Notes under the pieces: model-generated
The model's input: the letters and a program-made list of their open reading frames with translations, nothing else
Told to the model about the DNA's origin: nothing
The model's database searches: none
Shown here: piece after piece, positions 1-49,343 of the stretch
Position numbering within the stretch: the first letter of the stretch is position 1
Layout of the letters: each line of letters begins with the position of its first letter
Made by a program: the position numbers and the translations under genes
Source: a virus
DNA: 49,343 bases
Reading direction: 5' to 3' (one strand)
Virus record (IMG/VR): IMGVR_UViG_3300045918_000123
Location: 1 to 49,343 of that record

Positions 1-1095
1 AACTGCTTGGTCTGTAGTAAACGTACCTTCAAATGCTGGTACTATTTTAGCTTGCGCGGCGTCTGCTTCAGCTTTTTGTGCAGCTGCAATATCTAATGCC
101 TGTTGCTGGCCTTGTGCGATAGCGCGTTCTGGATTGGGCGCAGATTCTCCTGCAAAAACCCCTGCCAGCAAACTAACCTGTTTGCGCTCTTCTAAAGCTC
201 TTGCGATATTAGCGTCGCGTGCTTTATCTATTGGATGTATAGCAGCCCCAAAAACACCACCACCAACAAACCCTGCTGCCGCTCCTGCTAATGTATTAGT
301 AAAATGCTCTTTGTCGAACGGATTATCCCCGCTTGCATAGTCTTGAATCGGGCCTTGTAGTATTTCTTCGGCGGCTTCTTCTGCGCCTCCTTGAGCGATT
401 GATTTAACTAGGCTTCCTTTTGCAGGAGCGGTCAGCCCTCTACGACCGATAGATTCAAACCCTCCCATACGTTCTATTGCGCCAGAAGCTAAGGCTCCTG
501 CATACCCAGCCAATAGATCTGTAGGGCTGTTCATGTTTTTTAGCTCTTGCGCATCTCGAATCTGTGCGACTGAAGGTAAACTGTACGATCCTACTTCCGC
601 TGCAGTGGTTGCGGCTTTTCCTACCGTTCCTAATGCTTGCACGCCTTTTACTACTTTGTACCCTGTAGTAGCCAGCTTTAAACCGACAGTAGGTGTTAGG
701 TATGCTGCAGAGCCGCCGACTATTTGCTTAGTAGTTTCCCACGGCTTAGTTGCTAGGTTGTGCCCAAAGTTTTCAAGTGCATTGCCGTCACCTTCTGTAA
801 TAGTTACAGGGTTACGTTGTGTGACATTTCTACCGTATCGCTCTAGGGCGTTGTTGTTGTCAACCCCAGGAATAAAATCCCCGGCCATTTGCCCAAAACC
901 TTGCGCCATACTACCAAGCCCGGATTTAGTAGCGGTAACAAACCCAGGCGCATTCTTAGGAGCCACACCCAACTCATCACCAATCGCGTCAGGGTGTCTT
1001 CCGGTTATTTTAGAAAGCCTATCTACGATTTCTAGATCTGTAAGTCCCCCATAAACTTCTGGGTTTATATTACGTATATCCGCGGTGGTTGGCAT
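1..1095 (-). CDS. Large internal virion protein, N-terminal part (runs off window)
   Basis: This is an open frame of 365 codons from an ATG at 1095 to the left edge, so only the N-terminus is seen. The start reads MPTTADIRNINPEVY and is followed by a short domain (PEVYGGLTDLEIVDRL) of a kind seen at the N-terminus of large phage internal virion or polyvalent proteins. The middle is Ala/Gly-rich, with a hydrophobic stretch about 70 residues before the edge (GAAAGFVGGGVFGAA) and then Gln/Ala-rich coiled coil. It lies 3 bp after the stop of the 516-aa gene, last in the late operon, where podoviruses keep their biggest ejected protein. Any transglycosylase or other enzymatic domain would lie outside the window. 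Family assignment is by position and composition. Confidence 0.75.
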   Translation of the reverse strand, partial: MPTTADIRNINPEVYGGLTDLEIVDRLSKITGRHPDAIGDELGVAPKNAPGFVTATKSGLGSMAQGFGQMAGDFIPGVDNNNALERYGRNVTQRNPVTITEGDGNALENFGHNLATKPWETTKQIVGGSAAYLTPTVGLKLATTGYKVVKGVQALGTVGKAATTAAEVGSYSLPSVAQIRDAQELKNMNSPTDLLAGYAGALASGAIERMGGFESIGRRGLTAPAKGSLVKSIAQGGAEEAAEEILQGPIQDYASGDNPFDKEHFTNTLAGAAAGFVGGGVFGAAIHPIDKARDANIARALEERKQVSLLAGVFAGESAPNPERAIAQGQQQALDIAAAQKAEADAAQAKIVPAFEGTFTTDQAV

Positions 1096-1098
1096 TGG

Positions 1099-2649
1099 TT
1101 AGTATCCGTATGGAGTCTGTGGTGCGTCCTGCCGGTCATCGTCTATCATCTTTCTAATGCGCAGCCCTCGCTTAGCTTTTTCTGCTTGTGCTTTTTGTGC
1201 TTCTGCGTAGGCGGCATCGCTAGTAAATAGTGCTCTGCCTGTTGGCTTGCTGGAGGTTGTTTTTTTATCTTTGTCCTTTTGTTTTCTGTCACCATCGGCA
1301 GCATCTACTGTGCTTACTCTCTTCGGAATAGGTTCACCTGTATATGCTGCTCTTTCAGCCGCTCTTCGTTCTTGTCTTGTAGCTTCAGAAATCGTAGCCC
1401 AGTCTGGAGATTGCGATAGAAGCGCTTCAACATTTGTAGCATCAGTAGTAGTCCATGGTTTTGCAGGTTTGTCTGCGCTAGGATTAAACCCTAAGCGTCT
1501 GTTGGCGCTAGTCATAAGCTTGTCGCCTTGAGCTTGTGTAATCTCGCCTTTATCTACTCTGTCTTGGATGGCGTTTACTTTTTTGTCATATACTTTTTGT
1601 TGGTCGAGTGCATATTGCTGGGCGTCGTTTAAGCTAGCGCCGTTCAGTCTACCGCTTGCGCCGGCATTGTAGTAGCTAACCTGCGCACTATTTAAGGCGC
1701 GCTTCATTCCGTTATCAATGCCCTGTTGTTCTTTCTGGTCGGCCGCTTGTGTATTACGGTAATTCACGTCTTGAGTGCGGTCATTTCTACCGTCATCTCG
1801 GGTAGTTTTCCAATTTTCTTGAGCTTGCTTGTCTCTTGCTTTTTCTTCTTCTTTTTTGGTCATATTCTCATACCACTCAGGAGAAGCATATTTCAATGCG
1901 GCATGAAAGGCCTCGTCGGAAGTCACAATCTTGCTGCCTATAATCTTGTTACCGTGCATTTGAGTTACTTTGTACGTGCCGTCTTCTTGAGGCTCAAACC
2001 CGTTAGTAATACCATCCTTGTGCATAGGGTCTGTAAGATCTACTAACTTGCCCATGAATTCTTCTGGAGACATTGTTGCTTCAGACTGCTTGAGTTTTAG
2101 TAAAGCGTTTACATGCTTAGCTTGGTCTGCTTTAGTTTGAGCTTCTGAGTACTGTAAGTTACCAAGTTTGATTTGCTGTGTTTTTACAGAACGATCTAAG
2201 GCATTAGCACGCATCTGTTCAGCAAGGTCTTCTTTGCCGTAGTTAGAGTAAATATCTGCTTTAGCGCCTAAGCGAGCTTCTGCAAGTTGATCCGTCGTGA
2301 ATTCTGTATCTTGTGTTTGGTTGCCCAAAGAAAAACGTTTTGCAGGAGCTACTGTGCCTCCGTCAGCTGTGTGGTATGCGCCATTAGAATATGTTGGAGT
2401 TTTTGTAGGAGCTACAATTGAACCATCAGGCATCTTGTAAGCTTGTTGAGATTCATCCCAAGTACCGCCAGCTTTTTCAGCTTCGTCTTGTAGTTGAGCT
2501 GCTTGCTCTGGATTATATTGCTCTACTGAAGTAGATTTTAAGCCATTGGCAGCTCTGAGTTCGTCCTTCATTCTAGCGTCGTTCCACAACTCACCTAAGC
2601 GTTGGCCATCTGCAAGACCCTTAGAAAAACCTCTCATAAAGTTAGCCAT
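1099..2649 (-). CDS. Putative internal virion protein (516 aa, coiled coil)
   Basis: A 516-residue hydrophilic protein rich in Ala, Gln, Lys and Asp. The first 30 residues (MANFMRGFSKGLADGQRLG) form an amphipathic start typical of middle-sized podoviral internal virion proteins. Residues about 270-330 are strongly charged coiled coil, and the C-terminus is Lys/Arg-rich. No catalytic motif is visible. Its ATG shares one base with the stop of the upstream S74-domain gene (TAATG), so translation is probably coupled. It sits between the S74 protein and the large terminal protein, matching the gp14/gp15/gp16-like order of podoviruses. Function is inferred from context; residue-level homology is not claimed. 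Confidence 0.7.
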   Translation of the reverse strand: MANFMRGFSKGLADGQRLGELWNDARMKDELRAANGLKSTSVEQYNPEQAAQLQDEAEKAGGTWDESQQAYKMPDGSIVAPTKTPTYSNGAYHTADGGTVAPAKRFSLGNQTQDTEFTTDQLAEARLGAKADIYSNYGKEDLAEQMRANALDRSVKTQQIKLGNLQYSEAQTKADQAKHVNALLKLKQSEATMSPEEFMGKLVDLTDPMHKDGITNGFEPQEDGTYKVTQMHGNKIIGSKIVTSDEAFHAALKYASPEWYENMTKKEEEKARDKQAQENWKTTRDDGRNDRTQDVNYRNTQAADQKEQQGIDNGMKRALNSAQVSYYNAGASGRLNGASLNDAQQYALDQQKVYDKKVNAIQDRVDKGEITQAQGDKLMTSANRRLGFNPSADKPAKPWTTTDATNVEALLSQSPDWATISEATRQERRAAERAAYTGEPIPKRVSTVDAADGDRKQKDKDKKTTSSKPTGRALFTSDAAYAEAQKAQAEKAKRGLRIRKMIDDDRQDAPQTPYGY

Positions 2650-3683
2650 TATGCTTTTCTCATTTCTACGCCGATTTTGTTGTAGTCAACTGTAAGTAAT
2701 CCGTTATCGCCTACGAATACTGCTTCTGGGTGAGTTCTTTCCACCTCTTGGGCGATTACGCCTACATGCTTGCCTTTAGGTAAGTTTAGATTTGGTTTGT
2801 ATTCAAATTCATAAATACGCTGACCGTTCTCATGGCCTATAAATTTGATGTTTTCTTTTAGTGAAATGTCTGAATATCTCCAGCCGCTTGTAATCGCCGC
2901 TCCGCCAATAGTACCAAATATCCCGCCTAAGCCTGAGTCCTGAGCGTTGACTGCGTTCGATTGGCCTTGCAATCCAGCGTAACTGCCAAACATGCTGGAA
3001 TTTGCTTGTGTTTGATTGGAGTAGCCTTGGCCTACCATACCTGCATAACCTAAACCACCCTGTGCGCCAGTATTAGCACTACCTGTTGCTGCTCCGCCTT
3101 GGTTCGATGCTGTAGCTGCGGTTTGGCCGGCTATGTTTTGTAAACCTCGTCCTGTAGCGACTGAACCAGCTCTTAAGGCGATACCTTTACTTTTAGCGGC
3201 ACTTCGTGCGTTTGTGGTTGCACCTGCAGCGTTAGCAGCTGATTGAAGGTCATTCGCATTTTGCGCCCCGATGAATTTGCCTGAGTTTGGATTAACCCCC
3301 ATAGCTTGTAGGCCGCGGTTAGTTGATGCAGTTGAAATGGCTTGTTGTTGTCTGGCGTCGGTAGCAGCTCTTCCTGCTTCTGCTTGTTGATCTGATTCTG
3401 AACCAGCATCCATCGCTTCTTGTGCGGACTTGATTTCTGCAGGTTTGTATATATCCTGCCATAACTTATTTTGCTCATCGGCTCGAGTGTTGCTTAGCGT
3501 CATAGCTTCAAGTTGTTCGCTGCCTACTCGGCCAGCAATATCATATAGCTGTTCTAAGCGAGGCTTGGCATCTGCATATTGTTCCTTGCGGAACGCTAAA
3601 TCTGCCGCTGCAGAGCGTTCTACTGCCGCTGCTTGCGCTGCCATTTCTGCGCTATAATCTGGAGCTCCACCACCTGAACACAT
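2649..3683 (-). CDS. Virion protein with C-terminal S74 chaperone domain
   Basis: A 344-aa protein. Residues 1-250 are Ala/Gln/Ser/Gly-rich with little predicted fold, typical of ejected or internal virion proteins. The C-terminal 74 residues, from the SDISLKENI motif (about residue 271), match the Peptidase_S74 / intramolecular chaperone domain known from endosialidases and many tail proteins. The family hallmarks are the Ser of the SD motif, the following LKENI, then HVGVIAQEVE and LLTVDYNKI. In that family the Ser/Lys pair cuts the chaperone off after trimer folding. Here the last residues follow directly after the domain. The S74 call is confident; the role of the N-terminal part is inferred from its position ahead of two internal virion proteins. 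Confidence 0.85.
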   Translation of the reverse strand: MCSGGGAPDYSAEMAAQAAAVERSAAADLAFRKEQYADAKPRLEQLYDIAGRVGSEQLEAMTLSNTRADEQNKLWQDIYKPAEIKSAQEAMDAGSESDQQAEAGRAATDARQQQAISTASTNRGLQAMGVNPNSGKFIGAQNANDLQSAANAAGATTNARSAAKSKGIALRAGSVATGRGLQNIAGQTAATASNQGGAATGSANTGAQGGLGYAGMVGQGYSNQTQANSSMFGSYAGLQGQSNAVNAQDSGLGGIFGTIGGAAITSGWRYSDISLKENIKFIGHENGQRIYEFEYKPNLNLPKGKHVGVIAQEVERTHPEAVFVGDNGLLTVDYNKIGVEMRKA

Positions 3684-3684
3684 A

Positions 3685-4170
3685 TTATTTCCTTATCACT
3701 TTCGCCATTTGATATGATTTTATGGAGTACCCTAAACGTTCCCAGACCTTCCACACGTTATTACTTGGACTTACACTAAATGCAATTTCTACAACACCAA
3801 GTCGCTTCAAAACTTCTTCGCAGTACTGAAAAAACTTAATGCCTGTCCTGCCCTTACGAAACTCTTTTTGTAAAAATAGTGTGTCTTCTGTAGCCATCAG
3901 ATCTTGCGTATGGTTAGATTCGTACAACCACACACTACAATTACCTACCAACACGCCATCTTTTCGTGCTGTAAAAACGATGTACTTACCTAAAGCATTT
4001 CCGGCTAAAAGTCCATCGTAATTAGGCTTTAGTACCAATCCATGTTCGCCTTGTTTAAGTTCATCCCATTGCAGTTGATGTTGGGCTTTAATCTCCTCAA
4101 GGCAGTCCAATAGGGGTTCAGCACTAAACGTAATGCCGTTGTATCGACCTAAAGTTTCCGCGTTTTCCAT
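3685..4170 (-). CDS. GNAT-family N-acetyltransferase
   Basis: 161 aa from ATG at 4170 (MENAETLGRY). A longer frame exists up to 4251, but this ATG lies just behind a good promoter. The GNAT fold is readable: a beta strand with the cofactor-loop region EFRKGRTGIKFFQYCEEVL, then GVVEIAFSVSPSNNVWKVW and ERLGYSIKSYQM, the usual alpha-beta ending. The RKGRTG segment fits the acetyl-CoA pyrophosphate loop (R/Q-x-x-G-x-G/A type). Small GNAT genes of this kind recur beside the internal virion genes of tailed phages; the substrate is unknown. The -10 box at 4182-4177 would put the transcript start at or near the A of the ATG, so the mRNA may be leaderless. Confidence 0.8.
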   Translation of the reverse strand: MENAETLGRYNGITFSAEPLLDCLEEIKAQHQLQWDELKQGEHGLVLKPNYDGLLAGNALGKYIVFTARKDGVLVGNCSVWLYESNHTQDLMATEDTLFLQKEFRKGRTGIKFFQYCEEVLKRLGVVEIAFSVSPSNNVWKVWERLGYSIKSYQMAKVIRK

Positions 4171-4176
4171 ATATAC

Positions 4177-4205
4177 CTTATAGCATGAATTTGTTAACTT
4201 GTAAA
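4177..4205 (-). promoter_or_regulatory. Sigma70-type promoter, leftward, for the GNAT/internal virion genes
   Basis: On the minus strand -35 TTTACA (4205-4200) is followed by 17 bp and -10 TATAAG (4182-4177). The -35 box lies inside a copy of the GTTWACATGTWAAC palindrome. The predicted transcript start falls on or beside the ATG at 4170. Confidence 0.65.
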
Positions 4206-4214
4206 CATGTTTGT
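4193..4214. promoter_or_regulatory. Operator-like palindrome, overlapping double copy
   Basis: The sequence GTTAACTTGTAAAC is followed, sharing bases, by GTAAACATGTTTGT, giving two overlapping versions of the genome-wide 14-bp motif across the -35 region of the 4170 promoter. Confidence 0.55.
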
Positions 4215-4486
4215 TAGAATTTGTTGTGGGTGACGAACACCTCAAAAGCACTTCTGGGGTATGTTATTTTTTTAGATCCAATCAACACTACTACATGCTC
4301 CCCAACAAGATTCCAGCAGCCTTGCGACATGCCTGATATATCAGATAGAATTGCTTTCCATGAGGTAGGCGTACACTCCTCTGCGGACAGTATAATTAGC
4401 TCGTCTTCCCCATACCAATACTTCAACGTTTGCGCCTCAGATATGGAGCATACCGCCAACAATAATAATGTGTACAATATTCTCAT
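4214..4486 (-). CDS. Small secreted protein next to the cytochrome gene
   Basis: 90 aa if started at the ATG at 4486, which overlaps the cytochrome stop (TAATG); in-frame ATGs at 4495, 4501 and 4525 are alternatives. The N-terminus MRILYTLLLLAVCSISEAQ is a clear signal peptide with a likely cut after SEA. The mature part is about 70 residues, with two Cys (EECTPTSW and SQGCWNL) that could form a disulfide, and beta-rich sequence. No family was recognised. The tight coupling to the multiheme cytochrome and the shared export suggest a joint role in the periplasm, but nothing in the sequence says what it is. It has no CXXCH motif of its own. Confidence 0.65.
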   Translation of the reverse strand: MRILYTLLLLAVCSISEAQTLKYWYGEDELIILSAEECTPTSWKAILSDISGMSQGCWNLVGEHVVVLIGSKKITYPRSAFEVFVTHNKF

Positions 4487-5253
4487 TAAAAGCATGCCCA
4501 TGTCTTGCCTGGCTGGGTATGGCAAGTCTCACAAACTTGAGAGGTATTGGGTGGGTGCGAAGCCCCTTTACCCGCTGTTATAACCCCATTATGGCATGTA
4601 GCACAGCTTGTAGTAACAGATATGTTAGGGTGTAGTAACGCCCCAGCAAACGAATTATAGTTCTTGTGGCACGTATCGCAAGATTGTTGTGTAGGTAAAT
4701 GTGTGCTTGTCTTGCCTTTTGCGCTTCTACCGTTGTGGCATGTAGTACAAGTCCCCACTACTACATTCTGGTGAGTGAATGTGGCGTCCCAGCTGGATCT
4801 AGATTTGTGACATGTATCGCATGAGTCTTCTGTTGGGATATGCTCCGAGGTTTTTCCTTTTGCAAAAGTATTGTTATGACAAGTAGCACAAGCTATTCCA
4901 ACTACTACAGGGTGTAGAACTGCTGGCGTTACGCCGCGCCAAGAAGCAATAGCATTACCATGGCATCTATCACATGTTGCATTCTGAGTTGGTATGTGTG
5001 CCGCTGATATTTTAGAAGTAGCACTGCCGCCAATTCCATGACACACTGCACAAGTAGTGGGAGTGCCTTTCAGTATATGGTTTACATGGCAGCCTTCGCA
5101 GTTACAATCTCTATGCTTGCCGCCAAGCCATTGCTGCTCATGCCCCGCTGTTTTGTATAGCTGGCAGTCTGCTAAAGCGTCTGAAGACATAACTAAGAAT
5201 GCTACTAATAAAGTAAATGCTATTACTATAGATTTTAATAAAGGGGTGCTCAT
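4486..5253 (-). CDS. Nine-heme c-type cytochrome, exported
   Basis: 255 aa. Residues 1-28 are a Sec signal peptide ending SSDALA. The mature part carries nine CXXCH heme c sites, at residues 52-56 (CEGCH), 68 (CAVCH), 94 (CDRCH), 122 (CATCH), 145 (CDTCH), 169 (CTTCH), 192 (CDTCH), 217 (CATCH) and 241 (CETCH). They come in a repeated pair module: CATCHNG, then AKGKT, HIPT, then CDTCHK, with extra His residues (HPVVV, THQNVV, LHPNIS) suited as distal ligands. The module resembles bacterial multiheme cytochromes of the c3/CXXCH-repeat kind; a short protein of this size could be a periplasmic electron shuttle. An AAAGG ribosome site precedes the ATG. The gene lies 10 bp after a membrane-protein gene and overlaps the next one, so it is a true member of the phage late operon. 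Heme attachment would need the host Ccm machinery. Confidence 0.92.
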   Translation of the reverse strand: MSTPLLKSIVIAFTLLVAFLVMSSDALADCQLYKTAGHEQQWLGGKHRDCNCEGCHVNHILKGTPTTCAVCHGIGGSATSKISAAHIPTQNATCDRCHGNAIASWRGVTPAVLHPVVVGIACATCHNNTFAKGKTSEHIPTEDSCDTCHKSRSSWDATFTHQNVVVGTCTTCHNGRSAKGKTSTHLPTQQSCDTCHKNYNSFAGALLHPNISVTTSCATCHNGVITAGKGASHPPNTSQVCETCHTQPGKTWACF

Positions 5254-5263
5254 GATAACCTTT

Positions 5264-5581
5264 CTAATATTTGGCTGCTGTTTTGATGCAGTGATATTTG
5301 CCCATCAATAAGTCGATACCCCAAGCTACTGGCACTGCCCACAAACTACCTTTTAAGTAAGACTTTCCTACCTGAGCAGAAACCGTCATTCGCACAGCAC
5401 CGCCTAATGCTGCGTTACCACATTTATCAAAAGCGATTGCTACTGACATTGCTCGTTCTTCATCGCCAAATAAGGTCTGTACTAACATAGCTACTAGAAG
5501 AAGTGGAGTCGTAATAAAACACAGAGCCCACAACCCTAAAAGCCTTAACTTGCTAATAACTACTGCTTTGTCTATTGCCAT
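5264..5581 (-). CDS. Small membrane protein, conserved phage type
   Basis: 105 aa with a strong hydrophobic segment at residues about 14-36 (LLGLWALCFITTPLLLVAML) and a weaker one near residue 85. The middle, MSVAIAFDKCGNAALGG and then MTVSAQVGKSYLKG, resembles a short protein recurrent in tailed-phage late regions whose role is unknown. It ends with a Cys and basic residues (KYHCIKTAAKY). The ATG at 5581 follows the stop of the 77-aa TM protein by one base. Possible roles in lysis or envelope modification are guesses from position. Confidence 0.6.
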   Translation of the reverse strand: MAIDKAVVISKLRLLGLWALCFITTPLLLVAMLVQTLFGDEERAMSVAIAFDKCGNAALGGAVRMTVSAQVGKSYLKGSLWAVPVAWGIDLLMGKYHCIKTAAKY

Positions 5582-5582
5582 T

Positions 5583-5816
5583 TTACATTCCTAGTTTTGT
5601 CTTTAGCGCCGCGATCTGTGCTTGTAAGATGCCTGTTGGTGACTGTGCTAGCTGCGCTTCTAAACTAGCAAGAACTGCTAGGTCTGCTTCATACATTGCT
5701 TGTGCCTCAAGTTCTGCTTGTGTTGGGGCTTTTTGTTTTTTATCTTTCTTTTTGAGCATTAAGATAATTGCTACTATTACTACAAATCCTACTACTGCTA
5801 TTAGTGCTGGGTGCAT
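5583..5816 (-). CDS. Single-TM small protein with coiled-coil tail
   Basis: 77 aa. Residues 4-20 (ALIAVVGFVVIVAIILML) form one TM helix, followed by a Lys-rich stop-transfer patch (KKKDKKQK) and an Ala/Glu/Leu helix (residues 33-77) that looks like a coiled coil. The topology is therefore N-out, C-in. An AGGAGAAAT ribosome site precedes the ATG. Phages carry many such proteins (spanin-like, superinfection-exclusion or assembly-associated), and the sequence does not choose between them. Confidence 0.55.
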   Translation of the reverse strand: MHPALIAVVGFVVIVAIILMLKKKDKKQKAPTQAELEAQAMYEADLAVLASLEAQLAQSPTGILQAQIAALKTKLGM

Positions 5817-5837
5817 TTCATTTCTCCTGTTAAGTTG

Positions 5838-6407
5838 TTACCATACTATTGAATCTAGTCCTGCTTGGTTTGTTGCTTGTGAAATCATGTACTGAAGTGT
5901 TGCATTCTTGACTCGTGCTGCTAGTATGAAGTTATATGAGTCCGTGCCTACTTGTTGAATCTGTGCAGCTGTGTGTAGTTGATACTCCCAAACCTCGTTA
6001 GAGTCTTTGCATAAAAAAGGATATACGTCTGTCGGCTGTGTGTTTGGCAGTGTTGAGCGTAGGATAGAACCTGATAAGTTGACTTGATCCCTGTCGTTGT
6101 TTGGGTATGTGTGGGCAGTGCCCAAGGCACTAGAAGTGAACCCTGCTAGGATTTGCTGTTCGCATGCTGCACTGATTGCTTTTGCTTTTAGTGCTTTTGA
6201 TTTAACTAGATCGTATTGAGGGATAGCTGGTGCTGTAAATACCCCTCCGCTAAACGCCCATCCTTCCTGCGGCTCGGGTGTTATGATTGTAATATCAACA
6301 ACAACAATATCGTTCTCGTTCCATTCTGGTAGGTCGGCGGATGTGAATTTCCAGTGGGCTGCTCCGTTAATAGCCTGCATATATGTACGGCCTTCGATAG
6401 CTACCAT
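5838..6407 (-). CDS. Tail-fibre-associated protein with DUF4376-like domain
   Basis: 189 aa. The N-terminal 60 residues look like the short beta-domain found in tail-fibre assembly proteins (WAFSGGVFTAP is a typical junction). Residues about 75-185 match the DUF4376 pattern: a helix with AISAACEQQILAGFTSSALG, the strand HTYPNNDRDQVNLSGS, then a helical end. DUF4376 proteins are usually encoded just after tail-fibre genes. Here the gene overlaps the 3' end of the 612-aa fibre gene by 7 bp, which fits. It is probably a fibre-tip or fibre-assembly component. Confidence 0.75.
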   Translation of the reverse strand: MVAIEGRTYMQAINGAAHWKFTSADLPEWNENDIVVVDITIITPEPQEGWAFSGGVFTAPAIPQYDLVKSKALKAKAISAACEQQILAGFTSSALGTAHTYPNNDRDQVNLSGSILRSTLPNTQPTDVYPFLCKDSNEVWEYQLHTAAQIQQVGTDSYNFILAARVKNATLQYMISQATNQAGLDSIVW

Positions 6408-8239
6408 ATAATTACTACCTTCCCTGGCTTACCGTTTCCGCCGCGAAATAGAGTTGCGCCATCTAGCCCACCTCCTCCTCCCCCACATCCTGCAGCTTGC
6501 GCATCCGTTGGAAATGGTGTTGTGTGCGCCCCATTCTCGTCGATTACTGACTTGGGGCCTCTAGCTAAGATGTGTCCTGAGCCGCTAGTAGTTTGAAATA
6601 AAGACTGCCTTCCAGCCACTGCGTCTCTACCTTCAGATGTGGTTAAATCCCCGGACGCACCTTGCGGTTCTGCTCCTAGGTTCAAGGCAACCCCCTGCCC
6701 GTATCCTCCCCCCGCAGAAGTTACATACCCCCCAACCGTAGAGGAGCCTCCGGATGTTCCATCTGTGCCTGTGTTCGTTCCAGAAGCCCCGCCTACCCCT
6801 GCAGCTCCAACTGTTATTGAAATTACAGCTCCAGGAGTTACGAAAAGTATAGGTACCCATAGCTTAACCTGTCCGGCACCTCCAGCACCTCCGCAGAAGC
6901 CGTTTGTGTAATTTCCTCCACCCCCGCCAGCTCCTCCACCAATACACTCAGCTACATATAGATTTGTTACCCCCACAGGAACCACAAACGCCGCCAATCC
7001 TGCCACCATATCTGCATACGTGCCGGGCGTGGAATAGGTGCCTGCAGTTGTATATATTGCCACACCTCCTACCCTAGATAGCCCGTTATATTCTAAGTTA
7101 TTACCTGTCCAGCGCAGGAACATGCCACCAGGGTCGCCTATAAAAAACTTATGCGCACTAATACCTACAGTGTCATATCCTAAAAAATATCCAATGCCTG
7201 TGTTGTACGCAGTGGCTCCGCCTTTGATGTGCCCTGTAGTGCCTACATTAAATATAGTGCCATTAATAGTACCGCCATTAATAGTAGGGGCTGTTAGAGT
7301 CCCTGAAAATGTAGCTGCGCCCGCGTTAAGTGTGAACTCTGGTGTCTGGATTCTTAAATTTGTGCCGTTATATGAAACATATTCTGCAGCAGAGTTACCA
7401 AAGAAAAATGAAGCGCTGCCTGCGTTCTCGCCCATCCAGAAACCTGAGCCTGAAGCGTATGCAGATACTGAGCCTGTACGAATGTTTCCGTAGCTATCGA
7501 TAATTATACGGTTGCCGCCAGTACCTACAGTAATGCTTTCTCCTGCTACAAGAGTTCCTGCAGTGATTTTGGCGGCTGTAAGGCTTGCGATCTTTGCATC
7601 TGATACTGCAAGGTTGGCTATTTTGGCAGTGCCTATAGAAGCGTCTGTTAGATAGCTGGCATTGAGTGTAGTTTGTGTAGTGCCAGATACTCCATGTAAA
7701 ACAAAATTACCTAAAATATCTGATGTTGAGACGTTTCTAGCCCAGTAAAAATATGTCTGCCCCTCTCCAGTACTATCCACATAGATGTTTGCACGTGTAG
7801 TGCCTATCAGAGTCTTAGAAGCTGTTGTATCGGATGTGAAGCGCCAGATTTCAGTGTACGCGTGGTTGCTGTACGAAACCGGAGTCCATGTAAGGATTAT
7901 GTCTGTAAAAATCCCAGCGGTTGTTAGCCCTGCAATGTCGGGAGGTACTGCTGGATCTACTGGAGGTGAGATTGTTGTGTTGTTGGTGACGTAGGTGTTA
8001 TATGTGCTACCTCCACCAGAACCGATGGATTCAATAATGGGAAAGCCGGTAAAAGGATCAGTACCAAGTACAGTACCAGAGTCCCCAAGCAAAGCTCTAA
8101 ACGTTACTACGCTGTCTAGTAAATCCCCACGGTCGCCCTTCCACACTTCGATAATTTCTTTAACGGCGGACAGGAATGTTTTGGGCGAGCTTGCGTCTGC
8201 GGGTACCGCTGGGATTGAGGGTAGGAGTGTCTTAGACAT
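6401..8239 (-). CDS. Tail fibre/tip protein with Gly-rich C-terminal domain
   Basis: 612 aa. Residues 1-90 likely attach to the tail. Residues 95-190 resemble a fibronectin-III/Ig-like fold (ILTWTPVSYSNHAYTEIW) as in the C-terminal parts of central tail fibres. A shaft region with short helices and repeats follows (AKIANLAVSDAKIASLTAAK, then APTINGGTINGT). From about residue 420 the protein becomes a Gly-rich domain (VVPVGVTNLYVAECIGGG) with poly-Gly runs and the ending GNGKPGKVVIIW, a recurrent phage receptor-binding tip type. The gene overlaps the upstream structural gene by 8 bp. It is the best candidate for the host-recognition protein. Confidence 0.8.
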   Translation of the reverse strand: MSKTLLPSIPAVPADASSPKTFLSAVKEIIEVWKGDRGDLLDSVVTFRALLGDSGTVLGTDPFTGFPIIESIGSGGGSTYNTYVTNNTTISPPVDPAVPPDIAGLTTAGIFTDIILTWTPVSYSNHAYTEIWRFTSDTTASKTLIGTTRANIYVDSTGEGQTYFYWARNVSTSDILGNFVLHGVSGTTQTTLNASYLTDASIGTAKIANLAVSDAKIASLTAAKITAGTLVAGESITVGTGGNRIIIDSYGNIRTGSVSAYASGSGFWMGENAGSASFFFGNSAAEYVSYNGTNLRIQTPEFTLNAGAATFSGTLTAPTINGGTINGTIFNVGTTGHIKGGATAYNTGIGYFLGYDTVGISAHKFFIGDPGGMFLRWTGNNLEYNGLSRVGGVAIYTTAGTYSTPGTYADMVAGLAAFVVPVGVTNLYVAECIGGGAGGGGGNYTNGFCGGAGGAGQVKLWVPILFVTPGAVISITVGAAGVGGASGTNTGTDGTSGGSSTVGGYVTSAGGGYGQGVALNLGAEPQGASGDLTTSEGRDAVAGRQSLFQTTSGSGHILARGPKSVIDENGAHTTPFPTDAQAAGCGGGGGGLDGATLFRGGNGKPGKVVIIW

Positions 8240-9866
8240 TTTTTATTTCTTCTAGTGAGTCTGCTACAACAACTTCTAGAACCGGCACACTACCTACCAG
8301 CTCAAGCTCCCAGTACTTAGATTTAGATCCTGAAGGTAATCTAAACGGCGCAATTGATGGTACTGAAACTGTGTAGTATGCTACTGGGTTATTTTCAGCA
8401 TACACATTCAGAGTTACTGGGTATGCGTTAGCGTTTATTTGCCCCCAAGAAAAATTGATGTAGTTTGGATGTGTAAATACTTTTGATTTCCATGTATAGG
8501 TAAGCGCAGTGTTAGCGTTCCACTTCATGATCTTGTTGCCGATAGCTAAATATAGCTCGCCTGAAATAGGGTCGGTATAAGCTGCAGTAGCGTACACGCT
8601 AGATTCAATTAAGCCTTGCTTATTATCTAAACACAAACACCCTTGAACAGTTCCTGTGTCATAGAACATAAATACACGGTTGTCCCACACTACACAAAGC
8701 ATCGAACTAGGTTTGTAGGCATTCCACTCTAGTCGTGTCATTACTGCGTCAGTTAGAACCTTAGTTCCGCTAATACCAATACTAGTAAGTCCTTCTGGGC
8801 TGGCATAAACGACATCACCAAAAGCTGCGCAGATAGAACGTTTAGATAGGCACGAGTAAGGTACTGCTAACTTCTCTAGCGTCATCGATTGAGGGTCTGT
8901 GCCTGTTACAACGTAGGGATTGCCTTTAGTTAAGATTACTAATGAAGTACCAAATGCCCCCAAACCTACTACCGGGAAATCAACAGTTTGCATGTAGGAT
9001 ACAGGCCATGAATACGGCTTATACGCTTCGCAGAAATACACATCGTAGCCCATAAAAGCAGCCATAACGCCGTTAGCCATGTTGGTAAGGCCGATAGCAC
9101 CCGTAGGTAAAATCGCAGATATTTGCGTAGGGAGTACTTCTCCTAAATTGGCCGTGAGGGTGGTGTCGTTGTATGTAGTAGTTGCAATTGGAATCTCTGC
9201 GACGAACCTGTAGCTTGTTGCGGTGCTACCTGTAGAAGTTCGGTAGATGCGTTTTTTTGCACCAAAGCCCATGTTGTAGTTGCCTGCTGGAGCTACGAGC
9301 AATCCAGTAAGATTTACTGTGTCACCAATTTTTACTGCTAGCCCGTTTGATGGCGGTGCTGGTGGGCTCTCTTCTCCCCACACCGAGACGTAGGTATAAG
9401 TGTAAACAAAGGTTTCTGCAGGGGTGCCTGGCTGTGGAACAATTGGTGTTAGTGCTACGTTAGCTGATGTTACTGGTGCGGGCGTGCCTAAATGAAACGC
9501 GGCAGTTGGGTATGGTGCGGAACCTACAGCATTTGAAATGTCTGCTGTTTTAGGGTAGCTGTCACCGGTAAAATATGTTCGTTCTTGGGAGTCCCCCGCA
9601 ACTGCGCCTTTAACTACATCTACGTCAGTTAAGAACGTAAACCAGTATTGTGCTTCGTTAGTACCTACTTGGTCGAAACGATATATGCTTTTGATGGCCG
9701 AGCCAAAAGAACCTGGGTCGTATATCTGAAGAGGGGATTTGTATGCGTCTAGTGTGTCTGAAGTTAGCCGACAGTTAACCGCTTTTTGCGCAGCATTAGA
9801 CGGCAGCATGGCTTTGTCCGTGCTTGGTTTTAGTCCACCGAACCCTGTTATTCTAATTGCAGCCAA
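8232..9866 (-). CDS. Virion structural protein, probable tail nozzle/tubular protein
   Basis: 544 aa, beta-rich, no signal peptide or TM. It opens with MAAIRITGFGGLKPSTDKAML, a beginning shared by a widespread class of podoviral structural proteins encoded after the head-tail connector genes. An Ig-like stretch is visible at about residues 145-195 (VYTYTYVSVWGEESPPAPPS), and propeller-like strands follow. Order (capsid, connectors, this gene, fibre) and size suggest a tail tube or nozzle comparable in role to T7 gp12. Homology to gp12 itself cannot be judged here. The 3' end overlaps the fibre gene. Confidence 0.65.
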   Translation of the reverse strand: MAAIRITGFGGLKPSTDKAMLPSNAAQKAVNCRLTSDTLDAYKSPLQIYDPGSFGSAIKSIYRFDQVGTNEAQYWFTFLTDVDVVKGAVAGDSQERTYFTGDSYPKTADISNAVGSAPYPTAAFHLGTPAPVTSANVALTPIVPQPGTPAETFVYTYTYVSVWGEESPPAPPSNGLAVKIGDTVNLTGLLVAPAGNYNMGFGAKKRIYRTSTGSTATSYRFVAEIPIATTTYNDTTLTANLGEVLPTQISAILPTGAIGLTNMANGVMAAFMGYDVYFCEAYKPYSWPVSYMQTVDFPVVGLGAFGTSLVILTKGNPYVVTGTDPQSMTLEKLAVPYSCLSKRSICAAFGDVVYASPEGLTSIGISGTKVLTDAVMTRLEWNAYKPSSMLCVVWDNRVFMFYDTGTVQGCLCLDNKQGLIESSVYATAAYTDPISGELYLAIGNKIMKWNANTALTYTWKSKVFTHPNYINFSWGQINANAYPVTLNVYAENNPVAYYTVSVPSIAPFRLPSGSKSKYWELELVGSVPVLEVVVADSLEEIKNV

Positions 9867-9876
9867 ACTATTACTC

Positions 9877-10506
9877 CTAGATAACTGGTTTTAACTGAAC
9901 TTGCATTCCTGCATTGGTTGAAGCTTTGTATGCTTTCCACTTAGCGTCACGAATCGCCTCAGCGAATTGCGCTCTGTACGTCATTGCAGTACCTGCATCA
10001 GTAAATGGTTTGTGTGGGATAGTCATTAAACGCGCTTTAGCACCTGCAGCCAGAGCCTCTGAATACATGTCGTATATAAATGTATCGATGTCTGTTGCGG
10101 ATTTGCTTGGGGCTACTACAATAGTTGCGTTTATTACATCTGCTACTTGAGGTACTTTATAGAGACGAATAGAACTGCCGTTTTCAATTTGGTACCCTAC
10201 AACACCACCAACATCTGTTTTCCATAGGTGGTCTGCGTTACTGGTAATTGTTCCTGCAATAGGATCTATTTTAGAAGCGCCAACATACAGCTCTCGTACG
10301 CCTATAATCTGTTTGTTAGCTATCGCTGGTATCACATAAACGCTTGTGCCTGGCACTACTGTAATTGGTGTAATATCTACACTTAGAATCCATGACTTTT
10401 TATATAACTCTATGGCTGCGTTGAGTAATGCGTTTATAGCAAGTTCTTTAGAACATCCATTGAGCTCTGGCATCACGTCATCTAGCATGGCAGTAAACGC
10501 GGTCAT
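9877..10506 (-). CDS. Head-tail connector/adaptor protein
   Basis: 209 aa. The N-terminus has the pattern of podoviral neck proteins: FTAMLDDVMPELNGCSKELA, then a helix INALLNAAIELYKKSW. Strands follow (VVPGTSVYVIPAIANKQI), and the C-terminal half is helical with Ala/Lys-rich sequence and a final AYKAST segment. This helix-strand-helix layout and its place between capsid genes and the nozzle candidate suit a connector of the gp11/T7 or tail-adaptor class. It overlaps the upstream 109-aa gene by 4 bp (ATGA-type junction). Confidence 0.65.
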   Translation of the reverse strand: MTAFTAMLDDVMPELNGCSKELAINALLNAAIELYKKSWILSVDITPITVVPGTSVYVIPAIANKQIIGVRELYVGASKIDPIAGTITSNADHLWKTDVGGVVGYQIENGSSIRLYKVPQVADVINATIVVAPSKSATDIDTFIYDMYSEALAAGAKARLMTIPHKPFTDAGTAMTYRAQFAEAIRDAKWKAYKASTNAGMQVQLKPVI

Positions 10507-10832
10507 AGTGCGGTGAGCCCTTCTTTAAACATTGTGATAAATGCGGCAGCGCGTGCGGCTACAGTCTCTTCACTATCTCTTAGTTGCCCGTGCGCAATAA
10601 CATAGTCACGAACTACTTTTTTATATTCATCCCCTATGGGGAAAGTTCCGCCAAGCACCGCGTCAGCGATGGCTACGTTATACTGCCCAAAAAATACATC
10701 TGGGCGGGCTTTGCGGATCATTTTTACTGCGTCGTTCGCACCCACCAATAATTCGGCATCTGAGTACCGAACCGAACCTACGTCCTGTAGTAGAACCCTT
10801 GCTTCTGCGATGATGTTTGCGTACGTTGTCAT
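10503..10832 (-). CDS. Small head-tail joining protein (DUF6682-like)
   Basis: 109 aa, all-helical. The start TTYANIIAEARVLLQDVGS, then RYSDAELLVGANDAVKMI, is the recognisable N-terminal pattern of a common podoviral joining protein (DUF6682-like; the name is from memory). The rest comprises helices for an adaptor ring. It is coupled to the next connector gene by a 4-bp overlap and lies 2 bp downstream of the 96-aa gene. Function is inferred from context and pattern. Confidence 0.6.
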   Translation of the reverse strand: MTTYANIIAEARVLLQDVGSVRYSDAELLVGANDAVKMIRKARPDVFFGQYNVAIADAVLGGTFPIGDEYKKVVRDYVIAHGQLRDSEETVAARAAAFITMFKEGLTAL

Positions 10833-10834
10833 TA

Positions 10835-11125
10835 TTAAGCTGCTAGTGCGTCATCTAAGTCAGCTGTAGTAGGTTTAGCTGGTGCGTGAGGTTTCTTTAC
10901 ATTCATAGGAGCTTCTGGCTTTTTAGCTAAAATAACTGTGTTGCCGTCATCTGTTAAAGCAGTACCTTCTAAGATCTCAAGACCTGCTGGAGTTACTTCA
11001 AAACCGTTCTCTGTAGTGTGTGCTACCAATACGTGTTTACTCTCTCGCATTACTACTACTGCGCCGGCGCCTACTTGTGCTTCTTCACCTAACTGCTCAA
11101 CTACTGATTCTAGTGTGTGCGACAT
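10835..11125 (-). CDS. Hypothetical virion-region protein (96 aa)
   Basis: 96 aa. A short helix with acidic residues is followed by a compact beta domain (GAGAVVVMRESKHVLVAHTT, then FEVTPAGLEILEG) and a Lys/Pro/Ala-rich tail. No family was recognised. It is encoded with the capsid and connector genes, so it may be a minor head component. A good AGGAGAAA site precedes the ATG. Confidence 0.55.
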   Translation of the reverse strand: MSHTLESVVEQLGEEAQVGAGAVVVMRESKHVLVAHTTENGFEVTPAGLEILEGTALTDDGNTVILAKKPEAPMNVKKPHAPAKPTTADLDDALAA

Positions 11126-11174
11126 TTGTTTCTCCTATTAATGGGATGGCAAGACGCCTTCCCTTACTTTTAAA

Positions 11175-11528
11175 CTAGGCTGCTAGAGCTGCTGTAACCC
11201 AAGTCAAACCTGTAGTACCTACTTGAATAAAGATTGCGCCTTTTGCGTTTGTTACTGATACTGATGCGTTAGCTGCACCGCCGTTGATAGTAGCGCCTGT
11301 GTTAGGGAACACTGCTGATGCCGCTGCGCCGCTGTTACGAACAAATACCATAGTGCCTTGAGGCATGTCTGGTGGAAGTGCTACGCTGTCCGCGGCGGTA
11401 GCGCATGTTGCGATTACGTTAATAGCGCCTAAAACTGGAGTTGATGCTGAGTTAGCGCCACCTGCTAATGCTACGATTCCTGTTACTACGCCGCCGGTTA
11501 ATACTGCTGCTTGTGATGAGTATGCCAT
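11175..11528 (-). CDS. Probable capsid decoration-like protein
   Basis: 117 aa, low in charge, rich in Ala, Val, Gly and Thr, predicted mostly beta. Patterns such as MPQGTMVFVRNSGAAASAVF, GATINGGAANASVSV and IFIQVGTTGLTW recur in small phage head proteins encoded next to the major capsid gene. It is the first gene after the capsid-gene terminator and would be made at a reduced or separately controlled level. It is probably a decoration or head-surface protein; direct proof is lacking. Confidence 0.55.
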   Translation of the reverse strand: MAYSSQAAVLTGGVVTGIVALAGGANSASTPVLGAINVIATCATAADSVALPPDMPQGTMVFVRNSGAAASAVFPNTGATINGGAANASVSVTNAKGAIFIQVGTTGLTWVTAALAA

Positions 11529-11548
11529 TTCGTTTTCCTTTAAGTTTT

Positions 11549-11571
11549 AAAAAGAGGGGGTTTCCCCCCTC
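11549..11571 (-). terminator. Rho-independent terminator after the major capsid gene
   Basis: On the minus strand GAGGGGG pairs with CCCCCTC (7 bp, loop GAAA) and is followed by TTTTT. It lies between the capsid stop (11596) and the next ATG (11528), so it would cut transcription after the capsid gene. Confidence 0.8.
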
Positions 11572-11579
11572 CTCAAGTT

Positions 11580-11593
11580 GTTTACATGTTAAC
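11580..11593. promoter_or_regulatory. Operator-like palindrome GTTTACATGTTAAC
   Basis: An exact consensus copy between the capsid stop codon and the terminator stem. No -10 box is placed to use it as a promoter, so it looks like a stoperator-type site. Confidence 0.55.
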
Positions 11594-11595
11594 TA

Positions 11596-12582
11596 TTAAT
11601 ACACGATAGCGTATGTCAAGCCTTCAGGTTTTGTGGTTAAGTAGCCATAAACATTCAAACCACGAGCAAAATCGCCGAAGTCATTAGGGTTACGTACTGT
11701 TTCCATTTTTGTCATTTGTGAAGCAAAGCTAATTGCTGACTTGTGGCCGGCAAGAAGTAAACGACGTTTGTTAGCGTTAGTAGTACCTGCGATACTAGTT
11801 TCAGTACCGTCACCAGAAATCCAAACAACACCTGATGCTGCCATTTTTGGTAAGTTGTTTGAAACATACACAGTGAAACGATCGATAGTACCGATACGGC
11901 CATTACGTACGATAGAAGAAGCATCACCCATGAATTGAGCTTGTGCTAAGTTAGAGGACATTAACAATTGACGTGTAGCTGGGTCAATTACTAACCAACG
12001 GTCTGTATCAGGAATGTTTTGTTCATCTAAAACGCCGCCCAATGCTGTTAGTGTAGCCAAGACATTACCGGTAGTTAATTGCAATGGCGTGCCTGTAGTA
12101 CCTAAGTTGTATGAAGTAGATGACACGCCTGCTGTAGCACCCCAGTTAGCCGCTGCTGCGCCACTGAATGTGTTATAGATGACGTTAGAATCGATAGCGA
12201 TTTTCATTTGCATTGAGGCATCGTTAGTGAAAACGTCCATCAATTTTGGTTGCGCTTGGTAAGCTAAAACATCATTGACTTGGAACGCAAAGTAGCGACC
12301 TTTATCGATGTTCATGTTGATTGTGTTAGGGGTAGGCACTTCGTACGTTAAAGCGGTACCTGCGGAGTAGCTGTTGATTGTCAAGCTAGGGATGTTGTTG
12401 ATGACGATTTTGTCGCCCATAGCTTTGATTTCGCCTTCCCAATTGGTATTAGCGATTTCACCAAAGATTGTGGCCTTGTAGAACTTAGCATTTAATTTGC
12501 TAGACCACAACTGAGGAATAAACGTACCTGAGTACGAAGGGTTGGTATTAAAGGGTGCTGCTACTGGATATATTGCTGCCAT
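11596..12582 (-). CDS. Major capsid protein
   Basis: 328 aa. The start MAAIYPVAAPFNTNPSYSG, then FIPQLWSSKLNAKFY and IFGEIANTNWEGE, matches the HK97-fold coat proteins of a podovirus group. Typical elements are the P-domain stretch GDKIVINNIPSLTIN, the middle ALGGVLDEQNIPDTDRWLVI with its DPATRQLLM helix, and the end NVYGYLTTKPEGLTYAIVY. The length suits a T=7 coat subunit without a large insertion. It follows the scaffold gene, its transcript ends at a strong terminator, and it is probably the most abundant virion protein. Confidence 0.9.
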   Translation of the reverse strand: MAAIYPVAAPFNTNPSYSGTFIPQLWSSKLNAKFYKATIFGEIANTNWEGEIKAMGDKIVINNIPSLTINSYSAGTALTYEVPTPNTINMNIDKGRYFAFQVNDVLAYQAQPKLMDVFTNDASMQMKIAIDSNVIYNTFSGAAAANWGATAGVSSTSYNLGTTGTPLQLTTGNVLATLTALGGVLDEQNIPDTDRWLVIDPATRQLLMSSNLAQAQFMGDASSIVRNGRIGTIDRFTVYVSNNLPKMAASGVVWISGDGTETSIAGTTNANKRRLLLAGHKSAISFASQMTKMETVRNPNDFGDFARGLNVYGYLTTKPEGLTYAIVY

Positions 12583-12642
12583 GATAAAACTCCTATATAA
12601 AATTTAACTGCGTCGGATTATTCATAGCCCACAACATATTCA

Positions 12643-13605
12643 TTACCAGCGTACGCGTCCGTCGGCATAAGCACGTTCGGCATCGGCCTGTAGTGCATCT
12701 ATTTCGGCGGCAGACATGGTTTGAGAATTGCGAATATCAAATGCTCGCTCATACTCATCGCCAGTCCAAGTTCTGTCAGTGACAGGTTTTGCTGCAGCTG
12801 CTGCAGATTTTGCTGGGGCTACTTGACGTTGAAGTTCTTGTTGTGCTTTTGTTAGTGTTTCGGTAGTAGCGGCAACTGGGTCTGGCTGGGCTTGTTTTTT
12901 ATACAAGTTAAATAGTGCAATAGTGCGAGCACTGTCTAGTTTGCTAGATGCGTCATCTAGTGCGGCTTGTCTTGGCGCCCCAGTTTCAGGACTGTATTCA
13001 TCTAACCAATCTAACCACTTAGGATCTGCATTAACTGTTTCCCAATCAGGTACGGCTTTAGCGATAGATTCCATAAATTTATCCCCCGCTGTGGCAGCTT
13101 GCGTTTTTTCAAAGTCGGCCACTTTACTAGCTACCGTCTGAACTTTCGCGTCTTGTTGTTTCGCAACAACTGCTGCTTCCTGTTTTGCTACTTTCTTCAT
13201 CACTGCCAAAAGGTCACTTCCAAATGCTTCTTCGTCTTCGGATGTAACTGTTTGCGCTTCCACTGCTACTGGTGCCTGCTGACTTAACAACTCAATCTGC
13301 TTACGCATAACTTCCATTGAGGCGTTTGAATCTTTAAGCTGCTGGTGTAGCCTAGGAACCTCTGCATTGAATTTACCTTGCAAGGTTGTAAATCTGGCCT
13401 TGTAGGTTTCTTCTTCTGCGTCTGGTTGCGCTTTTGGTTTTGGTTCAGGTACGACTGCCGCTTCAGCTGCTACTTCTGCTACAGCTTCTGGTTTGTCGGT
13501 GTCCGTAGGGTTAGCTAGGGTCGCTTGCTCTTCTGCTATTGCTTTTTCGATTGCTTCTGCTTCATCCAACTCACGTTGAATTTGTGCTGGTAATTCCTGA
13601 CTCAT
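12643..13605 (-). CDS. Scaffolding protein
   Basis: 320 aa, very acidic at the N-terminus (ELDEAEAIEKAIAEEQATL), with no Cys and a large content of Ala, Gln, Glu and Lys. A long coiled coil covers residues about 75-110. The C-terminal end WTGDEYERAFDIRNSQTM plus a helical basic patch is the usual coat-binding tail. Position directly before the major capsid gene and this composition identify the scaffold. It is preceded by a strong sigma70-type promoter and a second operator-like palindrome in a leader of about 120 nt. The ribosome site AAGGAGAA precedes the ATG. Confidence 0.85.
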   Translation of the reverse strand: MSQELPAQIQRELDEAEAIEKAIAEEQATLANPTDTDKPEAVAEVAAEAAVVPEPKPKAQPDAEEETYKARFTTLQGKFNAEVPRLHQQLKDSNASMEVMRKQIELLSQQAPVAVEAQTVTSEDEEAFGSDLLAVMKKVAKQEAAVVAKQQDAKVQTVASKVADFEKTQAATAGDKFMESIAKAVPDWETVNADPKWLDWLDEYSPETGAPRQAALDDASSKLDSARTIALFNLYKKQAQPDPVAATTETLTKAQQELQRQVAPAKSAAAAAKPVTDRTWTGDEYERAFDIRNSQTMSAAEIDALQADAERAYADGRVRW

Positions 13606-13641
13606 ATTTTCTCCTTAGTGCCGACTACGGTTTTTGAGTTT

Positions 13642-13655
13642 GTTTACATGTAAAC
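13642..13655. promoter_or_regulatory. Operator-like palindrome, perfect copy
   Basis: GTTTACATGTAAAC is fully palindromic, and the symmetry extends to 18 bp (TT...AA). It lies in the leader between the promoter near 13740 and the scaffold ATG, downstream of the predicted transcript start, so a bound protein would act as a roadblock. Confidence 0.6.
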
Positions 13656-13731
13656 AAGTGTTCATGAAACTTTACGGGCTACTTTTGGTACTGGCACTCT
13701 ATTAAGGCGGTGCCATATTCCTTACTTTTTA

Positions 13732-13760
13732 TTTATACTACAAAACTGTTAACATGTCAA
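13732..13760 (-). promoter_or_regulatory. Strong sigma70-type promoter for scaffold and capsid genes
   Basis: On the minus strand -35 TTGACA (13760-13755), a 17-bp spacer, -10 TATAAA (13737-13732). The -35 lies within AACATGTTGACATGTTAAC, which contains overlapping copies of the operator motif. The predicted start is near 13725. Confidence 0.75.
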
Positions 13761-15023
13761 CATGTTATTGCGCCTAGCCCTCGTGGCAGCCCAAACCATA
13801 ATCATTAGCTCTTCATCTGTGGGGTTTAGTACCCCATTTGGGTTGGGTTGTGCAAATGAGGATAGTGCGCTTGCTCCATTGTTCGTTGGGGCAGCACTTG
13901 CTGTTGGAGCTAGGTGGCTGCTAGTAGTTTTAGCAGTGCGCCCTAATACTATTGCTGCGCTGTCGGCTTGCGGATTAACAACGCCTATATGTGCTGTGCC
14001 TATTGTTGGTAAAGCTTTAGCTTCGGCGCTAGCGCGCCCTTTGTAAATATGCCCTGCAACTGCATAGCCTTTACTTCCTAATACTGTGGCCATAGCATCG
14101 GCAGTTGGTGCTACTGTGCTAGCGTTGAATGTGGCTTTTTCTTCTCGGGGTTTAGCCTCGGCGTCATAGCTAGGAATAAACCTAGCGCCTCCTTTTGCTA
14201 CCCCCTGTCCTGTGTCCCACGCATAGGTAGCACTGCTATCTACAGAGTAACTTGAAGTGTAAAGCGATGTTACGTAGTTGTTTACGCTGCTTGATGCTGA
14301 GTAAGATCCTGTGACTTGTATTACGTCTACTAAAACACTAAATGCGGTGTCGTATGTGCTGCCGATAAAGCTTCTGATAGATGTGGCACTAGAAAAGGAG
14401 GCTGCTACGGTCTGCTGGATACTACTTGATGTTGTGTAGCTACTGCTTATAGTGTTTATTATTGAGAAACTAGTACTATATGTACTGCTAGTGATGTTAA
14501 TTACTGAAAAGCTCGTGCTATAGCTTGCGCTTGCAGTTAGTACTGAGGCTTCGACGCTATAAATAACATCATAGCTACCTAAAGCATAGTTTAGTACCGA
14601 GGTGCTAGTTGAGTAGCTACTACTTACATAGTTTAGTACCGAGGTGCTAGTTGAGTAGCTACTACTTACATAGTTTAGTACACTTGCTGATGTTGTGAAC
14701 GAGCTTGCTACGATATTGCGTAAACTAAATGCAGCTGAGTAACTACCCGCTACTGTGCTACTAACACTAAATTGGGCTGCGTAGCTGGAAACAACGTTGT
14801 TATTTACAGTACTGCTAGTAGTGTAAAAGGCGCTTACTGTAGAAACGCCAGAAGCTGTCCACGAGGAAAGTCCTAAAACTCCTTCTACCGGTTGCGCTGT
14901 TGCGCTTCTAGGTGCTGCAAACGCTTGATTGTTTACGCCATCAACTAGGCTTGATGTTCCTGCTGGTGCTGGTGTGGCAAAGGCATCATTAGCGATAACG
15001 CCATCTATGATGACAAATGCCAT
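13749..15023 (-). CDS. Ser/Thr/Tyr-rich repeat virion protein
   Basis: 424 aa. Residues about 60-260 consist of some 14 imperfect repeats of about 14 residues built on S-x-Y-S-T-S-x-S-V-x-x-x-x-S, for example SSYSTSTSVLNYV. Alternating Ser/Thr and hydrophobic residues predict a regular beta stack or solenoid. The N-terminus carries two copies of a short element (FATPAPAGTSSLVDGVNN, then FAAPRSATAQPVEGV), and the C-terminus has a compact domain (DEELMIMVWAATRARRNN). It resembles repeat proteins of unknown role in podovirus virion clusters. It is encoded between lysis and capsid genes; its stop lies on top of the scaffold promoter. Confidence 0.7.
   Translation of the reverse strand: MAFVIIDGVIANDAFATPAPAGTSSLVDGVNNQAFAAPRSATAQPVEGVLGLSSWTASGVSTVSAFYTTSSTVNNNVVSSYAAQFSVSSTVAGSYSAAFSLRNIVASSFTTSASVLNYVSSSYSTSTSVLNYVSSSYSTSTSVLNYALGSYDVIYSVEASVLTASASYSTSFSVINITSSTYSTSFSIINTISSSYTTSSSIQQTVAASFSSATSIRSFIGSTYDTAFSVLVDVIQVTGSYSASSSVNNYVTSLYTSSYSVDSSATYAWDTGQGVAKGGARFIPSYDAEAKPREEKATFNASTVAPTADAMATVLGSKGYAVAGHIYKGRASAEAKALPTIGTAHIGVVNPQADSAAIVLGRTAKTTSSHLAPTASAAPTNNGASALSSFAQPNPNGVLNPTDEELMIMVWAATRARRNNMLTC
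14585..14668 (-). repeat. 42-bp tandem repeat, two exact copies plus a partial third
   Basis: Copy 1 is 14585-14626 and copy 2 is 14627-14668; a third starts at 14669 and diverges after about 14 bases. The unit is 14 codons, the same as the protein repeat. Two identical DNA copies point to recent duplication in the fibre-like gene. Confidence 0.85.
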
Positions 15024-15032
15024 GGCTTATCC

Positions 15033-15704
15033 TTAGTTAAATTCTACCCATGCGCCGTTAATTAGAAGTTTACGGTTGCCTGTAGTTACTGCAAAAGTTG
15101 ACCAAACAACAATCCCCTCACCTGGCAATAATATAAGCTCGTCGCTTTCGTCTGATGGGTTCCATTCGTCTGTTTGTGCTGACCAGTGTCCACCGCCGCC
15201 TGTAAGCAAGTCCATCGTATTGCCAACAAATGCCCACACTGCAGCTACGTTAGTTACTGTTAAGCCTGTGGAAGCGGTAGCGAGTAATGCCTGTGCTGCA
15301 GCGTCCGTTGTTCTGCGTTTGGCTGGTGTAGTTGCACCTGCTGATAGCGTGCCTGTAAAGCTAATTCGGTTGACATTAATCAATGGAGCAATTAAATCCA
15401 CTGCTAGTGTAGTGCTGAAATTATGCTTAAACGTCATCCTATCTACCGCGACTTTGATGGTGCTAGTTAGTGGGTTGATTAAGAACATAAAACCTGTTGT
15501 TGTACCTGTATGCACTGCTGCTGGTATGGCTTGAGCCGGCACTACGAATTTAAAATGCCCTACTTCGTCGCGCTCGCTTGATGGGATAAAAAAGTATTCT
15601 TCTACCGTATTTGCACCGACTACCGATTCTTTGGTGCGGATTTTTTTACCAGTATTGCCTGTGTCTAAGGGTAAAATGACTACATTGTCTGTTTTAGCTG
15701 CCAT
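15033..15704 (-). CDS. Virion-region hypothetical protein (223 aa)
   Basis: 223 aa, soluble, beta-rich. It begins MAAKTDNVVILPLDTGNTGK, and its strands include EEYFFIPSSERDEVGHFKF, IKVAVDRMTFKHNFST and ELILLPGEGIVVWSTFAV. The lone long helix is near residues 135-170. No catalytic motif was found. Its size, beta content and tight spacing (10-11 bp) within the virion cluster point to a structural protein, perhaps a spike or decoration part, but the family was not recognised. Confidence 0.6.
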   Translation of the reverse strand: MAAKTDNVVILPLDTGNTGKKIRTKESVVGANTVEEYFFIPSSERDEVGHFKFVVPAQAIPAAVHTGTTTGFMFLINPLTSTIKVAVDRMTFKHNFSTTLAVDLIAPLINVNRISFTGTLSAGATTPAKRRTTDAAAQALLATASTGLTVTNVAAVWAFVGNTMDLLTGGGGHWSAQTDEWNPSDESDELILLPGEGIVVWSTFAVTTGNRKLLINGAWVEFN

Positions 15705-15714
15705 GGTTTATGCC

Positions 15715-16218
15715 TTATGCTGTTTCACATTGATAGCCAACTGAGAATGTATCATTGGCACTTGATCCTGATCCTGCTGTTACCGTACGTCTAATCCACA
15801 ACGCAATATGCTGACCGGCTGGAATGGAGCCTAGTGCAATGCCCGCCGCTGCTGATGCTGGTGCACTGAAAGTAACGCCTGTTGGTGCAGTAGCTTCATT
15901 GGCAACGGTTTGCTCTGTGCCGTTAATTGCTGCCGTGCCTACACCTATATCAACTGTTGTGCCTGCTAGTGGTGTGTTTGCGCTAATCCATGCAACCAAG
16001 TTTGTCATTACGCTTGAAGCATTAGAGTTGTGAATGTACACGCATCGATATTCAACTAGCCCTGCAACTGCTTGCGCTGCTGATACTGCATCAAATAGTG
16101 AATCCACAGTAGTTGGTGCCGCGACAGATGATTTAGCTCCGCCAAGCGAAGCATTACCTACCGCATTAGCTGCGCCACCGGAAAGTCTTGTTGCAAAATC
16201 GCCTGTAATAATCGCCAT
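15715..16218 (-). CDS. Virion-region beta-sandwich protein (167 aa)
   Basis: 167 aa, low charge, beta-rich. The sequence CVYIHNSNASSVMTNLVAWI, then IPAGQHIALWIRRTV and DTFSVGYQC, resembles a recurrent small phage protein with a jelly-roll or Ig-like pattern found near capsid genes. It is the first gene behind its own promoter (16272-16244). Probably a structural or decoration protein. Confidence 0.6.
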   Translation of the reverse strand: MAIITGDFATRLSGGAANAVGNASLGGAKSSVAAPTTVDSLFDAVSAAQAVAGLVEYRCVYIHNSNASSVMTNLVAWISANTPLAGTTVDIGVGTAAINGTEQTVANEATAPTGVTFSAPASAAAGIALGSIPAGQHIALWIRRTVTAGSGSSANDTFSVGYQCETA

Positions 16219-16243
16219 AAAAAACCCTTAAAAGTTAATATAT

Positions 16244-16272
16244 CTTATACTACAAATTTGTTTACACGTCAA
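16244..16272 (-). promoter_or_regulatory. Sigma70-type promoter for the 16218 gene
   Basis: On the minus strand -35 TTGACG (16272-16267), 17 bp, -10 TATAAG (16249-16244). It shares the GTAGTATAA upstream context of the scaffold promoter and contains an operator-like copy GTTTACACGTCAAC at 16260-16273. Confidence 0.65.
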
Positions 16273-16276
16273 CATA

Positions 16277-16495
16277 TTATGCCATACGAGCTAGGATTTC
16301 TGGGGCTTTGTCGATTGCATCTAGGATCTTTTTAAGTACTTGTGCTTTGCCTTGTTCCTGAGCTACATGATCGACTTGCGTCTCCAGTCTGTTTCTAGAC
16401 TCCTCCCGCATTGTGTCCAGCCATTCTTTAACTACTGATAGGCTTTTGTCGTTCTTTAGTCGTGTTAGGGCTTCGTATAGGGCGCGTTCGTTCAT
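16277..16495 (-). CDS. Conserved small helical phage protein (72 aa)
   Basis: 72 aa, all-helical and hydrophilic: MNERALYEALTRLKNDKSL, VVKEWLDTMREESRNRLET, then GKAQVLKKILDAIDKAPEIL. This two-helix layout recurs in small tailed-phage proteins of unknown role. It overlaps the 3-TM holin candidate by 4 bp and ends the lysis cluster. Confidence 0.6.
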   Translation of the reverse strand: MNERALYEALTRLKNDKSLSVVKEWLDTMREESRNRLETQVDHVAQEQGKAQVLKKILDAIDKAPEILARMA

Positions 16496-17022
16496 TGTCC
16501 GGCCTTCATATTTGCAATGGTAATATCTTTACGAGAAGAGCCTGCGCTGCTACCAAAGTAAAAAGCAATAATGCCTGACCATGCAGTGCCTAGAGAACCT
16601 AGCATTACTAGTAAAGCATCGCCGCCAACTTTAGGCACGCCATAGCCTAAGATGTATGTAAGCACGCCAAAGAAGCCTAATGTAACAGCTGCCGCTAACA
16701 TAGCTGGGGTGTGGTCTTTTAGTGCTATTTCTCGGTTGCGTGCAGAAGCCCTATCATCCGCTGCGATTTGTTCTAGTTCGCTTTCATGGGCAAACCCCAT
16801 CTGTTGCATCTGAAGAGAAAATTTGTGATCCGCTTCTTTTAACAAAATCATCTGCTCTGGCGTGGCACCTGCTACTGCTTGAGTAATGGCTTCTACTGTA
16901 TTCCCTATTTCAGAACCAAGAATATCCCCTACTGTTTTCGCAGCCATGCCAATAATCGCAGGTACTCCGCCTGTGGCTGCTGCACCTAGCCACGGTAAAA
17001 CTTTCTTAAGAAAATCGTTCAT
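16492..17022 (-). CDS. 3-TM holin (GTA_holin_3TM-like)
   Basis: 176 aa with three hydrophobic segments: residues about 9-30 (PWLGAAATGGVPAIIGMAA), 107-127 (MLAAAVTLGFFGVLTYILG) and 136-156 (LLVMLGSLGTAWSGIIAFYF). Between the first two lies a soluble loop including ASARNREIALKDHTP, the hallmark region of the holin family named GTA_holin_3TM. The C-terminus FGSSAGSSRKD is typical. It is coupled by 4-bp overlap to the i-spanin-like gene. It probably forms the membrane lesion that lets the endolysin through. Confidence 0.8.
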   Translation of the reverse strand: MNDFLKKVLPWLGAAATGGVPAIIGMAAKTVGDILGSEIGNTVEAITQAVAGATPEQMILLKEADHKFSLQMQQMGFAHESELEQIAADDRASARNREIALKDHTPAMLAAAVTLGFFGVLTYILGYGVPKVGGDALLVMLGSLGTAWSGIIAFYFGSSAGSSRKDITIANMKAGQ

Positions 17023-17492
17023 TGTTGCTCCAGTATGTTGTAGTTAGGTTCATAAAAACTAAGTTCAGTTGGTACGTCTACCGTACCCGCTTCCGCTACT
17101 TGTAATTGCGCTTTAAGTGCATTAATTTCTTTTTGTTGCTTTAGTTGCATTGCATGTTCGACCGCTAGCTTAGCGCGTAGGGCTTTTAATTCTGTTTTAA
17201 GCTCGTTTACGGTAGTGCTTAGCGATTCTGTCTGTTCCACACTCTTGGAAACTGCTTCTACTGCTTTGCCTAAAGTAGTTGTCATTCGCAATTCATACGT
17301 CTTTCTTTCTGCTGCTTGGGCAATAATTGCTTCGTTTTGCTTAGCTATTAGTACATTCTGTACTCTGTTTGCATTAGCTTGACTTAGGATTGCAACTTGC
17401 ATGGATACTAAAACTGCTACTAATACAGCACCCACTATAAGTTCTACGTTGTTTACCACAAACATCATTACTGTATCTTTGAAACTATTCAT
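17019..17492 (-). CDS. i-spanin-like protein (TM plus periplasmic coiled coil)
   Basis: 157 aa. One TM helix at residues about 10-34 (VVNNVELIVGAVLVAVLVSM) is followed by a long coiled coil (residues 60-140: ELRMTTTLGKAVEAVSKSVE and on), with N-in, C-out topology like an inner-membrane spanin. The candidate outer-membrane partner is the short lipoprotein-like gene at 17982-18221. Spanins fuse the inner and outer membranes at the end of lysis. Gene order lysin, lipoprotein, TM coiled coil, holin supports the call; sequence family membership is not claimed. Confidence 0.6.
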   Translation of the reverse strand: MNSFKDTVMMFVVNNVELIVGAVLVAVLVSMQVAILSQANANRVQNVLIAKQNEAIIAQAAERKTYELRMTTTLGKAVEAVSKSVEQTESLSTTVNELKTELKALRAKLAVEHAMQLKQQKEINALKAQLQVAEAGTVDVPTELSFYEPNYNILEQQ

Positions 17493-17620
17493 TTTTTAAT
17501 CTCCTGTTTTATGGTTATATGTTTTGGTACAAAAAGCTTTATAGAGTGGCGGTGGTATGAGTACCAGAAGTTGATAAATCTAAACTTTACAACTATGAAA
17601 TACCCAAACCACCGTTTCAT
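17489..17620 (-). CDS. Possible 43-aa basic aromatic peptide
   Basis: 43 codons from the ATG at 17620, one base after the stop of the 108-aa gene (TAG T ATG), ending with a TGA that overlaps the next ATG (ATGA). The peptide begins MKRWFGYFIVVKFRFINFW and continues with basic residues. No ribosome site is visible, so it would depend on coupling. The junctions on both sides are what one expects of a real small gene filling an otherwise 130-bp gap. Confidence 0.4.
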   Translation of the reverse strand: MKRWFGYFIVVKFRFINFWYSYHRHSIKLFVPKHITIKQEIKK

Positions 17621-17621
17621 A

Positions 17622-17948
17622 CTAGACTGGTGTTACTACGATTTCTGTAGGAACTGCTACCACTTCTGAAACTACTAACTCTGTAGGAACCAATAATGTT
17701 ACTGTTGCTAGAACTGGAACTGCTACTGAAAATATTTTTGAAACTTCAGCCGATAAAGCGCCGCCTGTTACTGCATCTACTAGTGCTACTGTAATTACAT
17801 TGTCGCCTACAGGAAATTCAAAAACTGTGCTGTACGGAAACTCTGTTACTAGAGGGAGTGCAATGCCATTTACTGTGTATAAATACGCGCCTGTAGTGCC
17901 TTCAGGGAACGATTGATCCACGCCTAAAAAACTAATTTCTTGTGCCAT
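17622..17948 (-). CDS. Small Ig-like beta protein (108 aa)
   Basis: 108 aa, almost all beta strands: SFPEGTTGAYLYTVNGIALP, then EFPVGDNVITVALVDAV, then a long Val/Pro/Thr-rich tail with repeats LVVSEVVAVPTEIVVTPV. This suggests one Ig/FN3-like domain with a low-complexity tail. It lies inside the lysis cluster but has no signal peptide or TM. The role is unknown; such domains often decorate phage heads. Confidence 0.5.
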   Translation of the reverse strand: MAQEISFLGVDQSFPEGTTGAYLYTVNGIALPLVTEFPYSTVFEFPVGDNVITVALVDAVTGGALSAEVSKIFSVAVPVLATVTLLVPTELVVSEVVAVPTEIVVTPV

Positions 17949-17981
17949 AGTGTGTCCTTAAAAATGTTAAACTTCGGTTGG

Positions 17982-18221
17982 TTATTTCCCCCGCTTGTTT
18001 GCTGCGTTGGGTGCTGGTGTTGCGGGGTCTTTTGGTACTAGCGTTACAATGTAATATACGGGCCTGTTGCCGGGGCATCGGTTTATGTCTTGTCTAGTGC
18101 CTGCGAATGCGTAGTAGGTAGTTACGTTGTTCTCTGTCACATAACATACATTCGCCATTACAGGAGTGCATGCCGCCACTAATCCAACTGCAAATAAAAA
18201 GGCTAGTATTGTTTTCATCAA
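17982..18221 (-). CDS. Small exported protein, candidate o-spanin lipoprotein
   Basis: 79 aa. MMKTILAFLFAVGLVAACTP is a signal peptide with a possible lipobox, VAAC (Cys18); the alternative is cleavage after PVMA. The mature part is short, has two more Cys (VCYV and NRCPG), and ends Pro/Ala/Lys-rich. It overlaps the endolysin gene by 4 bp (ATGA). Size, lipobox and position suit an outer-membrane spanin partner of the 17019-17492 protein, although those are usually Pro-richer. Alternatively it is a secreted protein unrelated to lysis. Confidence 0.5.
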   Translation of the reverse strand: MMKTILAFLFAVGLVAACTPVMANVCYVTENNVTTYYAFAGTRQDINRCPGNRPVYYIVTLVPKDPATPAPNAANKRGK

Positions 18222-18772
18222 GATAAAACTCCTAGTGTGGTGTATAAAATTAGCTTCCTGTTAGCTAGTCCTAGCATTGGCCTGCCATTTACTTTGCGTG
18301 TTACGTCTTCAATAAGATCAAAATCTGCTAGTTCATTTAGTGCTCTAGATTCCCAAAACCATCCTGCGCTCATTGCGGCATGCTCAGGCATAGTTAGTAG
18401 TGTTGGGTTATTTACTAAATCTAAATTTAAGGCTTCGCCGCACTCTTTATGGTTTGCGTACCCTGTAACCTGAATAAGCCCATGCCCTTTATAAAACTCT
18501 CCTGGAGTAGTGTTATTCTCTGCTGCAATTCTGCTAGCTTCCGGGTCGGTGTTGCCTAAATCTTTTCTGCCGTTATAAGCTTTGCCTGAGGCTATTTCTG
18601 AGGTAAATACTAAGCGACCGGATTCGTGCCCTACCTGAGCAAGAAAATGCGCTGCTCGCAGAGGGGTGTTTATTTCATATTTCTCCATAGCCTTATTTAG
18701 TGGAGCTACCCACAATGCGGCTCTATTTAAAGGACATTGAAGCGCCGTCGATAGCTGTTTACTTGTTAGCAT
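18218..18772 (-). CDS. Endolysin, GH19 (chitinase-like) muramidase
   Basis: 184 aa, a single catalytic domain with no signal peptide or wall-binding module. GH19 signatures: FLAQVGHESGRLVFTSEIA, with likely catalytic Glu50 (HES) and Glu59; KGHGLIQVTGYANH; and AAMSAGWFWESRALNEL. GH19-type phage lysins cut peptidoglycan glycan strands in Gram-negative hosts. Lack of a signal means export depends on the holin. The ATG directly follows the stop of the 77-aa gene and precedes the candidate lipoprotein with a 4-bp overlap. Confidence 0.9.
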   Translation of the reverse strand: MLTSKQLSTALQCPLNRAALWVAPLNKAMEKYEINTPLRAAHFLAQVGHESGRLVFTSEIASGKAYNGRKDLGNTDPEASRIAAENNTTPGEFYKGHGLIQVTGYANHKECGEALNLDLVNNPTLLTMPEHAAMSAGWFWESRALNELADFDLIEDVTRKVNGRPMLGLANRKLILYTTLGVLS

Positions 18773-19006
18773 CTACTTGTCTACTTTACTGTCTAGTTTG
18801 TCGTAAATCTTACCTAGGAGTAGTTCAAATTTATCAAGGCGATTTTCTAAGTCCTCTTTACGGACGTAGTGGCTAGGTAAGTCTACCTCAATGGCTTTCA
18901 TATCTTTTTTAAGTTCTTGAACTGCGTCCCATAACTGTCTAGCAAACCAGCCTAAAACAGCCAACACCGTGCCGACACCCATATTTAAAATTTCTTGAAA
19001 TTCCAT
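18773..19006 (-). CDS. Small TM/coiled-coil protein of the lysis cassette
   Basis: 77 aa. Residues 9-27 (NMGVGTVLAVLGWFARQLW) form a TM or amphipathic helix; the rest is a charged coiled coil (KKDMKAIEVDL, then EDLENRLDKFELLLGKIYDK). Very similar patterns occur just before lysin genes in many phages, where they are usually labelled holin-like or unknown. The ATG is 2 bp after the preceding stop. It may act as a holin, antiholin or pinholin partner. Confidence 0.6.
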   Translation of the reverse strand: MEFQEILNMGVGTVLAVLGWFARQLWDAVQELKKDMKAIEVDLPSHYVRKEDLENRLDKFELLLGKIYDKLDSKVDK

Positions 19007-19008
19007 AG

Positions 19009-19428
19009 CTATTCGAACCTTATCAATGCTTCTGTACTAGAAAGTTTAGGCATTGGGAATGTCCAGTTGCCATTAGTAGAAATTACATCTTTACCGAAAT
19101 CAAAAACTGCTAGTGGTTTGTTGCCCTTTGAAGCGTTGTATATCATCCCTCCACGAGCATTAATCGTGGAATTTTTCCATGTAGGGTCTACCTTCCATGT
19201 GATACACGCTGTTGTCCCATCTAGCCCGCACAGGAAGCCTTCTAGCAGTACTCCACCTTTTTGATACGCCTGCCCTATTACTTCCCCATCAGTAGTATAA
19301 GCATCATCAAATGGCGTTATATTGGCTTTAGCGGAGTACAGTGCTAGTTTGTACTCGTCCCTCGGGTGGAACTCACCGCACAGCCAAGACACCTTAGCAT
19401 TGATAGATATTCCGGCACTGATAGCCAT
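19009..19428 (-). CDS. Conserved phage virion-associated protein (139 aa)
   Basis: 139 aa, beta-rich. The order of motifs is distinctive: DEYKLALYSAKANI, DDAYTTDGEVIGQAYQKGG, then STINARGGMIYNASKGNKPL, VFDFGKDV and the end EALIRFE. I recognise this pattern from a recurrent podovirus/siphovirus protein of unknown function encoded near portal or tail genes. It is probably structural. No enzyme motif is seen. Confidence 0.6.
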   Translation of the reverse strand: MAISAGISINAKVSWLCGEFHPRDEYKLALYSAKANITPFDDAYTTDGEVIGQAYQKGGVLLEGFLCGLDGTTACITWKVDPTWKNSTINARGGMIYNASKGNKPLAVFDFGKDVISTNGNWTFPMPKLSSTEALIRFE

Positions 19429-19560
19429 TTAGCACTTCTTTTTGAATGGCGGCGCTTTGCCCGCTTGTTTCTTATCAAAGGCTTCTTCTTTTTTAGAGCC
19501 TTCTTTGCCCTTGCCTTTTTTCTCTACATCTTTCTTACTTTTTTCAAATGGAAATTTCAT
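19429..19560 (-). CDS. Lys-rich 43-aa protein after the portal gene
   Basis: The 43 codons run from ATG at 19560 to TAA at 19429. The product starts MKFPFEKSKKDVEKK and contains KEGSKKEEAFDKKQAGK, a highly charged pattern that recurs as a tiny protein beside portal genes in podoviruses. It starts 3 bp after the portal stop and its own stop abuts the next ATG. It may bind DNA or scaffold, but the role is unknown. Confidence 0.7.
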   Translation of the reverse strand: MKFPFEKSKKDVEKKGKGKEGSKKEEAFDKKQAGKAPPFKKKC

Positions 19561-19563
19561 GTT

Positions 19564-21708
19564 TTATCCTTTTTGTGGAGTGTAGTTAGCTGTTGTTGGA
19601 GCGCCATTTGGCAGGTTTTGCTTGCTCGTGCCTGGCATTACGTGAGCGCCGGTTACTGCGCCTTCGGCGTTTCTTTGGAAGTTAATTATGTCTGTAGGTT
19701 GAGCGCCTGCTTGCGCTTCTTGTGCTTGCTGTATCATTTGGTTCTTGGCTGTTACTGCTTGTTGCACGCGTACTTTTTCCTCTGATGGCACAATCTTGTC
19801 TTCATTCATGCCTAGGCCTTTTGCGTTTTCACGAAGTAATGCAGCTAAACCTTCCGCTCCTACTATTTGTGAGAAGGCTTCGTTCTGGCCTACCATGCCC
19901 AAGAACTCGTTACGGCGTACTTGTATTTGGTCGCGTTGTAGTAAACCTGCAGCGCCTTTAGCAACAATGCGTACGTCACCTTTAAGGTCAGGATCTGTTT
20001 CGTAGCGCATGTTGTGAATATACAAACGCTCTACTATAGGGCTGATAACATTCTTATCGATATTAGAAATTACACTCTTAATCGCTTTGCCTGCGTTGCC
20101 CATCAACATTGATAATCCAGATGCTGTACGTCCCGCGCCGCCTGCGGAAGCATCTCCTGACATGTATCTAGGCACGCCTGAATATTCATCTGCTAATACA
20201 GAAAAACGCTCATACACACCCATCAACTCGCCTGCTAAGCTGTTCGGCTGGAAAAATTCTACTGGCGGAGTGTTACTGCCATACGGGTCTGATGTAGTAG
20301 GCCATACTTTCCAAGGATACAAAGCGGTAATTGTTTCGCCTGCTGGAAGTCGATCTACGTTTACATATACTTGAGGGCCTGAAGCGATGCCCATGTTGTT
20401 CACTAAAGAGCGTGCAGCATAATTACAAACACTTGCACAATCACGCACTAGATCCGTTACTGCATTGCCCCAAAACACGCCTGGGATTTCCTCGTATGAT
20501 GCTTTGTAGTATGGTTTACGACCAAACGGATCGTAGTTTAGTGAAGCCTTAATTGTCCAGTTACCAATCTGCCATACTTCGCATGGGTACTCTTTTAGTG
20601 GGTCTGGAATTTGGTCTGCGGTCATGCCCCACTCAATAAGCATCTTGCCTTGAATGCTGCCATGAAACTGAAGTGCGTCAATCAAACCGCCTGAGTTCTG
20701 CATTAATGCTAGAGGCGACTTGCCCTCTGCTGCAGCTTTTTGAACATCTACGCGTAACCATTCATGCAAACCGTTGCGGCCATAATCGTCTAATGCGCCC
20801 CTAATTGCTGCTTCTGAATAGCCTTCTACACCAATTAATTCGTACAACTGGCTTCTAGACATGCGGTGACGTTCTATTAAATCTCCGTCGTTGATATTTG
20901 ATGCGTGTGCTGCAGGATATAGGTTAAATGGATCTACACGCTCCCATTCTTTTGTTAACTTGTTAACAACTGTCATCTCGCCATTCGGCCCCCATGATAA
21001 TGAAGGTTTGTTGCGGATTACTGGGCCTTTCATGATCGCTGCAGGGAATGTAGTTATGTCATCTAAGAAACTAGAAAGCTCAGTAATGAAGTTGCCTTCT
21101 TGTAGCTGATCCTCCATTTTGTCTTCCATACGTGCGGCGGATTTTTTGGCTTGTTCTACTAGCTCAGCACGCATTTTATCTTTAGCGTTGCTAGCATGCT
21201 CTTTCATTTGTTGTGGAGTTGTAATTTCTGCACCTAGTGCCTGTTCCACTGCGTACGCTTCTTCTGCAGCCATTTTATTAGCTGCATCTACATCATCTAC
21301 TGATAAGTCTGGTATTGCTGTAGGAGCGATAGTCCACGGTTTGTCTTCAGAAGCACCTAATAAGGTATCTCTCAACCAGCTAGTAGCTGCGCGGCATTTA
21401 TTGCTTGTCAGCATCATGTAAATATCAGAACCGCCTGATTTAGCGATCTCTGCTGCTACAGCTTCTTCATACTCGCCTCTGCGTTGGCGTAAAGACACTA
21501 ACATACGCTGCTCTACGTCAATTTTAGCTAGGTATGCTGAACTCCAGGCCGTCCGCAAGTGTGCTGCTAATGAGGTAATAACGGGTTCTGAGTTAGCTTT
21601 GCTGGCTTCAGTTTTTGCGTCAGCTTCGGCGCGAGCGGCATCTACCTGCGCATTGTTTTGCACTGATAGAATACCGTTGTTATATGACGCTGGTTGCTTT
21701 TTAGCCAT
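19564..21708 (-). CDS. Portal protein (head-tail connector)
   Basis: 714 aa. Helical N-terminus (HLRTAWSSAYLAKIDVEQRM), then SGGSDIYMMLTSNKCRAATS; a central region with PAAIMKGPVIRNKPSLSW, VDPFNLYPAAHASNINDGD and IERHRMSRSQLYELIG; the crown-side region CASVCNYAARSLVNNMGI and VPRYMSGDASAGGAGRTASG; then Gln-rich helices. The motif order is that of large podoviral portals. It forms the dodecameric ring through which DNA is packaged. It lies 18 bp after the BIG2/protease gene. One operator-like motif copy (20954-20967) sits inside the coding region. Confidence 0.9.
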   Translation of the reverse strand: MAKKQPASYNNGILSVQNNAQVDAARAEADAKTEASKANSEPVITSLAAHLRTAWSSAYLAKIDVEQRMLVSLRQRRGEYEEAVAAEIAKSGGSDIYMMLTSNKCRAATSWLRDTLLGASEDKPWTIAPTAIPDLSVDDVDAANKMAAEEAYAVEQALGAEITTPQQMKEHASNAKDKMRAELVEQAKKSAARMEDKMEDQLQEGNFITELSSFLDDITTFPAAIMKGPVIRNKPSLSWGPNGEMTVVNKLTKEWERVDPFNLYPAAHASNINDGDLIERHRMSRSQLYELIGVEGYSEAAIRGALDDYGRNGLHEWLRVDVQKAAAEGKSPLALMQNSGGLIDALQFHGSIQGKMLIEWGMTADQIPDPLKEYPCEVWQIGNWTIKASLNYDPFGRKPYYKASYEEIPGVFWGNAVTDLVRDCASVCNYAARSLVNNMGIASGPQVYVNVDRLPAGETITALYPWKVWPTTSDPYGSNTPPVEFFQPNSLAGELMGVYERFSVLADEYSGVPRYMSGDASAGGAGRTASGLSMLMGNAGKAIKSVISNIDKNVISPIVERLYIHNMRYETDPDLKGDVRIVAKGAAGLLQRDQIQVRRNEFLGMVGQNEAFSQIVGAEGLAALLRENAKGLGMNEDKIVPSEEKVRVQQAVTAKNQMIQQAQEAQAGAQPTDIINFQRNAEGAVTGAHVMPGTSKQNLPNGAPTTANYTPQKG
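20954..20967. promoter_or_regulatory. Operator-like motif inside the portal gene
   Basis: GTTAACTTGTTAAC matches the genome motif at the outer positions, with TT at the centre. It may be fortuitous or a weak binding site. Confidence 0.3.
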
Positions 21709-21726
21709 TAAAAGTTCTCGTATCTG

Positions 21727-22956
21727 TTAAGGTGTAGTATATTGCGCGAACGAAACTCTACTCAAAGCGTAAACAGTAGCATCGCCACCATCTTTTAATG
21801 TATTCATAGCTGTATCAAATTCAGCTCCGAATTGAGCACTGTTTGGACAGAACCCTATCTCCCCACCTGTATAAAACACTCCGCGTAAAACAGCGGTAGG
21901 AGTTCCACTAATATCAAGAATATAAAAAGTAGGTGAACCACTATCGTTAGTACTTACGTACGAATTAGAGAATCCTAGGTTATATGCTGACTTTTGCTGT
22001 GAATTTTGTAAGATAAAAATACGTTGTGTATTATCATGTGAGGGGTCTGAGCTTACCCAGTTTACATCTGTTGCCCATCTAAACTTAATTGCTACGATTG
22101 GGTAAGGGTTAGTCCCATTTAGCTGAGGCATATAGGAAGCTTGATTTGTTGGTAAACATTTCGCTGGTTTTAAAGTTCCAGCAGTACATGCAGCTTCTAG
22201 AGAGGTGTCTAAATACTTAACGTAAATATCACTTCCTAAACTCATTCCTCTAATAACATTAGCAGTCACAGTACTTCCGTCAGTTTTTCTAAACGTGTAG
22301 CTATCACCACCATGACTATGGTCACAGATAAGCAAATGTCGTGGGCTAATTAGTACTCCTGAACTCATTACTGGAACGCAACTAAAGTCTACACTAGAGT
22401 ACAGTCTATTTGTATTAGCTATAGGCGTATTCATAGTAGAGCCAGGCATCCACATTGATTGAGAACTATTACCTGTACTTGCATAAAACGCATTTAATGT
22501 GGCTTGTGTGTCTGGAATTTTACCTATTATTGCAGCATCAAGTGAAGTTTTAATTGCCTTTAGTACTGAATTTACTGCGTTATTTACTCCAGTAAGTACT
22601 GGTATATTGGTTGCTGGAGGGGCAACATATTCTTCCCATCTTTTTTTATTATATCCATCATAAATCTCTAGCTCTATAGTGCCAGCCTGAAGTCTAGTTA
22701 CTAATCCAGACGGACTCACAGTACCTATAGTTGGGGTCTTTGAGTCAAAAGTAATATTACCGCCATTTAGTATTCCCTTAGTTACAAATAATTGTGTCGT
22801 TCCGCTAGTTACGGTGTTAGTACGCTGTAAGGTATCTTGTAAAACTGATTCTGTAGATAGGTTTGAGCTTCCTGAAACTACTGTTGATGTAACTTCAAAA
22901 GAATTAGCTGTAGTAAAGCCTTTAATTTTTGTATTAGCGTCAAACATTATGTTCAT
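21727..22956 (-). CDS. Fibre-like protein with BIG2 and trypsin-like domains
   Basis: 409 aa, not in a family I can name as a whole. Residues about 55-98 (TFDSKTPTIGTVSPSGLVTR) match a BIG2-type Ig domain. Residues about 190-370 read like a chymotrypsin-fold protease: SGVLISPRHLLICDHSHGG aligns with the LTAAHC box (His213), GSDIYVKYL with the DIALL box (Asp243), and STNDSGSPTF with GDSGGP (Ser339). Cys193, 211, 257, 267 and 370 could form disulfides. No signal peptide. The gene overlaps the preceding fibre gene by one base (TAATG) and precedes portal, so it is a virion component. It could be an active surface protease or a protease-like binding fold. Confidence 0.65.
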   Translation of the reverse strand: MNIMFDANTKIKGFTTANSFEVTSTVVSGSSNLSTESVLQDTLQRTNTVTSGTTQLFVTKGILNGGNITFDSKTPTIGTVSPSGLVTRLQAGTIELEIYDGYNKKRWEEYVAPPATNIPVLTGVNNAVNSVLKAIKTSLDAAIIGKIPDTQATLNAFYASTGNSSQSMWMPGSTMNTPIANTNRLYSSVDFSCVPVMSSGVLISPRHLLICDHSHGGDSYTFRKTDGSTVTANVIRGMSLGSDIYVKYLDTSLEAACTAGTLKPAKCLPTNQASYMPQLNGTNPYPIVAIKFRWATDVNWVSSDPSHDNTQRIFILQNSQQKSAYNLGFSNSYVSTNDSGSPTFYILDISGTPTAVLRGVFYTGGEIGFCPNSAQFGAEFDTAMNTLKDGGDATVYALSRVSFAQYTTP

Positions 22957-23738
22957 TACGTCGCCAATAAACCAATATTTTTTAAGGCAGCAACGATTTG
23001 ATTAATTGTATACGCTGAACCACTACCCGTGCCATTAAAAGTTGCTAGTTGGTTTAGTGCGGCGCCAGTATTTGATGGTATCGTTCCTGCTGAACCCGCT
23101 AACGCAGGTGTTTGCTGTAAGACAGGAACGTTGCCATGAAATCCAACAGCACTCCCAAACGCTGGACCACCTACTGCTTCTGATGACCCAACTTGAATTG
23201 CGCCTGGTCCTATATCAATAGCCCCACATAGTGCTCTATTTGGAGAGGTGCCATAATTAATCAACAATGAACCCGCCTGCGATGTTTGTGACGAACCTCC
23301 CTGTAGAGTTATAGATCCACCATTTCCTGACGACGTAACGTTAGAGCTATTACCACCAGATATGATTATACCTCCACCATCTGTAGTTACCCCGGAAGTT
23401 GTTTTACCAACTACGCTTAATACAGCACCTAATCCATTAAGTGTATATAATGCATCGTTCCACGTACCTGCCGCCATAGGACTAAACTCATAGTGTGTTC
23501 CTGCCGCATTTTGAGCTATGTATGTATGTGTGTCTGTCGCCCAGGACAATTCACCGATGCCGCCTGAAGTTAGTGCTAGTAAATTAGCTTTAGTATCTGC
23601 TCGTGGTGTAATGTTTGCTAAATAGTTGCCGTTGCTATCTAACGGTAAGGCACTCTTTGTAATTTCCTCTGCTTGGACAGGAGGAAAACCTACCTGCACT
23701 AATCTATCTTTTGCTGTTGTGGCTACGTTCGTTGACAT
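22956..23738 (-). CDS. Putative head or tail fibre protein (260 aa)
   Basis: 260 aa, Gly/Ser/Asn-rich, low charge. Residues about 55-95 (IGELSWATDTHTYIAQNAAG) are a short beta domain seen in fibres. Residues 110-190 are Gly-rich beta-helix-like (GGGIIISGGNSSNVTSSGNG). The end GFHGNVPVLQQTP, then a helix TINQIVAALKNIGLL, is a common C-terminal trimerisation motif of phage fibre proteins. It stands directly behind its own promoter after the terminase gene, a place often held by head-fibre genes. AAGG precedes the ATG. Confidence 0.65.
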   Translation of the reverse strand: MSTNVATTAKDRLVQVGFPPVQAEEITKSALPLDSNGNYLANITPRADTKANLLALTSGGIGELSWATDTHTYIAQNAAGTHYEFSPMAAGTWNDALYTLNGLGAVLSVVGKTTSGVTTDGGGIIISGGNSSNVTSSGNGGSITLQGGSSQTSQAGSLLINYGTSPNRALCGAIDIGPGAIQVGSSEAVGGPAFGSAVGFHGNVPVLQQTPALAGSAGTIPSNTGAALNQLATFNGTGSGSAYTINQIVAALKNIGLLAT

Positions 23739-23773
23739 GGCTGGCGCCTTCTATACAAAGTTGGAATTACTTC

Positions 23774-23802
23774 TTTATACTATAAACCTGTTAACATGTC
23801 AA
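23774..23802 (-). promoter_or_regulatory. Near-consensus sigma70 promoter for the fibre/portal genes
   Basis: On the minus strand -35 TTGACA (23802-23797), 17-bp spacer, -10 TATAAA (23779-23774). The -35 lies in AACATGTTGACATGTTAAC, the same overlapping operator arrangement as at 13748-13761. Predicted start near 23767, 29 nt before the ATG. Confidence 0.8.
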
Positions 23803-23806
23803 CATG

Positions 23807-25213
23807 TTAAATTCCCCATTTATACGGAGCTGGCTGAATCTTAACCGGAGCCCCGCTGCGCAGCTCTTTCCCAAACAAACTACCACCGTCAGCGTGCAGA
23901 CATAAATACTGTAATGCGTCGGCAATATCGGCCCAAGGGTGGCTTTTTTCAGGTGTTTCTGCTGTTTCGCCCTTAGTATTTACCTTATATCGATACTTTC
24001 CAGACAGTGCAGGTATGACGTTTCCGGCATCAGGATCGACTAAAAACCCGGGTTTTCCGCCTACCATACGGGTTAAAAACTGCTCTACGACAGCAATTCG
24101 GGCTGCAATTCCGTTGGTGTGTGCTGGTTTTACCATGAAACCTTCAACTTTAAGCATGTCAGCAACATTTCGTTCATCTGCCCCTCGAGACATGCCGGCC
24201 GGATCGATTACTACGAATATTTTAGCCCCTGCGTACTTGTTTGTGATCAGTGGCTTTAAAATCTCACGAATAAACCTGATTACGCCCATGTCAGTAGCTG
24301 CATACGAGTCGTATATGTACAATTTACCTTCAAATCCTAGCTGCCCGATAACAAATGCCGGGTTCAAGCCAGTACAGTCAAAGCCTACGATGATCGGATT
24401 AACTGAGAACATGTTAGGGGTTAATTTCGTCTTAGAAACGTGTGTTTCTCTATCAAAGCTCCTGAATACTGGTTTGCCAGATAAGCTTCTGCCGAATTTC
24501 GAGTTGATATAAACATCGATCCAGTCTTCCGTCTTGCCCTGGGCTAAGTTATCGTAGTACCCATCAGGTAAACAATGCAGCCAATCTGCTTCTGGGCTCT
24601 GGCCACTCGGTTGTATCGAAACATGCACGTTGTCTGGTGGGTTTGTAAGTAAGTCTTCCCAAAACGTGTCAATATCCGGTGGGTTACTCATGCCCCATAA
24701 ATGCGAGTTCGCGGTACCATCATCCGTTACGCAGCCGACTCCATTCATGATCTTATCTGGGTAGCGGCCAAGACGACCTTGCACTGTGTTGTAGATGTCA
24801 GGGTGGATCTCTCGAAACTCATCTAGTATTGCAAAGCTGGCTTGTAAGGATAAAAGTCTTCGTACGTCATTGGCATCATCCAGGCCACGAAATAACACCT
24901 CACACTCTACGTCATCGAAGCGCAGGGTAAATTTGTATTCGGTTTTAAGGTAAAGTCCATATTCCCCATCAGGGTACCACTTGAGAAAATCAGGAATACT
25001 AGTGTCGCGCAGCTGCTCTCTTGTGTTACGAATCCATATAGCCCTTGAACGTCTAATACCGTCAGCGCACGGAGCCATTTTACCAGCATGGTATGCAATC
25101 TTGGCAATTCCTGCAGTGGTTTTGGTTGACCCTACTGGGCCAAGTATTAGCGATATAAACTTCTCAGACTGAACGAATGGTGTGCAGCTAGGTACTATGG
25201 AAAATTCACTCAC
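23807..25213 (-). CDS. terL: Terminase large subunit
   Basis: 468 aa. ATPase: Walker A GPVGSTKT at residues 25-32, Walker B FAILDEF with D131/E132. Nuclease (RNase H-like) acidic residues: VGFDCTG (D278), VVIDPAG (D336) and DIADAL (D428/D431). This is the motor that packages DNA into the prohead through the portal. The gene overlaps the upstream HExxH gene by 8 bp. Its stop lies 5 bp outside the next promoter's -35 box. Packaging type cannot be told from this alone. Confidence 0.92.
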   Translation of the reverse strand: MSEFSIVPSCTPFVQSEKFISLILGPVGSTKTTAGIAKIAYHAGKMAPCADGIRRSRAIWIRNTREQLRDTSIPDFLKWYPDGEYGLYLKTEYKFTLRFDDVECEVLFRGLDDANDVRRLLSLQASFAILDEFREIHPDIYNTVQGRLGRYPDKIMNGVGCVTDDGTANSHLWGMSNPPDIDTFWEDLLTNPPDNVHVSIQPSGQSPEADWLHCLPDGYYDNLAQGKTEDWIDVYINSKFGRSLSGKPVFRSFDRETHVSKTKLTPNMFSVNPIIVGFDCTGLNPAFVIGQLGFEGKLYIYDSYAATDMGVIRFIREILKPLITNKYAGAKIFVVIDPAGMSRGADERNVADMLKVEGFMVKPAHTNGIAARIAVVEQFLTRMVGGKPGFLVDPDAGNVIPALSGKYRYKVNTKGETAETPEKSHPWADIADALQYLCLHADGGSLFGKELRSGAPVKIQPAPYKWGI

Positions 25214-25598
25214 CGAAGTACTCCAATAGTGCCATTTGTGCGATCCACTGAATGCTGTAAGCTTCTATTTCATCGTCGATCAATTCAACACCCATTACTC
25301 TTTTAGCTTCCTGCCATACATGCACTGCTTCGTGGGTTAGCACTGAGACGACATGTCGCCATGAGGTTTTCTTGTGGGATTTCCTGTCGATGCAGATTAT
25401 TGCCATTGACTTTCCGCCCTGATCGAAGAATTTTACTGATGCTGATGCTCCTGGCGATACAAAACCATTACTGTACGGCACGCGTAGTCGCTGCATCTCT
25501 TTGTAGAAGTCTTTTTCGTTTGTAGCCATGCCCACAGTTAGCGGAATCATCCCCATTTCAAAATAGTTTATGGCTACTGCTTGTTTTTTACTCTTCAT
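25206..25598 (-). CDS. Putative zinc metallopeptidase-like protein beside terminase
   Basis: 130 aa. A HExxH motif, LTHEAVHVWQ (H89, E90, H93), is followed by IDDEIEAYSIQWI, whose Glu110 or Glu112 could be the third zinc ligand, a gluzincin-like arrangement. No signal peptide, so it acts in the cytoplasm if active. It overlaps terL and the upstream gene. Small HExxH proteins recur at this place in related phages; their substrate is unknown. It could alternatively be a folded adaptor that only keeps the motif. Confidence 0.65.
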   Translation of the reverse strand: MKSKKQAVAINYFEMGMIPLTVGMATNEKDFYKEMQRLRVPYSNGFVSPGASASVKFFDQGGKSMAIICIDRKSHKKTSWRHVVSVLTHEAVHVWQEAKRVMGVELIDDEIEAYSIQWIAQMALLEYFGE

Positions 25599-25977
25599 AA
25601 ATCTCCGCTACAAGTGCGTTAAGGGCTGTTCCTGTCACTGGATAATAGTTTGTATAGTCTGGTGGAGGGGCGAGGTCGTTTGAGGGCGTTACGTCGATTT
25701 CTACGCTGTTTACGGCCTTGTTTGAGTTGAATGAGAACTTAACTGTTGGCAGTTGGGGGGCTACTGCTTGTTTTTGTGCCATTCCTGACACTTTGTAGAG
25801 ATGTTCTGCTACTGCGAGAGCCTGTGTTGTCGATATTGCAGGGTCAAAACCTCGCAGTGTGATCAGTTCCACCATGTATTCAAAGCCTATGGCAGCTTTA
25901 AGGCGTGCGTTTTCGAGCGATTTCATTGCATCGGCTTGAGTGGGTTCTGTTACTACGGGCACTTGTGGTGTATCCAT
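25588..25977 (-). CDS. Hypothetical protein at the terminase small subunit position
   Basis: 129 aa. A helical N-terminal half (MKSLENARLKAAIGFEYM, then QALAVAEHLYKVSGMAQKQ) is followed by a beta segment (VKFSFNSNKAVNSVEIDV) and an acidic end. No HTH is obvious. It is the first gene of the left block, overlaps the HExxH gene by 11 bp and sits where a small terminase subunit would be expected, so that role is possible. The ATG at 25977 lies at the predicted transcript start, suggesting a leaderless message; ATG at 25926 is an alternative. Confidence 0.6.
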   Translation of the reverse strand: MDTPQVPVVTEPTQADAMKSLENARLKAAIGFEYMVELITLRGFDPAISTTQALAVAEHLYKVSGMAQKQAVAPQLPTVKFSFNSNKAVNSVEIDVTPSNDLAPPPDYTNYYPVTGTALNALVAEIYEE

Positions 25978-25983
25978 GCTAAG

Positions 25984-26012
25984 GTTTTACCATGAACTTG
26001 CTTACATGTCAA
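25984..26012 (-). promoter_or_regulatory. Leftward promoter at the start of the late block
   Basis: On the minus strand -35 TTGACA (26012-26007), 17 bp, -10 TAAAAC (25989-25984; weak). It contains the operator-like GCTTACATGTCAAC (26000-26013). The predicted start coincides with the ATG at 25977. Confidence 0.5.
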
Positions 26013-26028
26013 CACGTTTCGGGTTCTT

Positions 26029-26589
26029 ATATGCTGTTTGCATATAGCATACAGGCTGAATTTGGCAGCGTAGTGGGCGATCTAGGGGTTTACATAGGCT
26101 AATTTTAGGGTCGCGGTGTACGCAATACCTAAGGGGGGTATCCCCCCTGCCACCTCGTTGTCCCGTACCCCTCCTGTATACGCGCCGCTAGTAATGTAGG
26201 ATGCGGAGTCTTTCTCGTAAAGCCAAAGCCTACAGGCTACGCCTAGCATGTTTTCGCCCCTTCATTGGCGCGTCATCAGTCTAGAACCGCGCCTAATGCT
26301 GAACCCTTTAGCTATCGGAGTGGAAACTGATAGTCTGGACTGGAGGTGAATTGGCGTCGAATTTTCGACAATGGGGGTAGCCGCAACTATCCTCGCCAGC
26401 GTAAAACACTTGACTGGACAACAATCCCCTCGCTCGATGGGTGTTCAATAATCAGCGCCGTGTATTCACTAAACTTATGTAAAGGCTACGTATACGCTTT
26501 GCTTAGGCTCTTAGTGAATATCTGCCATATTGCTACAACAATCAGCCGTATGGTTCATATTCATTAACTACACAAAAAGGAATTAAATC
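26029..26589 (+). ncRNA. Non-coding region with RNA-like helices (candidate structured RNA/leader)
   Basis: About 560 bp without a convincing gene. Inverted repeats in order: ATATGC/GCATAT (26029-26045); GGGGGG TAT CCCCCC (about 26132-26146); AGCC/GGCT (26227-26238); CATTGGCGCG with CGCGCC(T)AATG (26263-26298); CTATC(GG)AGT closed by a GGAA tetraloop (26312-26333); an apparent three-way junction TGGC/GCCA (26352-26398) enclosing GTCGAA/TTCGAC and GGGTAG/CTATCC; and a 10-bp perfect pair TATTCACTAA/TTAGTGAATA (26463-26472, 26511-26520). The GNRA-type loop and tandem helices suggest an RNA rather than only protein sites. It lies between the divergent blocks and ends at the first rightward gene. 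Strand is assumed from that gene. Confidence 0.4.
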
Positions 26590-27135
26590 ATGACTATTAT
26601 GACAACAGTAAAACTTTCAGCACAAATCCGTTCTATCAAATCGAACTCTAAAAAGGTTCGCGAACAAATCCAAGAGGCTTTAATTAGTTGCGCCTATTAT
26701 GCGGCTAAAGACGGTAACACTAATCCGTTCAATCAACTACTAAGCGCAGTAGGCTCGGCGACACGTATTAAGGGCTTAACGCTTTGGGCTGAAACTTATG
26801 GCTTTGTACTCGTAAAGAACGAACAGTTTGCCCTTAACAAGTCAGCACGTACTAAACACCCAGTATTGAACGAGCAGGACTTTGAACAGTATGAGAAAGC
26901 AATGCGTGAAGCGCCTATGTGGTTCGACATGGTTCCTGCTGAAAAGGCCGTGAGTGTATTTGACGTGTCTAGCTACTTAAGCAACGTAATCGCTAAGCTC
27001 GAGAAAGAAAATTGTGATGGTCTTGTGCCGTTCTTAGAGCGTGCAATTAGCGAGTTTAACGCAGTCGAGGCACTCAAAGCATTAAAAGCTGAAAGCGAAG
27101 CGGCTAACGACAGTCAAACTGAAGTAGCGGCATAA
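26590..27135 (+). CDS. First rightward gene, hypothetical (181 aa)
   Basis: 181 aa, helical, soluble. It begins MTIMTTVKLSAQIRSIKSNS with AAGGA at the right distance. Distinctive parts: LTLWAETYGFVLVKNEQFAL, MREAPMWFDMVPAEKAVSVF and DVSSYLSNVIAKLEKE. The pattern resembles a conserved early protein of some podoviruses of unknown role. It is followed by a strong terminator, so it forms a single-gene or early-transcribed unit, probably highly expressed. No catalytic motif. Confidence 0.7.
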   Translation: MTIMTTVKLSAQIRSIKSNSKKVREQIQEALISCAYYAAKDGNTNPFNQLLSAVGSATRIKGLTLWAETYGFVLVKNEQFALNKSARTKHPVLNEQDFEQYEKAMREAPMWFDMVPAEKAVSVFDVSSYLSNVIAKLEKENCDGLVPFLERAISEFNAVEALKALKAESEAANDSQTEVAA

Positions 27136-27140
27136 CCTAG

Positions 27141-27165
27141 ACCCCCGCAAGGGGGTTTTCTTTTT
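27141..27165 (+). terminator. Rho-independent terminator
   Basis: ACCCCC (27141-27146), loop GCAA, GGGGGT (27151-27156), then TTTTCTTTTT. It lies 6 bp after the stop of the 181-aa gene. Confidence 0.85.
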
Positions 27166-27186
27166 ACTTATTCAAAGGACTTAATC

Positions 27187-27363
27187 ATGTCACGTGCTGA
27201 CTTCATTCTAAACCCTGCGCACCAAAGTCGTTTCACTAGCAATGCGTTTGCAATTCAAACCCGAGTTACGCCCCACAAAAAGCCAAATCCATTTTGGCGT
27301 GACTTAAATTCTGCACCGTCTGAAGTGGTTTACATACACGGGGGGACTTCTCAAGCAAAGTAA
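27187..27363 (+). CDS. Small hypothetical protein (58 aa)
   Basis: 58 codons from ATG at 27187, preceded by AAAGGA. The product begins MSRADFILNPAHQSRFTSN and is basic in the middle (HKKPNPFWRDL). No family recognised. It lies between the terminator and the iteron region, so it is the last gene before the putative origin. Confidence 0.55.
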   Translation: MSRADFILNPAHQSRFTSNAFAIQTRVTPHKKPNPFWRDLNSAPSEVVYIHGGTSQAK

Positions 27364-27556
27364 GTACAATTCCCTTTAAAATCAACAACACTTGCACTAT
27401 GCTCAGCTTGCCCCTGCGATTGGGTTTAGTTGGGCTAGTGTCGCATGTTTGGCACGTGGATTTATGTAACAATAGCCTGTAGACTGGGCTGGCGGGGCGA
27501 ATTGCCTATTTTTTAATCAGCATGGGTGTGTAAACTTATACACTTTTTTCGATAGT

Positions 27557-27901
27557 TGTAATAATATCGCTAGCCCAATAGGCACGGGGGTTTGAGGTGT
27601 ATATTATTACATTATTACACTTTTACAATATAGAGAATGGTGATAGAGCGACTTTTTTCATGATGCCTATTTATATGTTTACGAGTATGCAAATAAATTC
27701 GAGGTGTTCTCTATTTTTGACCTTGTAATAATACCCCCCTTCAGGGCGCGTGCCTATTGGGCGCCAGCATTATTTGGGGGTGTGTAATAATACAAAATAA
27801 TAAAAGATTTATGTAATATTACAAAATTGTGACAGCGTGTACCCCTAATCGCGCAACGTCACCAGTCATAAGGCTCGCAGGGCAGTTTTCATATTATTAC
27901 A
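27557..27901. repeat. Iteron-like array, candidate replication origin
   Basis: Seven copies of TGTAATAATA or close variants: 27557-27566 (+), 27602-27611 (-), 27611-27619 (-), 27724-27733 (+), 27783-27792 (+), 27812-27823 (palindromic TGTAATATTACA), 27892-27901 (-). The whole gap 27364-27978 is AT-rich and has no gene. A repeated short motif in both directions, in an AT-rich non-coding region just before the early operon, is what origin iterons or a multi-site operator look like. Confidence 0.5.
27573..27762. repeat. 13-bp perfect inverted repeat, arms 164 bp apart
   Basis: GCCCAATAGGCAC (27573-27585) and GTGCCTATTGGGC (27750-27762) are exact reverse complements. Two further GCCTAT cores lie near 27504 and 27663. 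The arms bracket several of the iterons. Confidence 0.75.
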
Positions 27902-27924
27902 CAAATAAAACTCACTAAAATGTG

Positions 27925-27952
27925 TTGACATGTAAACACAACAATATATCAT
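27925..27952 (+). promoter_or_regulatory. Rightward sigma70-type promoter of the early operon
   Basis: -35 TTGACA (27925-27930), 16-bp spacer, -10 TATCAT (27947-27952). The -35 box lies in the operator-like GTTGACATGTAAAC (27924-27937). Start near 27960, just ahead of the gene at 27979. Confidence 0.65.
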
Positions 27953-27978
27953 GTACGAAATTCAAAAAGGAGCACAGC

Positions 27979-28128
27979 ATGACGATAATGATTTGCGCAG
28001 AAAAGTCTGGCAACTTGTTTTACCTAGAAAACGGCGTTCTTAAGATGTGCAGAATTACCCCCATTTTAGACACCAATGATGTAGTAGATGCAATCGAAGC
28101 TAAACTTCACTACTTAAACAAAGCATAA
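27979..28128 (+). CDS. Small hypothetical protein (49 aa)
   Basis: 49 aa from ATG at 27979, chosen because AAAAAGGAG lies 7 bp upstream; an in-frame ATG at 27922 lies inside the promoter. It reads MTIMICAEKSGNLFYLENG and then VVDAIEAKLHYLNKA: short strands followed by a helix. First gene behind the early promoter. Function unknown. Confidence 0.6.
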   Translation: MTIMICAEKSGNLFYLENGVLKMCRITPILDTNDVVDAIEAKLHYLNKA

Positions 28129-28260
28129 AAGAATCCTTGCAAGGTAGTTAGATATTTAGAGATGGCTATTAAACCTGTAAGCACTAGAGCTTATTTGGTC
28201 ACTGGTTAGATTTGTAAATTAAGTATCTAGCCCTTAACAAAAACATGGAGAGGAGTACAC

Positions 28261-28320
28261 ATGAAACGATTAAAGGTCACATGCCTCAGTGAAGTGGGTT
28301 TGTTTCGGAGTAGGTATTAA
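28261..28320 (+). CDS. Possible 19-aa leader peptide
   Basis: ATG at 28261 follows GGAGAGGAG and reads MKRLKVTCLSEVGLFRSRY before TAA. The strong ribosome site is the only support; it may be a leader peptide or a decayed start. Bases 28129-28260 before it show nothing else. Confidence 0.25.
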   Translation: MKRLKVTCLSEVGLFRSRY

Positions 28321-28339
28321 ATTAATAAGGAGAACGAGC

Positions 28340-28528
28340 ATGACCCCCGATGAAGCAGAACGTAAAGCCTTAGAGCTTGCTCACATGAAGTTCGGAGTTG
28401 AAGTAGAGATATGGGAACCAAACCAAGGTAGCTGGGAAGACCGCGCCCCTATGAACATCGGCACGCCCTTTAGAAAAGCAAACAATTACAGACTTAAACC
28501 AAAGGAGACACAAGATGCCATTATCTGA
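28340..28528 (+). CDS. Small hypothetical protein with NYRLKP ending (62 aa)
   Basis: 62 aa; ATG at 28340 chosen for the AAGGAG site. Residues 1-25 are helical (MTPDEAERKALELAHMKFGV); the rest is a short beta unit ending RKANNYRLKPKE. The ending is like that of the gene at 29064 (KDREYRIAQP), a recurrent tail of short phage early proteins. Function unknown. Confidence 0.6.
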   Translation: MTPDEAERKALELAHMKFGVEVEIWEPNQGSWEDRAPMNIGTPFRKANNYRLKPKETQDAII

Positions 28529-28655
28529 CGTAACAACGTATGAACTCATTAAAGAACTGAACGAACGTTTAACACACAGCAACGCGTTAGACAGCGAAGT
28601 TGTAAGAAAAGCCTTAGAAGAAACCGCGTTTTTGGTCGAGGCAGCAACGTCATGA
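28515..28655 (+). CDS. Small helical hypothetical protein (46 aa)
   Basis: 46 aa beginning MPLSDVTTYELIKELNERL, then a second helix SEVVRKALEETAFLVEA. ATG at 28515 follows AAAGGAGA. It overlaps the gene before it by 14 bp and the next by 4 bp (ATGA), so it is a tightly packed operon member. Confidence 0.55.
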   Translation: MPLSDVTTYELIKELNERLTHSNALDSEVVRKALEETAFLVEAATS

Positions 28656-28924
28656 ACAGAACTAAATGCACCAACTGTGATTGGACAGGCACAAACGACG
28701 ACATACTATCAGGCAAAAACCCATTCGACCCGACAGAGGAAGTGTTTGGGTGCCCTAAATGTAAGAGCGTAGACCCTTTCATAAAACTATGCGACGTAGC
28801 AGAGTGCAGACATGCCGCCTCTGGCGGACACCCAACGCTTAACGGCTATGCTACGACTAGCGGCAACCCAGAAGCAGATGGCTACACCTTCACTTGTTTT
28901 GAACACACACCAAAGGAGAAATAG
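28652..28924 (+). CDS. Zinc-ribbon protein (90 aa)
   Basis: 90 aa. Two Cys pairs form a zinc ribbon: CTNC (residues 6-9) and CPKC (residues 34-37), with WTGTNDDILS between them. A further Cys/His set (LCDVAECRHAASGGHPT, FTCFEH) could hold a second metal. Proteins of this kind bind nucleic acid or transcription machinery. It overlaps the gene before it by 4 bp. Confidence 0.65.
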   Translation: MNRTKCTNCDWTGTNDDILSGKNPFDPTEEVFGCPKCKSVDPFIKLCDVAECRHAASGGHPTLNGYATTSGNPEADGYTFTCFEHTPKEK

Positions 28925-28925
28925 A

Positions 28926-29030
28926 ATGACAACGTTTTTACAAGCGTTAGGAACAGCAGCATTAGTAGCATGTGTATTGGTAGGTGCAATCGCCTACAGG
29001 AACTATCTTAAGTATGACAACAAGCAGTAA
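28926..29030 (+). CDS. Single-TM mini protein (34 aa)
   Basis: 34 aa, with AAAGGAGAA upstream of the ATG at 28926. One TM helix (QALGTAALVACVLVGAIAYR) and a short charged C-terminus. Function unknown; tiny TM proteins in early phage operons often interfere with host membrane proteins or superinfecting phages. Confidence 0.55.
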   Translation: MTTFLQALGTAALVACVLVGAIAYRNYLKYDNKQ

Positions 29031-29033
29031 CTC

Positions 29034-29047
29034 GTTAACACGTAACC
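29034..29047. promoter_or_regulatory. Operator-like motif between two early genes
   Basis: GTTAACACGTAACC lies 3 bp after the stop at 29030 and before the ribosome site of the 29064 gene. No -10 follows, so it is a candidate stoperator. Confidence 0.45.
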
Positions 29048-29063
29048 AACTAAAGGAAAAACC

Positions 29064-29327
29064 ATGATTATCGCACAAGTAAGTATGCAAGACATTTTAA
29101 AACGCCTAACAGCAGAGGGCATCAACCTACCAACGCCAGCAGTCATAGGCACACCACACGTTCATGCAGAACTAATCAAGGCATGGGCAGACGGCGCTAA
29201 AATTGAAGTTTTTGATTTAGATGGTGATGGCACTTGGACCACAGCAGACGCACCGAGGTGGCGGAAAGACCGAGAGTACCGTATCGCACAACCAAATACC
29301 TGTCCAACCTGCGGGCAACACACATAA
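29064..29327 (+). CDS. Hypothetical early protein with CPTC tail (87 aa)
   Basis: 87 aa. Residues 30-75 (AELIKAWADGAKIEVFDLDG, then TADAPRWRKDREYRI) match a short module common in small phage proteins of unknown role. A CPTCGQH C-terminus suggests half a zinc site. ATG at 29064 follows AAAGGAAA. Confidence 0.6.
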   Translation: MIIAQVSMQDILKRLTAEGINLPTPAVIGTPHVHAELIKAWADGAKIEVFDLDGDGTWTTADAPRWRKDREYRIAQPNTCPTCGQHT

Positions 29328-29329
29328 TC

Positions 29330-29449
29330 ATGGCATACCTAAGGGGCAGAAAACGTATTTGTAAGTACTGCCGCATGTGTTTTGATAAGCGTGCAGACCT
29401 AACGTACCACCTATACGAAACACACAACATAAAGGAGACAGAGAAATAA
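29330..29449 (+). CDS. C2H2 zinc-finger mini protein (39 aa)
   Basis: 39 aa. The central sequence CKYCRMCFDKRADLTYHLY followed by ETH fits the classical C2H2 finger exactly: C-x2-C-x3-F-x5-L-x2-H-x4-H. Basic residues before it (RGRKRI) would aid DNA binding. Its ATG is 2 bp after the preceding stop. A bare one-finger protein is rare in bacteria (the Ros/MucR type differs in spacing). Probably a DNA- or RNA-binding regulator. Confidence 0.6.
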   Translation: MAYLRGRKRICKYCRMCFDKRADLTYHLYETHNIKETEK

Positions 29450-29462
29450 AACATCACAACAA

Positions 29463-29476
29463 GTTAACACGTAACA
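29463..29476. promoter_or_regulatory. Operator-like motif before the MoxR gene
   Basis: GTTAACACGTAACA lies in the 62-bp gap ahead of the ATPase gene. The gap shows no clear -10 box. Confidence 0.45.
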
Positions 29477-29511
29477 CAATTTTAAATCACTAACTAACGA
29501 AAGGCACTACC

Positions 29512-30567
29512 ATGAAAGCAACATTATTAGCAAAAACATTACCATCACTAATCGCACGTAAAGCATCAGTCAATCTAACAGGTGCGCCAGGCGGCGGCAA
29601 GACTTCTATTTTTCAACAGGTAGCAACAGGTTTAGGATGGGATGGTATTCGTACAGACGTTCACCCAGACCCAAGCCAACAGGCATACGGCTATATCGAA
29701 GTTACCGTCCCTACAAAGATGCTTGAGGATTTTGGCGTTCCTGACATGATGACATCGAAACTTAGCTTTGGGTACAAGATGCCTGAATGGTTTCCGTACG
29801 AAGGCCACCCAACGTACCCAAAGAACGGGTTTATCAACTTCGATGACCGCGGCCAAGCAGGTTCAGACCTTCAGAAGGTAATCGCTAACATCCAACAAGC
29901 ACGTAACTTGCACGGCGTGCCTTTAGCTGAAGGTTGGAGCATAGTATCGACAGGCAACCGAGTTAAAGACAGAGCAGGTGCTAGTCGTGTGTTAAGTCAC
30001 TTGGCTGACCGTGAAATCGACATTGAGTTTGAGACTAACCTTGACGACTCATGTGTATGGGCACTGGCTAACAACATTCACCCTGCGATTATTGCCTTTT
30101 GGCGCTTTAAACCAGCAGCACTACATGACTTCGATCCGAACCGTGACAAGAACGCAACGCCGCGTGGCTGGTGCGACCCAAAAGACGGCATCAACGCAAT
30201 CATCGGTAACGTACCACCTGAAGCAGAGTTAGAACTATTTCAAGGTCGTATTGGTGAAGGTATTGCCATCGAGTTCAAAGCCTTTATGGACATGTACCGC
30301 AAACTACCAAACCCTGATGCAGTATTGATGAACCCTGACACTCATGCAGTACCGACAGAAGGTTCAGTGTTGTATGCCTTGAGTGGTGCGATTAGTGCGC
30401 GAGCAACCGAAAACAATTTCGATCGTGTTATGAAGTTTGCTACTCGCATGAGCCCTGAGTTTACGACACTAGTAGTTAAAGATGCTATTGCCAAAAACCC
30501 AGCCATCACATCAACACCAACATTTACGGCTTGGGCTGTTACAGCAGGTGCGGACATTTTATTGTAA
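29512..30567 (+). CDS. MoxR-type AAA+ ATPase
   Basis: 351 aa. Walker A GAPGGGKT (residues 24-31), a Walker-B-like strand GFINFDDRGQA (106-116), sensor 1 SIVSTGNR (143-150) and an arginine-rich region ASRVLSHLADREIDIEF typical of MoxR ATPases. The C-terminal half is helical. MoxR ATPases work with VWA-domain partners to remodel or load metal into client proteins. The partner is probably the HExxH/VWA gene at 33086, 2.5 kb downstream in the same operon, with the 275-aa gene between them as third component. The client is unknown. Confidence 0.85.
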   Translation: MKATLLAKTLPSLIARKASVNLTGAPGGGKTSIFQQVATGLGWDGIRTDVHPDPSQQAYGYIEVTVPTKMLEDFGVPDMMTSKLSFGYKMPEWFPYEGHPTYPKNGFINFDDRGQAGSDLQKVIANIQQARNLHGVPLAEGWSIVSTGNRVKDRAGASRVLSHLADREIDIEFETNLDDSCVWALANNIHPAIIAFWRFKPAALHDFDPNRDKNATPRGWCDPKDGINAIIGNVPPEAELELFQGRIGEGIAIEFKAFMDMYRKLPNPDAVLMNPDTHAVPTEGSVLYALSGAISARATENNFDRVMKFATRMSPEFTTLVVKDAIAKNPAITSTPTFTAWAVTAGADILL

Positions 30568-30576
30568 GCAGTCATA

Positions 30577-30592
30577 GGGGGGTTCGGCCCCC
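30577..30592 (+). promoter_or_regulatory. GC-rich hairpin without T-tail
   Basis: GGGGG (30577-30581) pairs with CCCCC (30588-30592) around GTTCGG. There is no T-run, and GGAGG follows directly for the next gene. It may be an RNA stability or attenuation element between the ATPase gene and the small-gene cluster. Confidence 0.4.
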
Positions 30593-30607
30593 AGTTTGGA
30601 GGATAGT

Positions 30608-30844
30608 ATGTGGTGGTCACGTTCAGCAAACGGAAGCTATACTTTGTACGGAGACAGCGACAACCGCCCGACGCAGTACAGTCCACGCCTAGCACTTGTG
30701 GGATATAACTCAAACAACCCAGGCATGACAGCGGCCATATTAGTCAAAGCAGAAAATGACGAGCCGCAACTAACTTCAGGGCTAAGTTTAAATGATGCTA
30801 AGTTGTGGTGCGAAACTGTGTGCCGATTGAAAGGATTTGTATGA
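30608..30844 (+). CDS. Small beta-plus-helix protein, paralogue 1 (78 aa)
   Basis: 78 aa; ATG at 30608 chosen for GGAGG 6 bp upstream. Layout: MWWSRSANGSYTLYGD, strands, then a C-terminal helix LNDAKLWCETVCRLK. The same layout (W/Y, G.Y.LY, beta strands, helix with AK) occurs in the next genes and in 34925. A family of small diversified proteins; function unknown. It overlaps the next gene by 4 bp. Confidence 0.6.
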   Translation: MWWSRSANGSYTLYGDSDNRPTQYSPRLALVGYNSNNPGMTAAILVKAENDEPQLTSGLSLNDAKLWCETVCRLKGFV

Positions 30845-31077
30845 ACATAGACGATGCAATTTGGAGGGAAGACGAAGTCGCATTTAGGGGGTGGAAATTA
30901 ATAGGCCCTGCACCGCGTACCCCGTACGTAGTCACACTAGCCAGCATATCGCACCAATACGACGCACAGGAAAACACATGGACTGCAAAGGTTACTACCC
31001 TGCCACATTTGGTAGATTTCAAATCGTTTGATGCTGCCATTAAGTACTGCGAGACAACATTGAGGCTACTACCATGA
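30841..31077 (+). CDS. Small beta-plus-helix protein, paralogue 2 (78 aa)
   Basis: 78 aa from ATG at 30841 (ATGA overlap). MNIDDAIWREDEVAFRGWKL, then strands (NTWTAKVTTLPHLVDF) and a C-terminal helix SFDAAIKYCETTLRLL. The fold pattern agrees with its neighbours though sequence identity is low. Function unknown. Confidence 0.6.
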   Translation: MNIDDAIWREDEVAFRGWKLIGPAPRTPYVVTLASISHQYDAQENTWTAKVTTLPHLVDFKSFDAAIKYCETTLRLLP

Positions 31078-31298
31078 ACTGGATATTTAAAGCAGGTAGC
31101 GGGGACAACGTAGAAAAGGGGTTTTGGTATTGCTCAGCTCCGCATACTGTTATCTCTCACCTATGCAGACCTCGGGTTTCTTATGAAGTGCCTAGAGACT
31201 ACGACAAAGAGAACTGGTATGTTTGGAAGCACGGAGCAATAGTAGCTGGGCCGATTAAAGACATAGACGTGGCAAAGGTAGCAGCACTATTTATTTAA
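31074..31298 (+). CDS. Small beta-plus-helix protein, paralogue 3 (74 aa)
   Basis: 74 aa, coupled by ATGA to the gene before it. MNWIFKAGSGDNVEKGFWY, then ENWYVWKHGAIVAGPIKDI and a helix DVAKVAALFI. Same layout as the neighbouring small proteins: aromatic N-terminus, strand pairs, short AK-helix. Function unknown. Confidence 0.6.
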   Translation: MNWIFKAGSGDNVEKGFWYCSAPHTVISHLCRPRVSYEVPRDYDKENWYVWKHGAIVAGPIKDIDVAKVAALFI

Positions 31299-31309
31299 TG
31301 GAGGTTAGT

Positions 31310-31522
31310 ATGTATTGGGAACGCATAGGCGGATATCACTACCTATACAAAGACGATGAAAAATATCCACAGGGCAAGAAGTTAGGGTACGTGTACGACA
31401 ACAGCGATTTAGGCGGCGGCGTATTCATAATGATTGACGACAAGATGGATTGGCAGAAGGCAGGTTCTACGGTGGAGGAAGCCAAGCGTAAGGTGTTTGT
31501 GATGGTCAAATTAATGCAGTAA
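31310..31522 (+). CDS. Small beta-plus-helix protein, paralogue 4 (70 aa)
   Basis: 70 aa. ATG at 31310 is preferred to the one at 31298 because GGAGG lies just ahead. MYWERIGGYHYLYKDDEKYP, GKKLGYVYDNSDLGGGVFIM, then the helix TVEEAKRKVFVMVKLM. Closest in pattern to the 30608 protein (WxR..G.Y.LY). Function unknown. Confidence 0.6.
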   Translation: MYWERIGGYHYLYKDDEKYPQGKKLGYVYDNSDLGGGVFIMIDDKMDWQKAGSTVEEAKRKVFVMVKLMQ

Positions 31523-31541
31523 AATTATTTAATTAAGGAGT

Positions 31542-31555
31542 GTTAACATGTTTGC
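31542..31555. promoter_or_regulatory. Operator-like motif covering the 31548 start codon
   Basis: GTTAACATGTTTGC contains the ATG at 31548, between the AAGGAG site and the coding frame. A weak promoter (TTGTGA, 17 bp, TAAAAT) ends just before, near 31526. Confidence 0.45.
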
Positions 31556-32375
31556 AGATAATGCATTACTAGTATCGCTGAACATATCACAGTGGACAGC
31601 ACGAAAGCTCGATAAGGGCGCAACAAAAGAAGTGGCAGCAACGCACGGAGTAAACAGCAGTGTAGGTAATTACAACAAGGCAATCTTGCCTGGGGCTACT
31701 GCTCTGGACAACATCAAGAAAGCTACAGGAGCGGCACGTACTTACTACTACAAAGCTACCCTGCCGTGGGCTATGGAAGGTGCAGGTATTTTACCTAACA
31801 AGAACTACATACAATTCACAACAGATATGCGTCAACTAAAAGCTGATTGGGAGCATGCAGTAGAACAGTTCTTATGTGAGTACCAAACCCTTAAGGCAAA
31901 CGCACAGCAACAACTTAACGGATTGTATAACGAGAGCGACTACCCTGCCGACCCTAGTTCACTGTTCAAGTTCGACATTAGTTTCATGCCAGTGCCACAA
32001 TCAAGCGACTTTAGAATAACTCTAGCCTCAGAGGAATTAGCTAAGTTTGAAGGGCAGTTAGTGAGCGCTGAGCAGGACGCAATCAAAGAAATATGGAAAC
32101 GCATGTACGAAGTAGCATCTAAGGCTGTAGAGCGCCTGCGTGACCCTGACGGGGTATTCCGAGACAGTTTAGTGGACAACGCTAAAGAACTATGTGATAT
32201 GTTGCCTAGACTCAACTTCAACGACGACCCTGAAATGAGTGCCATGTGTTACGAGATAGAACAATCGTTAGCACTAAAAAGCCCTGAAGCCCTACGAACC
32301 ATACCAACAACTCGTAAGGAGACAGTGGAAAGTTTAGAAGCAGTCATGAGCAAGATGGCTGGATTATTTAATTAA
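31548..32375 (+). CDS. Hypothetical protein in the MoxR/VWA operon (275 aa)
   Basis: 275 aa, helical, soluble. Starts MFADNALLVSLNISQWTARK. Long helices cover residues 85-130 (FTTDMRQLKADWEHAVEQFL) and 170-215 (ELAKFEGQLVSAEQDAIKEI). It resembles in layout the DUF3150-type proteins that sit with MoxR and VWA genes in some phages; that name is a guess. Position between the ATPase and the VWA protein suggests a third member of the same complex. Confidence 0.65.
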   Translation: MFADNALLVSLNISQWTARKLDKGATKEVAATHGVNSSVGNYNKAILPGATALDNIKKATGAARTYYYKATLPWAMEGAGILPNKNYIQFTTDMRQLKADWEHAVEQFLCEYQTLKANAQQQLNGLYNESDYPADPSSLFKFDISFMPVPQSSDFRITLASEELAKFEGQLVSAEQDAIKEIWKRMYEVASKAVERLRDPDGVFRDSLVDNAKELCDMLPRLNFNDDPEMSAMCYEIEQSLALKSPEALRTIPTTRKETVESLEAVMSKMAGLFN

Positions 32376-32392
32376 CTAAAGGAACCAACTAA

Positions 32393-32584
32393 ATGAATAA
32401 CAATTTCAGACCCGAAGCCAGACATTGGGACAGATACCAAGCTTTTTATAGCGACAGCCCATGCTATCAGTTTGTTTCTTTTGAGACTGGGGAAACTATG
32501 TGTACTACGCAACGCCCACAAGAAAGAAAGAAAGTACTACCCAGAGTTCGATGTAACCTTGACAGCGACGACAGATACATCTAA
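32393..32584 (+). CDS. Upstream reading frame of a frame-split gene (63 aa)
   Basis: Starts at ATG 32393 behind AAAGGA. The first 35 residues (MNNNFRPEARHWDRYQAFYS, then CYQFVSFETGE) look like normal protein. After an AAGA repeat (32520-32534) the frame turns basic and stops at 32584, while the +1 frame continues open to 33059. Removing one AAGA unit would join both parts into one protein of about 220 aa. This is either a phase-variable gene, programmed shifting, or a sequence error. Confidence 0.5.
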   Translation: MNNNFRPEARHWDRYQAFYSDSPCYQFVSFETGETMCTTQRPQERKKVLPRVRCNLDSDDRYI

Positions 32585-33059
32585 GATCATCTATTTACAC
32601 CCGTTAACAGGTAAACAAATACCAAAGGCGCAGTTAGCGTTTGGAGGCATGCAGTACTTACTGGTAGACCACTATACAAAACGTGCAGTAAATATCGGTA
32701 ACTATGTATTGCATGAAAACGCTCCAAGAAACATGCAACACGCTAGGGCATACACATTAGGAAACGGATTAAAAGTACATGGAGGGGTAGTTCAAGTGCG
32801 CCCTCCCGAAAGCATAACTAAGGAGATGCTGGACTGGAAAAAAGCAGTAGAAGTTATCATCAAACTGCAAGACAAAGATGACGGTAATCGCTACTACGGA
32901 CGTAGGGTTGAATTTCAAAGTCTGGAAACTAAAACGCCGCCACACGAGTTTGTTGAAAGGCTTCTATCACACCAATATCGGGCGATAAAGAACGCAGGAC
33001 TATCGTTCGCCCGACCATTAGAAGAGCACGAGTACTTAGAAGTAGATTTTAAAAAGTAG
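32472..33059 (+). CDS. Main frame of the frame-split gene, hypothetical (to 33059)
   Basis: Open from 32472 (TTG) to 33059; the true start is likely the ATG at 32393 in the other frame, see that entry. The protein-like part begins about KKERKYYPEFDVTLT and continues IIYLHPLTGKQIPKAQLAFG, HARAYTLGNGLKVHGG and a helical C-terminus (HEFVERLLSHQYRAIKNAG). No enzyme motif and no family recognised. It lies directly before the VWA gene, in the same operon. An operator-like motif, GTTAACAGGTAAAC (32603-32616), lies inside. Confidence 0.6.
   Translation: MFLLRLGKLCVLRNAHKKERKYYPEFDVTLTATTDTSKIIYLHPLTGKQIPKAQLAFGGMQYLLVDHYTKRAVNIGNYVLHENAPRNMQHARAYTLGNGLKVHGGVVQVRPPESITKEMLDWKKAVEVIIKLQDKDDGNRYYGRRVEFQSLETKTPPHEFVERLLSHQYRAIKNAGLSFARPLEEHEYLEVDFKK
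32520..32534 (+). repeat. AAGA tetranucleotide tract at a frame junction
   Basis: Three full AAGA units plus AAG. Loss of one unit would fuse the frames starting at 32393 and 32472. Confidence 0.6.
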
Positions 33060-33085
33060 TATAAATTTAATTATTGGAGAACACT

Positions 33086-34216
33086 ATGGAAACATCAGCA
33101 GAAAGCACTAAGGCAATGTACGCCCTATCAAGAGCTAAAGCGCAGCTTATCATCGAGCAACCGTTCTACGCATCACTACTATGCAACATGCCGTTCGTGG
33201 AAGACCCATCAGTACCAACTATGGCAGTAGACGGCAAGAACGTTTACTTCAACTCTGAATTTGTTAACAAGTTATCAGTTAATGAGCTTAAGTTCGTGGA
33301 ATGTCACGAGGTGATGCATTGTGTATTTCAGCATATCACCCGTCGCGGAGCTCGCAATCCAGTCAAGTGGAACAAAGCAGGTGACTACATCATCAACGAT
33401 ATACTAGTAGCAGACCAAGTAGGCCAAATGCCAGCACAAGGCTTGTATAACCAATCGTTAGTAAAAGCTGGTGATTACTCTACTGATAAGGTGTATAACT
33501 TGTTACCAGATGATGATAGTAATGGTGACGGTCATGGTGGCCCTGGCGGAGACGCACTAGACGAAGTACGTGACGGCAATCCTGCAGACGCTGCACAAAC
33601 CGAGCAAGAGTGGAAAATCCGTGCAGTTCAGGCAGCCATGGCAGCTAAGATGCAAGGTAAGATGTCAGCAGGTATTAAGCGTTTACTAGGCGACATTGTA
33701 GAGCCTAAAGTTAAATGGCAAGATGCGTTACGTCGCTTTGTATCTAAACAATCTAAGACAGACCGTAGTTTTAGCCGCCCTAACCGTCGTTTCATTCAAC
33801 AAGGCTTATATCTCCCAGCACTATCAGGAGAGGCACTAGGCAAGCTAGCCATTGCAGTAGATTGTTCAGGCAGTATCAGCGCTAAAGTATTGAACGAGTT
33901 CGCTGCAGAAATCAAAAACATTAAAGAACTGTGCCGCCCTTCTAGTATTGAAGTGTTGTACTTTGACAGCGAGGTATCTCACACAGAAACATACATGCCA
34001 GAGGATGCGCTAGATATTAAACCTCACGGCGGCGGCGGTACAGAAATCGCACCAGTCATAACGGCGGTTAACGCGATGGATGAAGCACCAGCAGCACTAG
34101 TAATCTTGACTGACTTATACCTTGACGACTTCCATGTAGTGCCAGACTGCCCGACTTTATGGGTAAGCAACGGCCGGCAAGAAGCTCCATGGGGTGAAGT
34201 TTTGGATATGCGCTAG
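33086..34216 (+). CDS. HExxH plus VWA-like protein (DUF2201 type), MoxR partner
   Basis: 376 aa; ATG at 33086 chosen for GGAGA just upstream. The N-terminal domain carries a zinc-protease-like HEVMH (residues 74-78), preceded by LSVNELKFVEC. A Gly/Asp-rich linker (DDSNGDGHGGPGG) follows. The C-terminal domain is VWA-like with the MIDAS start AVDCSGS (D259), GGGGTEIAPV and VILTDLYLDD. This two-domain layout is that of DUF2201-type proteins encoded with MoxR ATPases. The pair probably remodels a phage or host protein. Confidence 0.85.
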   Translation: METSAESTKAMYALSRAKAQLIIEQPFYASLLCNMPFVEDPSVPTMAVDGKNVYFNSEFVNKLSVNELKFVECHEVMHCVFQHITRRGARNPVKWNKAGDYIINDILVADQVGQMPAQGLYNQSLVKAGDYSTDKVYNLLPDDDSNGDGHGGPGGDALDEVRDGNPADAAQTEQEWKIRAVQAAMAAKMQGKMSAGIKRLLGDIVEPKVKWQDALRRFVSKQSKTDRSFSRPNRRFIQQGLYLPALSGEALGKLAIAVDCSGSISAKVLNEFAAEIKNIKELCRPSSIEVLYFDSEVSHTETYMPEDALDIKPHGGGGTEIAPVITAVNAMDEAPAALVILTDLYLDDFHVVPDCPTLWVSNGRQEAPWGEVLDMR

Positions 34217-34220
34217 AACG

Positions 34221-34234
34221 TGCTAACATGTAAC
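34221..34234. promoter_or_regulatory. Operator-like motif after the VWA gene
   Basis: GCTAACATGTAACT lies 4 bp after the stop at 34216, before the ribosome site of the 34265 gene. Confidence 0.4.
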
Positions 34235-34264
34235 TAAATTAATTACGGATAAAGGAAAACGAAA

Positions 34265-34789
34265 ATGAGCATTAGCATACCAAACAAAATTATGGCGCAT
34301 GCGGTAAGTAAACAAATAACAATCCCTCTCGACCTTAGAACACTCGGCGCCGTCCAAACAAACGCGTTGTATAGAGGCATATTAACAGGCCTTATTGACG
34401 GGGATGGAGTTCCAGCGCTTATAGCTAGACAGGTTAGAGAGTACTACGGTTTGCCAATAGCGGGGTTTACTAAATATGGGTACTTCCATTGGTGGAGAGT
34501 AATAGACAAACCTGAGTTTTTTGGGGCACTAACTGCGTCTCTACTAGCTACTAGTATGGCGGGCGAGAAAGACAGGTACGACTACAGAAACCGCCATGAC
34601 ACAACACCGAACGAATCGTTTAAACGTGACATAGCACAACAAACCCCGTATGGAGAATATCGAGCAATAGACAAAAAGTATTCAAAGGCGCTTAAAAACG
34701 TAGACTTAGGATGCAGTGATGAGGTTAAGGAATTAGTAGCAGCCATGCACAGCGGCTCCATAACAACGTACGAATACAAATTCAACTAA
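34265..34789 (+). CDS. Hypothetical protein (174 aa)
   Basis: 174 aa, mixed helix/strand. Begins MSISIPNKIMAHAVSKQITI; other parts are LYRGILTGLIDGDGVPALI, YGYFHWWRVIDKPEFFGAL and a polar end. No motif recognised. AAAGGAAAA precedes the ATG. Confidence 0.6.
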   Translation: MSISIPNKIMAHAVSKQITIPLDLRTLGAVQTNALYRGILTGLIDGDGVPALIARQVREYYGLPIAGFTKYGYFHWWRVIDKPEFFGALTASLLATSMAGEKDRYDYRNRHDTTPNESFKRDIAQQTPYGEYRAIDKKYSKALKNVDLGCSDEVKELVAAMHSGSITTYEYKFN

Positions 34790-34800
34790 GGAGTAGGAAC

Positions 34801-34950
34801 ATGACGCCGGAACAAAAAACAGAAGAAGTACTAGCTTCGATTGATACGCGAATGGTTCGCTTAGAGTCACGACTAGTGCAGTTAATGATATTCCTAGGGG
34901 CTAACCCATACGACAGGTATAAAAATGACGACACCAAACCTAAAAAGTAA
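34801..34950 (+). CDS. Small coiled-coil protein (49 aa)
   Basis: 49 aa beginning MTPEQKTEEVLASIDTRMV, a Leu-zipper-like helix to residue 33 (SRLVQLMIFLGANPY), then a charged tail. AAGGAG precedes the ATG at 34801. It overlaps the next gene by 26 bp in another frame. Confidence 0.5.
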   Translation: MTPEQKTEEVLASIDTRMVRLESRLVQLMIFLGANPYDRYKNDDTKPKK

Positions 34951-35146
34951 GAACATCTGGTTTGGTGGGGAAAACTCTGTGTGGGTGTTTGGAGTCAAGG
35001 GCGAACCTCACAACATAATAAAAGCTAGAGTGAGAGTGCTAGAAGACGGCATGTTTCATATGTATGCAAAAGGCAAAGTCGGAAAATGCGAAACACTAGA
35101 AGCTGCCAAAGTGCTTACATACCTGTTCATAGGAGAGAAAGAGTGA
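34925..35146 (+). CDS. Small beta-plus-helix protein, paralogue 5 (73 aa)
   Basis: 73 aa: KNIWFGGENSVWVFGVKGEP, strands (RVRVLEDGMFHMYAKGK), then the helix TLEAAKVLTYLFIG. The same layout as the four clustered small proteins at 30608-31522, now placed before the phosphoesterase. Its TGA overlaps the next GTG start. Confidence 0.55.
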   Translation: MTTPNLKSKNIWFGGENSVWVFGVKGEPHNIIKARVRVLEDGMFHMYAKGKVGKCETLEAAKVLTYLFIGEKE

Positions 35147-35892
35147 GCACCAAACTACCGCACTACTCAAGAGTATTTATAAGTGACTTGCATTTAGCTA
35201 CTAGAGATTGCCAGGCTGAGGCTTTGTGTGATTTTCTAGCTAGCTTTACCTGCGAGACTCTAATACTAAACGGAGACATCATCGATGCTTGGCGTATCAA
35301 GCAGAACAAATGGACATGGTATCCAAGCCACACTAGGGCAGTAAAAGCAATACTCAAGCATGCCAAGAATGGTGTGGAAGTGATTTATGTATTAGGCAAC
35401 CATGACGAGTTCCTGCGCCCTTATGTAGAACACAACACAAACTTCGGGTTGGTAGAGATCACTAATAAGTATGATTTCGTAGGAATTGACAGCAAAAAAT
35501 ATTTATGCATGCACGGCGACTTGTTTGACGGTATTGGTTCAGTCGCTCCATGGCTTGCACACTTAGGAGATAAAGCATACGACGTAATTTTAAGGGTCAA
35601 TGCTTACTTCAATTGGGGAAGGCGCCAGTTCGGGTTTGGGTATTGGTCGCTGAGTAAGTTCTTGAAGCACCAAGTAAAAGGGGCAGTAGATTTTATATTT
35701 AAGTTCGAGAACAACCTAGCAGAGTACGCTAGGAAAAACCACTACGAGGGCGTTATATGCGGACACATTCACCATGCCGAAATTAAAGACATTGAAGGTA
35801 TCCGCTACATGAATAGTGGTGATTGGGTAGAAAGCCGTAGCGCACTAATAGAACACACAAATGGAACATGGGAGGTTATGTTTTGGAAGTGA
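35143..35892 (+). CDS. LpxH-like metallophosphoesterase (UDP-2,3-diacylglucosamine diphosphatase family)
   Basis: 249 aa from GTG at 35143 (GTGA overlap with the preceding stop; AGGAGA 6 bp upstream). All calcineurin-type metal motifs are present: SDLHL (D15, H17), NGDIID (D45), GNHDE (N86, H87), MHGD (H124), GHIHHA (H208, H210). The middle, APWLAHLGDKAYD and GYWSLSKFLKHQVK, and the ending MNSGDWVESRSALIEH match the COG2908 family of UDP-2,3-diacylglucosamine diphosphatases, which make lipid X for lipid A. In a phage it may alter or sustain lipid A synthesis, or act on another phosphodiester. Very close to bacterial proteins in motif spacing, so probably acquired from a host. Confidence 0.85.
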   Translation: MSTKLPHYSRVFISDLHLATRDCQAEALCDFLASFTCETLILNGDIIDAWRIKQNKWTWYPSHTRAVKAILKHAKNGVEVIYVLGNHDEFLRPYVEHNTNFGLVEITNKYDFVGIDSKKYLCMHGDLFDGIGSVAPWLAHLGDKAYDVILRVNAYFNWGRRQFGFGYWSLSKFLKHQVKGAVDFIFKFENNLAEYARKNHYEGVICGHIHHAEIKDIEGIRYMNSGDWVESRSALIEHTNGTWEVMFWK

Positions 35893-36020
35893 TGGCTACA
35901 GGTGCTTACGTGTTAGTAAGTTTGGTTGTGGTGTGTAACGTATGGCATTACATAAGTGAATTTATTAAATCAATGGGAGGTAGAAAACATGAAGTGGATA
36001 CTGATACTGACAGCGTTTAA
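35892..36020 (+). CDS. Small TM protein (42 aa)
   Basis: Starts at ATG 35892 overlapping the phosphoesterase stop (TGATG), with GGAAG just ahead. One TM helix, MATGAYVLVSLVVVCNVW, then a polar tail. It overlaps the next gene by 32 bp in another frame. Function unknown. Confidence 0.5.
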   Translation: MATGAYVLVSLVVVCNVWHYISEFIKSMGGRKHEVDTDTDSV

Positions 36021-36165
36021 CTTAGCAAACCCAAAAGACGTACCTGCATGGGCGCAGATTAAATTTGAGACTCGGCAGCAGTGCGAGTTAGGCCTTGGTG
36101 GTATGACTAGCTGGGTTAAGTTTGAGTCCTACAAAATCATCGGAAAGTGCGAGGAAATCAAATGA
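35989..36165 (+). CDS. Small protein, DUF1482-like pattern (58 aa)
   Basis: 58 aa; ATG at 35989 chosen for GGGAGG. MKWILILTAFNLANPKDVPA, then FETRQQCELGL and YKIIGKCEEIK: a short hydrophobic start and two Cys in the F-x-T-x-x-x-C ... C pattern seen in small phage proteins (DUF1482-like). It may be exported. Function unknown. Confidence 0.5.
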   Translation: MKWILILTAFNLANPKDVPAWAQIKFETRQQCELGLGGMTSWVKFESYKIIGKCEEIK

Positions 36166-36497
36166 CTACACGAATCGCTAACCAAGACGCAAGGTACTAC
36201 GTACTAAGAAAAGAAGCATTTATGGGCAGTAACATGTTCGGTAGTGTTTACGAAGGCGGAGCCACAGGCAAGGTATATGTAGTGCATTCTTACGGGACTC
36301 ATTTTCCGATGTACTTGTTTGATTATCAGGCAGGGTATTGGATTGGCAACACAGATAAATACAGCCGCACAACAACACGTCACCAGTCACAGGCAAGACC
36401 GCTAAACATACACAAGTGGGTTGATACTAGCACACTAATCGCAATTGGCTCCTCTATGGGCATAGCACAATTTTTAGCAAGGAGAATGAGTATATGA
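36162..36497 (+). CDS. Conserved phage hypothetical protein (111 aa)
   Basis: 111 aa from ATG at 36162 (ATGA overlap; GAGGAAA upstream). The pattern VYVVHSYGTHFPMYLFDYQ, GYWIGNTDKYSRTTTRHQSQ, ARPLN is one I know from many phage early regions, without known role. The C-terminus is a short helix ending ARRMSI. Part of the run of overlapping genes leading to the polymerase. Confidence 0.6.
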   Translation: MTTRIANQDARYYVLRKEAFMGSNMFGSVYEGGATGKVYVVHSYGTHFPMYLFDYQAGYWIGNTDKYSRTTTRHQSQARPLNIHKWVDTSTLIAIGSSMGIAQFLARRMSI

Positions 36498-36907
36498 AAA
36501 TACAATCGACCGTAGTAAGCGTTAGGGTTAACGGATCCATCACGATTGATGCAACTACTGTGTCAAGTACAGGAGATAGTGACGGCGCCGCCGAATGTAA
36601 AAGGTTGTGGGCTGCGGTATTGCTATTAGCGATTGAAGACTATCACAAACAACAAACCCACATACGAACAATTAAACGCACGAACACCCCTAGCCAAGCT
36701 GGGATTGTGAAAGCAAGAGCTGGTTCAAGTGCAGCTAGATGGATTTTATGGAGTAGGTCTGAGGCAGTCGGCAGTTTCATTTGGGTGTGCGAAATGTTAG
36801 GTCTAGATCCAGATGTATGCAGAACTAAAATCCTTGCACTGGTTGCTACCAACAAAAAGTACACAAAAGCAAACAAGATAAAAACAGAAGACTTAATAGC
36901 AGCATAG
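36494..36907 (+). CDS. Conserved phage hypothetical protein (137 aa)
   Basis: 137 aa. The C-terminal half, WILWSRSEAVGSFIWVCEML followed by GLDPDVCRTKILALV, is a helical module recurrent in phage early genes, often seen upstream of replication genes. The N-terminus is a short beta part plus a helix KRLWAAVLLLAIEDYH. It overlaps the previous gene by 4 bp and lies 10 bp before the polymerase. It may bind DNA. Confidence 0.6.
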   Translation: MKIQSTVVSVRVNGSITIDATTVSSTGDSDGAAECKRLWAAVLLLAIEDYHKQQTHIRTIKRTNTPSQAGIVKARAGSSAARWILWSRSEAVGSFIWVCEMLGLDPDVCRTKILALVATNKKYTKANKIKTEDLIAA

Positions 36908-36917
36908 GAAAAACACA

Positions 36918-38825
36918 ATGAACATAATAACCCTTGACTTTGAAACCTATTGGTCAGCAACACATACGCTTAGTAAGATGAGCCCTATTGCCTATGTGAT
37001 GCACCCCGAAACCGAAATACAAAGTGTGTCGATTAAGATAAACAAAGAGCCGACAGAAGTATATTTTGGTAAAGACATTCGCCCAGCCCTGAATAAGATC
37101 GACTGGAAAAACGCGTTAGTAGTAGGCCATAACATGTCAGGGTTTGACTGTATGATTTTAGCGTGGCGTTATGGAATCAACCCAAAAATGTGGAGCTGTA
37201 CTCTAGCTATGGCTAGACCTTTGCACACGAAGACCTGCGGGCTATCATTGAAGGCCCTCGCAGAGCACTATGGTCTGGGGGTGAAGGACAACACGGTATT
37301 GCTAAACACAAAAGGACGCAAGCTAGCTGACTTCACCGACCAAGAGCTAATAGACATGCGGGTGTACAACAAGGAGGACACAGAGCTGTGTTATGCACTA
37401 CTCAAGAAACTACGTCCTCAGACTACTACCCGCGAGATGGTTTTGGTTGATGTGACCATCAGAATGCTAACTGAACCTAAGTTTGAAGCTGACGTTTCTT
37501 TACTGGAAACTACCCTAAAAGGTGAACTAGAACGCAAGAAACTAATGCTGTTAGATATTGCTACAATGATTGGGGTCTATGCTCCAGGCATGAGTGACGA
37601 ACAGGCAGAAGAAGCAGCGCGAGGCGCCCTAGCATCAGCTAAAAAGTTTGGGGAAATACTCACAGCATGCGGCGTAGAAGTGCCGATGAAACAATCGCCA
37701 AGCAACCCTGACAAAGAAGTACCAGCCCTAGCCAAGACAGATGAAGCCTTTATTGCACTACAAGAGCACGATGATCAGATTGTAGCAACTGCCGCCCTAG
37801 CCCGCTTAGGAGTTAAATCTACTCAACTAGAAACGCGCATTAACAAGTTCCTACAAGCAGCTAGTTTTTGTGACGGCAGAATTCCAGCACCTATTAAATA
37901 TGCAGGAGCAGATACAACACTACGATGGTCTGGCGATCAATACAACCTGCAGAACTTGCCCCGCATTGGCATCACACCTAAACCAACAGATGCTCTTCGT
38001 AATAGTTTGAGAGCACCCAAAGGGTATAAGGTAGTAGTGGCTGACTTAAGTGGTATCGAGCTGCGAGTCAATATGTTTTTATGGAAGGTTCCTTATGCAA
38101 TGCAGTTATTCAAAGATAGTCCAGACAAAGCAGACTTATACCGATATTTCGCTGCGCACGACCTTTTCAACATCACGGAAGAAGAAGTTACAAAACCGCA
38201 AAGGCAAGTTGGAAAAGTTTCTCATTTGGGTCTCGGCTTTGGTAGTGGAGCCATCACCTTCAAGGGCGTTGCTAAAACCATGGGCGGAGTTATCTTAAAT
38301 GACGTCGAATCTAAAGGTACAGTAGACAAGTACCGTGGAGCACACCCTGAAATTGTAGCGGGTTGGAAGTCGTGCCAAACAGGACTGATGCAGATATTCC
38401 AAGGCAGTGAAATGGATATTGACCCTTGGGGGTTGTGTAAGACTGTGGAAGGTGGAATTAAAACGCCAATGGGAATGATCAGGTATCCTGGCCTACATCA
38501 AGAAACAGCCAACGGCAAAAAAGAATGGTGGTACGGTACTGGCAGACACAGAGCTCGTATCTACGGCCCAAAAATGGTGGAGAATATTGTGCAACATTTA
38601 GCGAGAGAAGTAGTAGCAGATAACATGCTTTCTGTACAGAAGCTAACCGGGCATAGCCCATGCCTGACAGTACACGACGAGCTGGTTTATATTGTAAAAG
38701 AAAGCGAAGCACAAGCACTGCTAGACACAGTGCAACAAGTTATGAGAACCCCGCCTGTTTGGTGGCCAGAACTTATCACTTGGTCTGAGGGCGACATTGC
38801 CCAAACTTATGGAGAAGCGAAATGA
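36918..38825 (+). CDS. DNA polymerase, family A, with 3'-5' exonuclease
   Basis: 635 aa. Exonuclease: LDFETYW (D7, E9), VGHNMSGFD, and YNKEDTEL as Exo III. Polymerase: motif A VADLSGIELRVNMF with catalytic D376, motif B region RQVGKVSHLGLGFGSG, motif C LTVHDELVY with H586/D587. The size and exo-plus-pol layout are those of T7-like phage replicases. Motif A has Leu where Tyr is usual (DYSQIELR). It begins a replication module coupled to two small genes. Confidence 0.93.
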   Translation: MNIITLDFETYWSATHTLSKMSPIAYVMHPETEIQSVSIKINKEPTEVYFGKDIRPALNKIDWKNALVVGHNMSGFDCMILAWRYGINPKMWSCTLAMARPLHTKTCGLSLKALAEHYGLGVKDNTVLLNTKGRKLADFTDQELIDMRVYNKEDTELCYALLKKLRPQTTTREMVLVDVTIRMLTEPKFEADVSLLETTLKGELERKKLMLLDIATMIGVYAPGMSDEQAEEAARGALASAKKFGEILTACGVEVPMKQSPSNPDKEVPALAKTDEAFIALQEHDDQIVATAALARLGVKSTQLETRINKFLQAASFCDGRIPAPIKYAGADTTLRWSGDQYNLQNLPRIGITPKPTDALRNSLRAPKGYKVVVADLSGIELRVNMFLWKVPYAMQLFKDSPDKADLYRYFAAHDLFNITEEEVTKPQRQVGKVSHLGLGFGSGAITFKGVAKTMGGVILNDVESKGTVDKYRGAHPEIVAGWKSCQTGLMQIFQGSEMDIDPWGLCKTVEGGIKTPMGMIRYPGLHQETANGKKEWWYGTGRHRARIYGPKMVENIVQHLAREVVADNMLSVQKLTGHSPCLTVHDELVYIVKESEAQALLDTVQQVMRTPPVWWPELITWSEGDIAQTYGEAK

Positions 38826-39118
38826 TGAATGAGCAAGAAGCGTTTGAGAAGTGGTGGGCAGAAGTTAGCCTAGTAAATTATCTTGGGAATTTTGAAGTAA
38901 GAATGTTTAAGGGAATGACTAAAGATATGTGCTTATCTGTATGGCAAGCCGCACTAGCAAGCATAAGCCAAGCGCCAGTTGCAGAATCCCAGCAAGCAGA
39001 GCGTATTGCAGAGCTAGAGACTGCGCTAAATGACATTATTAAGCACCTGCTAATTTCAGATAATATTGGTAAAGTTTATACTATTGCCAAGCAAGCACTA
39101 CAAGGAGAGCAAGAATGA
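38822..39118 (+). CDS. Small hypothetical protein (98 aa)
   Basis: 98 aa. MMNEQEAFEKWWAEVSLVN and VWQAALASISQAP form a pattern widely found in short phage proteins (EAFE-WW ... WQAAL). The second half is a coiled coil. It overlaps the polymerase gene and the next gene by 4 bp each. Function unknown. Confidence 0.65.
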   Translation: MMNEQEAFEKWWAEVSLVNYLGNFEVRMFKGMTKDMCLSVWQAALASISQAPVAESQQAERIAELETALNDIIKHLLISDNIGKVYTIAKQALQGEQE

Positions 39119-39636
39119 ATAAGTATTTAGATGAGGCTATAGAACATGGCGCATTAGTAAAAAAGACTAAGCTAGTGACAGGTGAGATAATAAATATTAT
39201 TAAATTTACCGAAGAGGAATTAGCAGAATATACCGAAGCCGCTATTAAGCAGTATTTGGATAATGGAATTGACAATGAACAATTGATAGCAGATGCGAAA
39301 GAGGCAGATATAGCAGAGCTTAAAGCATTTGCTAGTGATTTAATAGCCACTAATGCTGGCTTAAAAAATAAGATTGATGCTCTTGATGCAGAGATAGCAA
39401 GGTTAAAAGCTAAAATTGATGAGCTTGAAATGGGCATTTCTAAAAAGTATTATAAGCATGATAAAAACAGGAATGCAGAGATAGCAAGATTGCGCGAGGC
39501 TTTGAAAGAGAATATTGCTGATTTAGAAGTGGCTTTTGCTTATTGCCCTAATGATGATGATTTTGCTTACATAGGGTACACAATCTTAAGTGGTAAAGAA
39601 GCACTAGCACAAGGAGAACAAGAATTAGATAAATAG
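39115..39636 (+). CDS. Coiled-coil protein (173 aa)
   Basis: 173 aa. Residues 60-135 are a regular coiled coil with Asp/Glu/Lys/Ile heptads (IDALDAEIARLKAKIDELE). Two nearly equal elements, AEIARLKAK and AEIARLREAL, hint at internal duplication. Its A+T-rich codons differ by eye from its neighbours, perhaps an import. Function unknown. Confidence 0.6.
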   Translation: MNKYLDEAIEHGALVKKTKLVTGEIINIIKFTEEELAEYTEAAIKQYLDNGIDNEQLIADAKEADIAELKAFASDLIATNAGLKNKIDALDAEIARLKAKIDELEMGISKKYYKHDKNRNAEIARLREALKENIADLEVAFAYCPNDDDFAYIGYTILSGKEALAQGEQELDK

Positions 39637-39675
39637 TTCTTTGTCACAACCCCATAATAAACCTAAATTAAGCTA

Positions 39676-39705
39676 TTTACATGTAAACATTAAAGGGGGT
39701 ATAAT
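39676..39705 (+). promoter_or_regulatory. Rightward sigma70 promoter with overlapping operator
   Basis: -35 TTTACA (39676-39681), 18-bp spacer, -10 TATAAT (39700-39705), followed by the gene at 39740. The near-perfect palindrome ATTTACATGTAAAC (39675-39688) covers the -35 box. Confidence 0.7.
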
Positions 39706-39739
39706 TTGTGTGTGACATAAAAATATAATTGGAGCCAAG

Positions 39740-40285
39740 ATGAAAACCCTACTGAAACTGCGCGAGCAGATTTTAGACCATCCAGACGAAGGCGTAGTAT
39801 CCCTCGACATGGCTGACAAGTACCTACAGATGTACGAACAAGTTGCAGAACGATTAGTACTACCGGAAGAGCATAGTTATGCGCAACCAGTCATAGACGA
39901 ATTTAAGGGAGATCCTAAAGGCTTCTCTTTATGGTTACAAGAACTGCGTAATGATATGCCAAAAAGCTCTAGCAGAACGCTGGTTAACACATTATACCGA
40001 AAGGTGGCAACGAGAGCACTACAAAGAGAGCGCCGCCATAGAGAAGAGTTAGCCTTAACTAAAGCAATAACGCTGGGCATTATCTCTGGCGAGTATCAAG
40101 AACGACTACACTACACAAGAACCCTCATACTTGATTGGGGTAAACGTAGAACACAGGTATTAGATGAAGCTAGAAGGCAAGTAAAAAATCCGCACTTGTC
40201 ATTAGAAGAGCAGGAAGAAATACTAACAGCTTTTTGGCTAGAAATTGAAAACGAAATTGCACAAGGAGATTTACCTAAACCATGA
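39740..40285 (+). CDS. Hypothetical helical protein (181 aa)
   Basis: 181 aa, all-helical, charged. MKTLLKLREQILDHPDEGV, LWLQELRNDMPKSSSRTLV, then ERRHREELALTKAITLG and a long acidic helix. No motif recognised. First gene of a new transcription unit, overlapping the nuclease gene by 4 bp; possibly a partner of the nuclease. Confidence 0.6.
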   Translation: MKTLLKLREQILDHPDEGVVSLDMADKYLQMYEQVAERLVLPEEHSYAQPVIDEFKGDPKGFSLWLQELRNDMPKSSSRTLVNTLYRKVATRALQRERRHREELALTKAITLGIISGEYQERLHYTRTLILDWGKRRTQVLDEARRQVKNPHLSLEEQEEILTAFWLEIENEIAQGDLPKP

Positions 40286-40962
40286 CACAAATGCCTCCGT
40301 GGAGCTTTAGCTCGTTAACCAAGTACGAGACGTGTGCTAAGCAGTATCAAATAGTGCGCGTACTAAAGAAAGTAAAAGAGCTTCCCACTGAGCAAACAAT
40401 ATGGGGGGAAGAAGTACATTTAGCCCTAGAAAATAGGGTTAGGGATGGTACACCACTACCTGATACAATGGAGAAGTGGGAGTCACTAGCAGCACGTATT
40501 GCAAATATTAAAGGTACAACCTATTGCGAGCACGAGTTTGCGTTTGACCGTAATTTAGAACTTACTGACTGGAAGGCACCAGAAGCATGGTGTAGAGGGA
40601 TTATAGACGTGTGGATCGATGGGGGAGATAAGGCCGTCGCATACGATTATAAGACAGGGAAGGTAAAGCCTGATTTAGACCAGCTTAAGTTGTTTGCTGC
40701 CTTTATCATGCAGAGCCGCCCTGAAGTGCAAATTGTTAGTACGGGTTTTTTGTGGTTAGCTCACAATAAAGTAACCATAGAAACGTTTACGCGTAAACAA
40801 CTTGCGGACATTTGGGCAGAGTTCACCCACAGGTCATTACGGCTTCAAGCATCATTCGATAGGGATAAGTGGGTTCCTAATCCGAGTGGACTATGCTACG
40901 GCTGGTGCCCTGCAGGGCGAGCGAACTGCGAATTTTGGATGCCAAAAAAGAAAGCTAAATAA
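40282..40962 (+). CDS. PD-(D/E)XK nuclease, RecB/Cas4-like
   Basis: 226 aa. Starts WSFSSLTKYETCAKQY, the typical Cas4/RecB-type N-terminus with a Cys. Catalytic core: GIIDVWIDGGDKAVAYDYK with D109, D122 and K124, then a QLKLFAA helix (Gln134). The C-terminal Cys set CYGWCPAGRANC with Cys18 could ligate an iron-sulfur cluster, as in Cas4/AddB nucleases. Probably a 5'-3' exonuclease for recombination or host DNA breakdown. Overlaps the gene before it. Confidence 0.8.
   Translation: MTQMPPWSFSSLTKYETCAKQYQIVRVLKKVKELPTEQTIWGEEVHLALENRVRDGTPLPDTMEKWESLAARIANIKGTTYCEHEFAFDRNLELTDWKAPEAWCRGIIDVWIDGGDKAVAYDYKTGKVKPDLDQLKLFAAFIMQSRPEVQIVSTGFLWLAHNKVTIETFTRKQLADIWAEFTHRSLRLQASFDRDKWVPNPSGLCYGWCPAGRANCEFWMPKKKAK
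40785..40798. promoter_or_regulatory. Operator-like perfect palindrome inside the nuclease gene
   Basis: GTTTACGCGTAAAC is a perfect palindrome matching the motif arms, with GC in the centre instead of AT. Confidence 0.3.
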
Positions 40963-40964
40963 TC

Positions 40965-41111
40965 ATGAGAACGAAGTATGCGCACTATTCTGACACGGAA
41001 TTATTATCAATAGCATACGCTGAAATCAAGCCTGAAGACGAACTTGGGTTTGAACTGCTACAGCGTTTAGAAAAAGCAGTATATGAGGCTCCTACAGATG
41101 CCGACGCCTGA
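40965..41111 (+). CDS. Small hypothetical protein (48 aa)
   Basis: 48 aa, acidic: MRTKYAHYSDTELLSIAYAE, then a helix FELLQRLEKAVYEA. ATG at 40965 lies 3 bp after the nuclease stop; its 3' end overlaps the VRR-NUC gene by 14 bp. Function unknown. Confidence 0.55.
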   Translation: MRTKYAHYSDTELLSIAYAEIKPEDELGFELLQRLEKAVYEAPTDADA

Positions 41112-41388
41112 AGGTAAAGTAAAGGACAAAGTTAAAAAAGTCCTAAAAGCGTTCGCTGCGTATTGGCACTGCCCTGTACAAAACGGGATGGGCTCCCCGG
41201 CGCTAGACTTTCATGGCTGTTATAAAGGTCTAGCGTTTTTTATAGAAACAAAAGCAGGAAGCAAACAACCTACCCCCAGGCAAGAAACAACCATAGAAGG
41301 GATACAACAGTCTGGCGGTAAGGTGTTTGTGATTAACGAAGTATCAGGAACCTCTGAATTAGAGGATTGGTTAAATGTTAACAAGTAA
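41098..41388 (+). CDS. VRR-NUC domain nuclease
   Basis: 96 aa; ATG at 41098 (TGAGG upstream). MPTPEGKVKDKVKKVLKAFA, then PVQNGMGSPALDFHGCY (metal-binding D), FFIETKAGSKQPTPRQ (E-x-K) and GGKVFVINE. These are the hallmarks of the phage VRR-NUC group, a stand-alone PD-(D/E)XK nuclease that cuts branched DNA or flaps. Its stop overlaps an operator-like motif. Confidence 0.85.
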   Translation: MPTPEGKVKDKVKKVLKAFAAYWHCPVQNGMGSPALDFHGCYKGLAFFIETKAGSKQPTPRQETTIEGIQQSGGKVFVINEVSGTSELEDWLNVNK

Positions 41389-41390
41389 AC
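41377..41390. promoter_or_regulatory. Operator-like motif at the VRR-NUC stop
   Basis: GTTAACAAGTAAAC spans the end of the VRR-NUC gene, ahead of the 41402 start. No clear -10 box. Confidence 0.4.
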
Positions 41391-41401
41391 AAAGGAAAAA
41401 C

Positions 41402-41719
41402 ATGAGAAAACTACTAGCAGTAGCGATGGCGCTTCCTATTTTGGCAGTAGCAGAGCCTGTAGAAAAAGAAGCGTATGTGCAATTAGAGCCAAATGTTCAG
41501 ATTATTATAATGAACAGGGAGTGTACTATGTGGCCAGAAGAAAAAGGGATAGAGCTTAAGTATGCCTATGCCACAAACATAGATACTGGTGACAAGGTAG
41601 AAGGCTGTTTTACGCATGACAAAGTAAGTGTGTATGTCCATCTACGCGACGACAACAAAAATCACTATGATTATAAATTTAACGCGGAAGCATTTTCGTA
41701 CCGCCCTGCAACCAACTAG
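41402..41719 (+). CDS. Exported protein (105 aa)
   Basis: 105 aa; ATG at 41402 chosen for AAAGGAAAA. MRKLLAVAMALPILAVAEP is a signal peptide cut near VAEP. The mature part is beta-rich with two Cys (NRECTMW and VEGCFTHD), likely a disulfide. It ends EAFSYRPATN. A periplasmic phage protein among replication genes is odd; roles might include receptor masking or inhibition of envelope stress. No family known. Confidence 0.65.
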   Translation: MRKLLAVAMALPILAVAEPVEKEAYVQLEPNVQIIIMNRECTMWPEEKGIELKYAYATNIDTGDKVEGCFTHDKVSVYVHLRDDNKNHYDYKFNAEAFSYRPATN

Positions 41720-41728
41720 GAGAAATAA

Positions 41729-42244
41729 ATGGCAGATGTAATGGTGGATTTGGAAACAATGGATAGTAAAGGTACGGCAGCACTTACAGCAATCGGTGCA
41801 GTAGTGTTTGATTTGAACGGCGCTCTACTTCAAGAGTTCTACGTAAAGGTAGATTTACAAAGCAGTATCGATGCAGGTATGACAGTAAGCGGCAACACTA
41901 TTAATTGGTGGCTCACTCAAAATGAACAAGCCCGTACTGAGATGGCGAAAAAGGGCATCCCACTAGCACAAGCCTTAGATGATTTTACTCAGTGGCTACC
42001 TAAAGGTTCTAAGATCTGGGGCAATGGCGCTTCGTTCGATAATGCTATTTTATCACATGCTTACACGTTAACAGGAAAAACTCAGCCTTGGAAATTCTTG
42101 GATGACCGCTGCTACCGTACTGTGAAGAACATGCACCCAAGCGTAACACTACAACGTCAAGGCACATTCCATAACGCGTTAGACGATGCTAAGACTCAAG
42201 CACAACACCTAATAGAAATCTTTAAAAGCAGAAAGGCAGCGTAA
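41729..42244 (+). CDS. DEDD 3'-5' exonuclease (Rv2179c-like)
   Basis: 171 aa. DEDD motifs: MVDLETMDS (D7, E9), WGNGASFDNAIL, and HNALDDAKTQAQHL with the final Asp. The spacing and the NTINWWLTQNEQA segment match the Rv2179c-like 3'-5' exoribonuclease family often found in phages (T4 DexA relatives). Removes 3' ends of RNA or DNA. Its stop is next to the following ATG. Confidence 0.85.
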   Translation: MADVMVDLETMDSKGTAALTAIGAVVFDLNGALLQEFYVKVDLQSSIDAGMTVSGNTINWWLTQNEQARTEMAKKGIPLAQALDDFTQWLPKGSKIWGNGASFDNAILSHAYTLTGKTQPWKFLDDRCYRTVKNMHPSVTLQRQGTFHNALDDAKTQAQHLIEIFKSRKAA

Positions 42245-42424
42245 ATGAGAGGACATACCGGAATAGAAGCAGAACATTTTAGGAGTGCAATTTTAGAGAT
42301 ATTCGACCTTATAAGGTTTTCCGACGAAATTAAACTTCTGGAGCTAGAGACTGTACGAATGCACCTAGCAGCGGCGGAAGAAATAATAAATAACAGAGTA
42401 ATAGAAAGGAACAAGGAATGTTAG
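42245..42424 (+). CDS. Small helical protein (59 aa)
   Basis: 59 aa: MRGHTGIEAEHFRSAILEIF and MHLAAAEEIINNRVIERN, two or three helices. Start directly after the exonuclease stop (TAA ATG); overlaps the next gene by 7 bp. Function unknown. Confidence 0.5.
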   Translation: MRGHTGIEAEHFRSAILEIFDLIRFSDEIKLLELETVRMHLAAAEEIINNRVIERNKEC

Positions 42425-42678
42425 AAACTACTTTAGAAAAAATATATTTTGACGGCAACTCTGGGGAACTTAGAGTAGCAATAGACACAGGATCAAACGG
42501 CGGAAACCCAATGCAACTTAGAGTACTACATGGTGACGGTAAAATGGCGGATTACTACGATGTTGAGACTTCAAAAATAACAATAACAATAAAAGGCGAT
42601 AGTGAAATACTTGGCTTTCTCAAAGGGATAGGTTCTATCGCCGAAGCTACGGAGGCACTAAATGCCAAAATCAAGTAA
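42418..42678 (+). CDS. Hypothetical protein (86 aa)
   Basis: 86 aa, beta-rich start (TTLEKIYFDGNSGELRVAID) and a C-terminal helix (EILGFLKGIGSIAEATEAL). AAGGA precedes the ATG. Overlaps both neighbours. Function unknown. Confidence 0.55.
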   Translation: MLETTLEKIYFDGNSGELRVAIDTGSNGGNPMQLRVLHGDGKMADYYDVETSKITITIKGDSEILGFLKGIGSIAEATEALNAKIK

Positions 42679-42934
42679 GGCAAAATTAGAATACCAAGCA
42701 GAGAGACAAAAATCTCCTGCCGAAGTAGAAAAGCGAGTAGACCGTAACCGTGCAAGACGCCATGCAATTGCCGATGGTAGAGCAAAGGTAGGTGACGGAA
42801 AAGACGTAGCGCATAAAACTGCGCTATCTAATGGAGGTTCAGATAAAGACTCAAATACGGAAATGCAAAGTACCAAGCAAAACCGAGGGTGGCGAAAAGG
42901 CGAGTCTAAATATAAAGTGCCTAATGTTAAATAA
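42662..42934 (+). CDS. HNH-like small basic protein, degenerate (90 aa)
   Basis: 90 aa, very basic. MPKSSKAKLEYQAERQKSPA and VDRNRARRHAIADGRAKVGD lead into GDGKDVAHKTALSNGGSDKD SNTEM. This is the small HNH-like pattern in which the usual D-V-D-H is here D-V-A-H, so one metal ligand is lost. It may be an inactive nuclease or DNA-binding protein. Overlaps the next gene by 11 bp. Confidence 0.65.
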   Translation: MPKSSKAKLEYQAERQKSPAEVEKRVDRNRARRHAIADGRAKVGDGKDVAHKTALSNGGSDKDSNTEMQSTKQNRGWRKGESKYKVPNVK

Positions 42935-43487
42935 AGTTTGCAAATCCTGTGGGGAGAGTAAGGATATTAACTTATTCAGCGCTTCCCACACATGCAAAGA
43001 CGGGCATAGAAACTACTGCAAGACTTGCCAGGAGTATAGGAAGACGCTGTGGAGAAAACGCAACTTAGAGCATTGCAACAATAAAGGCAGGTTGTGGAGA
43101 GAAGCTAACCCCGAAAAAGTGAAAGAAATACAAAAAACAACTGCCGCTAAAAGAAAGGAGTCTGGAAAAGCCGTAGCAGCAGCTAAGAAGAGAAGAGACA
43201 AATTCCCGGAAAAACATCGAGCATACTCTAATAGTAGGAGGAGAAAACTAAGAACAGCCACTCCTCTTTGGGCTGATAAAAAAGCGATACTGACTCTATA
43301 TGAACAGGCACAACGGCAAGGTTTGACTGTAGACCACATTATACCTATAAACCACCCACTAGTTTGTGGGCTGCACGTGCCGGACAATCTAGGGCTACTG
43401 ACGCTTGAGGAAAATACAAGGAAGCAAAACATGTTTAATGGAATACAAGCACGAGATGGATATAAAGAAAGGGATCTTAAGGTATGA
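42924..43487 (+). CDS. HNH endonuclease with zinc-ribbon N-terminus
   Basis: 187 aa from ATG at 42924. Zinc ribbon: CKSCGESKDINLFSAS with CKTCQEYRK. Long basic helix with KKRRDKFPEKHRAYSNSRRR. HNH core: TVDHIIPINHPLVCGLHVPD, then NLGLLTLEENTRKQNM. Such genes are often free-standing homing endonucleases in phages. Overlaps genes on both sides, so it is well integrated. Confidence 0.85.
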   Translation: MLNKVCKSCGESKDINLFSASHTCKDGHRNYCKTCQEYRKTLWRKRNLEHCNNKGRLWREANPEKVKEIQKTTAAKRKESGKAVAAAKKRRDKFPEKHRAYSNSRRRKLRTATPLWADKKAILTLYEQAQRQGLTVDHIIPINHPLVCGLHVPDNLGLLTLEENTRKQNMFNGIQARDGYKERDLKV

Positions 43488-43687
43488 AAGTAACCAAAGG
43501 TAAAGAAGCAGCAAAAACTCCAGCGCAACAAAAGCATTTAGATAAAGCTAACGCCCTAGAAGACAGGGCAAGCCAGACTATTGAGAACACAAAAAGCGGC
43601 CGCAGTGGCGCCGCAGCTAAAACTATTCTCGATGCTAATAAAGAGCGCAAAAAAGCAGGGCTTATTAAAGGGGCACTTAAAGTATGA
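43484..43687 (+). CDS. Small basic protein (67 aa)
   Basis: 67 aa: MKVTKGKEAAKTPAQQKHLD, helical, Lys/Ala-rich, ending KAGLIKGALKV. ATGA overlaps at both ends. Could bind DNA; no family. Confidence 0.55.
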   Translation: MKVTKGKEAAKTPAQQKHLDKANALEDRASQTIENTKSGRSGAAAKTILDANKERKKAGLIKGALKV

Positions 43688-44052
43688 GCAAAGCAGAAAA
43701 CGCAGAACAAGTAGGCGACGTCAACAGCACAGCGCGGGGCTCTGGGGCACGATACAACGGCGGCAAGCCTGACTTATCACTTATCCCACTAAGCACGCTG
43801 GAGGACGAAGCAAGGGTGTGGGAATACGGCAAACGCAAGTACAACGCATGGAACTGGACTAAAGGTATGGCATGGTCAATTCCACTGGCTTGTGCATTAC
43901 GGCATTTAGCTAAATGGCAGATGGGTGAAGAGAACGATAAAGAATCTGGCTTACCCCACCTAGCCCATGCAATGTGCAATATACGCATGCTGACACTCTA
44001 CTCAACAAACTACACTGAAGGCGATGATCGCCCGAAGGAGATACTACAATGA
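43684..44052 (+). CDS. dATP/dGTP diphosphohydrolase-type protein (DUF5664)
   Basis: 122 aa. ARYNGGKPDLSLIPLSTLED, VWEYGKRKYNAWNWTKGM, LACALRHLAKWQMGE and GLPHLAHAMCNIRMLT form the MazG-like all-helical pattern of the phage dATP/dGTP diphosphohydrolase N-terminal family. It hydrolyses dNTPs to dNMPs, adjusting pools. In some phages relatives belong to 2-aminoadenine (Z) pathways, but no purZ is in this window. Confidence 0.8.
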   Translation: MSKAENAEQVGDVNSTARGSGARYNGGKPDLSLIPLSTLEDEARVWEYGKRKYNAWNWTKGMAWSIPLACALRHLAKWQMGEENDKESGLPHLAHAMCNIRMLTLYSTNYTEGDDRPKEILQ

Positions 44053-44318
44053 CACAAAGTAGACTAAGTTCGTTTGTAGAGTCTTGGGTTAATGTGTTTA
44101 TCGGTTTCTGGATTAACTTCTTCGCCAACCTTTTAATACTGCCATTATTCGGGTTTCATATATCTATTACCAATAACTTGTTGATGGGTGTTTTATATAC
44201 TGGAATTTCAGTAGCGCGGTCGTATTGTATCCGCCGATGGTTTAATGCTTACATACACAAAGCATCATTGAAGTTAGCAGGAGAAACAGATGATAATCAG
44301 CGCGCCAAAACAGTGTAG
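44049..44318 (+). CDS. Two-TM membrane protein (DUF7220-like, 89 aa)
   Basis: 89 aa with TM segments at residues about 14-35 (VNVFIGFWINFFANLLILPL) and 42-60 (NNLLMGVLYTGISVARSYCI). ARSYCIRRWFNAYI is the recognisable end of this small phage family. The last residues (GETDDNQRAKTV) run into the 22-bp repeat and overlap the next gene by 29 bp. Function unknown. Confidence 0.65.
   Translation: MTQSRLSSFVESWVNVFIGFWINFFANLLILPLFGFHISITNNLLMGVLYTGISVARSYCIRRWFNAYIHKASLKLAGETDDNQRAKTV
44279..44300 (+). repeat. 22-bp direct repeat, left copy
   Basis: Identical to 44658-44679 over 22 bp (AGGAGAAACAGATGATAATC plus AG). Each copy holds a ribosome site, an ATG and the codons for MIIS. Confidence 0.9.
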
Positions 44319-44712
44319 ATATTGCAAGGCATACAAAGAATTATCTGAGTTTAGGCCCCATAGGACAGGAGGAGTTACCCGCTACTACCGTTGTCGTACG
44401 TGTGCCAATCTTGCATGCAAAAGGTGGAAGCGGGCGAACAGTAAGCACGTAAACGCGACCAATAAAGCAGCTCAAAAACGCAGTAACGACCATACGAGAA
44501 CAGAGGCAAAAAATGCCTATGTACCATGGAAAGCAGAAGACGCCGAATTATTAAAAAACACAACAAAAACAGATAGAGAATTAGCTAAAATACTAGGCCG
44601 TTCTATAGTAGCCGTAGCTATAAAAAGAGCGAGATGTGGGACAAGTAAACGGCTTATAGGAGAAACAGATGATAATCAGTCCACGCCACAAGACGTTAGT
44701 ACTAAAACTTAA
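44290..44712 (+). CDS. Zinc-ribbon plus HTH DNA-binding protein, possible inserted gene
   Basis: 140 aa. Zinc ribbon: CRYCKAYKELSEF with CRTCANLAC. Basic linker. C-terminal SANT/HTH-type domain: WKAEDAELLKNTTKTDREL, then AKILGRSIVAVAIKRARC. This looks like the DNA-binding parts of a homing endonuclease without the nuclease. Starts in the left copy and ends beyond the right copy of a 22-bp direct repeat, suggesting insertion as a unit. The tail GETDDNQST repeats the end of the membrane protein before it. Confidence 0.7.
   Translation: MIISAPKQCRYCKAYKELSEFRPHRTGGVTRYYRCRTCANLACKRWKRANSKHVNATNKAAQKRSNDHTRTEAKNAYVPWKAEDAELLKNTTKTDRELAKILGRSIVAVAIKRARCGTSKRLIGETDDNQSTPQDVSTKT
44658..44679 (+). 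repeat. 22-bp direct repeat, right copy
   Basis: Exact copy of 44279-44300, at the start of the helicase gene. The unit from repeat to repeat is 379 bp. Confidence 0.9.
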
Positions 44713-46231
44713 GGATCCAAACCGAGTAACTAGCATCATTCCAGGTGCCAAATTACTGCACCACAAAGGCAACAAGTATGTAGTTGTAAAGCACGGCCTA
44801 GACGAAGTAAAAGTTCTATCAAACATAGGCATTGATGCCCCTTCTCCTATTCTGCACTACTACAAATGGTCTGGAAGGTTTGACCCATTTAGTGCGCAGA
44901 AAGAGGCGGCGGCGTTTATGACAATGCACCCTAGAGCTTTTAACTTGTCTGATATGGGTACTGGAAAAACGCTCGCTACTTTATGGGCGTACGACTACCT
45001 AAGAAGTATTGGACAAGCTAAAAAGATGCTGGTGATTTCGCCACTATCAACATTAGAACGTACTTGGGCAGATGAAATATTTAACCACTTCCCTCACTTA
45101 ACGGTGGCTGTACTGCACGGTAGTACGGAGAAGCGATTAAAGCTATTAAAAACTGATGCAGATATTTACTTGATTAACCATGACGGCATTAAAGTAAAAG
45201 GCTTTGTGGAAGCGATGAAAGGACGCACAGACATTGACCTAGTAATAATAGATGAAATATCTCAGATGGCTAGAAACGCAGGAACTGACAGATACTTATC
45301 ACTGCACAAGATACTTAAGTCTGATCCACCAAGAGCAGCATGGGGTTTAACTGGTACACCAGTACCAAACGCTCCGACAGATGCTTGGGCTCAGTGTAAG
45401 TTACTAGTGCCTGAAAAAGTACCACCATTCTTCAACCGGTTTAAAGCAAATGTCATGAAGCAAGTAAGTAACTTTGTGTGGGTGCCAAGACCTAATGCCA
45501 TGGATATGGTGTATGAAGCAATGCAGCCGGCCATTAGATTTACTCGCGACGAGTGTGTGGACTTACCAGAATGCACTTACATTACACGCCATGCTAAGTT
45601 AACAGACGAGCAAGAAAAAGCATATAAGGAAATGCTGAACAAACTCAAGCTAGAACATATAGACGGAAACATCACTGCAGTAAATGAAGCAGTTAAAGCA
45701 CAGAAGCTAATTCAGATTGCGTGTGGAGTTGTTTATGGGGCGGACGGTATCAAGTTAGATTTAGATGCTACTCCAAGGCTTGAGCTAGTAAAAGAAGTTT
45801 GCGAAGAAGCAGGCACTAAGGTAATTGTTTTTGTTCCGTTCGTTTCGGTAATTGAGAAAGTTGCGGACTACTTAAAGAGTAAGGGCTTTACAACAGCAGT
45901 CATACATGGCGGTGTGCCTAAAAGTGAGCGTGACGAGATATTCAGATCGTTTCAGAAAGCGGAGGATCCAAAGATATTAGTAGCCCAACCAGCCACTATG
46001 TCCCACGGGCTAACGCTTACTGCAGCAAGTACTATGGTTTGGTACGCGCCAATTTCAAGTTCAGATACTTACCTTCAGGCATGTGCTCGAATTACTAGGC
46101 CGGGCCAGAAGCAAAACCAATTAATTGTTAATATAGAAGGGACGCCTATTGAGCAGAAGTACTACAAGCGGTTGGCAGACAAAGAAAAAACACAAGGCAT
46201 TCTACTTGATTTAATTCAGGAAAGTCGTTGA
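44669..46231 (+). CDS. SNF2-type superfamily 2 helicase
   Basis: 520 aa. Motif I DMGTGKT (residues 95-101), motif II DEIS (195-198), motif III GLTGTPV, then VFVPFVSVIEKVADYLKSKG, motif V region MSHGLTLTAAS and motif VI QACARITRPGQ. This is the layout of phage SNF2-like ATPases. Acts as translocase/helicase in replication, recombination or repair. Its start lies within the right copy of the 22-bp repeat. Confidence 0.88.
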   Translation: MIISPRHKTLVLKLKDPNRVTSIIPGAKLLHHKGNKYVVVKHGLDEVKVLSNIGIDAPSPILHYYKWSGRFDPFSAQKEAAAFMTMHPRAFNLSDMGTGKTLATLWAYDYLRSIGQAKKMLVISPLSTLERTWADEIFNHFPHLTVAVLHGSTEKRLKLLKTDADIYLINHDGIKVKGFVEAMKGRTDIDLVIIDEISQMARNAGTDRYLSLHKILKSDPPRAAWGLTGTPVPNAPTDAWAQCKLLVPEKVPPFFNRFKANVMKQVSNFVWVPRPNAMDMVYEAMQPAIRFTRDECVDLPECTYITRHAKLTDEQEKAYKEMLNKLKLEHIDGNITAVNEAVKAQKLIQIACGVVYGADGIKLDLDATPRLELVKEVCEEAGTKVIVFVPFVSVIEKVADYLKSKGFTTAVIHGGVPKSERDEIFRSFQKAEDPKILVAQPATMSHGLTLTAASTMVWYAPISSSDTYLQACARITRPGQKQNQLIVNIEGTPIEQKYYKRLADKEKTQGILLDLIQESR

Positions 46232-46256
46232 TTTATTATTGATTTAGGTGTAACCT

Positions 46257-46270
46257 GTTTACATGTTAAC
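46257..46270. promoter_or_regulatory. Operator-like palindrome over the AlpA-like start codon
   Basis: GTTTACATGTTAAC is an exact consensus copy with the regulator's ATG (46263) at its centre. This is what one expects of autoregulation. A possible promoter just upstream is weak. Confidence 0.6.
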
Positions 46271-46463
46271 GATTAGAGTAAAAATAGTAGCTGCAAAGTT
46301 AGGCGTTGGGGTCGCTACCGTCTGGAGATTAACCAAAACAGAAGAATTCCCCAAGCCATTCAAACTATCAGAAGGAGTAACAGTATGGGATGCGGCTGAG
46401 ATAGAGAAGTATTTATTCAAACGAAAAAAGGAGACGCAACATGGAAACAGCAGTAGCAACTAA
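46263..46463 (+). CDS. AlpA-like small HTH regulator (66 aa)
   Basis: 66 aa. MLTIRVKIVAAKLGVGVATV with WRLTKTEEFPKPFKLSEGVT and WDAAEIEKYLFK is the AlpA/MerR-like winged-HTH pattern: the VAAKLGVGVATVWRL helix pair, the FPKP wing and the W-D-A-A-E-I-E end. AlpA proteins act as transcription factors or excisionases. Its start codon lies in the operator motif, so it may be the protein that binds that motif; this is inference. Overlaps the next gene by 23 bp. Confidence 0.8.
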   Translation: MLTIRVKIVAAKLGVGVATVWRLTKTEEFPKPFKLSEGVTVWDAAEIEKYLFKRKKETQHGNSSSN

Positions 46464-46854
46464 ACCAGCAGATTTAAAAGACTCACAACTTGTAGAAATG
46501 TATGTACAACTACGAGATCGCCGCGCACAACGCAAAGCAGCATTTGAAAACAGTGATGCAGATGACAAAGCCCGCCAAGAAAAGATTGAAGGCATCTTAT
46601 TAAAACGCTTTGAGGATTCTGGCCTAGAGTCTATTAAAACAGCAGCAGGCACAGCTTATAAATCACTACGCAGCTCAGCCAGTATTGCCGACTGGGATAC
46701 GTTCTTGGAGTACATCAAAGCAAATGATGCTTGGGAGCTGTTAACAAAAGGCTGCAATAAAACAAGTGTAGTTGAGTTTAAGCAAGAATCTAACAGCCTA
46801 CCGCCTGGCATTAACTGGAGAGAAGAAATTTCAATTGGAGTGCGGAGAGCTTAA
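46441..46854 (+). CDS. Conserved phage replication-region protein (137 aa)
   Basis: 137 aa. YVQLRDRRAQRKAAFENSD, then KIEGILLKRFEDSGLESIKT, AGTAYKSLRSSASIADWDTF and NSLPPGINWREE. I know this pattern as a conserved phage protein next to ssDNA-binding or recombination genes; no activity is known to me. The gene sits two before the SSB candidate. AAAAGGAGA precedes the ATG. Confidence 0.65.
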   Translation: METAVATKPADLKDSQLVEMYVQLRDRRAQRKAAFENSDADDKARQEKIEGILLKRFEDSGLESIKTAAGTAYKSLRSSASIADWDTFLEYIKANDAWELLTKGCNKTSVVEFKQESNSLPPGINWREEISIGVRRA

Positions 46855-47124
46855 ATGGAAGAAGACAAAAACCAAGAGCAGCTGCACCCAGAAGACGAAG
46901 CCATATTAACAGTTCTAGAAAGTATGGATTCGTTGCTTATAGGTAAAGACATAGGCATTGCACTAACAGCGGTACGAATCATGCAATTAGAGCTTTTGCA
47001 AGAACTAATGTCGATAAAAACACTACAGGCAGAAGAAGCGTTTTTACAGTACATGAAAGACTTAAACAAAGAAATGATGGAGCTAACCAGCAACATCGAA
47101 CCACAATCACAAACAATCCACTAG
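46855..47124 (+). CDS. Small helical acidic protein (89 aa)
   Basis: 89 aa: MEEDKNQEQLHPEDEAILTV, LTAVRIMQLELLQELMSIK and a Met-rich coiled coil. Starts directly after the preceding stop. Function unknown. Confidence 0.55.
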   Translation: MEEDKNQEQLHPEDEAILTVLESMDSLLIGKDIGIALTAVRIMQLELLQELMSIKTLQAEEAFLQYMKDLNKEMMELTSNIEPQSQTIH

Positions 47125-47133
47125 GAGTAATAT

Positions 47134-48048
47134 ATGTCACAAATCATCCCGTTTGAAAGTTCCGGCAACCTACCTGCTTACATGAAAGCATCTGTATTAG
47201 GCAATCAGTTAGCAACAGGCGGCGGCGCTAGTTTTCCAAGTATCAGTATTAAAGGTAAGGTATTCCATATCCGCCGCGGCGACAGCAACGTTCTAATCAC
47301 ACAGCCAGGCGATGATGAAGCCCCAGCATCAAGCATTGAAGTCGTTATCTTAAACGGCAACCCAGGCACTGCTAAAGTATGGTATGCACAAGGTTATGCT
47401 GAAGGTTCTGATACTAAACCAACATGCTACTCTAACGATGGCACCAAACCAGCAGCAGATGCTACAGAAGCCCAAAACACAGATTGTGCGACATGCCCTA
47501 AAAACGTATGGGGTAGTCGTATTTCTGAAACAGGTGCAAAAGGCCGTGAGTGTGGTGACTCTAAACGTTTAGCAATTGCAACTCTTAATGCAGTAGAAGA
47601 CGCGATGCTTATCCGAGTACCTGCAGGTTCACTAAAAACGTTTAATGAGTATCTCAAATTCTTGGATACCCGCGGCGTAAGTAACTACCAAGCAGTAGTA
47701 ACAAAAATTGGTTTTGACTATTCTGTAGCCCACCCTGCCCTTACGTTTAAAGCAGTAGGCTATTTAGATGAAGCCACATTCGCACGAGTTACCACAATGG
47801 TTGAGTCTGATTTAGTAGGTAACATCATCGGTACTAAAACATCATCTGAACCTAAAGGCCTAGGTGAACCTCCTGCCCATGCAACAGCAAAAATCGAAGC
47901 TCCTAAAGCAGCACCTAAAGCTGAGCCAGAAATGCAGCCTGAACCTAAAGCAGCCGCAGCCCCTAAAGCTGAGAAAAAAGCGGCGGTGGTGGTTGAGAAT
48001 ATGGAAGAAGGTCTTGACGCAGCATTAGACAACATCGACTGGGACTAG
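47134..48048 (+). CDS. Putative ssDNA-binding protein (304 aa)
   Basis: 304 aa. The N-terminal domain (FPSISIKGKVFHIRRGDSN, SSIEVVILNGNPGTAKVWY) is beta-rich and OB-like; a Cys set (CYSND, CATCPKN, CGDSKR) could bind zinc. Residues 240-285 are an Ala/Pro/Lys/Glu linker, and the end DAALDNIDWD is an acidic tip as in SSB proteins. Abundant phage ssDNA-binding proteins have this design (domain, flexible linker, acidic tail). Followed by a hairpin. Confidence 0.65.
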   Translation: MSQIIPFESSGNLPAYMKASVLGNQLATGGGASFPSISIKGKVFHIRRGDSNVLITQPGDDEAPASSIEVVILNGNPGTAKVWYAQGYAEGSDTKPTCYSNDGTKPAADATEAQNTDCATCPKNVWGSRISETGAKGRECGDSKRLAIATLNAVEDAMLIRVPAGSLKTFNEYLKFLDTRGVSNYQAVVTKIGFDYSVAHPALTFKAVGYLDEATFARVTTMVESDLVGNIIGTKTSSEPKGLGEPPAHATAKIEAPKAAPKAEPEMQPEPKAAAAPKAEKKAAVVVENMEEGLDAALDNIDWD

Positions 48049-48059
48049 TAGAGAGCACA

Positions 48060-48084
48060 GGGGGTGTTGGGTTCCAGCACTCCC
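48060..48084 (+). promoter_or_regulatory. Hairpin after the SSB gene (possible weak terminator)
   Basis: GGGGGTGTTGG pairs with CCAGCACTCCC (11 bp, two G-U) around GTT. No T-run follows, so it may be an attenuator or RNA-stabilising end. Confidence 0.45.
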
Positions 48085-48105
48085 ATCAAATTTAGGGAGA
48101 AATAA

Positions 48106-48369
48106 ATGGGTTTAGATGTAATTAAAAATAGCGGCTTGCGCCAAAAGAACGAACTTGAGGGTTTGTTAGGGGTTACTAGAATGACTCTGTTCAAGTACTT
48201 TCATGGAAGGGCTACGCCTCGTAAAGAAGTAGCAGATAGGATCACGCATCTAGCATCCCTAATTAACAAGCTTACAGAAAAAGGCTTTTTACCGTTTACT
48301 GAAGACACTGACGAAGAAGACAGAAAGGTACTAGTAGGCAAGATAAAAAACATAATGTACCCACAGTAG
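48106..48369 (+). CDS. HTH (XRE-like) protein (87 aa)
   Basis: 87 aa. LRQKNELEGLLGVTRMTLFK, then YFHGRATPRKEVADRITHLA is a helix-turn-helix: helix, GVT turn, recognition helix MTLFKYFHG. The charged second part may dimerise. GGGAGAAA precedes the ATG. A candidate alternative for the operator-binding protein. Confidence 0.65.
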   Translation: MGLDVIKNSGLRQKNELEGLLGVTRMTLFKYFHGRATPRKEVADRITHLASLINKLTEKGFLPFTEDTDEEDRKVLVGKIKNIMYPQ

Positions 48370-48407
48370 TAAGCACGCGGGTAGTCAGAAACATTACGGG
48401 GTAATAT

Positions 48408-49343
48408 ATGGACATAAGTTCGTTTTTAAGGCTTCTTCTGCCGGCCGATGGAATTAAATTCCTCGCAGAATGGGTATCCCTCCCAGAACACGCAAGAGGA
48501 GGTATTTTTAAACACTACGCGTTTGAGAGTATCGACGAAATGGCTGACAAAGCTATTGCTCTAAACGCACGCAACAAGAACATCTACTTCGCGTGTGCAG
48601 GGTACAAAGAAGCTATCACAAAGGTATCCCCAGCAGGCAAAGAGTATATTGCGGGCAGGACTCAAGCCAATGCAACTGGAGCACAAGCACTATGGTTAGA
48701 CATTGACGTAGGTAAAGCTAACGACACAAACTCATACGACACACAAAAAGCAGCATCAGAAGACATTAAAAAACTATGTGATGCGACAGGGCTACACCGC
48801 CCTATGGTTGTGTCTTCAGGTAATGGGTTTCATTGCTATTGGTTGTTCGACCGCTTCGTACCTAAAGACGAGTGGAATATTTTAGCTACGACTTTCAGAG
48901 CAGTCACAAAGCAAGTTGGGTTGAAGGTTGATCCTAGTAGGGATAAGGACATTGCAAGCGTACTCCGTCCACCACAGACAATCAATCCTAAAGGCAACAA
49001 AGAAGTTAAGGTAGTAAAACAATCAGAGCAAAAAGCACCATCATACTATCGGGCATTGTTCTCTGAGTTTTTAGGTATTGAAGCTCCTCCTGCACACGCA
49101 GTTGTTAAGTTAGGTAATGCGCTGGATGTTCCAGTAACGTACCCACCAAGTTCACTAAACCGTGTAGCGCAGCACTGCAATACAATTAAATGGTTTAAGA
49201 AATCTGGAGCCTCTGCGTCTGAACCACTGTGGAGAGGGTGTCTAGCAATTGCAAAACATACCTACGACGGCGAAGCCTTGGCACATGAATGGAGCGCTCA
49301 GGACGCTAGATATAGCTACGATGAAACCCAAGCTAAAATGGAT
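48408..49343 (+). CDS. AEP-type primase (partial, runs off window)
   Basis: 312 codons open to the right edge, ATG at 48408. AEP/PrimPol signatures: ALWLDIDVG (D98, D100), SSGNGFHCYWLF (the G-x-H-x-Y/W strand), and VDPSRDKDIASVLRPPQTIN with a third Asp and the R-P-P-x-T-x-N segment. A helicase domain is expected further on, beyond the window. Makes primers for the phage polymerase. The ribosome site is weak (ACGGGGT). Confidence 0.85.
   Translation, partial: MDISSFLRLLLPADGIKFLAEWVSLPEHARGGIFKHYAFESIDEMADKAIALNARNKNIYFACAGYKEAITKVSPAGKEYIAGRTQANATGAQALWLDIDVGKANDTNSYDTQKAASEDIKKLCDATGLHRPMVVSSGNGFHCYWLFDRFVPKDEWNILATTFRAVTKQVGLKVDPSRDKDIASVLRPPQTINPKGNKEVKVVKQSEQKAPSYYRALFSEFLGIEAPPAHAVVKLGNALDVPVTYPPSSLNRVAQHCNTIKWFKKSGASASEPLWRGCLAIAKHTYDGEALAHEWSAQDARYSYDETQAKMD

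Follow-up and report, generated by a model that had tools for sequence, protein, structure and literature searches.

The fitting of new genes into tightly overlapping phage operons without breaking the neighbouring genes is poorly documented. The question is raised by a locus in an uncultured phage known from a single metagenomic contig (the full 49,343 bp of an IMG/VR virus record, here called the window), where a small zinc-ribbon+HTH gene lies between a membrane-protein gene and a helicase gene. How this gene came to its position, and how both neighbours remained translatable, was analysed. The features of the locus are summarized in Table 1.

Table 1. Features of the locus, with positions in the window
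Feature	Position	Strand	Description
EndoVII/HNH-like endonuclease gene	42924..43487	+	Same kind of zinc ribbon as the insert; the ORF is open from 42831 and the gene probably begins at 42924, within the 3' end of ORF 42662-42934
dATP/dGTP diphosphohydrolase N-terminal domain gene	43684..44052	+	Also accompanies the DUF7220 gene in other phages (conserved pair)
DUF7220 membrane-protein gene	44049..44318	+	89 aa, upstream of the insert; conservation extends to about residue 76, shortly ahead of repeat copy 1
Repeat copy 1, AGGAGAAACAGATGATAATCAG	44279..44300	+	Gives the inserted gene its Shine-Dalgarno, ATG and first codons (MIIS); read in the frame of the membrane protein, it codes GETDDNQ; probably the derived copy
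Inserted gene	44290..44712	+	140 aa; zinc ribbon C9xxC12...C35xxC38, basic helix, HTH (PWKAEDAELL...ELAKILGRSIVAVAIKR), a tail of 17 aa encoded within the helicase start region
Unique inserted DNA	44301..44657	+	357 bp = 119 codons; full-length ORF body without its own start or stop
Repeat copy 2, identical	44658..44679	+	Gives the helicase its Shine-Dalgarno, ATG and first codons (MIIS); codes GETDDNQ near the insert C-terminus; ancestral by helicase N-terminus alignment
SNF2-type DNA helicase gene	44669..46231	+	520 aa, downstream of the insert; phrog_62

Repeat analysis

The direct repeat at the two borders of the small gene was compared between its copies. The copies match over 22 bp with 0 mismatches at a spacing of 379, and in each the Shine-Dalgarno sequence AGGAG is separated by 6 nt from ATG, after which come the codons ATA ATC AGN, the identity extending 8 nt beyond ATG into the coding sequence. 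The chance expectation for a 22-bp pair was 7e-5 for the whole window (base composition) and 8e-6 (about 1e-5) among about 60 gene starts with AGGAG and ATG granted free; chance is therefore excluded and the repeat is real. A sequence-only reading of this DNA had described flanking 22-bp direct repeats carrying the ribosome site and start codon of both the inserted gene and the helicase, and this description is upheld, as both ORFs start inside the copies. The same reading had both upstream proteins ending in GETDDNQ, which was right as to the presence of the motif but not as to the ends, since the membrane protein runs on as GETDDNQ-RAKTV and the inserted protein as GETDDNQ-STPQDVSTKT before their stops.

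A search of the record that tolerated up to 3 mismatches gave only 2 occurrences of the repeat pattern, and a DNA scan of IMG/VR with its exact 21-mer gave 0 matches. RNA folding of the start regions of both copies revealed stability not above that of shuffles, and the promoter/terminator scan gave a signal near background.

Among the exact repeats of the window, a 55-bp overlapping repeat (42-bp period, 14585-14681, inside a large minus-strand ORF) ranks first, and the start-spanning repeat is joint second with a 22-bp pair at 13746 and 23788. Palindromic GTTNACATGTNAAC-type sites were observed genome-wide at 4192, 11579, 13641, 13747, 16259, 20953, 23789, 25999, 27923, 31541, 32602, 39674, 41376, 46256 and other positions, one of them overlapping the start of an AlpA-like HTH gene at 46263. 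The pattern TGTTNACATGTNNAC with at most 2 mismatches gave 43 strand matches in the window against 5.35 (sd 2.6) expected, and the GTTNACATGTNAAC-type sites resemble dispersed repressor operators.

Reading frame analysis of the inserted unit

The whole unit is 379 bp long (one more than a multiple of three), and its unique part takes up the frame of the helicase at copy 1 and passes out in that of the membrane protein at copy 2. Both junctions keep the reading frames open and each copy supplies start signals, so that the insert leaves both flanks translatable. The joining of the flanks in silico yielded a 94-aa membrane ORF, which ends in GETDDNQSTPQDVSTKT before its stop and overlaps the helicase gene by 43 nt. 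As this overlap is of the kind seen in the helicase relatives, removal of the unit restores a direct membrane-helicase junction. Both properties had been anticipated from the letters of the window.

Inserted protein and its family

The inserted protein showed no accepted domain in Pfam or NCBIfam and no HNH, GIY-YIG or EndoVII catalytic domain. It comprises a zinc ribbon and an HTH, beyond which only the 17-aa tail from the helicase start region follows; the earlier description of a gene lacking a nuclease domain thus agrees with the domain searches. The possibility of an HNH/EndoVII homing endonuclease was rejected, the catalytic HNH/bba-Me motif being absent (no HNH Pfam match). A Pfam DUF5089 match (E=5e-4, below its cut-off) was considered a composition match. 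In PHROGs, the front part of the protein matched the zinc-ribbon-bearing endonuclease families phrog_2340 (E=2.7e-7) and phrog_1035 (E=5.8e-5) over the zinc-ribbon and linker part only, and the back part gave a weak match to an HTH regulator family. The AlphaFold2 single-sequence model, which is of low confidence (mean pLDDT 59.5, about 70-77 in the HTH region), shows a beta hairpin separating the two CxxC pairs, and residues 82-116 form a three-helix bundle in it. The protein probably acts as a DNA-binding protein, and its gene is likely to be expressed.

The best phage match over both domains was gp31 of Corynebacterium phage phi674 (tblastn E=0.006, weak). It belongs to a nuclease-less zinc-ribbon+HTH family of Corynebacterium phages, namely phi674 gp30/gp31, phi673 gp33, CL31 clg_44, BFK20 gp29 and PSonyx 89. 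The residues C9, C12, C35, C38, P79, E83, L102, G103 and R104 are invariant across 7 family members. The window ORF carries the two CxxC pairs, the basic linker and the C-terminal HTH with PW..ED and LGR[ST] that define the family, and it scored 115 bits against the family profile, a value partly by construction as the profile was built with the window ORF included. A scan with one Corynebacterium-phage member recovered only phi673/phi674 themselves.

The Corynebacterium-phage genes resemble the window gene in the order of the CxxC...CxxC zinc ribbon, basic helix and PW..ED...LA..LGR[ST] HTH and in length, and they sit among small early genes. They differ from it in that they are only 17-30% identical, have their own stop and lie outside the 22-bp membrane-helicase context. 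Most of them are annotated 'HNH endonuclease' though they end after the HTH. In four Corynebacterium phage entries (L048, L051, L052, L053), products named 'HNH endonuclease' or 'endonuclease VII' consist of a zinc ribbon and an HTH, with the nuclease domain undetected. An annotation habit is thereby corrected, several such 'HNH endonucleases' having no detected nuclease domain.

Comparison with relatives

The zinc-ribbon+HTH ORF was absent from 32 of 32 helicase loci (about 52-61% identity) and from all 12 membrane-protein loci. Relatives without the unit, which the sequence-only reading had proposed to look for, thus exist, but a near-identical empty site was not found among them, the nearest helicase being about 60% identical and the upstream gene differing as well. 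None of these relatives has a true empty site because the dGTP-DUF7220 pair is absent from the helicase relatives and belongs to unrelated phages. The opposite picture, a unit common to every relative and bordered by repeats that have diverged, fails, as the unit is missing from relatives and its two repeats are identical. Owing to this identity, the unit looks either recent or conserved.

The same gene had also been expected at other sites. No relatives of it were found in IMG/VR and GTDB genomes by exact-peptide scans or in the phage collection at E<=1e-3, so that at the sensitivity used no second copy was found in viral, phage or genome collections, which may omit the nearest records. The helicase scan of GTDB genomes gave no matches, and the DNA polymerase scan for close kin gave one partial match.

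The polarity of the duplication was read from the protein ends. The helicase relatives start ML[VI]W-KKKALVLK, and the N-termini are MIISPRHKTLVLKL in the window, VQVHAPSKSLVLKL in Pseudomonas phage Rollin and MLISKKHRKVVI in a further relative (L030). In both the window and Rollin, LVLKL lies equally far from the start. Since the helicase N-terminus aligns in place with that of its relatives, copy 2 is the ancestral start and the MIIS of the insert is the copied one. The conserved part of DUF7220 (residues 1-76) stops just before copy 1, its relatives ending at residues 76-84, and the profile of the insert family reaches to about residue 120, a little short of copy 2, which lies at residue 123. 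Among the helicase relatives listed, it is mostly a different gene, for a QPWDFI-type small protein, that overlaps the helicase, the commonest overlap being exactly 43 nt as in the window; this agreement is partly forced because the conserved helicase N-terminus fixes the first stop in that frame. With the unit absent from the helicase and membrane-protein relatives, an insertion between the membrane and helicase genes in this lineage is supported.

The dATP/dGTP diphosphohydrolase-domain gene followed by the DUF7220 gene (43684-44318) forms a conserved pair in six phages without the helicase neighbourhood (L036, L037, L039-L042), to which the dGTP gene of the window is 79-81% identical. Two events have therefore to be placed at the locus, the insert and the foreign dGTP-membrane pair, and their order is not fixed.

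Start-spanning repeats in other phages

Exact repeats of at least 18 bp spanning two ORF starts within 5 kb were surveyed in 742 kb of phage DNA. The survey yielded few cases: the window, BFK20, Bordetella phage BB8, an element of phi674 and a larger repeat in a further genome (L038). In BFK20 (L060) the starts of gp32 (24562) and gp29 (23673; zinc-ribbon+HTH), both on the - strand, carry an exact 29-bp repeat, CGCGCACCAACCAAGGAGAACATAATGAA, which has only these two copies in the genome. In BB8 (L064) an exact 24-bp repeat, TCACTGGGAGAACCAAATGAAAGT, spans two ORF starts at 4052 and 4782. The phi674 element is a 32-bp palindrome whose 'starts' are not annotated starts. A zinc-ribbon+HTH gene is touched in 2 of the 3 plausible cases, in a sample partly chosen for that family, and a link between such genes and start-spanning repeats is a lead rather than a result. 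A broader idea is that phages gain small genes by 'start-site duplication', which would provide a ribosome site for the newcomer and keep that of the neighbour, and that nuclease-less zinc-ribbon+HTH genes prefer this route (the window; BFK20 gp29), perhaps via their DNA-binding domains; it is regarded as distinctly unlikely.

In comparison with phi673, phi674 has an extra unit of about 393 nt with gp31 beside its paralogue gp30. The two phages form a natural present/absent pair for the family, the shared stretch there being paralogue homology. The HNH endonuclease gene gp43 of phi674, between the polymerase and primase genes, is absent from phi673 (L061 35948-36478 vs L065 37560-37800); as a homing-gene parallel, its junctions are too diverged to read a duplication.

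Proposed origin and alternative explanations

The locus is explained with reasonable probability by a lineage-specific gain of the zinc-ribbon+HTH gene through illegitimate or very short-homology recombination, which duplicated the helicase translation-start region. The nuclease-less gene would have been gained at the membrane-helicase junction, probably during phage replication or break repair, by an event that copied the 22-bp start region onto both sides of a foreign ORF body. The upstream copy would then start the new gene and keep the membrane ORF open to a nearby stop, and the downstream copy would still start the helicase, the new gene ending inside the former overlap of the membrane and helicase genes. 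This junction may be favoured by selection for unbroken translation. The recombination event would need no special enzyme; exonucleases and a resolvase-like nuclease are encoded in the phage region. The recombination route is conjectural, and recombination between the 22-bp repeats could presumably also remove the unit, passively; the literature on deletion between repeats and inserted genes yielded nothing direct.

The order of events may have been the reverse, with the zinc-ribbon gene already before the helicase and the dGTP-membrane module arriving with a start-region copy at its end from a sibling phage in which it stood directly before the helicase. This course is rather unlikely. The dGTP-DUF7220 pair is indeed a unit common to unrelated phages and absent from the helicase relatives, but the crossover would have to fall precisely at the step from ATCAG to the first zinc-ribbon codons, a point that lacks homology, and no sibling with either intermediate was found.

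A mobile cassette, inserting with a 22-bp target duplication and excising precisely, is considered improbable. The unit, at 357-379 bp and with one small ORF, is reminiscent of the ultra-small elements of mycobacteriophages (MPME1, 439 bp; PMC3029335), and the start-spanning 29-bp repeat of BFK20 also touches a family member. Inverted repeats together with a 6-bp addition mark the MPME insertions, however (PMC3029335). The unit has no terminal inverted repeats at its ends and no mobility gene or linked recombinase specific to it was found; with neither a second copy in the collections searched nor an excised form or near-identical empty site, the mobile or excisable cassette of the earlier reading was not borne out, and movement of the gene by itself is not supported.

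Homing-type spread appears quite improbable. The EndoVII/HNH-like nuclease, whose gene lies about 0.8 kb upstream and has a related zinc ribbon, would cut the empty junction, and the nuclease-less gene would be copied in during repair, as in collaborative homing; however, HNH-like zinc-ribbon genes are common in phages, no empty site was found among the relatives, and homing by flank homology does not itself make a 22-bp duplication.

An assembly artefact, in which two contigs or strains were misjoined via a 22-bp overlap, is very improbable even though a metagenomic contig shows an exact repeat at the joint and the arrangement occurs in no second genome: both junctions keep the frames open, the insert is a complete family-length protein, and metagenome assemblers usually finish with k-mers longer than 22. 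Of negligible probability is a repeat kept for regulation like the start-associated sequences (SAS) of Cluster K mycobacteriophages (PMC3203893) rather than as an insertion relic, for although similar AGGAGAAAYAAATG starts occur in the window at 11123 (-) and 41718 (+), the identity runs past ATG and full copies number 2 only.

The proposed gain by recombination with start-region duplication is thus a variant of ordinary phage mosaicism and gene gain, start-spanning repeats being occasional elsewhere (BFK20, BB8). For one case it gives a simple answer that can be checked, and it points to a genome-wide test.

Comparison with known elements

The unit was compared with three kinds of known phage elements. 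The MPMEs of mycobacteriophages occur as several identical copies in near-identical phages, and they bear inverted repeats and a 6-bp addition (PMC3029335). The window unit is like them in measuring about 0.4 kb, with one small ORF, and in lying between or within phage genes, and unlike them in having no terminal inverted repeats, 6-bp addition or near-identical copies elsewhere. The SAS of Cluster K mycobacteriophages are 13 bp long, occur in 11-19 copies upstream of the start codon and share with the window a repeated sequence with a Shine-Dalgarno just before start codons (PMC3203893). The window repeat, unlike SAS, is 22 bp long, has 2 full copies (with 2 partial look-alikes) and reaches into codon 4. 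The PeSL mobile regulatory cassettes of T4-type phages are reportedly promoter and terminator repeats in many copies. They are said to resemble the present case in that genes are flanked by repeated expression signals which permit shuffling, whereas the repeat in the window is a translation-start region present in two copies.
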